DNA of 36,006 nucleotides from positions 1-36,006 of IMG/VR virus record IMGVR_UViG_3300024520_000249; one strand, given 5' to 3'. This document shows positions 1-36,006 of this stretch, one piece after another. The DNA is from a virus. The translations under genes and the position numbers were made by a program. The notes beneath the pieces were generated by a model. It ran no database searches. It was not told the origin of the DNA and saw only the letters and a program-made list of their open reading frames with translations. Each line of letters begins with the position of its first letter. Positions within the stretch are counted from its first letter, which is position 1.

Positions 1-2028
1 CCTCAACTCTTCAGAGCGTCCTTGAACTACGAAATCCTGCATCATGCGTAACTTAGCTCTCTTTCTTGTAAGTCCGCTAAAACCGCCCATGAAGCCACCA
101 GCAAATGCTCCCATTACCATAGATTCAAACATTCCTTCTCCGGCCCTGCCAGAATAATTACTGATAAAACCATGACTGGGGTTATATTCACCGAACAATC
201 CTTTTCCCGGTTGTAGTTTTTTTAATTCTACCTCCTTATTGAATGTTTCTTCTGATATTCTTCTTTCGGAACCATCCATCAGACTTCTTCTGTAAAAATT
301 CCCATCTTCAACGTAATATTGATAATAGTCAGGATTGAGTCCGCCTTCACCGGCTATCTTTTTAAAGGCATCGTGCATGATCATCATGCTATTATGACCT
401 ATATTTTCAAACACTTCTTCAATACTTTCCTCGGCTGCTGCTTTTATCGGCAACGGAGCCCGATCTCCTATAGCACGAACAGGAGCACTTTCTATAAATT
501 TCTTCCATTGCTTGCTAAGTCCGTTTGTGTAGAATGAAGTAAATCCCTTTACTTCACCGGGAGTTGCTTCACGCATTGACTTCTTTCCAATCCTTGCAAG
601 GTAATCGCCAACCTTACTCATCATGTCCTTCCTCACTGCACCTTTCGCTACATGGCTACTAAACCCCTTAGTTAAGAGGTCTTGATTCATTATACTTTCC
701 GCAGCATAAGTAATCATAAATGCTTTGGCGAACAACCAGGGTTTTTCACTGTCGGGAATTTCTGCCTCATCTGCTGCAGCATGTGTTCCGTCAGCAGCCA
801 CAAAAGCAAGTGTACCTTTTGCTATTTTATTAACAGTTTGTGGTTTATATGCACCCCATAATGATTTTCTGGTAATCATCATCTGAGCAAGATTGCCAGC
901 AACCTGACCAGCACTGGTAGTAAATGCAGATGGAGAATCCATAAATCCAGACAGTTCATCAGTGAGAGCTGGCTTGTCTCTCATTTGTGCTCCTAAATTC
1001 TGGAGATAATTCCCCCACTTGTCTGTCAGATTGTCCTGTGGAACATCAGGATCTTTGTCTTCATCGAAAATATATCTATTAAGATTAACTCCTGAGAAAA
1101 GTGTACTGATTATACCTAAACTTGTTTTTGTTGGTGTTTTTAACGCCTCTCCAATGTTTTCAGTCATAGAACCAACAACCTGAGGAAATCCACCAACCAC
1201 AGTACCCATAAAGCTTTCCCAAAAAGCCTCAACATATCCGTTATACATCTCTTGATCGCCATAGTGTGACCTTATAGCTGACCTTTTTAATTCATTTGTC
1301 ATCGGACGCTCAACCCACAATCCTTCTCCTTCTCTGTCAGGAACATCATACTCCAGATTAAGGATGGTTGATTCCCCATACTTTTCGTAATTACCGCTGA
1401 CTAAACCATAACGCACTCCCTCCCCCTTGGCTGTTGAGGCATCATAATCCCACTTATGAAGATCATCCTCAAGTGCTCTTTGCGTGTAAGAGCCATCATC
1501 CTCTACCTGAAAATAAACATTTTGATTAGTTGCATTTTGCTCTGCTGTTCTCACCTGTTTGAGTCTGCCTTCGTCTGTATAATCAAACATAAAATTATGC
1601 TCCTCTCTGATTTGAGGATCTTTTGCCAGTGCCTGACCATACTTATCAACTAAAGGTCTAAAAAACCTTGACTTTGCTGTTGCTCCCCAAACAGAAGGAC
1701 TTCCTGCCTGGTAGACTTTTGTTTTATATTCTGAGTACTGATTAGAAATATCACCAAATATTTGCATGAAACTTTTAGGATCATCAGGCATTTCATTATT
1801 TGGTGCCCATTCTTTATAGTCATTATACAAAGCCTCCGGATCATTCGACATGCTTACTGGTGTCTGCATTAATTGAGAGAATTCAGATATTTCATCATCA
1901 TTCATTCCCTCATAAATCCTTAATGGCCAATAATCAATACTATCAGGAAGTTGAGCCTGAGATTTACTCTTTTCATCTTCTGTTGGCTCCTGAGTTTGAA
2001 TAACAGAAGTTTCTTCTCCGTTTGGCAT
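1..2028 (-). CDS. Large virion protein, probably internal/ejected (C-terminus beyond window)
   Basis: The frame is open from an ATG at 2028 to the first base of the window, giving 676 codons with no stop, so the C-terminus is missing. It is the last visible gene of the late minus-strand operon, 6 bp after the 690-residue gene. The N-terminus is acidic and polar (MPNGEETSVIQTQ). Later there are Gly/Met-rich hydrophobic stretches, for example around residues 420 (FMGTVVGGF region is earlier, near 270) and near the visible end (GAFAGGFMGGF). Around residues 336-380 it shares two sequence blocks with the 188-residue gene at 10900-11466, in swapped order. Large Gly-rich proteins after the muzzle gene in crAss-like phages are capsid cargo; that role here is inference from position. 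Confidence 0.8.
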   Translation of the reverse strand, partial: MPNGEETSVIQTQEPTEDEKSKSQAQLPDSIDYWPLRIYEGMNDDEISEFSQLMQTPVSMSNDPEALYNDYKEWAPNNEMPDDPKSFMQIFGDISNQYSEYKTKVYQAGSPSVWGATAKSRFFRPLVDKYGQALAKDPQIREEHNFMFDYTDEGRLKQVRTAEQNATNQNVYFQVEDDGSYTQRALEDDLHKWDYDASTAKGEGVRYGLVSGNYEKYGESTILNLEYDVPDREGEGLWVERPMTNELKRSAIRSHYGDQEMYNGYVEAFWESFMGTVVGGFPQVVGSMTENIGEALKTPTKTSLGIISTLFSGVNLNRYIFDEDKDPDVPQDNLTDKWGNYLQNLGAQMRDKPALTDELSGFMDSPSAFTTSAGQVAGNLAQMMITRKSLWGAYKPQTVNKIAKGTLAFVAADGTHAAADEAEIPDSEKPWLFAKAFMITYAAESIMNQDLLTKGFSSHVAKGAVRKDMMSKVGDYLARIGKKSMREATPGEVKGFTSFYTNGLSKQWKKFIESAPVRAIGDRAPLPIKAAAEESIEEVFENIGHNSMMIMHDAFKKIAGEGGLNPDYYQYYVEDGNFYRRSLMDGSERRISEETFNKEVELKKLQPGKGLFGEYNPSHGFISNYSGRAGEGMFESMVMGAFAGGFMGGFSGLTRKRAKLRMMQDFVVQGRSEELR

Positions 2029-2034
2029 ATTGTT

Positions 2035-4107
2035 CTATTTTGGTGGAGGTGGCGGTATATTAAGTCCTTTAAGTATTCCGGTTCCTGTCTTTTTAGGTGA
2101 ATACTTATTTATATTTTTCAGTGCACTCATTTTTTTCTGGGCACGTGTGTACTGCTCATTCATCTGCCTGATATTTGATTGTTGTCTTTGTATAATAGCA
2201 GAAGATTCAAGTCCTGCTTTTTTGGCCATAGTCTGCGTAGTGCCTTCAATGTCAAACATTGTATAAAATTCTTCCGATACCGGCACCTTAGAGCGAATTA
2301 CCCTGACATCTTCTCCATATCCCCATCCCAATCCTGGTATATCTTCAACATCTCTACCACCACTGACAACTACTGTTTCTTTATCAAAGGCATCCATTGT
2401 GCTAAATCTTACAAGATCTTGCATGTCATCCTCTGCTTCATCAGTGATAGCATCCCATTGCCATCCGGTACCAACAATAGGCATTACCTGTGGTGCATCT
2501 TGATAGTCTCCGGTATTGGCTAAAAAATTAATACCAGATAGTATTTCATCTGATTCCCCTTCCGCAACAATTGATTCTACGATGATATAATGAGTAAGGC
2601 CATCTCTTTTTATTTCAGATTCGGTTGGAGCACGATATCCACCTTTTCCATCAGAAACAGGCTTAACATCAGTTCTCATTCCAACTACTCTATCTACCAA
2701 CAAACCTTGATAATGTACCGGATCTTGCCACAGACCACCACCACCGCCTTGTTTTGCTTGCTTATCTCCTTCCTTTGGATGAGCAAGCAAACTTATTGGA
2801 CCGGTAGCAATTTCGCCAAGACTTTCTCCTTTTAAAGCAGCCGTTGGTCTGTCTGCAAATTCTGAAGGCGTGGTACTCTCATCTAACACCTCGATATCAA
2901 CCGTAAAGTTTGCAACCTTTGGTTTTCCATCCTCACCGGTAATAATTGGGTTTGTTTTTATTTGTTTTCCAGATACTCTCCCTTGTATCCATTCATTGTA
3001 ATAAGTAGGTGCAGTGGCAGCTTCTATTTCTGAAAGGTCCCTTGTTCCTAACGAACTTACATCATAAATATCCTCTCTTTTTGATTTAAGGAGCTTGTCT
3101 TTAAAGCCCCATATACGATTGGCTGCATAAGTATGGAATTGATTCCTGACCTCAATATCATTCCAAGTACCATCATCATTCTTGAGTTCTCCTGAATCTC
3201 TTGATTCTGTTTCCTTCCAAAATTCTCCCCACAAATAATTTTCACTTTCTTCTCCAAGATAATCAATCATGTGCTGAGCAGCATCCATAACCTGCTTCAT
3301 GTTTCCTTCCCTAAATCCCGTAGTCTCGGCAAAGAAACTTGTAGCCGCATTTAATTCTTTATCTTCTACTGTTTCAATTTCTACATCACCATAGACAGGT
3401 TTGCCTGTCTTTGGATCATATCCCAATACTTCACGTCTTGGGCCTTTGGTTTTGCGAGAAGCTTCTCCAACAGAAGCAAATGCTGAAGTTAAAGAGGATG
3501 CAAATTTTGCTTCACTGGAAACTGTCTTATCGAGATCTAATGGTGCAAACTTAACACCGTCTGCACTTCCTGGCTCATTTCCCCTTACATAATTTACATT
3601 TTGATCAGCATATAATAATTCATCACCCAACGTAAGCATGTTCGCCAAACGTCCGTCTTCTAACATATCTGCACCATACTTAGGATACATATTCCCGATT
3701 GGGCCAACCTTCATGGCTATGCGATTCTCAATACCCAAATCGCCAATCCGTTTAGTTTGATCCTTGTATTCTTGATAGCTATGCTTTATCATATTCTGAT
3801 TCCACACATCATACTTAATAAGACCACCTGCTTGCTGTGCTCCTTTATCAGAAGAAACATAACCGGGATCTCCACCATGCTTGCGATACGCTTGTTCATG
3901 TGCCCCGAAATACTGATCCTGCATATCTACGTATGCCTGCGTTTGTCCGGAAAGCCCCTCGATAGTTTCTCCTGTTTTTTTAGATGTTGCTTTCGATGGA
4001 GTAATTTTATCCGGCTTGAGTCCACTAAAATCAATTCTTTGCCGTTGTCTTGTAGTTCCAAGGAACCCAAGACTTCCTCCGGATTGTAGATGTGCAAATA
4101 ATCCCAT
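2035..4107 (-). CDS. Large virion protein, possible ejected cargo protein
   Basis: This 690-residue protein starts at ATG 4107, two bases after the stop of the preceding gene, so the two are probably translationally coupled. It begins MGLFAHLQSGGSLGF, with a double glycine at residues 10-11, and further GG pairs follow (YRKHGGDPGY, QQAGGLIKYD). The body is hydrophilic, rich in Asp, Glu and Lys, with no transmembrane segment or recognised enzyme motif. A Gly run lies near residue 453 (KQGGGGGLWQ), and the C-terminal ~60 residues look like a Gln/Lys-rich helix ending in a proline run (IPPPPPK). It has no homologue I can name. Its place between the muzzle-like gene and the end of the structural block suggests a virion protein packaged in the head. 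Confidence 0.85.
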   Translation of the reverse strand: MGLFAHLQSGGSLGFLGTTRQRQRIDFSGLKPDKITPSKATSKKTGETIEGLSGQTQAYVDMQDQYFGAHEQAYRKHGGDPGYVSSDKGAQQAGGLIKYDVWNQNMIKHSYQEYKDQTKRIGDLGIENRIAMKVGPIGNMYPKYGADMLEDGRLANMLTLGDELLYADQNVNYVRGNEPGSADGVKFAPLDLDKTVSSEAKFASSLTSAFASVGEASRKTKGPRREVLGYDPKTGKPVYGDVEIETVEDKELNAATSFFAETTGFREGNMKQVMDAAQHMIDYLGEESENYLWGEFWKETESRDSGELKNDDGTWNDIEVRNQFHTYAANRIWGFKDKLLKSKREDIYDVSSLGTRDLSEIEAATAPTYYNEWIQGRVSGKQIKTNPIITGEDGKPKVANFTVDIEVLDESTTPSEFADRPTAALKGESLGEIATGPISLLAHPKEGDKQAKQGGGGGLWQDPVHYQGLLVDRVVGMRTDVKPVSDGKGGYRAPTESEIKRDGLTHYIIVESIVAEGESDEILSGINFLANTGDYQDAPQVMPIVGTGWQWDAITDEAEDDMQDLVRFSTMDAFDKETVVVSGGRDVEDIPGLGWGYGEDVRVIRSKVPVSEEFYTMFDIEGTTQTMAKKAGLESSAIIQRQQSNIRQMNEQYTRAQKKMSALKNINKYSPKKTGTGILKGLNIPPPPPK

Positions 4108-4109
4108 GA

Positions 4110-6272
4110 TTATCGATACAGTTTTTGTAATTTTTGTTCTTCAGTTAGTTTATGATGTTTCACCATTAGGAACCTTTGTAATTTTTGTTCTTCAGTTTCC
4201 GAATCCGCATAAATAGAATCAACAAATGTTTTTTGTTGCTCAGGACTCCAACTACTCCACTCAGAGGGACTGATTCCTTTATATCCCTTTTCTTTTCTCA
4301 GTCGGGCAAATTCAGGATCATGAAAAATTTGATCATACCTGGTTTTGCTATCAATTTCATGGTGTTCGGCTCCAATTCCCCTGAGATCTGCTTCACGTTG
4401 AAGACCAGCTTCTCCGGTAGCAAAAAACTCTCCTATATTCTTTGATACCGCAGCTCCTTTTTTGTCAGCAAACAAATCTTTCCTCATTGTCTCACTAAGA
4501 GTGTGCCTGTATTTAGCATCCATGAATTTTGATTCTGCCTGGAATGAACCGAGAGCTTGCTTGATGTTATCAGCTTGCCTCATGTCCTCAACCTGACTTC
4601 GGAGTTTGTTGGTTTGTGCCATTTCTTCCGCAGTCAAACCAACCAATTTATCTGTTTGCCCAAGTTCCTTTAATTTTCTTGCAGATCCCTTAGCAACACG
4701 CTCAATATCCTCACGTCCTGTTTTGAATAAACGCTGATAATCTCTCTTTACGCTTGGGAAGCGTGTGAAGCTCGGAGGTGGTGCTGCACCGAATTTCTTA
4801 CTGAGATTGTGCAGTGCCATTGCTCCCTGAGCAATTTTTTCTCCCGTTTCCATCCCTTTGCTCTTCTTGAGAAGATCCTCGGTGACGGTTGCTTTTGTGT
4901 CAGCTCCTTTTCCACCGGCAAATACCACCTCGCCTCCCGGTCCAACAGAAATTGCAGATTTCTCAGCTCCGGCAGGACCAGTGGGAGATACATAATCAGC
5001 ATACATCATGTCATACATTCCTTTTTCAGGAGATTTGTATTTATCAGATGGAACATCTGTAATGTTCAATTCTTCTCTCATTTTTGCAACCTGATCCTCA
5101 GTAAACGACTTCACGGTTTCTCCAGCCAACCCTTGCATATCTTCACCAACTGCCGTTTGCCCGGCCGGATCAATCGGAACAAAGTTCACACCCTCTAAAT
5201 TAGGCATTCTTGTTTCTATGGTTTTCCCTTCAAGTCCCGCCACTTGCTCCTGAGATGGAAGATTTCCTCTCCTGAACATTCTCCCAAACAATCCCTCTTT
5301 TGGAGCAATGCTCTCCAATACTGATTTATCGGAAGGCAATACAGGTTCTTCCGGATCGCCAGGCCCGCCTGCCTGATACATTTTCATTCCAGCATTAGCA
5401 TTTACATATTTGTTATATGGAGAATTGGGATGAAACATTTTTTCAATTCCAGCTTCACCAATATTAAGATATCTCTTTACGTCCCTGGTTATTTCAGGAC
5501 TCATCACAAACTCATCATCACTTACTTTAGCGTTGGCACCATTGGCACCGCCTGTACGATATTCACGATTAGGATTAACTCCCATGTCATATAATGTAGC
5601 TTTAATATCCGGCACCTTTTCATAAGGCACCACATGGGCACCAGGTTGAACCTGTGCAAGAATAGCATCGTCTTTCGGACCACCAGCACCATCTATATTT
5701 CCGTAATTTCCACCATGCTTCATCGCATAAGTGTTGGTGTTATTATTGTTCAGCATCATAAGATGTTCGGGTGACAGGTATTTAGATACAAATGCTCCGC
5801 CTTCGGCTGCTGAGTAATACGGGCTATCAGGATTAGCATACGGACTTGATGCTAATTCCATTTTCTCATGTGCAGCTTTGCCCATTTCAATATCTCTTTC
5901 CCGCTTCTTCATCTGACTTTTTCTGTTCATCGCATCGCCTATCGCACCAATGAGGTTTCCTTTTAACGCTTTTCCTGCAATCTCTCTTGAATCGGTTACT
6001 TGAGTGTAGCCTTCAGCATCTTTGGTGTATTGCCCTGCCCTGTCTCCGGTAGCACTACCAATAACTCCCTGCATCAAATTCATCGGACTTAGTCCCTTTA
6101 ACATTTGACCGCCCATCATATTTCCCCCACCTTGACCACCACCCATTCCGCCAAGTAACGATTGCAGTCCTGCACCACCGCCAGTAGCTCCGGCTGTTGC
6201 TCCTGTGGCTCCTGCACCACCCATTAAACTCATAAGTTTTGGTAATAACGCTGCTAATGCTGGGAGTGGCAT
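4110..6272 (-). CDS. Large Gly-rich virion protein, possible ejected cargo protein
   Basis: This 720-residue protein directly follows the muzzle-like gene, with 16 bp between them. Residues 1-75 are low-complexity Gly/Ala/Met (GGAGATGATAGATGGG, GGMGGGQGGGNMMGG), giving a flexible and mildly hydrophobic start. Around residues 185-305 are spaced GG elements (KHGGNYGN, YRTGGANG, MKMYQAGG) within a Gly/Asn-rich stretch. The C-terminal third (about 470-720) is helical and charged. The last 30 residues hold a tandem duplication, TEEQKLQRF then TEEQKLQKL, spaced 17 residues apart. No catalytic motif is visible. Its position and composition fit a protein stored in the capsid and delivered on infection; this is inference. 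Confidence 0.85.
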   Translation of the reverse strand: MPLPALAALLPKLMSLMGGAGATGATAGATGGGAGLQSLLGGMGGGQGGGNMMGGQMLKGLSPMNLMQGVIGSATGDRAGQYTKDAEGYTQVTDSREIAGKALKGNLIGAIGDAMNRKSQMKKRERDIEMGKAAHEKMELASSPYANPDSPYYSAAEGGAFVSKYLSPEHLMMLNNNNTNTYAMKHGGNYGNIDGAGGPKDDAILAQVQPGAHVVPYEKVPDIKATLYDMGVNPNREYRTGGANGANAKVSDDEFVMSPEITRDVKRYLNIGEAGIEKMFHPNSPYNKYVNANAGMKMYQAGGPGDPEEPVLPSDKSVLESIAPKEGLFGRMFRRGNLPSQEQVAGLEGKTIETRMPNLEGVNFVPIDPAGQTAVGEDMQGLAGETVKSFTEDQVAKMREELNITDVPSDKYKSPEKGMYDMMYADYVSPTGPAGAEKSAISVGPGGEVVFAGGKGADTKATVTEDLLKKSKGMETGEKIAQGAMALHNLSKKFGAAPPPSFTRFPSVKRDYQRLFKTGREDIERVAKGSARKLKELGQTDKLVGLTAEEMAQTNKLRSQVEDMRQADNIKQALGSFQAESKFMDAKYRHTLSETMRKDLFADKKGAAVSKNIGEFFATGEAGLQREADLRGIGAEHHEIDSKTRYDQIFHDPEFARLRKEKGYKGISPSEWSSWSPEQQKTFVDSIYADSETEEQKLQRFLMVKHHKLTEEQKLQKLYR
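4124..4197. repeat. Two copies of a 23-bp direct repeat, 51 bp apart
   Basis: Positions 4124-4146 and 4175-4197 are identical over 23 bp. The 51-bp offset is exactly 17 codons, so the repeat is in frame and gives the duplicated TEEQKLQ motif at the C-terminus of the 720-residue protein. Confidence 0.9.
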
Positions 6273-6288
6273 AATTTCTAAGTATTAA

Positions 6289-9200
6289 TTATTGATATGA
6301 CCTTCTGTACCACGTCAAAATTGATTTGATAAAGATAGGTTTTTCTGTTTGATATTCTAATTTAGTTGTCATATACCGGCCTCTCATCCGGGATCCGACA
6401 CTATAAATATTATTATTTGTGTTTGTTATTGAAGTCGCCCTAATTACCGGCAACCTCCATTGGTTCTCCTCATACTTTGGATCTAAATACTTTAGATTCT
6501 GTACAAATGGAAAATGAATCGCTTTCTGATGTTGCGTATCATAAGTGATGCGAAGAAGTTCCTGCGGATCAGAACTTATTGCCAGGTTGTCGAATACCTT
6601 AATTATATCAGCTTCCTGGTTCACGACATATTCTACAAAAGAAACGCTTGCTCCTGCTCCATAAAAATTAGTGTAATTGTCATTCCCTGATATTTGTTCA
6701 ACATCATGCAACCATGCCTGATCTAAGTTGTTTGGATTGATTGAAATAAAATCCTCATTAATGGAAATATAAAATGGAGATACAAATGACCGTTCTCCAT
6801 AGAACTGATCTAACCATTCATCAAAAACAATGGTTCTGTTGGGTGCTAATCCGTTGTAATTAAATGACCATCCGATCTGATTGTATTTCCTGTCAAAATA
6901 ACCGGCAATACCACCAGTGCTAACGGGATTGTCCGGAAATTCATTAATGATATCTGATTGTGATTCTACCGGTTCACAAAGCTCTGTTATTAACGACCTG
7001 ACCTTTTTGCTATCGCTTAACATCTCAGGAGCTGCTATTTGCCTCGGAACACGCCATATCTTGCGTTTGTTGAAGTCAATGCCATAAAGGAAGGCATCTG
7101 TCTCAATAATACTCCATTGATGCTGAGAGCCAACATAATCAGTGAGATTCTGATGTTTATCGGCCAATATGTCTCCTTCACCGATAGTAAGCTCGCCTGT
7201 ACTGGTTCCGCTATCCAGTATAGCCCTTTCGTTCACATAATGCCTGTTGATCCCTTCTTCCTGAATACTAATAAGAATACCATTGAAATTAACAAGTTTC
7301 GTTATCGCTCCTAATCTAAAATCGTACTCTTTGATAGCAGCAATAGCAACATCACGATAACTGTCAACAAAAGAACCGAACAGGTGTTTTGTACTGAATA
7401 TTATCCCGGCAGGTTTTTTATCATCACGATGAGGAATTTCATCATCAAATCCCAAATACGTTTTTTGGCTAAGGATCACATTATAGCCGGTATTGAAATC
7501 TTCTGCTTCCTTCTCCTTTTGCTTTGAGGCAAATCGTCCAATGTCCTTTATTGATCCGGGAAAGAACTTTTCTATCACTCCTTCGTGCCTTAACGCATTA
7601 TTGTATGCATTTTCAGTGATAATGGTAAACGAAACACCATAAGTATAAAAATTATCAATACCCGCAGGAAGAAATCCTGGTGGAGTGCCAAAATTCAAAA
7701 GAGAGGTATCATCTTTCATGCCGGTAGCATACTTAGGATTGAACAATTGCTTCATAAACACTCTTTGCAAAAAACAATCTCCTTTGTAAAAATTCACTCC
7801 ATTGACAAGTGTTGGTGTTGCTATCACATCAACAAGCTTAAAATACTTGCTGATCTTATGATAGGACGTTGATTTGATATCATAGAGATCTTCAACATCA
7901 TATCCAGCCCCAAGTGGATCGGTGATATAAATATTCACAAGTTTTTGCTCAAGATTCTGGACATTGGTATCGATCCCAATATATTTATTTGAAGCAATTT
8001 CCATGTTTTCAAATTCACCAAAAAATAACCCAAGCAAATCTTCCCTGAAAAAATAAAACATAGAATCAAAATCAGTCTCTTTCCCTTCGGTGAAATAAGA
8101 AGTGTATTGATTATTATTGGACTTCTCCCATTCTTTTATGTTGTAAAGCCCTGCTGAGCCATTAAATCCGGCACCATACGTAATAACAAGCGGATCTGAG
8201 GCATCAAAATAATATGCCTCTTTTGATAGATCTGTGTCCCTTGTCGGAATAATTCCTGATAAAACAGCAAACTCAACAACATGACCATTATTAATATCCA
8301 AACTCACATTAAAATGATGATCCATAGAATAAAATCCCCATTTATCATCAACCTTTGCTGTAAAGTCGTTATAACCAAACACAGCAGTATTTATACGCTG
8401 AAATACAGGAGCTATATCATAATTGGTTATGTAGGGGAACATCGCCTCTTTCGTTGCAGGCAGCCCAATGTCTTTTTCCGGCCACATAGGAAGAACATCG
8501 TCATTCCTGTGAAGAGGTTGTGGGTTATTCATTATCATGGGAAATAAAGACACTCTCGGGTCTGTCCCCCCGGTAGCATTAAAGCATGGCAATGTCACTC
8601 CCTGGTAAAGCAGGTTAGGATTGCGGTGGCCTCGTACAAAATAAAAACCAACTACATTATCCGTAATATATTGAGTAACCAATCCAAGTGCAGCAGTAAC
8701 GTCAAATTGAATTGCCATAATCTTTGAATCATTGGCAGCAGTAATAGGAGATACCACGTTATTTGGAAACCGATAAACACCACCTGTATTTACAGGACCT
8801 CCGGCACCGGCATAATCATCTGCTCCTTCCGTTGGAAACGCTTCTGTCTCTCGCCCATTCGTAAGAACAAACACCACTCCAAATGGATAAGATTCTCCCC
8901 TGAAGTAACCAACGGAACTACACACATTGGTTGCGTCATTATAATTGAACTTAGGGAACAGTATGGGGCCAATCAATTCTTTGTTGGGGAGCGTGAACGT
9001 ATCATCAAATTCAGGGACAATTGCCTGAGCAAATGCCAATAGATCGGCTGCTGCGGCATCATTGAAGTTAGTGCTATCTGATACATTGCCTGCAAAATAT
9101 CTGTTTTCAAGATGTGTGTGTGTTTTTGACCTGTCAAACCTGGTCTTTCTTTTCAAGAGATCCTCAAGTCCGAGATTAACAAATGTCTCATGCCCTGTGA

Positions 9201-10185
9201 TCTCCACAGAAATGCTTCCGGTTGTTGGATTGATGTCATATAATTTATCTACTAACCCAAACTCTGTATTGCCACCGGCATCGTATTGATACCCGATTTC
9301 AACAAAACTATATGCTATATCAAGATTGGTCAAATTTAATTTTACACTTTTATCTGTTTCCTTTTCGGCTTCTTTACCAAAATGAGTGAGGAGCTCTGCA
9401 TTGTAGTCACCACTGGTAATCATAACAGGACAACTCTCGGAATGAAATGAGGTTGGATTAAAGTCTTCGGTTTTGTATCGAATAAAGAAATGCCAGTTTC
9501 CTGCCCGTAGTTTCCCGGATAGGTTAAAGCCATTGAAAGCAACATCGCAATGCTTCTCTGACTCATTAATATGATTCACTACATTAGGAAAGGAGTTATT
9601 CCAATATCGTCTTGCAAATGCCGTACAATCACCATTCTGATCAAACCCTGAGTTGATAACTCTGTTTGGGTTATTGTCGTCAGCTAAGTAGAGATTAACG
9701 CTATTGTCGTAATCTTCCCTGGCAAACATACCTATCTGCTTGGTTATGTCGAAATTTAATAACGTGGTCCGAAAAACAGCAGATGGACTTGGCTGCAACC
9801 TGGCATTAACAGCTCCTGTGAAGTTAAACAAAGGAGCGTATGTCCTGGCTAATGGATCAAATCCGGTTTGTGTGCAATCCTGAAGAACGAGTGCCCTGGG
9901 AGCAGGAAAACACCCAACTTCGCCTGCACCGGTAGTGGGATTCAATGAAGCAATGTAAGCTATGCCGTTATATTCGGTTTTTCCAAGCGGCACGAATCCT
10001 TCAGTAAGCTGAAAATACTCTTCATTGCCAGCTATATTGGTAGTAACCCAACCTTTGCCTTTGACATCCAGGATACGGACATCCATAGCATTTCTGAAAG
10101 AATCATTCTGTATCCGAAGAACATCGGAGTCGCGATCCTGTCCTTTAAAGAACTCATTCTGTATGATTGGACTTGCAATCGACAT
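6289..10185 (-). CDS. Tail stabilisation / muzzle-like protein (P22 gp10-like in crAss-like phages)
   Basis: At 1298 residues this is the largest complete protein here. The N-terminus has the pattern seen in Bacteroidota-phage stabilisation/muzzle proteins: a short lead, then FKGQDRDSDVLRIQNDSF, NAMDVRI and a KGKGWVTTN turn, equivalent to the usual 'N-x-D-x-x-x-R-x-x-x-G-x-Y-x-x-A-x-N-x-R' start. The rest is rich in beta-strand, Tyr, Phe and Asn, with no membrane segment. A region near residues 930-1090 (QKTYLGFDDEIPHRDDK, then GILISIQEEGINRHYVNER) is the type of conserved core I associate with this family. Known role: closes the distal end of the short tail. It overlaps the preceding ring-protein gene by one base (TAATG-type coupling). 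Family call is moderately confident; exact subunit role is inference. Confidence 0.75.
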   Translation of the reverse strand: MSIASPIIQNEFFKGQDRDSDVLRIQNDSFRNAMDVRILDVKGKGWVTTNIAGNEEYFQLTEGFVPLGKTEYNGIAYIASLNPTTGAGEVGCFPAPRALVLQDCTQTGFDPLARTYAPLFNFTGAVNARLQPSPSAVFRTTLLNFDITKQIGMFAREDYDNSVNLYLADDNNPNRVINSGFDQNGDCTAFARRYWNNSFPNVVNHINESEKHCDVAFNGFNLSGKLRAGNWHFFIRYKTEDFNPTSFHSESCPVMITSGDYNAELLTHFGKEAEKETDKSVKLNLTNLDIAYSFVEIGYQYDAGGNTEFGLVDKLYDINPTTGSISVEITGHETFVNLGLEDLLKRKTRFDRSKTHTHLENRYFAGNVSDSTNFNDAAAADLLAFAQAIVPEFDDTFTLPNKELIGPILFPKFNYNDATNVCSSVGYFRGESYPFGVVFVLTNGRETEAFPTEGADDYAGAGGPVNTGGVYRFPNNVVSPITAANDSKIMAIQFDVTAALGLVTQYITDNVVGFYFVRGHRNPNLLYQGVTLPCFNATGGTDPRVSLFPMIMNNPQPLHRNDDVLPMWPEKDIGLPATKEAMFPYITNYDIAPVFQRINTAVFGYNDFTAKVDDKWGFYSMDHHFNVSLDINNGHVVEFAVLSGIIPTRDTDLSKEAYYFDASDPLVITYGAGFNGSAGLYNIKEWEKSNNNQYTSYFTEGKETDFDSMFYFFREDLLGLFFGEFENMEIASNKYIGIDTNVQNLEQKLVNIYITDPLGAGYDVEDLYDIKSTSYHKISKYFKLVDVIATPTLVNGVNFYKGDCFLQRVFMKQLFNPKYATGMKDDTSLLNFGTPPGFLPAGIDNFYTYGVSFTIITENAYNNALRHEGVIEKFFPGSIKDIGRFASKQKEKEAEDFNTGYNVILSQKTYLGFDDEIPHRDDKKPAGIIFSTKHLFGSFVDSYRDVAIAAIKEYDFRLGAITKLVNFNGILISIQEEGINRHYVNERAILDSGTSTGELTIGEGDILADKHQNLTDYVGSQHQWSIIETDAFLYGIDFNKRKIWRVPRQIAAPEMLSDSKKVRSLITELCEPVESQSDIINEFPDNPVSTGGIAGYFDRKYNQIGWSFNYNGLAPNRTIVFDEWLDQFYGERSFVSPFYISINEDFISINPNNLDQAWLHDVEQISGNDNYTNFYGAGASVSFVEYVVNQEADIIKVFDNLAISSDPQELLRITYDTQHQKAIHFPFVQNLKYLDPKYEENQWRLPVIRATSITNTNNNIYSVGSRMRGRYMTTKLEYQTEKPIFIKSILTWYRRSYQ

Positions 10186-10898
10186 TATACATCTCTGCTC
10201 ATTCTTACTTTAGGCACCATATTGTACAGAATTCTGGCAACATCATTCATGTCGTCACGAGTGGTGTTTCTCATAGATGACTTCACTTTGGACACATAAT
10301 GTCCAAGACGGTCCAACATAAACTCATATCTGTCAGTAGGGATATTACCATTAAGAAAATCTTCAAAATAAATCTTAGTCAGGCAATACCAATAGCAAGG
10401 TTCTTGATGACCATCCTGGATTAAGGGATATCCCCGTTCATCGACAGCAACTCCCAGGTAATCTATCTCAATGGTATATTCATCACTTACTGTACTGGGA
10501 TCATTGTAATTAAACCTGAGAAAACATCCGTCAAAATCATACTTTGGTACTGCACATCGGTTGCGAAAGACACTGAGTATTCTATACACATTACAGGGAA
10601 GATCTGCTTTGTTCTTCTTCACAGTGACCGGCACACCATAGAACTTTACAAATCCTTCATATTCACCAATTTCTTCAACTTCACATTCAGCACACCATTC
10701 AACAATGTCTCCGATATCAAGATTCTTGCCTTTCACATTCCTGGCTATTCTTGCCATCACATTGTCAATAGTCACATATTTACCCACACAAACAGGTTCA
10801 ATCTTCCTGGCAATGAAAGTCCTGTCTGATGAAGCCGATGTGCCTACATTGAGATTCCTTGTAAATAAAGGATTACTGAGTGATGCCGGAGTTGCCAT
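10185..10898 (-). CDS. Neck/tail ring protein of crAss-like type
   Basis: This 237-residue protein sits just before the muzzle-like gene. It is rich in cysteine, with about ten (including WCAEC, PCYWYC), in a mixed beta protein. A central motif, DYLGVAVDERGYPLI followed by DGHQEPCYWYC, and the C-terminal helix SSMRNTTRDDMNDVARILYN are patterns I recognise from structural proteins in this position of Bacteroidota podoviruses. The likely role is one of the ring layers joining portal and tail hub. It starts at ATG 10898, one base downstream of the neighbouring gene's stop. No enzyme motif is visible. The specific ring number cannot be assigned from sequence alone. Confidence 0.7.
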   Translation of the reverse strand: MATPASLSNPLFTRNLNVGTSASSDRTFIARKIEPVCVGKYVTIDNVMARIARNVKGKNLDIGDIVEWCAECEVEEIGEYEGFVKFYGVPVTVKKNKADLPCNVYRILSVFRNRCAVPKYDFDGCFLRFNYNDPSTVSDEYTIEIDYLGVAVDERGYPLIQDGHQEPCYWYCLTKIYFEDFLNGNIPTDRYEFMLDRLGHYVSKVKSSMRNTTRDDMNDVARILYNMVPKVRMSRDV

Positions 10899-10899
10899 A

Positions 10900-11466
10900 T
10901 TATTGATTATTTTGATACATCATTGAGGCGATATTACGACCACCATTCCGATACCCCATTCTATTGCCAGCAGCCCTGCCACTACCAGCAGATCTACCGC
11001 CAATAATTCCGGTCATTACAGCAGTAGGAAGTAATTCATTTGTGAGTGCTGGTTTTTCACGAGTTTGTGGACCTAATCCTTGGAGATACTTCCCCCACCT
11101 ATCTGCAAATTCATTTGCTGCTTCGGTGGTTGCACTACCAAGCTGACCAGGAGCTGTTGCACGGGCAGATGGCGTGTTCATAAGTCTGGGCACTCTTCCT
11201 ATTGTGCCTTTCGCTGATGCGACTGGTTGCCTTCCATAATTTCTTAATCTTGCAGCATTTTTTTGAAAAGCAAGGCGAGACTGAAATTGTGTGTCGCTTT
11301 CTCCTGGAAGTTTAACAATCCCGCCATCGGCAAGTTCAGGATAATTTCTACGAAAAGTGCCACCTCCGGCATAGCCATAAAGGTTATCCATATTTGAAAC
11401 AGTGTCCATTTGCATTGGATCAGTCATGCGACCACCAAAATTGTACATCATTTTTAATAAAGCCAT
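10900..11466 (-). CDS. Small Gly/Arg-rich virion-associated protein, unknown
   Basis: This 188-residue basic, Gly/Arg-rich protein begins MALLKMMYNFGG, nearly the same as the start of the neighbouring 447-residue protein (MSLQEMMYQDGG). It carries further GG elements (YAGGGTFRRNYPELADGG) and ends NIASMMYQNNQ, so the MMY motif appears at both ends. Residues about 95-145 hold two blocks also found in the partial gene at the left edge: a NTPSARATAPGQLG-type block, then D-R-WGKYLQGLG and KPALTNEL. I know no family for it. It may be a minor virion or cargo protein that evolved by duplication of a piece of a larger cargo gene. Confidence 0.75.
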   Translation of the reverse strand: MALLKMMYNFGGRMTDPMQMDTVSNMDNLYGYAGGGTFRRNYPELADGGIVKLPGESDTQFQSRLAFQKNAARLRNYGRQPVASAKGTIGRVPRLMNTPSARATAPGQLGSATTEAANEFADRWGKYLQGLGPQTREKPALTNELLPTAVMTGIIGGRSAGSGRAAGNRMGYRNGGRNIASMMYQNNQ

Positions 11467-11483
11467 GATTTAATATTTAATTT

Positions 11484-12827
11484 TTAATAAACTCTTCCAC
11501 CTTCTTTATGCGGAGATATTTCCTGAAATGCTTTTTTTCCTGTGTATGGTTTTCCTACTTCACGTCTATACATCCTGGCAATATCTTTTTGCAGCGGAAC
11601 ACTTATACCTTTATGTAATTTATCAGCAGATAGGTTTTCAATAAAATCTTTAAATATTGAATATCTTTTCAGCCATGCCTCAGATCCAATAGTTTTATCA
11701 CCAGCAACCGGAAATTCTTTTCCGCTAAAACCAAAATGACTTCTGACGGAGTTTCCTTCGCCAGGAGCAAATATTCCTATATTCTTTCCTGTTGAAGAAA
11801 TCGGGGTGCTTTTTCCTTTTAATGACAATTTACTTGATTCTAATAAATTATATCTCGTCATCGGTCCAGTAAATCCTCCCTTTTGTTCCATTAATGATTC
11901 GATAGCACGAAGGAGCAACTCGTCTGGAGTGATTTTTTTAGGAATATTAAGTACTCCTTTGTTTGGATCCAAAATCATCTTTTCGATAGCCAGTGCTCTT
12001 TCTCCTTTTTTGGTATTAAAAGAAGTTGGGCCTAATTTCGTTCCTTCAGATGCTCCAGGAACCACCTGCTCGCCATATTGAAGTCTTGATAATTGTTCAT
12101 TTATTTTTTCCTGAAAAGGTCTCTTTTGTGGAATATCAAATGATAGTTTTGTATCCTTAGTGGCAGATTCTCCACTTCTTAATTTATCAAATAGGGTTGG
12201 CGTTCTGTCGGTAATCCCTGATTCTAATTGTGCTATTTTTCCCTCTACCTTAGATAGTGCCGTACTTTTAAATGCAGGATCAGCAACCTTCGCAACCTTT
12301 GATTTCTTCATTAAATTTACAAGTTTCTTCCCAGCAGAAGCAACACCAGGCACCTTTCCCATTGCCTGCACTCCAGGGATCGGTAATGCTGCACCAATAA
12401 TAGCCGTGTGATACTCCTCTGCTTCCCTTAATGCTTCTCCTGTTAATCCCTTTGGATTCATGAATGCTAAATTCGGAGCACCGCTATACTTCTTACTTCT
12501 TACGTCCGTGGACGGATAATCCGCAGAACCATATTGCTTGGATGTTCTTTTTCCTTTTTGCTCGACTTTGGTTTTGTATTCAGGATAATTCTCATATTTA
12601 TACCTATGCTTTGAGGTATTGTATTTTTCCCTGAAATCAACTTCTTTTAACACAGCAAGATCACTCTCCACCTCTGCTTGTTGTTTAAGCTGTCCTATTT
12701 GTGACTTCACAGAGACAGGAACATTTGTTGATGTAGATTCAGACACAGATTTTGGACTAAAATCAAGTGGCGGATATTTCCCACCCTTTTTGCCTCCATC
12801 CTGATACATCATTTCCTGCAAAGACAT
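11484..12827 (-). CDS. Hypothetical virion-associated protein, MMYxxGG start
   Basis: This 447-residue, lysine-rich protein has no family I recognise. It begins MSLQEMMYQDGGKKGG and ends HKEGGRVY, so GG motifs flank a long hydrophilic body. Residues 110-165 include a mildly hydrophobic stretch (HTAIIGAALPIPGVQAMGKVPGV) that could be an amphipathic or membrane-active helix but is too broken by prolines for a clear transmembrane span. The next gene (188 residues) shares its N-terminal motif. It lies in the neck/tail block between two small connector-type genes and the ring protein. I would treat it as a structural or cargo protein without assigning a function. Confidence 0.75.
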   Translation of the reverse strand: MSLQEMMYQDGGKKGGKYPPLDFSPKSVSESTSTNVPVSVKSQIGQLKQQAEVESDLAVLKEVDFREKYNTSKHRYKYENYPEYKTKVEQKGKRTSKQYGSADYPSTDVRSKKYSGAPNLAFMNPKGLTGEALREAEEYHTAIIGAALPIPGVQAMGKVPGVASAGKKLVNLMKKSKVAKVADPAFKSTALSKVEGKIAQLESGITDRTPTLFDKLRSGESATKDTKLSFDIPQKRPFQEKINEQLSRLQYGEQVVPGASEGTKLGPTSFNTKKGERALAIEKMILDPNKGVLNIPKKITPDELLLRAIESLMEQKGGFTGPMTRYNLLESSKLSLKGKSTPISSTGKNIGIFAPGEGNSVRSHFGFSGKEFPVAGDKTIGSEAWLKRYSIFKDFIENLSADKLHKGISVPLQKDIARMYRREVGKPYTGKKAFQEISPHKEGGRVY

Positions 12828-12829
12828 AA

Positions 12830-13279
12830 CTAATATTTGTGTCCGTTAATAATAAGATCCGCCATTCGGTTTCTGTTTACCTGGTTAAAACGAAATTTGA
12901 ATATTTTCTTTGTACGCTCCCTGTATTCGTCATTGATCTTAAAGCGAGATGTAAATATCTTTCCATCTGAATGAAACTGGTAAACATAATCATCCCTGTC
13001 AAGATTTTCACAACGCTTTATCATTATGTATCCCATTCCCCTTACGGGCAATATGAATATATTGTTCTCAAGAATTATATCATCAGCAACAAGTTTGAGA
13101 AAATCCTTAAATATGTTTTTTGCTTTTTGCTGTGCTGCCCTTTCGTCAACCTCTCCGGTTAATTCTTTAAATTCAGAAAAAGGGAAACGCTTAGTATTAA
13201 ATACATCATTAATTCCATTGATACTGTACACAAAGTCAATATCAGTGACCTCTTTGCTTATGAATTTTCTGCACCTCAA
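12830..13279 (-). CDS. Conserved small protein of the neck gene block, unknown
   Basis: This 149-residue basic protein overlaps the preceding gene by 4 bp (ATGA), a sign of coupled translation. It is mixed alpha/beta, with a beta-rich centre (DIILENNIFILPVRGMGYI) and a strongly basic C-terminal helix containing YRERTKKIFKFRFNQVNRNR and ending INGHKY. Such a basic C-terminus could contact DNA or an acidic partner. Proteins of this size in this spot are common in crAss-like genomes, but I know no established function. It has no membrane segment or catalytic motif. Confidence 0.7.
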   Translation of the reverse strand: MRCRKFISKEVTDIDFVYSINGINDVFNTKRFPFSEFKELTGEVDERAAQQKAKNIFKDFLKLVADDIILENNIFILPVRGMGYIMIKRCENLDRDDYVYQFHSDGKIFTSRFKINDEYRERTKKIFKFRFNQVNRNRMADLIINGHKY

Positions 13280-13668
13280 TGTTTAAAAACGTCTTTTGGT
13301 TGAATCCTGCTTGCATGAACAAAAATCCTGGCAGCATCATTATTTACACGAATACCATCAAAATCAGCTTTCGCCTGAGCCCCTGCGGGATCACGATATT
13401 GATCTCTTCTGGCTGTATTAAAATCCTGACTTTCAGCCGGAATCGGCACATCTGTTTCTACAATATTCTTTTCTTCAAGTTGATACTCCATACCGTCAAC
13501 AAAAACAGTATAGACTATAATTGGAACTCTTGGTTCACCATCGCAAACACAACTACCCATCAGGGTACTTTTTGCTGTATATTCAAATTGATGATTGACT
13601 TTGAATAATTGGCCATTAATAATATGTGCCATGGTAACTGTAAGTAATCCTAAGCTTTCTTCACTCAT
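13276..13668 (-). CDS. Conserved small virion protein candidate
   Basis: This 130-residue protein starts at ATG 13668, overlapping the previous stop by 4 bp. A second Met at 13632 (MAHIINGQLFKV) is an alternative start. The N-terminal half is beta-rich and contains CVCDGEPRVPIIVYTVFVDG, a paired Cys-x-Cys before a strand; the C-terminal half is helical and charged and ends QPKDVFKH. The gene is sandwiched between two neck-type proteins and overlaps both by 4 bp, so the three products are probably made together. No family or enzyme motif recognised. Confidence 0.7.
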   Translation of the reverse strand: MSEESLGLLTVTMAHIINGQLFKVNHQFEYTAKSTLMGSCVCDGEPRVPIIVYTVFVDGMEYQLEEKNIVETDVPIPAESQDFNTARRDQYRDPAGAQAKADFDGIRVNNDAARIFVHASRIQPKDVFKH

Positions 13669-14369
13669 TGTCGTTGCGGTTGTGGTTGATTAGTTTGCTC
13701 CGGTGCCGGACTCGGTGTATCTTTTGCATTGTTAGATTCATCAGGCATCATTGGGAGCGTACTCATTAATTGCTTTATCGTCATAATCTCAATCTTTTTA
13801 ACCAGGTTGAGATCTATCGGGTATTCACTGTTTTCGTTTACAAAAGAACAACTGGTGCCGGTGCATCCTTTTGAGGGATCTTCCAATACGGCAATCATTC
13901 TCAGGTAACAAAGCTTTTTTATAGAACCCGGGAAGTTCTTTACAAATGCCTTTCCACTAACGATCGTGTATGCAGGATCCTTTCCTGTATATGTAGAAGC
14001 ATCTGAATATTGAAAGCCGGTAAATGACTTCCATGAGAAGGCGTGATTGCCGTCCATTGTACCAAAATACTTAATCCCTTGTTCGGCTATACCAAAAAGA
14101 AGGGGAGGGAGTTGAGCTGAGAACTCAATGATCCCGGACTTAACACCACTGCATTCGAGTTCATCACAATTTACCTGTATGCAATCGCATATCTGGTAAT
14201 TGTCTTCACGAATAAAACCAAATTTCCTCTTTTCTTCCTTGAGCAACACCGCTCTGGCAACATGAATTTCATGATAAATATGCTCTATATCAATCCTTTC
14301 ATCATCTGAAGAGAAATATCCCTTGAGTTGGTTTCTGATACTAAAACCGATTTCCGAAAGTTTAGCCAT
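13665..14369 (-). CDS. Neck/head-tail connector structural protein
   Basis: This 234-residue protein has an N-terminal helix with SDDERIDIEHIYHEIHVARA, typical of crAss-like connector or collar proteins in this position. It is followed by a Cys-rich segment (ICDCIQVNCDELEC) and a beta domain ending at a second Cys cluster (KGCTGTSC). The last ~35 residues are a Pro/Gln/Ser tail (SPAPEQTNQPQPQRQ) that is probably disordered. It starts at ATG 14369, just after a T-rich hairpin. The eight or so cysteines fit the pattern seen in its neighbours. The role as a ring or connector component is inferred from position and from the N-terminal helix. Confidence 0.7.
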   Translation of the reverse strand: MAKLSEIGFSIRNQLKGYFSSDDERIDIEHIYHEIHVARAVLLKEEKRKFGFIREDNYQICDCIQVNCDELECSGVKSGIIEFSAQLPPLLFGIAEQGIKYFGTMDGNHAFSWKSFTGFQYSDASTYTGKDPAYTIVSGKAFVKNFPGSIKKLCYLRMIAVLEDPSKGCTGTSCSFVNENSEYPIDLNLVKKIEIMTIKQLMSTLPMMPDESNNAKDTPSPAPEQTNQPQPQRQ

Positions 14370-14376
14370 AATTCAT

Positions 14377-14417
14377 AAAAACCCCTTACCAAGAAAGTTA
14401 ATCCACGGTGAAGGGTT
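14377..14417 (-). terminator. Possible intrinsic terminator or attenuator
   Basis: Read on the minus strand, AACCCTT-c-ACC can pair with GGT-AA-GGGgTT across a 16-nt loop, followed directly by five T. The stem has single-base bulges, so it is imperfect. It lies in one of the larger gaps of the late operon (14370-14428) and could lower expression of the downstream tail genes relative to capsid genes. Confidence 0.4.
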
Positions 14418-14428
14418 TAGGTTTTCGT

Positions 14429-14848
14429 TTAAAAATTACCCTGCTGCTGTCTTTTTTGCTTCTCCTTTAGTTCACGAAGTTCAGCCCAGTCGGTTACTAT
14501 ACCATAAAGCCAACTCCTAATCAACCAAAAGAAAGCATTTACAAAAGACGCACTCATACACACCGCAACCCATCTGAAAAGCTCCTTTAGTTCAAAAGCA
14601 ACTTCTAATTGAGATATACTCAGAACATTGACATCTGATTGAAAGCACCAGATTGTCCAGTAAATAGCAGTTCCCCAAAAGCTTGCAAGACACGGACAAC
14701 AAGCTATCAGTGGCCTTGCAATCCAAAAAGGCATCCATTTACGAAGAAAGAATAACCTTATTGGGAAACCTATTCTGCCCTGGTCTGTGATTTCTCTCAG
14801 ACCAAGGCAGAATAAGCTCACAATTGCTATTGTCCCAAATAAACTCAT
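14429..14848 (-). CDS. Small membrane protein with CCPCLASFWG motif (DUF1360-like)
   Basis: I chose ATG 14848 (MSLFGTIAIV, 139 residues) because it opens directly into a hydrophobic helix and avoids overlap with the previous gene; an ATG at 14869 would add seven residues. Hydrophobic segments lie at about residues 2-18, 40-68 and 91-118, so three spans are likely. The second holds ACCPCLASFWGT (49-60), close to the CPxCMxSVWG signature I associate with DUF1360-type phage membrane proteins. The C-terminus is a charged helix ending KEKQKRQQQGNF. The function of the family is unknown; holin-like activity or a role in membrane contact of the tail are possible. A membrane protein inside the neck gene block is notable. 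Confidence 0.7.
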   Translation of the reverse strand: MSLFGTIAIVSLFCLGLREITDQGRIGFPIRLFFLRKWMPFWIARPLIACCPCLASFWGTAIYWTIWCFQSDVNVLSISQLEVAFELKELFRWVAVCMSASFVNAFFWLIRSWLYGIVTDWAELRELKEKQKRQQQGNF

Positions 14849-14853
14849 TTGGA

Positions 14854-15669
14854 TTAACAAATGGCACAAGTGCCACCATTTGCAATAGGAATAAGCCCTG
14901 CAATCGGACCGTCAAAAGCTCCAAAGTTTGCGTCAAGAGAACGTACGTAGAAATAAACGTCTTTCTCGTAATCGTTCCAATGACTCGCACCATCGAGATC
15001 TTGTTCGGCTGCAGGAAGCATTATCCTGAAGTGATACTCGCAGTAACTTACCCCCTGCAACGGCAGGTCAGGTTGAGCCCCTTGAAGTCCCCAAGGAATC
15101 GGGAACAAGCGGTTCATGTAGTTGGAGTCCAATACGGCTGTAACAAAAGGCACAGTTTCTACGATGTTTGCTGATGTGGCAAATACATCGAAGTTACCTG
15201 TGGTGAATCCCACAGCGGCTTTATTGTAGTCGTAATCACAAATACCGGTGAGGGTAATTGTGTTGACTCCGCAACTTGCGGTAACACATGCAAATGGATC
15301 CGCATTAATCTGTGCGGTAATTGCTGCACAAACAGCTGCTGCTGTCGGTGTAGCTCCATTTGGATCCTGGTAGCAATAGACTTTCGGTGACGGAAAAGTG
15401 GTGTGCGTCTCATAGTCGTACAAGTCCGGAAGACAAGTAACCTGAAGACACCACTCATACGGACACTCGCATGTGGTTGGAATCAACACCTCAACAGTCA
15501 CTGCTCTCGGCACGCAGGCCGTAGTGCAAGATTTGTGAGATGCATTAACCAATGCCACAGTCACGTCTCCCCAAGGAAGAATAGTTGCTGATGTATTCAC
15601 AACAACATTTGCGATTTGAGCAGGATCTATATTGTTAATTAAGATCCTGTCTGCTTGTCTTCGTAGCAT
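14854..15669 (-). CDS. Cys-rich structural protein, probably virion neck or decoration
   Basis: This 271-residue protein follows the ring-type protein and starts at ATG 15669. It has 14 cysteines, many in closely spaced pairs (CTTAC, CECPYEWC, GTCAIC at the very C-terminus), and is otherwise beta-rich with little Lys. There is no signal peptide or membrane span. The Cys spacing does not form a standard zinc finger; disulphides or metal binding are both possible. Position within the capsid/neck block and its beta-rich composition argue for a virion protein. I cannot name a family. Confidence 0.7.
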   Translation of the reverse strand: MLRRQADRILINNIDPAQIANVVVNTSATILPWGDVTVALVNASHKSCTTACVPRAVTVEVLIPTTCECPYEWCLQVTCLPDLYDYETHTTFPSPKVYCYQDPNGATPTAAAVCAAITAQINADPFACVTASCGVNTITLTGICDYDYNKAAVGFTTGNFDVFATSANIVETVPFVTAVLDSNYMNRLFPIPWGLQGAQPDLPLQGVSYCEYHFRIMLPAAEQDLDGASHWNDYEKDVYFYVRSLDANFGAFDGPIAGLIPIANGGTCAIC

Positions 15670-15693
15670 GTTTTCTCAATTTTAGATTAATAA

Positions 15694-16407
15694 TTATTGA
15701 ATTGACTGAGCATCCTCAATCATTTTGCCTTGATATCTTGGCGACTCTGATTGCTGAAGCTTTTTTCTGACACACAAATCTACGATTTCTTCCCGGATAT
15801 GTATAGGAAGCTCACAGTCCACCTGTGGGACACTGACTCTGATGTCTCTTGGATACCTTATATATTCCATTCGACATTCAGATGCCCACGAATCGGTTCC
15901 TGTGATCACCTTTACATTATTTCCGATGATTTCGTAATACACACGCTCATCCTTCGGTTTGTTCCAGGGGTCCCTGACGATTTCAAAACGCTTATCGCTT
16001 TTCATCACCTTGGCTTTTAAGAAATCACTGATGCCCGTTAGCCCGCATACGTTATTCACGTAATTGAGTTTGAGCGAAACATTCAGCATAAACATATAGC
16101 CATGATTGTCGCCATTAGGATTTCCCGTGGTTGTAACAAATGCCTGGTCGTTGTACGGAAGTACAAAGAGTTCTTCAGTTGCTACATTATTTCCTGTATT
16201 TGCTATTACATCAACAACATGAAGGATCCGAAGATCATCAATGCGTTTCTGTATTAACTCAACCTCATGGTAACGGTTCTTAACAACCTCATGTTGACAA
16301 TTATTTACCAACAAATCCCATTCGGTAGGAAATATCGTACCGGTTTGCTCCTTGTTGTAAAACTCCAAGGTAGCATCATACATCTGCTGTGCGGTTCGTA
16401 TGATCAT
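15694..16407 (-). CDS. Head-tail connector / ring protein of crAss-like type
   Basis: This 237-residue protein starts with a helix (AQQMYDATLEFYNKEQTG) and a segment LLVNNCQHEVVKNRYHEVE. Its C-terminal part carries EYIRYPRDIRV, a short Cys-containing strand, and IHIREEIVDLCVRKKLQQSE. This last pattern (E-[LI]-P-x-H-x-[RH]-E-E-I-V-D-x-[AC]-V-R) is, in my reading, the hallmark of a conserved connector protein found two genes after the capsid gene in Bacteroidota podoviruses. Likely role: a ring below the portal. It begins at ATG 16407, overlapping the upstream stop by one base. Confidence 0.75.
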   Translation of the reverse strand: MIIRTAQQMYDATLEFYNKEQTGTIFPTEWDLLVNNCQHEVVKNRYHEVELIQKRIDDLRILHVVDVIANTGNNVATEELFVLPYNDQAFVTTTGNPNGDNHGYMFMLNVSLKLNYVNNVCGLTGISDFLKAKVMKSDKRFEIVRDPWNKPKDERVYYEIIGNNVKVITGTDSWASECRMEYIRYPRDIRVSVPQVDCELPIHIREEIVDLCVRKKLQQSESPRYQGKMIEDAQSIQ

Positions 16408-17267
16408 TATTCAGCTTCGGCAGGAGTCCCCTGCTCTTCTGTTTTTTCTTTAACAACTTCTTCCTCTGGCTCGGCAGCAGGAACAGAAGTTTCTTGAGGT
16501 GCTTCAGTTGAAGATTCTATTGTAGCATCATTAGCAGTCCCGGCAGGAGCAGGATTATCGAGTTCTTTGATCTGTTTCACCCACGATGTAATCAGTGAGT
16601 TGTTCTTTGGATCCTTCATCCACTCAATCGAATAATCTTCATTGATGCCGATAAGTTCATTACCGTACATGAATTTGCCATTCTCCATGTGAAGAACAGC
16701 ACGATCTACGAGTTTGTGGAGGAATTGCTTATGTTTCCTGTTTCTGTCAGTGTAAGCACTGATTATCTTTTCCGGATCCTCATCAGCCAGGTCATAGAGT
16801 TTGCCTTCTATTTGAGTGGCAGAAAGACTTCTTGCCCAAACCTGCATAAGGCGGGCGAAGTCCATCATTTCCTCAAGAGACATGCTTTTAATAAAATTAA
16901 AGGCCTCTATTTTTTCCCTTGTTTTACTGATGGTGATTTTTGCTTCTTCTTCTTTATCCTCAACATAAAAACGATGAACCAAAGGGTTTACCGATTTCTT
17001 ATTATCAGCCAATGCCAAATCAAGCATAATGAACTTGAAAACAATAGCATCAATTGGATTATTGAGGTCAAAGGTTTGAAGATGCTTAACCGGAATACTT
17101 GTTTCTTCATCGATGACATAAGGGCACGCAGCTTTTTCTTCATCATTTTTGAAGCTTTGGCCGGTATCGTACTGCTTTGTCTTTTCGTTGAACTTGGGAG
17201 CTATGAAGTACGGTGCAACATTGTACTTACTGTCCACTGCTATGAGTCTGACGGTCTTTTTTTCCAT
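16407..17267 (-). CDS. Capsid-block protein with acidic Pro/Ala/Glu tail
   Basis: This 286-residue protein lies directly after the major capsid gene, with a 33-bp gap. Residues 1-235 are mixed alpha/beta and highly charged. The last ~50 residues are a low-complexity acidic tail (repeated AP, EE, TEAPQET-type runs), presumably disordered. A gene of this size occupies this slot in crAss-like phages; its function is not settled. A capsid-associated or assembly role is reasonable. Similar acidic Pro/Glu-rich sequence occurs in the scaffold N-terminus and in the protein at 33975-34457. Confidence 0.7.
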   Translation of the reverse strand: MEKKTVRLIAVDSKYNVAPYFIAPKFNEKTKQYDTGQSFKNDEEKAACPYVIDEETSIPVKHLQTFDLNNPIDAIVFKFIMLDLALADNKKSVNPLVHRFYVEDKEEEAKITISKTREKIEAFNFIKSMSLEEMMDFARLMQVWARSLSATQIEGKLYDLADEDPEKIISAYTDRNRKHKQFLHKLVDRAVLHMENGKFMYGNELIGINEDYSIEWMKDPKNNSLITSWVKQIKELDNPAPAGTANDATIESSTEAPQETSVPAAEPEEEVVKEKTEEQGTPAEAE

Positions 17268-17300
17268 TTTTGAGTCTGTTTAATGATTAACAATTGATTC

Positions 17301-18749
17301 TTACGGCTTATACAGCTCTGCAAAGCCAAAGTGGTTCTTCAGACATAGACCTGTTTCTGAAAGAATCTGACACTGGTATCCATCCACTGAGTTGCTGGCA
17401 TACTCCATGCGGCCAGTTCCTCCGGGTTGTGACATACCGGTGACAACTTTCTTAACAAACCTACGGTCTTCAGCACCGTTTCCGAGAGAGACAAGCTCTA
17501 CGTTCGGATCTCCACCAATGGTGTTCCCCAGTGATACGAAGAAACCTCTGTGAGATTCCTTATTGACACCAAAGATGTCAGTATCCTGCGGCCTCCAAGC
17601 GGCATCCATCGCCTTGTTCCATGCAACGACTAATTTCACACCACCCATTTCGTAAGAGTTAAACGCAACTTTTACTCCTTGTTGGCGATCTTTTTCGCTG
17701 ACGAACAACGGTTGTGGATTGTACTTGAATACATCACGCATCAAACGTTGGAAATTCCAAACAAAGGCCTGGCCACCCATCACAAACACCTCGGTTAATC
17801 CATCTGAAGTGGTCAGCAGTTGGAGATTCTGCATCACGTTCTCCAGAACACGGATATTTAAGGTATTGTATTGATACTTCAATGAAGCATCACCTTGGGC
17901 AACAATTCCATCACCTTGAATGATCTCACGACCTTGCAAGTCACGAAGGAACACCTTCTCGTTCTGATCAATTGAAGCACGTCCAAAGATCAGTTGATTT
18001 TCCCTGGCATAAGCCCATCTACGGAGCATATCCATTTCCTGGTATTTGAACCACAGCTTTTGGCCGTTATGCTCAACCCACAGTACGGTGCTATTCGCTG
18101 ATCCTGAGATCGAGAATTGCATCCTTTGGATAGTCATGTAGTTGGTGTGCCACTCAGGGAAGGTATTTTTCTCATACCCTGTTTCACTCATTTCATGGAA
18201 AGCAGTATAGCTAAAGCCAACTTCACTTCCATCAGAAACTAATGCCGGAGGCACAAAAGCACCGGTAACATTAGTCACGAGTTTACATTTGTAAACCCAC
18301 TGCCCGCTGAGTTGTTCATACGGGAACTCATCCATCACCTGAATGATGGTCCTGCGATCCTTTAATTCCAATGTATCATTGGGAGAAAAGAAGTTTGTAT
18401 CCAGGTAAAGCAGAAAAACGCTTCCGTTGATACCGGGTGTTACCGTAGCACCACCTTGATCGTCAGTTGCATCCGCAATACAGACACCTTTTCTGAATGG
18501 ATACCCCTTAAGGGCCCACATGAACTTCCGGTTACCAATAACCTTAAAGTCCTTAGATGTCATGTCGGGAGTTAAACCCTTCTTGGCAAGACCTCTCCTG
18601 GCTAAATAGGATGAGAAAGCGGTAAAATTATCCTCGAACAAGTTCACCACATTGGTTGAAATCTCAGGGCGAGTCAGCAATGCTGCTGCCAGAGAATTCG
18701 TCATGGTGGTTCTGTTCGCATCAAAAGTACCAGTTCCAAGAATTTTCAT
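17301..18749 (-). CDS. Major capsid protein, crAss-like, HK97 fold
   Basis: At 482 residues this matches the size of crAss-like capsid proteins and sits in the usual slot after the scaffold. The N-terminus (MKILGTGTFDANRTTMTNSL) and internal GNRKFMWALKGYPFRKGVC look like the family. Later motifs include YQEMDMLRRWAYARENQLIFG, which corresponds to the spine helix, and VFVMGGQAFVWNFQRLMRD. The C-terminal part (GMSQPGGTGRMEYASN and CLKNHFGFAELYKP) is a family-type ending. The capsid shell is built of this protein. The start is preceded by A/T-rich sequence and no Shine-Dalgarno. Assignment rests on order, length and motif feel; a structure prediction would settle it. Confidence 0.85.
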   Translation of the reverse strand: MKILGTGTFDANRTTMTNSLAAALLTRPEISTNVVNLFEDNFTAFSSYLARRGLAKKGLTPDMTSKDFKVIGNRKFMWALKGYPFRKGVCIADATDDQGGATVTPGINGSVFLLYLDTNFFSPNDTLELKDRRTIIQVMDEFPYEQLSGQWVYKCKLVTNVTGAFVPPALVSDGSEVGFSYTAFHEMSETGYEKNTFPEWHTNYMTIQRMQFSISGSANSTVLWVEHNGQKLWFKYQEMDMLRRWAYARENQLIFGRASIDQNEKVFLRDLQGREIIQGDGIVAQGDASLKYQYNTLNIRVLENVMQNLQLLTTSDGLTEVFVMGGQAFVWNFQRLMRDVFKYNPQPLFVSEKDRQQGVKVAFNSYEMGGVKLVVAWNKAMDAAWRPQDTDIFGVNKESHRGFFVSLGNTIGGDPNVELVSLGNGAEDRRFVKKVVTGMSQPGGTGRMEYASNSVDGYQCQILSETGLCLKNHFGFAELYKP

Positions 18750-18780
18750 GTTTTCTCAAATTTGATTAATACTAAGTAAA

Positions 18781-20007
18781 TTATACCGGGTTAGCCGGTC
18801 CTTGTAGCCCTTCGGGTGCTGTTAAAGCATCCAAATCTACCTGACCAGGTTCCGGTCCGCCTCCGCCAGCACCTTGTTTTGGCCGAGGTTTTGGATCTAT
18901 CTTGCTGAGAAGATCCGATTTCGCTCCTTCTTTTGCGTCTGTTATTGCTGCACGGACTTTTGAATCTCCTTTCCAAAGCATATATGCTACCTTGACTAAA
19001 TTTTCGTTGCTTTGCAACTGTTCCATCAAGGGAGCTACTCCGGCTTCATTTGGCGTTACCATTGTCTTAAAAACATCTGCGAACTCTGCTTTGTCAACTT
19101 TGTTGATCTGCAGACCATAAACGTCCTCAAGAGAATTAATAGCCGTTAACGATTCGGTAATCTGATTCGTTCTTTGTTGATTCGTTAAGTCTGTTTTAGC
19201 TTTGGTCTCTGCTGCTCTTGTTTGCTGTAAATTTTCTACAGCTTGAGCTTGTTGGGTGGAATACTCAGCCCTTAATTTGTCTGCTTCAAAATCAACCGCT
19301 CCTCTGCTATTCAAACTTTCGATGTTTTCAGCAATCTTCGCATCGTCCCACTTGTAAACGTCTTTAAAGTGTTGTTTGAGCAGATCCTCGGCTGGCATCT
19401 TGGCCACATCACTAAGGGTACTGTATTCCTGCATTATCTTGTCAAATTCAACACCCTCACCGAGGGCTTTTTGAATTCGTAATACGTCTGGATGTAATTG
19501 TTGTTCCGCAGCATACTGCATTACTTCCTGCATGAACTCAACATAATTTTCACCGGTTACGGTTTCGGGTACTTTAAAATCCTCCGGCAATCCCATTTTT
19601 GTTTTAAAATTTGCCAACACATCTTGCCACGGCTCATCTGTTGTCGGGCTTGGATCAGGATCAGGTGTCGGATCGGGTACAGGATCTGCCTGGGGATCAG
19701 GGGTGGGATCTGTTGCCGGTGCAGGATCGGCTTCTCCCGATGGCTTAACTTCAGGCATTGTTTTTGTCAAATCATCACCATGTATATGCGGTGCCGGATC
19801 TTGTTCGGGATCAAGGAGGTCTTCTTCTGATTGAGGTGCAGGATCAGGTGCTCCTGGTACAGGATCCTGATTAACATCAATCACTTCACTTCCTTCCGGT
19901 GCGGAAAGAGCATCGAGGTTAGGTGCTGCACTGGGATCGATTGTCGGTACAGGAACTGGCTCTTGGGCTGGTTCTGGTGCTGGATCTGGTTGTTTTGGTT
20001 CTGTCAT
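18781..20007 (-). CDS. Scaffold-type capsid assembly protein, Pro/Asp-rich
   Basis: I set the start at ATG 20007 (MTEPKQPDPAPEP, 408 residues); a TTG at 20049 would extend it by 14 basic residues but is less likely. Residues 1-145 are an acidic Pro/Asp/Ala repeat region (many DP and PDP units). Residues 145-350 are helical and charged, with a coiled-coil-like stretch about 250-300 rich in Gln, Ala and Glu. The C-terminus is Gly/Pro-rich. LDAL[ST]APEG occurs twice, at residues 31-39 and 392-400, almost at the two ends. Position between portal and capsid genes and the helical, acidic make-up fit a scaffold that organises procapsid assembly. No protease motif is visible. Confidence 0.75.
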   Translation of the reverse strand: MTEPKQPDPAPEPAQEPVPVPTIDPSAAPNLDALSAPEGSEVIDVNQDPVPGAPDPAPQSEEDLLDPEQDPAPHIHGDDLTKTMPEVKPSGEADPAPATDPTPDPQADPVPDPTPDPDPSPTTDEPWQDVLANFKTKMGLPEDFKVPETVTGENYVEFMQEVMQYAAEQQLHPDVLRIQKALGEGVEFDKIMQEYSTLSDVAKMPAEDLLKQHFKDVYKWDDAKIAENIESLNSRGAVDFEADKLRAEYSTQQAQAVENLQQTRAAETKAKTDLTNQQRTNQITESLTAINSLEDVYGLQINKVDKAEFADVFKTMVTPNEAGVAPLMEQLQSNENLVKVAYMLWKGDSKVRAAITDAKEGAKSDLLSKIDPKPRPKQGAGGGGPEPGQVDLDALTAPEGLQGPANPV

Positions 20008-20046
20008 TTTGGTAATTTTAGTTAACTTAGTTCTTGTTTCTGCGGT

Positions 20047-20054
20047 CAAATATA
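20047..20054 (-). promoter_or_regulatory. Possible -7 element upstream of the scaffold/capsid genes
   Basis: On the minus strand this reads TATATTTG, identical to the -7 box of the promoter at 34541. It lies 40 bp before the scaffold ATG. No TTTG or TTG is found 19-21 bp upstream, so it is a half-site only. It could provide extra transcription of scaffold and capsid genes. Confidence 0.25.
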
Positions 20055-20055
20055 G

Positions 20056-22581
20056 TTAATTTTTATCAGACACCTTTTCTGGTCTCTTTTTATTTCCCTC
20101 CTGAACATCATCAATAGTCGCCTCGATCCCCTTTATAGCAAGTTCAGTTTTACTTAATTCATATTCCATATTCGCTTGCCGTTTGTCTTCCTGAAGGAAG
20201 GCAGTTTCCATTTCCTGCTCATTGTCAATTTTCTGCTGACCTTGATTAGCTTCTACGCTTTGCTCTTGCTGTGCAAGACCTTGCTCTATATTAAATTTCT
20301 GTTTTTCCCAATCAAGTTTAGCGTGTTCTACATCAACAGACAATTGCTTTATGTCACCTTTTTGCTTTTCAAGAAGCATTTTAAACTCATTGTCGGCTTC
20401 TTTTTGCTGTACTACCATCTGGCTCCTGGCTTGCTCATCCTCCATATTATTTTTTCTGGAAATCTCAGTATATTTATCAACAGTTTTTTCCAGTTCACGT
20501 ATATTTTCAATACGGAACATTTTTACCATTTGGGCAAAATTCATTTCACCTTTCTGAAATGTACCAAAAGCAACCTGACGCATATCATTAATCAGTTTAT
20601 TCTCTTTGCCACTATCAGAAACAAATATATCATAGTCAGCCCGATTGATCTGACCTTTTGGAATATTAAGCAACTCCTGCCCCATATCACCAAGCACATA
20701 AGAACCCCTCTTTCCGTCCTTCCATGCAATCTTGCACAAATTAGCCAACCTGGTAAGAACTTCCTTTTTGACCTTATCGTGCTTGTAATACATAATCTCA
20801 GTGACCAAACTACTCATTTGAATGCTCTGCTCGGTAGTGCCTACCTGATCAGTGGGAGCCACTTCACCCATACGCTGACGAGAAACACCCATTACGTCAC
20901 CACATAAAGATTCCAGGTGATCGAGTACAGTTAAAAGATACTGAATGGATTGCCCAAGCGTATCATCAAACTGCTGGAACTGATTAAAGGTAGGTTGCCG
21001 GTTAAGCCCGGAGCGAACACTCTGTATCCAACCAATTCCCAATTTTCTCTGATATGTCCATTCGGTCATGCTCATTCCTTCGGGTTTCTGGCTCTTATCC
21101 ATAATGAACCCCTTTACGCCCGATAGAGCTATCCACAACTCTTTGTGGTAATGAACGAGGTTGTATAGTATCTGAATGTCCTTTGCTGCCCAAACAAGCG
21201 AATACGGACGCCTGGTATAATAATTAAACGCAGGCCCAACATAAGGAAGCTTAATGCGAGAATATCGATCTATACGCCTTACTACATTCTTTTTTCTGGT
21301 TCTGAGAAAAATATCCTGATCGATAACAACGCCCGCATACAAATCATTTATGTACCCCTTTTCCTTTTCCTCTCCTTTGTCTGGCCTGACTCTATCGCCA
21401 TCCTTCATTAGTTTAGTGAAGAATTTGCCTTCTTGATGGGGATTAGGTGACTTTTTGAATTCAAGTTTTCTCGGTGATTGCCAGTAACACATGGATACAC
21501 GAATTACATTTGCATAATCCTCAGCATTGCCATATAGCGTATCTGATCCACAACCATCAACTGAAGTATTCCCGGAGCCAATACTATTAGCACCGTGATT
21601 ATAGCCATAAGATCCGTAACCGTAACCTGATTGAGTGTTGATATAAGATGACCTCTTTTTGAGTTTTTCCATTGCCTCGAAGTCAATCTCGTCTCCCATC
21701 TCATCAACTATCTGATTGACACTCATCCATCGCTCTTCCATGCACCATTCTGCATCACCAACATCTGTAATTTCACTATCGCCACCATAATAAAATCCCA
21801 TGATATCTGTCTTCCTGGCAACAGGATCAGGCATCCCAGGCTCCCAATCAACATAATAATATTCCTTGTCAGTGATCACGCGATCTTCCATGCCCTGAGA
21901 AAACATCTGATGAAGTTCTTGGTTGGCAATAAGATATTGAACTCCTCTTTCAGATAAGACCTCAAGGAATTCCTTGTAATCATATTTAAACAGAAATTCC
22001 GTCTTCTCTAATTCGTCAGAAGAAAGGATCCGTTGATGATTAATTATGTAATCAGAATAGTCGAGTTGGGTGTTGATTTGTTCAACCTGCATTTGCATTT
22101 CAGGAGGAATTGGTTCTCCTGATTCTTGAAATTGAGCAACCTGTTGTTGAATTTGAGATTTTTGAATAGCAATTTCTTTTTGAGCAAGAGCATGTTGGTC
22201 GTGAATACCTTTGATGTTGGCAGTCATTTTACCAACGATGTATTCAAACTTCTTGTCTTCTTTGCTCTTAATGGAGGTGGTATCAATAGTATATGCACGA
22301 AAGCTGAATGGCCGCTTGGTTTCCTCACTAATCAAGCGATCACCTTTAGGACGAATAAGAGGAACAAAGCGAACCTTGGCAGGATATTCATAATCTCCCA
22401 CCTTTCTGAGATAATCATAGTTTGATTCTTCCTGAATACCATGCCAGATATCATAGCAGAACTTATCCCTGGCTTTTGATACACGACTGGTTTGAGACAT
22501 CTGTACAATGGAGGCACAGCACTTGATCATCCAGTCCTTGTCCTTCTTCCACTCTGGTATGTTTTGATTAGGCAATGGCAT
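20056..22581 (-). CDS. Portal protein
   Basis: This 841-residue protein follows TerL, its start codon lying inside the last codons of terL (14-bp overlap). The region CYDIWHGIQEESNYDYL and later YNLVHYHKELWIALSGVKGFIMDK resemble the clip/stem part of crAss-like portals. The motif GVSRQRMGEVAPTDQVGTTE followed by QS is a strong marker for portals of this group. The C-terminal 150 residues (about 690-841) are highly charged helix rich in Gln, Glu and Lys, consistent with the portal barrel or with a coiled coil. Function: dodecameric DNA channel at one capsid vertex, and the docking site for TerL and the neck rings. Confidence 0.9.
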   Translation of the reverse strand: MPLPNQNIPEWKKDKDWMIKCCASIVQMSQTSRVSKARDKFCYDIWHGIQEESNYDYLRKVGDYEYPAKVRFVPLIRPKGDRLISEETKRPFSFRAYTIDTTSIKSKEDKKFEYIVGKMTANIKGIHDQHALAQKEIAIQKSQIQQQVAQFQESGEPIPPEMQMQVEQINTQLDYSDYIINHQRILSSDELEKTEFLFKYDYKEFLEVLSERGVQYLIANQELHQMFSQGMEDRVITDKEYYYVDWEPGMPDPVARKTDIMGFYYGGDSEITDVGDAEWCMEERWMSVNQIVDEMGDEIDFEAMEKLKKRSSYINTQSGYGYGSYGYNHGANSIGSGNTSVDGCGSDTLYGNAEDYANVIRVSMCYWQSPRKLEFKKSPNPHQEGKFFTKLMKDGDRVRPDKGEEKEKGYINDLYAGVVIDQDIFLRTRKKNVVRRIDRYSRIKLPYVGPAFNYYTRRPYSLVWAAKDIQILYNLVHYHKELWIALSGVKGFIMDKSQKPEGMSMTEWTYQRKLGIGWIQSVRSGLNRQPTFNQFQQFDDTLGQSIQYLLTVLDHLESLCGDVMGVSRQRMGEVAPTDQVGTTEQSIQMSSLVTEIMYYKHDKVKKEVLTRLANLCKIAWKDGKRGSYVLGDMGQELLNIPKGQINRADYDIFVSDSGKENKLINDMRQVAFGTFQKGEMNFAQMVKMFRIENIRELEKTVDKYTEISRKNNMEDEQARSQMVVQQKEADNEFKMLLEKQKGDIKQLSVDVEHAKLDWEKQKFNIEQGLAQQEQSVEANQGQQKIDNEQEMETAFLQEDKRQANMEYELSKTELAIKGIEATIDDVQEGNKKRPEKVSDKN

Positions 22582-24475
22582 TGGCTACTGGTTTTTCTTT
22601 TTCTATTGATTTTTCAAATCCTCGCTCAAAGTTACCATGTTTTGAACTCTTGTAATACAGAAAATCGTTTTTCGGTTTCTTGTCAACTTTCTTGATTTGT
22701 ATATCTATATCGTCAAGCATGTGTACTATTGCGAGAGATGAGGATATTGTAATGTCACAATTATATTTAGGATCCTTACGAAACTTAATCGCTTTTTCAA
22801 TCTGAACCAGATCAAACATATTCTCAACATTCTTTTCGATATAATCCCGATAAGAAAGCATCCAGAAATCCTTAGTAGATGGATCAATTCCATATCGATT
22901 AGAAGCCTTGCTGTCCTTCGTATTTGAATAGGCAATCATTGGGCGTAATTTCAAATAACCTTCAAAACCATTTCGCTTATACCAATCAAAGATAAGAATG
23001 TTTGACCACTCAATAAGATTAGGGGCCTTGTAATACATGCAAAGTTTCGCTGTTGTTTCATAAAATTCATTTGCTTCAGGAGGCCTTCCGGTGTACCTGG
23101 CGACAAACATTCTTGATGTTGCTTCGGCATTTCTGAATGTTTTGATAATAGAACAAGAACCCTCCGATGAAGATGTCTCAGCACTATCCCTATCATAACT
23201 ATCAGTGCCGGCTTTATACAAATTCAAAAACACCTCTTTGTTCTCGTCACGCTCCGGATGTTCCATAATTAAAACATCGCCATCATCATCATTATAAAAT
23301 TCTGCATCTGTTATCACACCAAGTTCGTTCTTCACCCATCTTAATCTTCCAAGATCGGGCATTGCCCTGAGTTTCTTATTGTTTTTAATTCTTGCAAATT
23401 GCTCATTAAGCTTTGCCTGGTTAAACATATTCCCGCCGGTTCTCATAAACGCCTCATCCGGAATCAACGGCATCTGCGTTATCTCAGTAATAAACGCATT
23501 GGCTTTTGTTGATTTGCGGGCCCTTTCACGATTTTCCAGTATCTTTTTAGTTGAAGCATCCTTGTCGCTGTTGCCATCCCTGTCAATGATAAAGTATTTC
23601 CATCCCGGAACAAAATAACCGGTTGGCTCTCCACCTACATCGTAATTATTTTTATACGATATCATATTGTAAGCATCGGGATTATAAAATATTTCTTCAA
23701 GATCAGCAGCTCCTTTTTCCATATCGCCTCCGGTGCCTACGATAATTGCAAGACCGGTTGCCACTCCTTCTGCCTCAAGTGCCGGTTGAATATATTTGAA
23801 TGATTCAATAAGCCCGGGAAACTTTCCGCCCTCTTCAAAGTAAATAAGGGAAGGGGATAATCCGATGGTAGCTTGTGGATTATTATGAGATGTCCTGTTG
23901 TACACCTCGCTTTGATAACCTCTCCATTCCGGAGTACCGTTGACGATTACCTTATACCTGGACTGAATAAACTCAAGCTTATCCGGGTTTCTTCTCTTGT
24001 AGAATTCCGTATCATTCAAACTGTTTAGACCACGCAAAACCATCCTCATGGTTGCGTTGGAATACTTTTCTTCTCCCGCAGTAATTACCGTTTGAGAATG
24101 AGGAAACAAACTAAACTCCCTCCCCATGATAGAGGCGTGCTTCTCAGAGAAACCAGATTGCCTTCTCTTTACCACACACATATGCTTTCCTTGAATTCTG
24201 CATTGATCAAGAGCATCAAAATACTCAAGATCCATATCAAGAAATCTTGGGGATATGAGAGTTTTTCTTCCTCCTCTTTTTTTTGTTCCGCGAATCTTCC
24301 AGAAATTCAAATACCAATAATAATCACCGGTTATCTTTGTTCCGGCAACAGAATAACCATTCAAGCAACGATCACGCTGTTCTTTCCACCATAACTGATA
24401 CTCTACGGACTTAGGATGTGCTCCGGTAATACCGTATTTAACTACTGGCGAAAAGTATTCTGTGTTGGTAAACAT
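22568..24475 (-). CDS. terL: Terminase large subunit (DNA packaging ATPase/nuclease)
   Basis: Start chosen at ATG 24475 (635 residues), which overlaps the previous stop by one base (TGATG); a GTG one codon earlier is possible. The ATPase half has a Walker A variant RRQSGFSE (residues 104-111) lacking the usual GK[ST], as often in TerL. Walker B is SLIYFEEG (209-216), with the catalytic Glu in place, and motif III is IIVGTGGD (244-251). The nuclease half contains YKAGTDSYDRD, the first Asp of the RNase H-like fold, followed by SSEGSC. The protein powers DNA translocation through the portal and cuts concatemers. A small subunit is not recognised in the window. Confidence 0.93.
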   Translation of the reverse strand: MFTNTEYFSPVVKYGITGAHPKSVEYQLWWKEQRDRCLNGYSVAGTKITGDYYWYLNFWKIRGTKKRGGRKTLISPRFLDMDLEYFDALDQCRIQGKHMCVVKRRQSGFSEKHASIMGREFSLFPHSQTVITAGEEKYSNATMRMVLRGLNSLNDTEFYKRRNPDKLEFIQSRYKVIVNGTPEWRGYQSEVYNRTSHNNPQATIGLSPSLIYFEEGGKFPGLIESFKYIQPALEAEGVATGLAIIVGTGGDMEKGAADLEEIFYNPDAYNMISYKNNYDVGGEPTGYFVPGWKYFIIDRDGNSDKDASTKKILENRERARKSTKANAFITEITQMPLIPDEAFMRTGGNMFNQAKLNEQFARIKNNKKLRAMPDLGRLRWVKNELGVITDAEFYNDDDGDVLIMEHPERDENKEVFLNLYKAGTDSYDRDSAETSSSEGSCSIIKTFRNAEATSRMFVARYTGRPPEANEFYETTAKLCMYYKAPNLIEWSNILIFDWYKRNGFEGYLKLRPMIAYSNTKDSKASNRYGIDPSTKDFWMLSYRDYIEKNVENMFDLVQIEKAIKFRKDPKYNCDITISSSLAIVHMLDDIDIQIKKVDKKPKNDFLYYKSSKHGNFERGFEKSIEKEKPVANAIA

Positions 24476-24906
24476 CACTTAATTAACTTATAAGTTAAGT
24501 AAGAACCTATAAAAGCAGAACCAACTGCAAATACGATTCTTGTAACTTTAAGTTTCTTGATTTTCTTTTCTTTCCTGATTAACTGCAACTGCAGATTCTC
24601 GGATATTTTTTCATGGTCATCAATTATTGCCTGCTGAAGATCTATCTGATCACCTAAATTAATAATCTGATCTTCTTTGACAATTACCAATGATCGGTAA
24701 TTATTATTCTGAGAAAAAAGGGTGTCGCTTAGCTCTTGATATTCATATTTTGTGACAATGATGCCATTTATCTTCCGGGCTTGTCCGATTGATATTATGA
24801 CACAAGTATCACCATCAATGATTATCTTCTTTGGATAACTCTGCTGAGAGAAACCCGATAGTCCCATCAGCATTAAGAGTGCGAATGTTGTTGCGAATAA
24901 CTTCAT
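24475..24906 (-). CDS. Secreted/membrane coiled-coil protein, spanin-like partner
   Basis: This 143-residue protein starts with a signal sequence (KLFATTFALLMLMGLSGFS) followed by QQSYPKKIIIDGDTCV. A coiled-coil-like segment spans about residues 75-120, and a C-terminal hydrophobic helix (TRIVFAVGSAFIGSYLTYKL) follows. Its first 31 codons overlap the upstream coiled-coil gene in another frame, the arrangement of nested i-/o-spanin genes. There is no cysteine at the signal cleavage site, so it is not a lipoprotein as classical o-spanins are. The C-terminal anchor with a secreted N-terminus recalls unimolecular or membrane-anchored spanins. It sits next to terL at the end of the lysis cassette. 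Confidence 0.7.
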   Translation of the reverse strand: MKLFATTFALLMLMGLSGFSQQSYPKKIIIDGDTCVIISIGQARKINGIIVTKYEYQELSDTLFSQNNNYRSLVIVKEDQIINLGDQIDLQQAIIDDHEKISENLQLQLIRKEKKIKKLKVTRIVFAVGSAFIGSYLTYKLIK

Positions 24907-25168
24907 ATTTCTTGTGTATGATTTCTGGATTTTCTTCTTGTCTGGCGATTACCGCCTGAAGCGAATCTGATCGCTGCTCTAAGCTGACATATTCAACCTT
25001 TTTGAATTCGAGCTGTTCCTGGGTTATCCGGATGCTTTCTTTTAATCTTGCATTCTCCTCAATAAATTCAGTGTCCGTTTTCGGATCCTGAATCCACAAG
25101 TACACGTTCAATCCTAAAGACAGAACACACAATATGCAAAGAACAATATGACCTTTATTTACCATCAT
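24815..25168 (-). CDS. Rz-like inner-membrane spanin candidate
   Basis: This 117-residue protein has one N-terminal transmembrane helix (residues about 7-26, IVLCILCVLSLGLNVYLW) and then a periplasmic-type coiled coil rich in Glu, Gln and Arg. It ends in YEVIRNNIRTLNADGTIGFLSAEL, a pattern I associate with Rz-like proteins of Bacteroidota phages. This is i-spanin topology. It overlaps the upstream gene by 4 bp (ATGA) and the downstream membrane protein by 92 bp in a different frame. Expected role: linking inner and outer membranes for the last step of lysis. Function is inferred from topology and gene order. Confidence 0.75.
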   Translation of the reverse strand: MMVNKGHIVLCILCVLSLGLNVYLWIQDPKTDTEFIEENARLKESIRITQEQLEFKKVEYVSLEQRSDSLQAVIARQEENPEIIHKKYEVIRNNIRTLNADGTIGFLSAELSKEDNH

Positions 25169-25392
25169 TCTGGTAAAATCTGGCCGTCTTCATCATATCC
25201 TTCATCATAATATTCGTCATAATAAGGATCTTCTGGATATCCCTCATCTTCTGATGTCAGTGCCCAATAGAAAAACCAAACAACCAACAAAATGAGCATA
25301 ACCCACCAATGCTTTTTAAATATCTTGCCAATCTTAGTCAAGATACTATCAACAGTATCTAATCCTTTGTCTGCCTTTTTAAGATCAGTCAT
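25165..25392 (-). CDS. Small membrane protein with acidic Tyr-rich tail (lysis cassette)
   Basis: This 75-residue protein has a basic N-terminus, a single hydrophobic span at about residues 29-45 (WWVMLILLVVWFFYWAL), and an acidic tail dense in Asp, Glu and Tyr (PEDPYYDEYYDEGYDEDG) ending GQILPE. It may be a holin-like or accessory lysis protein. The end GQILP matches the GQVLP near the C-terminus of the upstream two-span protein. Start at 25392 overlaps that gene's stop by one base. Family unknown. Confidence 0.65.
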   Translation of the reverse strand: MTDLKKADKGLDTVDSILTKIGKIFKKHWWVMLILLVVWFFYWALTSEDEGYPEDPYYDEYYDEGYDEDGQILPE

Positions 25393-25601
25393 TACTGTGT
25401 TTTTGGCAAAACCTGACCATTCTTATTAGTACCGCTTGGTCTGCTTGTTTCGCCCCATAAATACATATACAACGGAGCATTAAGAGCAGCCAATCCGGTT
25501 CCAAGAGCCATAAGATCTACTCCTTTGTAGATTCCATAGGCAAAAATCAAAAAGTTTACAATCAAGACAATTGTCATTGACTTCATGCGTTTGCTTTTCA
25601 T
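25392..25601 (-). CDS. Small two-span membrane protein, candidate holin
   Basis: This 69-residue protein has a short basic start (MKSKRMKS), a hydrophobic helix at about 9-24 (MTIVLIVNFLIFAYGI), and a second at about 30-49 (MALGTGLAALNAPLYMYLWG). A polar tail, GETSRPSGTNKNGQVLPKTQ, follows. Size, two spans and position just after the candidate endolysin fit a class II holin. The GLAALNAPLYMYLWGE[TS]xRPS pattern is familiar from small Bacteroidota-phage membrane proteins, though their role is mostly unproven. Overlaps the endolysin-candidate gene by 4 bp. Confidence 0.65.
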   Translation of the reverse strand: MKSKRMKSMTIVLIVNFLIFAYGIYKGVDLMALGTGLAALNAPLYMYLWGETSRPSGTNKNGQVLPKTQ

Positions 25602-26203
25602 ATCAAATCTTTTTCTTCGATTAATGTATACGTGAAACTGTTGCCGTAAAGCTTTTCAGCTTGCTTGCACCAGTAAATAAAGTCATCATATTCATCAGGA
25701 TCATTTCTTACCTGACAACCGGCACTCCATTTGTCCACTTGAACACTTTCCCATTTAGAGTTAGCACGATGTTGATTGATTCCAAAAAAACCGGTTTCTT
25801 CTTTTGCGGTATCAAAATCAAGTTCCTTGTCCTTGTCATCATCACGAAGGACAGTAACTTTTTTACGTTGAGTGAGAGCATCATATTTACCCTGGTGAAG
25901 ACCTAACTGCCAGCATCCACGATACTGTCCTGGCTTTAATATAGCAGTTCCGAGTTTGTTGAGTGGATGCTCTAACCAATAAGTTCCGGGATCAGTGGTG
26001 CCGGTATGGACATGGAAATACCATGATCCACTATATTTCCACATGACAACAAAAAGATCATCGAATGAATTGGGTTCCCTGGAAATGGCACGAATTCCGA
26101 TGATGTTGAGGTTGTATTCTTGGGTATCGTTCTCAAAAATGACATAACCTTTCGCTTTAAGCGTTTCGATTAATTGATCTGCTGATAAGTCTGATGGTCT
26201 CAT
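25598..26203 (-). CDS. Candidate endolysin, L,D-transpeptidase (YkuD)-like
   Basis: This 201-residue protein has no signal peptide. Residues 138-167 contain GFFGINQHRA (His145) and, after VQVDKW, SAGCQVRN (Cys163). This His...S-x-G-C arrangement is the core of YkuD-type L,D-transpeptidase folds (HG...S-H-G-C-[IV]-R). The upstream part includes GSWYFHVHTGTTDPGTYWLEHP and GCWQLGLHQGKYDAL, giving other conserved Trp/His/Gly positions that may form the substrate groove. It lies within a cassette of small membrane proteins and spanin candidates, so a peptidoglycan-cutting role is likely. Catalytic assignment is inference; the fold could be a divergent cysteine peptidase instead. Confidence 0.65.
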   Translation of the reverse strand: MRPSDLSADQLIETLKAKGYVIFENDTQEYNLNIIGIRAISREPNSFDDLFVVMWKYSGSWYFHVHTGTTDPGTYWLEHPLNKLGTAILKPGQYRGCWQLGLHQGKYDALTQRKKVTVLRDDDKDKELDFDTAKEETGFFGINQHRANSKWESVQVDKWSAGCQVRNDPDEYDDFIYWCKQAEKLYGNSFTYTLIEEKDLI

Positions 26204-26652
26204 GATTGTGGAGTTGTTGGCTCTATTGGTGTTTCTCGTGGGGATTCATGTTCCATTGGAGGAGCAACTTCGGTGTTATCTGTAATTAAATAATCAAAAA
26301 GCAAATGCATATTTGGGATTCCTCCCAGTTTTTCAGTAGATTCAAGAAATTCGCTGAGTTTGATTTCTTGTAATGTGATATCGACATCCTGATTCATTAA
26401 CTCCATATATTCATGATTGAAAATCTTTTGATTTTCGGGAGTTACTTCAGAAATTCCATTTTCATTTTTTTCCCCATATTGATCAACCAATTTCAATCGA
26501 ACTTGTTCGACAACTTCAAGTTCATTAACAAGCACCTTCCTGTTTTTTGAAAGAGCAAGCATGATCTTAACACTTAAATTCAGGTCTTCTTTGGTTGCGA
26601 TGGCATCTATGACGCCAACAAGAGCATTTACTGTTCCGTTTGATAGTTTCAT
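26200..26652 (-). CDS. Phage protein of DUF1617 type (uncertain)
   Basis: This 150-residue protein begins MKLSNGTVNALVGVIDAIAT and continues with a helical stretch KIMLALSKNRKVLVNELE, then YGEKNENG; this order resembles the DUF1617 family of phage proteins. The C-terminal 25 residues are Pro/Thr/Glu-rich (HESPRETPIEPTTPQS) and likely disordered. It overlaps the endolysin-candidate gene by 4 bp. The function of DUF1617 is unknown. The assignment is a pattern match only, so treat it as tentative. Confidence 0.6.
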   Translation of the reverse strand: MKLSNGTVNALVGVIDAIATKEDLNLSVKIMLALSKNRKVLVNELEVVEQVRLKLVDQYGEKNENGISEVTPENQKIFNHEYMELMNQDVDITLQEIKLSEFLESTEKLGGIPNMHLLFDYLITDNTEVAPPMEHESPRETPIEPTTPQS

Positions 26653-26678
26653 AATCTTTAGTCTGTTTTTCTGGTTAA

Positions 26679-27035
26679 TTATTTGTCTTTGATATCAATA
26701 AGCAATAGTAGTATTTTTTGCATATCGTCTTGTTGTTTATCTGCATTTTCTTTTATCAACAGATTAATGGCTTCGATATCAGTATTGATATTCTTAATGC
26801 TTTGCTTCATTTGAATGACCTCTCCTTCGATCCTAACCGGCCTGGCTTCTGCTTTCTTAACAGTATCTTCAAGAACAGCAAATTCCTTTTTCATCTCAGG
26901 AACCGTCTTTGTTACCACCTCATAGGTATCAAAAGCAAAAACAATAAGTATCCCAACGGCACCTATTGTTAATGTCACAAGAGCAGTAATGGATTTATCC
27001 CTTACTTGCTTCCAGAATGTTTTGCCATTGTTCAT
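26679..27035 (-). CDS. Membrane-anchored coiled-coil protein
   Basis: This 118-residue protein has an N-terminal basic patch, a hydrophobic span at about 13-35 (ITALVTLTIGAVGILIVFAF) and a long coiled-coil-like helix to the end. The topology (single N-terminal anchor, long helix) is like an i-spanin or a holin-accessory protein. A separate Rz-like gene already exists at 24815, so a second membrane coiled-coil is notable. It shares its start with the upstream stop (one-base overlap at 27035). Confidence 0.6.
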   Translation of the reverse strand: MNNGKTFWKQVRDKSITALVTLTIGAVGILIVFAFDTYEVVTKTVPEMKKEFAVLEDTVKKAEARPVRIEGEVIQMKQSIKNINTDIEAINLLIKENADKQQDDMQKILLLLIDIKDK

Positions 27036-27391
27036 TATTTAACAATTTCAACAACATTAGAGTATCCGCCACCGGCAGGATCAAGAAGCCATGCATTGAG
27101 TTTGTCGTGAATGAGATCATTAGGAGCAATAGCATTGCTGTCCCATTCTGCTTCTGTGATAGTCACTTGGCACTGCCTTTGTAGATTGCTCCACAATAAT
27201 GGTTCTTTCCCCGAATCTAAATTTGCCACACTGCTAAAGTATTGCAATTTCAAATTGAATGTGAGATCCCCCATTCCGCCACCGGTTGAAGCTCCTTGTG
27301 CTGCCGTAACAACAGCAACTATTCCCGTGAGAGAAGTACCCCCTGTCGGATCAGAAATTGAGTCGTTGATTTGATTACATTTCGTTGCCAT
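27035..27391 (-). CDS. Hypothetical protein in the appendage block
   Basis: This 118-residue protein begins MATKCNQINDSISDPTGGTSLTG and has a beta-rich, Gly/Ala/Thr-rich composition with two cysteines (residues 5 and about 76). It ends AWLLDPAGGGYSNVVEIVK. There is no membrane span or enzyme motif. Neighbours are fibre-type genes on one side and membrane/lysis genes on the other. A minor virion or appendage protein is possible. No family recognised. Confidence 0.6.
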   Translation of the reverse strand: MATKCNQINDSISDPTGGTSLTGIVAVVTAAQGASTGGGMGDLTFNLKLQYFSSVANLDSGKEPLLWSNLQRQCQVTITEAEWDSNAIAPNDLIHDKLNAWLLDPAGGGYSNVVEIVK

Positions 27392-27413
27392 GATAATTAG
27401 TATTAAAATTGAT

Positions 27414-28154
27414 TTAAAAACTTTTACCGCTTCTTACTATGTCTCTGCAATTATTACAGAATTGTTGATCAGTCAATGCAGGGTCATCAACTGTAAACTC
27501 TGCATTGGTCAGCCGTGAAATCAGTCCGTTGGTTGCGTAGATAGTAGTTGCTGTGCTAAGCAACCAATCCTCAATGCCCTCCAATCCGTCCTCTGCTTTT
27601 AACAATGTTCCAAACTGCTCAAACTGGTCTTTCTCAAAATCCTTTCTTAACTGCCTTTCGGCTTTCAGTCCGTCTGCTTTTCCCAATTTATTATAGGCAT
27701 AGCTAATAAGTTTATCAAATCTTACGCTTCTGCCAGTTGATGCTGACTTAATATAATAGCGAATATATTCATCCGCTTGCACTGCTCCTCCCGCCTCTGT
27801 TGCAAAGAATACAAGCCCCTGTCCGTCTATGATTTTAGTGGGGCAGTATTTCAAGGCTATTTGCTTCTCTGTTGCCGAAAGCAATGCCCATGTTGCATAA
27901 GTAGCTCCCGCTATTGCCTCAATCTTGGCTTTGATTATTTCCTGCAAGGTTTTCCAATCGTAGAAATCCACTTGCAAATAAGAAGGGCTCAATACCCCAA
28001 ATCCTAAGCCAGAAAAATCCTTTGCCCTTCTTTCACAATACTTGTCAAAGTTCTCTGCCGTTGAGGCTTCGGTGAAACCTATTGGTGCGGCTGTAATATC
28101 ATCCTGCACTATTACGGCAGGGATTGATTCGTTATTTTCTAAATAGAGTTTCAT
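27414..28154 (-). CDS. Hypothetical protein, fibre-associated position
   Basis: This 246-residue protein starts MKLYLENNESIPAVIVQDDI and is mostly helical after residue 40, with several Trp/Tyr-rich patches (YATWALLSATEKQIALKYCP). A C-terminal CNNC motif at about residues 236-239 is flanked by charged residues. It lies directly after the small fibre-type gene (one-base overlap). Possible roles are a fibre chaperone or an attachment adaptor, but nothing in the sequence proves either. No known family recognised. Confidence 0.6.
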   Translation of the reverse strand: MKLYLENNESIPAVIVQDDITAAPIGFTEASTAENFDKYCERRAKDFSGLGFGVLSPSYLQVDFYDWKTLQEIIKAKIEAIAGATYATWALLSATEKQIALKYCPTKIIDGQGLVFFATEAGGAVQADEYIRYYIKSASTGRSVRFDKLISYAYNKLGKADGLKAERQLRKDFEKDQFEQFGTLLKAEDGLEGIEDWLLSTATTIYATNGLISRLTNAEFTVDDPALTDQQFCNNCRDIVRSGKSF

Positions 28155-28543
28155 TATATTGTTGATGTATTTGAAGCCCGCCAGCGATTATTAGCGGAAT
28201 CATATTTGATTATTCCCGTTTTTTCTGCATCTATTACTAAATCAGCCCCCATAAGAAATCTATTTGCTGCCGTACTCAAAGCATCGTTATCTGTTAAGGT
28301 AATTGTAAAACCGCCTACATTCACAATGAAAATAAGTTGGGGAGCATTAGAGGTTGGGGCTTGTAGCCCTGTTATATCAACAGCTTCGCTTGAATCCAAA
28401 TGAATACTATTACAAGTAGCAAGCCCTGTTGGGCTGTAATTGTTTTGGTCTACTGTAATTTGTGGCGGAATGATGTTCTTGTTCGGCAAAATAGCCGTCT
28501 TTAAATCAATTCCTGCCTCGGTTACTTCAAAAAATTCTCCCAT
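28154..28543 (-). CDS. Small appendage/fibre-type protein
   Basis: This 129-residue protein is beta-rich, with VDITGLQAP followed by IFIVNVGGFTITLTDND and AANRFLMG, then IIKYDSANNRWRASNTST. This Asn/Asp-turn-strand pattern, ending in YDxxxNRWR, is common in C-terminal domains of phage fibres and spikes, and in small stand-alone modules beside them. It follows the long fibre gene by one base. Probably a receptor-binding or fibre-tip component. Confidence 0.65.
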   Translation of the reverse strand: MGEFFEVTEAGIDLKTAILPNKNIIPPQITVDQNNYSPTGLATCNSIHLDSSEAVDITGLQAPTSNAPQLIFIVNVGGFTITLTDNDALSTAANRFLMGADLVIDAEKTGIIKYDSANNRWRASNTSTI

Positions 28544-28544
28544 T

Positions 28545-30071
28545 TTATCCTATTATTACCCAATTAGGGACTGCTGGCGTACCGTTATTGCCTTCCCATT
28601 GGTCGGTTGTGGTATTGTATAAAAGCAATCCCTTTGCTGGTAAGGTAATTGCACTTCGTTGTACGGTTGTCATTCTTGGTAACAATAATCCCTGAGTAGT
28701 TGAAACCATTTCCAATAATGCAGATGCGTCTGGAGTAGTGGTTCCGATACCTACCGAACCATTCGCTACAAGTAATCCATAATTTGTAGCCCCACCTGTT
28801 GCATCAAAATATCCTGCAATATTAGTTCCGGTTGATGTTACTTTTGCTTCTGCAAACAAAGAATAATTCGTACCTGTTGCTTTTTGAGTAACAGTGTGCA
28901 GGGCTTTATCAACAGCAGGCAGATCAGTATTAATCTGTCTGATTATTGCTGTGGCCGTGGTAGATAAAGCAACTCCCAGGCTAAGTCTTTGGTTGGCTCC
29001 GGAGAATTGAAAATCGCCTTGTGTTGACGAGATAGCTAAATTCGTAGTTGCTCCTGTTGCCCCAATTGCCAATCCCACATGAAGCGTACCTCCTGCTCCG
29101 GTTGCAAATAATTGCATTCCGTAATCTGTTCCTGTTGTGCCGCCATTCCAAATATAAGCAGATGTGCCAAACGTATTGCTTATATTCCTGATATATAAGT
29201 TAAAATCGGTACTTGCCCCTGCCCAACCAAGATTAACACCTCCGCCTCTTTGAACTGTGAATAAATCTGCCAATGTGCTGCTTTCGATGTTTAATACATT
29301 GGCTTCTACTCCATCGTCCACTACATTGAGAATCGCATTTGGCGTAATTGTTCCAATACCCACTAAGCCGTCTTCCCTCGCTGCTATTATTGGTGCTGAA
29401 GCAGAACTTATGAATTGGGCAGCGTAAGTATTAGTGGCATCGCTTTGCACGGTCAGTTTTGTTGAAACAACAGCAGAAGCACCTATTCTGACAAAATTAG
29501 CAGCACCTGCTCCGATTGTGATATTAGAAGATGCGAGATCCACCAATTCATTGGATCCCAGAAATAATCTTCCGATGGCTGCACCGGCAGTAATAATAAT
29601 ATCCGTTCCGTCAACAGTAAACATTTCGACTGTATTGGAAGCACTTTTATACCTCAGTGTTCCATCCAACCCTGTTCCTAAGCGAATTTCGTCATCGTCA
29701 AGCAAATTAGGATGATTACCGCCCGATGTAGGCCCGGCAGCAAGTGTTTGTGCCCATGTTGGAAAATCCAAAGTAATCGCTTCAAACCTCGATGAAGCAG
29801 CATTGTATATGAGCATGTACGTCATTCCGGCAACAAGATCATTAGCTTGTAGTGCACCGCCGCCATTCCTTGAAATGCTTATTGGAGCAAGTCCTTCTAT
29901 GGAAAGAGTGGAAGCACCGGAATTATTGACATCAGGAGTTATGAAATAAGCACCATTATCAATATAAGCACTAAGCTTTACGCTGAATGCATTGACAGCT
30001 ACTTCATAGTCACTGATCCCGAGTGTTTGCTCGATTGCAGGACCTACACCTTGTATAATATTTTTGTCCAT
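28545..30071 (-). CDS. Long tail fibre, trimeric repeat type
   Basis: This 508-residue protein is Ala/Thr/Gly/Asn-rich with many short beta repeats: a globular N-terminus with ISISRNGGGALQANDLVAG, and a shaft with repeated LGSN, IGAGAAN and VGIGT-type turns. The end has VGIGTTTPDASALLEM, TTQGLLLPRMTT, then LLLYNTTTDQWEGN. The 'VGIGTxxPxASAxLEx...TQGxLLPRMTxxQR...LLxYNTTxxxW' pattern is a hallmark of Bacteroidota surface and phage fibre proteins. There is no S74 endosialidase chaperone end. Likely a receptor-binding fibre at the tail or neck. Confidence 0.8.
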   Translation of the reverse strand: MDKNIIQGVGPAIEQTLGISDYEVAVNAFSVKLSAYIDNGAYFITPDVNNSGASTLSIEGLAPISISRNGGGALQANDLVAGMTYMLIYNAASSRFEAITLDFPTWAQTLAAGPTSGGNHPNLLDDDEIRLGTGLDGTLRYKSASNTVEMFTVDGTDIIITAGAAIGRLFLGSNELVDLASSNITIGAGAANFVRIGASAVVSTKLTVQSDATNTYAAQFISSASAPIIAAREDGLVGIGTITPNAILNVVDDGVEANVLNIESSTLADLFTVQRGGGVNLGWAGASTDFNLYIRNISNTFGTSAYIWNGGTTGTDYGMQLFATGAGGTLHVGLAIGATGATTNLAISSTQGDFQFSGANQRLSLGVALSTTATAIIRQINTDLPAVDKALHTVTQKATGTNYSLFAEAKVTSTGTNIAGYFDATGGATNYGLLVANGSVGIGTTTPDASALLEMVSTTQGLLLPRMTTVQRSAITLPAKGLLLYNTTTDQWEGNNGTPAVPNWVIIG

Positions 30072-30080
30072 TGTATGTAG

Positions 30081-31628
30081 TTATTCAACAAGAGCATCAA
30101 CCAATATTGAACTGATCTGAGGATTGATACTTGCGTTATTTGGTACATTAGATGTTACAAATCCGGTTATTTTCACATCTTGAGTGGTGGCAGGTTCCGG
30201 CACAACTGATTCACTGGGAGCAATGATCTTTCCACCGTCAAGAACGAGAATGGTATCACTTGGAGCAACCCCGCCTTTAAAATAGCCATCTTCCGTGCCT
30301 ACGCCCTGGTGATGACAGACTCCCTTATGAAATAATTTATTACCAAGTTTCACTGTGGCGGTTACGGTGGTCCTTCCAATAGAAATGACATATCCTGTAC
30401 CGGAACCGCTGGCGTTTGTGTTGATGACATCCCCATAAATCCTCACTTCTTTTGTGCCGGACCCAACATAAACTGATTCGTCTATATGATTAGATGTGAT
30501 GTGTCCCCTGTGAAGAAGAGAACCACCGGTTACGGTGGCCGTAACAATTCCACGATAAAGAGCAGTGGTTATATCACCAACAATCTCAAGATCTCCTGCT
30601 TCGTGCCAAACAACTGCATTTGCATCTGTCGCAGCAGCGGTCATGGCTGTTCTTGTATCCCTGATCTTTCCGTAAACCTCAAGACTTGTAGCTGCTCCGT
30701 TGGTACTGTCTGTTTTGATCGCAGCAAAATTAAGTGCCCCTGTTGGTGAATAAATATTATTGATGAACAATTGAACCAATCCGGCTGTCCATCCTATAAA
30801 TTGAATTGTATGTCCGCCATCTGTGGACTTACTGATGTTATCCGCAATAACTTCTCCCTGGGCACCGCCATTACACAAAAGAGCATTTCCTGTGCTGGGA
30901 TCAGAATTCAAAATATTGGGAATTTCAACACGGAATGCCCCTTGCGTAAACTCAAGAGTACTGTTTCCTGTGCTGGTAATTCTGTCTCCTTCAAAAACTA
31001 TACTTCCCGTAAGGGCAGCCAGGCGAACAACCTGAAGTGAACTTGTAAATACTCCGTGCCCGGTGACAGTTATCGGGATGTCCGTGGAAATATCAAATAT
31101 GATAATGGTTGCATTAACCACAGCTCCGGTGGCGAAATGAAAATCAAGTTGTTTTGTTGCCAGGTTGCTTACCGGGGCGTATGTGCCCGGCCAGACATGA
31201 ATGGTGTCACCGGCCACTGCCGCAGCAACAGCCGCTTCGATTGTGGCGAATGCTTTTGACATGTCTTCTCTCGCTCCCAATCCGTCATTCCCGTAAGCAG
31301 CATCAACAAATACAGTGTCATTGACTTCTACCGCAACCGCACTTGGCCCGGCAATCTGCAACCAGAAACCGGCAGCAAATTCAAGAGCAAATGTGTCGAG
31401 GCCATTGAAATCCTGGGTTGCCACAAAATAATCACCGGTAACGGTGTCCCTGGTTTCTTCGCCTTCATCCCATTCACCTTTTGGTGCCCAGTCAATAATG
31501 CCCGCTTTACGAAGTTCGGAACTGCGGCCTCCGCCCGGTCCACCATGACTCCGCATTGAGGTATCACCAAATACAGTTTTCTCATCGAGAAACAATTTGG
31601 TATTTCGGAAAAGAATATTTAAAAGCAT
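30081..31628 (-). CDS. Tailspike with right-handed beta-helix (pectin-lyase-like)
   Basis: This 515-residue protein opens MLLNILFRNTKLFLDEK, a short possible docking motif shared with the next two genes. Residues about 105-155 (VFVDAAYGNDGLGARE, FATIEAAVAAAVAGDTIHVW, PGTY) are the classic entry to a right-handed parallel beta-helix of pectin-lyase or polysaccharide-lyase type. Repeated V-x-I/G-D-I turns follow to about residue 450. Such spikes bind and often degrade capsular polysaccharide. I cannot point to catalytic residues. The C-terminus is Pro/Asn/Ile-rich. Preceded on the transcript by two Cys-rich small proteins. Confidence 0.8.
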   Translation of the reverse strand: MLLNILFRNTKLFLDEKTVFGDTSMRSHGGPGGGRSSELRKAGIIDWAPKGEWDEGEETRDTVTGDYFVATQDFNGLDTFALEFAAGFWLQIAGPSAVAVEVNDTVFVDAAYGNDGLGAREDMSKAFATIEAAVAAAVAGDTIHVWPGTYAPVSNLATKQLDFHFATGAVVNATIIIFDISTDIPITVTGHGVFTSSLQVVRLAALTGSIVFEGDRITSTGNSTLEFTQGAFRVEIPNILNSDPSTGNALLCNGGAQGEVIADNISKSTDGGHTIQFIGWTAGLVQLFINNIYSPTGALNFAAIKTDSTNGAATSLEVYGKIRDTRTAMTAAATDANAVVWHEAGDLEIVGDITTALYRGIVTATVTGGSLLHRGHITSNHIDESVYVGSGTKEVRIYGDVINTNASGSGTGYVISIGRTTVTATVKLGNKLFHKGVCHHQGVGTEDGYFKGGVAPSDTILVLDGGKIIAPSESVVPEPATTQDVKITGFVTSNVPNNASINPQISSILVDALVE

Positions 31629-31639
31629 AATTTAAGTTT

Positions 31640-31924
31640 TTATGTACAACAGAACCCATCAAATGCATCTCCAAACTTGAAGATGAAGAATTCATTTTGA
31701 GTTCCACCTGACATTACAGTTGGATAAAAATGATGAAGTTCCGGATTTGGAATAGTTATTGGGCTGCAACACGCATCTGAGATACGTTGTTTCAGGTTAT
31801 GGGAATTATATCCCCATATACTTGGAAATGTATTTCCGTTATTCTCGTCTGAGAACATACCGTTTCCTACATGTGGATCCCTTTTGAATGGATCAAGACC
31901 TTTTTCTCTGAATATAAGTGACAT
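31640..31924 (-). CDS. Small Cys-containing protein with FRE N-terminal motif
   Basis: This 94-residue protein begins MSLIFREKGLDPFKRDPHV, similar to the start of the next small gene (MSTMFRNRGNHSVF) and to the tailspike (ILFRNTKLF). It has two CC pairs (DACCSP and the final GFCCT). It is rich in Asn, Phe and Gly with no membrane span. The shared start may be an attachment motif that seats these proteins at the same site on the tail. Unknown family. Confidence 0.6.
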   Translation of the reverse strand: MSLIFREKGLDPFKRDPHVGNGMFSDENNGNTFPSIWGYNSHNLKQRISDACCSPITIPNPELHHFYPTVMSGGTQNEFFIFKFGDAFDGFCCT

Positions 31925-31939
31925 AATATTTTGATTTTA

Positions 31940-32179
31940 TTAACAATTTATACAATCCTGTTCTACTAATTCCGGTGTGATTTCTGTGGTGATGCCAGAT
32001 CCACCGCAGCATGAAGATGTGGTTGACTGGTTACAACATGATCCTGTATCTTCCGCAGGACAATCGCAAGCAAGGCCGGCACAACATTCATCTTCATTGG
32101 TAAAAAGCGAACTCTCTTCCTCGACGGACTTGTCCGGGAAGACTGAGTGGTTGCCTCTATTTCTAAACATTGTACTCAT
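31940..32179 (-). CDS. Small Cys-rich protein with FRN N-terminal motif
   Basis: This 79-residue acidic protein has ten cysteines, mostly as CC pairs (ECCAGLACDC, SCCN, SCCGG) plus a final CINC. The N-terminus MSTMFRNRGNHSVFPDKS matches its neighbours in the FR[NE] position. It starts at ATG 32179, overlapping the previous stop by 4 bp. There is no signal peptide, so the cysteines would form in the cytoplasm or in the finished virion. Metal binding, or disulphides in the mature particle, is possible. No known family. Confidence 0.6.
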   Translation of the reverse strand: MSTMFRNRGNHSVFPDKSVEEESSLFTNEDECCAGLACDCPAEDTGSCCNQSTTSSCCGGSGITTEITPELVEQDCINC

Positions 32180-32709
32180 TGATTCTCGCTGTCTTCAAAC
32201 ATTGTTTTTACTCCTCCCCCTACTGCCTTCTCCTGGGCTTCTCTGTATATCTGCTGCTTGAATCTTTCCTGTAATTTCAAAAGCTTTTCGGCACCGTCCA
32301 TTGTTTCAACCACCAATTTGTGATTATCTTCATCAAGTTTGGTGTCTTTCCAAAACTGAAGATATTGCTCTATCTTTCTATTAGCCCCCTCCAATAATTG
32401 TTCCGCGTAGGAATATTGAAGGATATTTAACTTTTTGATCAACGCCTGAACTTCTTCAAGCTTCTCTAATTTCTGAGGGTACTTTTTGTCTTGGAATCTG
32501 TCGTGGCCAACCAGGATCTTTCGTTCTTCTAAAAATACGTCATGAAATGGACTATTTTTATCATAACAGTGGTACACGTAGTCGATAAGCTTGTGAAACC
32601 TTTCTTTGTCCTTCGTCTTGTCCTTATCATAAAGGACTTTGATTTCCGGAATCGACAGAGACTCAGGACTTACTTTGACCTTTCCGTTCTTTAATTCAAA
32701 GAGCATCAT
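32176..32709 (-). CDS. Conserved phage protein of unknown function
   Basis: I set the start at ATG 32709 (MMLFELKNGKVKVSPESLSI); a GTG at 32715 is possible. The protein has 177 residues, mostly helical, with a motif EIKVLYDKDKTKDKERFHK that I associate with a conserved gene in crAss-like and other Bacteroidota phages located near tail genes. Lys/Glu-rich helices run about residues 70-165. No enzyme signature is present. The slot and helical nature are compatible with an assembly factor, but the function is unknown. Confidence 0.7.
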   Translation of the reverse strand: MMLFELKNGKVKVSPESLSIPEIKVLYDKDKTKDKERFHKLIDYVYHCYDKNSPFHDVFLEERKILVGHDRFQDKKYPQKLEKLEEVQALIKKLNILQYSYAEQLLEGANRKIEQYLQFWKDTKLDEDNHKLVVETMDGAEKLLKLQERFKQQIYREAQEKAVGGGVKTMFEDSENQ

Positions 32710-32711
32710 TA

Positions 32712-33044
32712 TCACTCAGCCACCGCAACAGCCGGTTCCTCTTGTGGTTCTACGCTTTCTGTCAGGTCCGGGTTACCATCAGTGAATGGAATAAGTTCCA
32801 TCGTGAGAAATCTACCCTTGTCATACCGCCCGTCATCATCGAACCAATGGCAATCAACACCGACAACAAATTTCTTGCGAATGTCATTTCCATTTTCGTC
32901 CTTGATTGTCTTGGACTGTTTTTTGATTTCATCAACAAGCATTTTTCTATTTGGCCAATCCCGATGTGCTACTGCAACACCGGCTTTGATCCAATACCTG
33001 TCTGATTTGTTTTCGACCTTGTGATCTGGTTTGTCTTTTGGCAT
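32712..33044 (-). CDS. Conserved small protein, unknown
   Basis: This 110-residue protein begins MPKDKPDHKVENKSDRYWIK and has the central motif KFVVGVDCHWFDDDGRYDKG, then FLTMELIPF, followed by an acidic Pro/Val/Glu tail. The strand-D-x-H-W-F core suggests a small beta domain. It sits between the RusA-like gene and the helical unknown, on the same transcript, with the AT-rich hairpin in front of it. No catalytic assignment is justified. Confidence 0.65.
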   Translation of the reverse strand: MPKDKPDHKVENKSDRYWIKAGVAVAHRDWPNRKMLVDEIKKQSKTIKDENGNDIRKKFVVGVDCHWFDDDGRYDKGRFLTMELIPFTDGNPDLTESVEPQEEPAVAVAE

Positions 33045-33075
33045 CTTTGGAATTTGGCTGTAAATAAAATGAATA

Positions 33076-33096
33076 AAATTGAGAAAATCTCAATTT
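33076..33096 (-). terminator. AT-rich hairpin, weak or two-way terminator
   Basis: AAATTGAG (33076-33083) pairs perfectly with CTCAATTT (33089-33096) across a 5-nt loop. With one bulge the stem extends to 11 bp. It spans the stop codon of the RusA-like gene and is followed on the minus strand by a T-rich stretch. It is AT-rich, so as a terminator it would be weak; it may instead protect the mRNA end. Confidence 0.4.
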
Positions 33097-33487
33097 ATTC
33101 CAAAGAGATATAAACACCCGGTTGTTGCTTGTCGTATGAATATCCTTCTAATAAAGGGAATAGGTGGTCTGAGTCGTCATCCGGAATCCACCCATACTTC
33201 TGCATGATATCCTGGACGGTTTGGAGAGGATTGACATAATCGAATTTTCTTCTGGATCCCCTGACGAATCTAAACTTGACTCTCAATGGAAATGATTTAT
33301 CACCAACCATTTTCAAGAAATCCTTTTTGTGCATAGCCCAATACCACTCGGTAGCTTTCTTGTACTCCCTGGTAACTTTAGAGTCAACCAGAAATGGCCT
33401 TCCTCCTTTAGCGTGAACGAACTGCTTTGAGTTCTTGCTACTCGGGACGTTGCCCGGTATGAATATGCACCCGTTCGCTAATGGCAT
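33095..33487 (-). CDS. rusA-like: RusA-like Holliday junction resolvase
   Basis: I chose ATG 33487 (MPLANGCIFIPGNVPSSKNS, 130 residues), since the family core starts directly there; ATGs at 33538/33535 would add 16-17 residues and overlap the zinc-ribbon gene further. The core IPGNVPSSKNSKQF is the family's substrate loop. The acidic cluster (Asp83, Asp93, Asp103-105 in RRKFDYVNPLQTVQDIMQKY then GWIPDDDSD) follows the RusA pattern R-x-D-x-x-N-x-x-K/Q-x-x-x-D-x-x...DD. Role: cutting branched DNA before packaging or during recombination. It overlaps the upstream zinc-ribbon gene by 50 bp. Confidence 0.8.
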   Translation of the reverse strand: MPLANGCIFIPGNVPSSKNSKQFVHAKGGRPFLVDSKVTREYKKATEWYWAMHKKDFLKMVGDKSFPLRVKFRFVRGSRRKFDYVNPLQTVQDIMQKYGWIPDDDSDHLFPLLEGYSYDKQQPGVYISLE

Positions 33488-33650
33488 CCGGAATTGTTTG
33501 AATTTGGCCGTATGTTCTGCATAGCGGACAATCATCATAGGCCTTTTCCTTGATAATCATCTTCACCCTGAGCTTGTACTCCATCATAGGAATAATTCCA
33601 CCCCCGAAACATATCGGACATTCTTTTACTTCTGTCTTGTATCTTGACAT
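33438..33650 (-). CDS. Small zinc-ribbon protein
   Basis: This 70-residue protein has two CxxC knuckles, CPIC at 11-14 and CPLC at 41-44, each followed by a Gly-containing turn (FGGG, RTYGQ). That is a zinc-ribbon layout. The rest is basic. Its last ~50 bp overlap the RusA-like start in another frame. Such small zinc ribbons in phages are usually nucleic-acid or protein-binding regulators. The exact partner is unknown. Confidence 0.7.
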   Translation of the reverse strand: MSRYKTEVKECPICFGGGIIPMMEYKLRVKMIIKEKAYDDCPLCRTYGQIQTIPDAISERVHIHTGQRPE

Positions 33651-33661
33651 TCTTTTAATCT

Positions 33662-33847
33662 TTATACTGCGGTTACAATATCTAATTGAGCCTTATCAAA
33701 GGTCTCCTGCTTTTTTATGAGTGTAGCATCAAAATAATCACAGGTAACAACCGGATCTGCAAAGAGGCTGACTGTCATTACTGGCGTGACAGCTCCTATT
33801 GATTCACCTTTTAACTTAACATTATCACCTACTATCGGATCTGGCAT
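33662..33847 (-). CDS. YodC/DUF2158-like small protein
   Basis: This 61-residue protein matches the DUF2158 (YodC) pattern in order: VGDNVKLKGES, then VMTVSLF, then VVTCDYFD, and a final amphipathic stretch KKQETFDKAQL. The GD-x-V-x-L-K start and the C-x-[WY]-F position are the family's marks. It is a small SH3-like barrel of unknown function. Length fits the family (about 55-75). Confidence 0.65.
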   Translation of the reverse strand: MPDPIVGDNVKLKGESIGAVTPVMTVSLFADPVVTCDYFDATLIKKQETFDKAQLDIVTAV

Positions 33848-33865
33848 GATTGTTTATTTTACGTG

Positions 33866-33901
33866 AAAAAAGGGACCTAAGTTTCGTGCTCAGGCCCCTT
33901 T
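33866..33901 (-). terminator. Strong intrinsic terminator (minus strand)
   Basis: A 13-bp stem (33869-33881 with 33889-33901) has a 7-nt loop. The two A-C mismatches on the plus strand become G-U pairs on the minus-strand RNA, and six T follow on that strand. So it acts on leftward transcripts, after the gene at 33975-34457 and before the rest of the late block. Confidence 0.75.
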
Positions 33902-33974
33902 CTGATGGCCGTGTCATTTGCACAACCTCTAATTAGCTGCATGGGGCACGGTAGCAACCTTCCCCGTCACTGGC

Positions 33975-34457
33975 TTACTCTCCCGGTGTGGCAGTCGGTG
34001 GCTCTTGTGGAGCTTCCGGTGCATTCTCGGCTTCTTCAGCTTGTGGTGCAGCTTTCTCCTGAGTGTCACTTAATGGTTGCTCGGAAGTTGTTTCTGCAGG
34101 AACTGGCTCTTCTGCAACTGGATCTTGTGGTGGAAGATTCCCTGGTGCAACCGGAGCAGGAGTCAGATTAGGATCAGCCACCGGCTCCGCAACCGGAGCA
34201 TTTTCCTGGCTTGCCGGAATACCCGCTTGAGGCACTTCGCTGGTAGGCCCCTCCGGCTGGGGCTGATCTTTTTTTTCAGCTTGAAGTTTTTCTCTTTGCT
34301 CTTTAGCATTTTTTTCTGCTGCCTGTGCAGCATCATACTGACTTCCTCCGGGGAGATAATCAGCTCCGGTGATACCTGGAGTGGCAGGGGTACTTTCGGC
34401 TGGTGCCTGGGCACCTGCGTCTGTATTCTCTGCCGGATCTTGTGTTTCTTCTGTCAT
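33975..34457 (-). CDS. Acidic Pro/Ala/Glu-rich protein, first gene of the late arm
   Basis: This 160-residue protein is almost wholly low complexity (Pro, Ala, Glu, Thr, Gln) and acidic. One helical, charged patch lies at about residues 40-66 (SQYDAAQAAEKNAKEQREKL), and the end is EAPQEPPTATPGE. It is probably intrinsically disordered. It starts at ATG 34457, about 80 nt downstream of the promoter at 34541, and a strong terminator follows the gene, so it may be made in higher amounts than downstream genes. Composition recalls the scaffold N-terminus and the acidic tail of the protein at 16407. A link to capsid assembly is possible but unproven. Confidence 0.65.
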   Translation of the reverse strand: MTEETQDPAENTDAGAQAPAESTPATPGITGADYLPGGSQYDAAQAAEKNAKEQREKLQAEKKDQPQPEGPTSEVPQAGIPASQENAPVAEPVADPNLTPAPVAPGNLPPQDPVAEEPVPAETTSEQPLSDTQEKAAPQAEEAENAPEAPQEPPTATPGE

Positions 34458-34540
34458 AATAATTCAGATTAGATTAATAAATAAAAGTTTCGGGTGCTAA
34501 GGTAATAATTTTAAAATACAATGGCATTAGAGTTTCAATA

Positions 34541-34571
34541 CAAATATACAAAACCTACGCGAAGCGTCAAA
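34541..34571 (-). promoter_or_regulatory. Bacteroidota-type promoter for the leftward late arm
   Basis: Minus strand: TTTG at 34571-34568, 19-bp spacer, TATATTTG at 34548-34541. This fits the Bacteroidota sigma-70 consensus TTTG-N19-21-TAnnTTTG exactly. Transcription would begin near 34535, leaving an ~80-nt leader before ATG 34457. Confidence 0.7.
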
Positions 34572-34613
34572 TTTTTCTAAGATATATTACCCAATATTTA
34601 TCAACAAAGTAAC

Positions 34614-34676
34614 CAGGATACCTCTTGGGAAGTCAGAAAGAGATATTGTCGCCCGGGTTCTAAGGTGGTAATCCTG
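34614..34676 (-). other. Folded RNA element B
   Basis: On the minus strand CAGGAT-t-ACC (34676-34667) pairs with GGT-ATCCTG (34622-34614) as a 9-bp stem with one bulge. Inside, TCTT (34641-34638) can pair with AAGA (34626-34623). It shares GGCGACA and a nearby CTTAG-(C)-AACC motif with the RNA at 34701-34843. It has no T-run of its own. A weak -7 element, TATCTTTG (34697-34690), lies just upstream. Confidence 0.35.
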
Positions 34677-34700
34677 AATATAGGCAATGCAAAGATACAT

Positions 34701-34843
34701 AAAAAAAGGAACCCCAGGTAGCTATCCAACTTAGCGGAAGGTGCTGTCGCCTGGGGCCCGTGTGGTTGCTAAGAACTCCTGGATCCTAACAAAACCAGAA
34801 GTGAAACTCTTATGGATGCAACCACGGTTCCTCCCTTACAAGG
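34701..34843 (-). ncRNA. Candidate small structured RNA with own terminator
   Basis: Minus strand, about 143 nt. A long hairpin (34825-34762) consists of GTGGTTGC/GCAACCAC (8 bp), TAAGA/TCTTA (5 bp) and ACTTCTGG/CCAGGAGT (8 bp with one U-G), separated by 5-nt bulges on the 5' side only, and capped by a 12-nt loop. It is followed by a second hairpin, CCCCAGG/CCTGGGG (34756-34750 with 34718-34712) with an inner GCTA/TAGC stem, then a T7 run at 34707-34701: an intrinsic terminator. The U-G pair is an A-C mismatch on the plus strand, so the minus strand is favoured. A promoter-like TTG-N21-TATCTTTG lies directly upstream. No reading frame is apparent. Function unknown. Confidence 0.45.
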
Positions 34844-34848
34844 AGGTA

Positions 34849-34880
34849 CAAAGATATAACAATCCCCCCTATGCTCCCAA
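34849..34880 (-). promoter_or_regulatory. Possible Bacteroidota-type promoter for the small RNA
   Basis: Minus strand: TTG at 34880-34878, a 21-bp spacer, and TATCTTTG at 34856-34849. The -7 box fits TAnnTTTG; the -33 box is only TTG. Expected start is near 34843, just before the CCTCC/GGAGG mini-hairpin (34830-34846) and the long stem-loop. Confidence 0.4.
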
Positions 34881-34950
34881 GGAAGCGGATGATAGTATAG
34901 CCCGGAGTGCATGCCCGCATCCTCCTACCTGAAAATTACGTGAGAATATG

Positions 34951-35016
34951 CCCCCCTGATGTATGTGAAAATTAAATGTGTGTGTATATCCCCAATGTAC
35001 CCCCCAGCGATCCCCC
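34951..35016 (-). other. Cluster of G-tracts on the minus strand (possible G-quadruplex)
   Basis: C-runs on the plus strand at 34951-34956, 34990-34993, 35000-35005 and 35012-35016 give four G-tracts of 4-6 on the minus strand; three fall within 27 bp. Another six-G run lies at 34864-34869. The coding arms show nothing like it. Possible G-quadruplex or protein-binding site near the start of the early arm. Confidence 0.3.
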
Positions 35017-35064
35017 GTACCTCACAGCAATTTAAATCTTTATTATTAACCAAAACCCAAAATC

Positions 35065-35400
35065 ATGAGTGAAAACAAAAGATTGCAGGGGCTTAAAGCA
35101 GATCCAGGTTTGCAGACAGCCAACGGTGAGACCATACCGGCACAGGAGTGCGAAGTGCAGAAGACGTTTGATTACAAGAATGACGGAGGTAAGAACGCTT
35201 CCGGCAAAGCCAGTAACTGGCAAGGTTACATTCTACTATTCAAGGACAGCAACCGTAGAATTCTTGTTGGTGCAGGTCAGCTCAAAGCTGCTGCCGAAAG
35301 TCAGAAGATGGATGATGCATTTGATCAAAATGAACATGGTGACTTGTTGCAAAACATGACCATTGGCCTGGAAGACGGTCGTCCATACTTTGGTGCGTAG
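35065..35400 (+). CDS. Small early protein, unknown
   Basis: This 111-residue protein starts at ATG 35065 after an A-rich leader with no Shine-Dalgarno. It begins MSENKRLQGLKADPGLQTAN and has a beta-rich centre (SNWQGYILLFKDSNRRILVG), then a helical acidic stretch and NMTIGLEDGRPYFGA at the end. It is the first gene of the rightward arm and is followed by two terminators, so it is probably its own transcription unit. Possible roles include host takeover, but nothing specific is visible. No family recognised. Confidence 0.7.
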   Translation: MSENKRLQGLKADPGLQTANGETIPAQECEVQKTFDYKNDGGKNASGKASNWQGYILLFKDSNRRILVGAGQLKAAAESQKMDDAFDQNEHGDLLQNMTIGLEDGRPYFGA

Positions 35401-35403
35401 ATC

Positions 35404-35436
35404 AAAAGGGGAGCTAAGTAGGCTCCCCTTTTTTTT
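35404..35436 (+). terminator. Intrinsic terminator, copy 1
   Basis: AAAAGGGGAGC (35404-35414) pairs with GCTCCCCTTTT (35422-35432) around a TAAGTAG loop, and the T-run runs to 35436. It ends transcription of the gene at 35065-35400. Identical over 27 bp to the second copy 50 bp away. Confidence 0.9.
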
Positions 35437-35454
35437 ACTCTCCCTCCCAGTAAT

Positions 35455-35486
35455 AAGGTGGAGCTAAGTAGGCTCCCCTTTTTTTT
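35455..35486 (+). terminator. Intrinsic terminator, copy 2 (tandem duplicate)
   Basis: Positions 35460-35486 repeat 35410-35436 exactly. The 5' arm reads AAGG-t-GGAGC, so the stem has one bulged T compared with copy 1, but loop, 3' arm and T-run are kept. Together the two copies form a double terminator in front of the next gene. Confidence 0.8.
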
Positions 35487-35532
35487 CTTTCTTATTGGAT
35501 GATAATGTTGTTGTCCTTAATACATAGAACTT

Positions 35533-35757
35533 ATGACTGTTTATGTTGCTTTACTAGATACTGATGGAGATTCTTATGAAACTACTTTCTGTACATTTAC
35601 TAGATTAGTAGGTGTTGCTTCTACTCCTGAGCTAGCTAAGAAAATGGGTGAAGATGCTGGTCCAGGAACCATTCAAATCATTGCTACTGAAGTTGATGGT
35701 AATGAATTATTGACACTCATTTTTTCGAGCCCTCCCTCATCCTACCCTAATAATTAA
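35533..35757 (+). CDS. Small early protein, unknown
   Basis: This 74-residue acidic protein starts MTVYVALLDTDGDSYETTFC and has a beta-alpha-beta look: strand, turn, VASTPELAKKMGED helix, then GTIQIIATEVDGNELLTLIF. It lies downstream of the double terminator and so needs its own promoter; none of the known consensus was seen. It may be a small inhibitor or accessory protein expressed early. No homologue recognised. Confidence 0.6.
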   Translation: MTVYVALLDTDGDSYETTFCTFTRLVGVASTPELAKKMGEDAGPGTIQIIATEVDGNELLTLIFSSPPSSYPNN

Positions 35758-35780
35758 CAATCACTATTAACAATACAACC

Positions 35781-35966
35781 ATGAAATTATCAGAAATACA
35801 ATACGCTGGACCTAAGTTATCATGTCCAGACTGTAAAGAGTCAGCATTTAATGCAGATCATGAGTTCATTGGCCAGACAAGAGTCAATGATGATGGAGAC
35901 TATCACATGGTAGCCAAATGCTCGTGTGGTACTCAGTACAAAAGGAAGCACAATTTATATGTTTAA
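35781..35966 (+). CDS. Small zinc-ribbon protein
   Basis: This 61-residue protein has CPDC (Cys15, Cys18) and CSCG (Cys47, Cys49) knuckles flanking a short polar loop, a compact zinc-ribbon arrangement. The second knuckle has one residue between cysteines instead of two, so metal geometry may differ. The basic C-terminus (QYKRKHNLYV) could bind nucleic acid. It follows the previous gene by 23 bp, probably on the same transcript, and is followed by a terminator. Confidence 0.7.
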   Translation: MKLSEIQYAGPKLSCPDCKESAFNADHEFIGQTRVNDDGDYHMVAKCSCGTQYKRKHNLYV

Positions 35967-35970
35967 TAAT

Positions 35971-35995
35971 GGGAGCTTCGGCTCTCTATTTTTTT
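35971..35995 (+). terminator. Intrinsic terminator with TTCG loop
   Basis: GGGAGC (35971-35976) pairs with GCTCTC (35981-35986; one G-U) around a TTCG tetraloop, followed two bases later by seven T. It closes the transcript of the two genes at 35533-35966. Confidence 0.8.
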
Positions 35996-36006
35996 ACTCT
36001 TTTCTC

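Follow-up and report, generated by a model that had tools for sequence, protein, structure and literature searches.

On the strand of the structural genes, at the junction between the two gene arms of a phage that is crAss-like by sequence, we found a predicted unit formed by a host-type promoter (P1), an RNA of about 140 nt with three hairpins and, as the last of these, an intrinsic terminator (H3). The reading that we consider most likely, and put forward tentatively, is a promoter-proximal terminator unit heading the late (structural) operon, with a terminated leader RNA as its product and the gating of late transcription as its role. Transcription, termination, read-through, and gating at P1-H3 are what we infer from the promoter consensus, a predicted structure beyond chance, the terminator, its position, and the occurrence of the same order in one relative.

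The window, that is, the whole stretch of DNA analyzed, is a complete IMG/VR virus record of 36 kb, with genes matching the PHROGs families of portal, large terminase, and major head protein by function. The terminase shows about 31-32% identity to its nearest annotated relatives, which are crAss-like phages with Oafivirinae first (cr272, cr273, cr130, and cr124), and the window is, as judged from sequence, a crAss-like phage. No relative of this phage was present in genome_contigs, and therefore no host link could be drawn for it. The window consists of a leftward structural arm and only ~1 kb of rightward arm at its right end, and the candidate RNA unit is placed between the two, with the following features:

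33975-34457, minus strand: first gene of the left (structural, late) arm, 160 aa, function not assigned
34541-34571, minus strand: promoter P3, TTTG-N19-TATATTTG, full consensus, with its -7 box at 34548, 91 nt ahead of the first late gene
34690-34697, minus strand: P2, a -7 box TATCTTTG with no -33 element, directly behind the T-run of the terminator
34701-34759, minus strand: H3, predicted intrinsic terminator, a 10-pair G/C stem with a structured 31-nt loop, then T7
34762-34825, minus strand: H2, predicted bulged hairpin of 21 pairs
34830-34846, minus strand: H1, 5' hairpin CCUCCUU-GUA-AGGGAGG, predicted by folding
34701-34846, minus strand: predicted small RNA of about 140-145 nt comprising H1 to H3
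34849-34880, minus strand: P1, putative host-type (sigma-ABfr) promoter, CTTG/TTG-N21-TATCTTTG as read in the sequence (consensus from PMC6847099; PMC7366714)
35065-35400, plus strand: first gene of the right arm, 111 aa, whose orthologue in the relative L024 fixes the synteny of the junction

The consensus for the primary sigma factor of Bacteroidetes is TTTG at -33 and TAnnTTTG, better TAHHTTTG, at -7 (PMC6847099; PMC7366714), and the -7 box spans positions -12 to -5 relative to the start (PMC9723704). Direct reading recovered the minus-strand TTG-N21-TATCTTTG element claimed in a preliminary description of this DNA, with TTG at 34880-34878, TATCTTTG at 34856-34849 and a G6 run in the spacer (34864-34869), while the leftward host-type -7 boxes of P2 and P3 had been overlooked there. 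Three TAHHTTTG boxes thus occur on the minus strand of the 607-bp inter-arm region versus ~0.15 expected from the within-gene density, which makes a chance origin of the cluster unlikely. Elsewhere on the late strand, only two boxes lay outside genes, one (20054) placed 5 nt ahead of a gene start and the other (1591) at the record's left end. This clustering of host-type boxes at the head of the late arm, with almost none between genes in the rest of it, argues for gating, as does the fact that promoter, structure, and terminator follow one another in the expected sequence along the same strand. Besides, host-type promoters facing the structural arm fit the probable use of host RNA polymerase for late genes in the crAss-like phages studied: in phiCrAss001 and phi14:2, early transcription is attributed to the virion RNA polymerase, and the host enzyme probably transcribes the late structural genes (PMC8375218; PMC10136315).

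On the opposite side of the junction, the motif (T/G)ATCCCCC(G/C)TACCT lies ~45 bp ahead of the first right-arm gene (35009-35022, plus strand), surrounded by further C5-C6 runs, and also occurs in the relatives L024 and L031; we take it as a candidate for an early promoter or a regulator site, one that the virion RNA polymerase might use. After the same gene there are two near-identical rightward terminators (GGAGCTAAGTAGGCTCCCCTTTTTTTT) ~50 bp apart, at 35404-35432 and 35460-35486 on the plus strand.

Given the placement of the -7 box between -12 and -5, the RNA is expected to start near 34844 (± a few bases), and a start at 34844 itself would cost H1 its two outermost pairs. Reading and refolding bore out the bulged hairpin reported previously (8+5+8 pairs, two 5-nt bulges on the 5' side, and a 12-nt loop): its first half runs GUGGUUGC, bulge AUCCA, UAAGA, bulge GUUUC, and ACUUCUGG, and the 12-nt loop UUUUGUUAGGAU is followed by CCAGGAGU, UCUUA, and GCAACCAC. 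The only non-Watson-Crick pair among the 21 is indeed U-G on the minus strand and A-C on the plus strand. The separate G/C stem-loop with an internal stem and T7 was recovered as well, its 10-pair stem spanning 34759-34709 (internal stem included) and the T7 run 34707-34701. H1 had been missed and, once it is counted, most of the predicted transcript therefore lies in hairpins. Overall, the sequence supports the earlier proposal of a discrete leftward unit of ~140 nt with its own promoter and terminator, presumably transcribed from P1. Within H1, ACCUCCUU corresponds to the anti-Shine-Dalgarno core of 16S rRNA, and eight bases inside a hairpin stem prove little.

The same segment could in principle encode a leader peptide or small toxin, as an 18-codon ORF starting with GTG (34825-34769, minus strand) is found inside H2 behind a GGAGG. 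However, ORFs this short are common by chance, and 35 of the 37 genes in the window have no Shine-Dalgarno-like motif upstream, as expected for Bacteroidetes genes (PMC6847099), so that the GGAGG is probably just part of H1. We regard this reading as highly improbable, and the scarcity of Shine-Dalgarno motifs in the window led to its rejection as the main explanation.

The comparison of folding energy with dinucleotide-matched shuffles, which had been suggested as a check, was run for the 142-nt minus-strand RNA: none of 200-400 shuffles was as stable as its -57.4 kcal/mol (z -3.2 to -4.0). When fold energies were computed for 514 tiles of 140 nt taken from both strands of the whole window, none of the tiles matched the stability of the RNA and two had a lower z, and the structure is therefore unusual, not unique. 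When folded alone, H2 reached a z of -5.0 on the minus strand and -3.9 on the plus strand. The statement that the element is more ordered than chance in AT-rich phage DNA holds as regards order, as given by the z values and the shuffles, but the stretch itself is not AT-rich, the G+C of the RNA being 0.52. The lowest z in the scan belonged to the tile of another element, a 22-pair hairpin (GAGCTTATTCTGCCTTGGTCTG...CAGACCAGGGCAGAATAGGTTT) at 14775-14830 on the minus strand, within a 146-aa membrane-type ORF (14429-14869); the 201-nt stretch around it had a z of -6.4.

According to the gating reading, host RNA polymerase would start at P1, the ~140-nt RNA would fold into its three hairpins, and the polymerase would stop at H3, releasing a stable small RNA. 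Transcription from P1 would be cut off ahead of the structural genes until read-through of H3 was permitted, either by a factor of phage or host origin or by an altered fold, and P2 and P3 behind the terminator could supply the late operon independently. This arrangement resembles, by analogy, the late leader of phage lambda, which consists of the pR' promoter, the 6S RNA, and the tR' terminator. In both cases a late promoter, a short RNA, an intrinsic terminator, and the late operon would follow each other in that order, with host RNA polymerase as the enzyme, and a late promoter closely trailed by an intrinsic terminator ahead of the late operon was found in the window and also in L024. In contrast, the sigma-factor consensus differs, kinship in sequence is not expected, and the window has two more promoters behind the terminator. 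Lambda also has the antiterminator Q for its late genes (PMC7171158). The window record includes just ~1 kb of right arm. The unit is not filed as a member of the lambda type.

The terminase search of IMG/VR recovered 22 relatives, few of whose contigs reach the arm junction, and the junction was read, aided by profile searches, in five (L020/L024, L018/L025, L031, L061, and L079). In L024 the genes flanking the junction are syntenic with those of the window, and the late promoter TTTGGAAGTATGGGGGGTGTTATATATATTTG can be aligned with P1, G6 run included; the alignment score was reached by 2 of 1000 shuffles when promoters only were compared and by 10 of 300 for whole regions. The late promoter of L020/L024 is followed within about 80 nt by a long-looped G/C hairpin and a T7 run. 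Syntenic flanks and a promoter alignable with P1 leading to a terminator argue for gating, and this shared order favors a role in cis. Against it, the RNA body is not common to L024, where H1 and H2 are absent and the covariance model of the window RNA detected nothing, and L025, L031, L061, and L079 have a late promoter and no terminator. The promoter-terminator pair is therefore present at the junction of one of the five relatives, with a different RNA. The order from promoter to terminator is common to two lineages but not general, and only a single sequence is known to have the three-hairpin RNA. In L025, the stretch 7440-7555 (plus strand) ends in GGTTCGAATCCTGTCCTGACTA and looks by eye like a tRNA or a tRNA-like element, of which ARAGORN reports none.

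That L024 keeps the terminator and not the RNA body would also suit a simpler punctuation unit, in which the terminator blocks stray leftward transcription from a crowded junction, with its dense promoters and divergent arms, and the RNA is a functionless by-product. Yet a terminator alone needs neither H1 nor H2, both of which are far from chance (z -5.0 for H2), and we consider this explanation unlikely.

Another observation against gating is that the late arm could be transcribed with no need for read-through from P3, which has the full consensus and lies past the terminator. In L020/L024, no other TAHHTTTG occurs ahead of the first two late genes. For the window, P3 weakens gating and leaves as a close competitor, and as our main rival reading, a stand-alone regulatory sRNA acting in trans by base pairing or protein binding, whose gene would end at the terminator while the downstream promoters serve the late arm; we see it as possible, if somewhat doubtful. 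The unit is self-contained, with its own promoter, a 5' hairpin, a long middle hairpin, and a terminator, and the late arm already has P2 and P3 as promoters of its own. Moreover, it carries the sequence hallmarks of the high-confidence intergenic sRNAs of B. thetaiotaomicron such as GibS, a start site and an intrinsic terminator (PMC7366714), in that a predicted sigma-ABfr promoter and intrinsic terminator of its own delimit a short intergenic RNA. Unlike these sRNAs, the predicted window RNA is phage-encoded and much more structured. Its loops do not outperform shuffled loops in pairing with phage gene starts, nearly the whole RNA is paired, leaving little seed, and no homologue was found in any relative.

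In agreement with the preliminary description, which knew no matching RNA family, the Rfam 15 covariance models, including those of bacterial 6S RNA and phi29 pRNA, gave no match in the window at gathering score, and a relaxed search (E up to 10) returned only two chance-level matches near the region. In the phage collection, blastn found nothing at an E of 1e-5 and short chance matches only at an E of 10, and the DNA search of the contigs of the 22 relatives gave no match. Exact pattern scans of IMG/VR for H2, and for the promoter with H1, had no hits, and a covariance model of the RNA (R1) found the window alone among 32 sources, while 26 records gave no hit. As blastn, exact patterns, and the covariance model yielded no homologue, there was nothing to align for covariation. 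A scan for P1-like promoters returned eight stretches, with matching neighbors only in one relative already known, and the others look like chance. Single-protein searches with r35065 or RusA gave no relatives, and the 80 loci of the RusA profile were nearly all devoid of other genes of the window phage.

Among the more distant Oafivirinae, a single GTTGCA...TGCAACC inverted repeat, with arms 29-51 nt apart, was found on the late strand of the junction in all five genomes examined (L118, L119, L120, L123, and L126, for the junctions of cr273, cr130, cr124, cr272, and cr131), and in the window the basal stem of H2, GTGGTTGC...GCAACCAC, occupies the corresponding place. Both are GTTGC...GCAACC repeats on the late strand between the arms; however, the Oafivirinae repeat is followed by no T-run or T6, none of the five junctions has a TAnnTTTG box, and the spacing is shorter in four of them. 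In three of the five, the A before GTTGC faces a conserved C, which favors a DNA motif over RNA pairing, and the repeat may be a phage-specific promoter or operator. The same search found four GTTGC...GCAAC pairs within range in the 36-kb window, so that chance may account for the likeness, and the repeat is a lead only as a homologue of H2. A DNA-level element, in which the inverted repeats function not as RNA but as sites bound by a regulator or by the virion RNA polymerase, or as hairpins extruded for either of them, would agree with the shared position of these repeats and with the significant plus-strand fold of H2. Nevertheless, the U-G pair, the T-run, and the promoter all indicate a minus-strand RNA, closer relatives have no such repeat, and the fourfold occurrence of such pairs in the window also weighs against this very unlikely alternative.

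The packaging RNA of phi29 is another phage-encoded structured RNA. The window RNA shares these properties and a similar length with it, but has no Rfam match, has its predicted hairpins in series, and belongs to an unrelated phage lineage. With regard to the earlier suggestion of a regulatory or packaging-related RNA, a regulatory role is plausible because the unit heads the late arm, while for packaging there is no evidence beyond position.

Taken together, these results describe a credible, though unproven, element of a kind already known, either a small phage RNA or a late leader ended by a terminator, and one with poor conservation. A bolder view, which we judge rather unlikely, is that a lineage-specific RNA, which host RNA polymerase would synthesize as the late phase begins, acts in trans on a host component or gates the late operon by a new form of antitermination and so constitutes a non-coding early/late switch in Crassvirales. 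In the open-access literature, in a search that was not exhaustive, we found no description of a small RNA in crAss-like phages, and the present RNA, should it accumulate, would be a phage-encoded example from a group for which that search turned up none. For the presumed handover in crAss-like phages from their virion RNA polymerase in early transcription to host RNA polymerase in late transcription, two related phages offer a candidate component that is concrete and can be tested: the terminator that immediately follows their first host-type late promoter.
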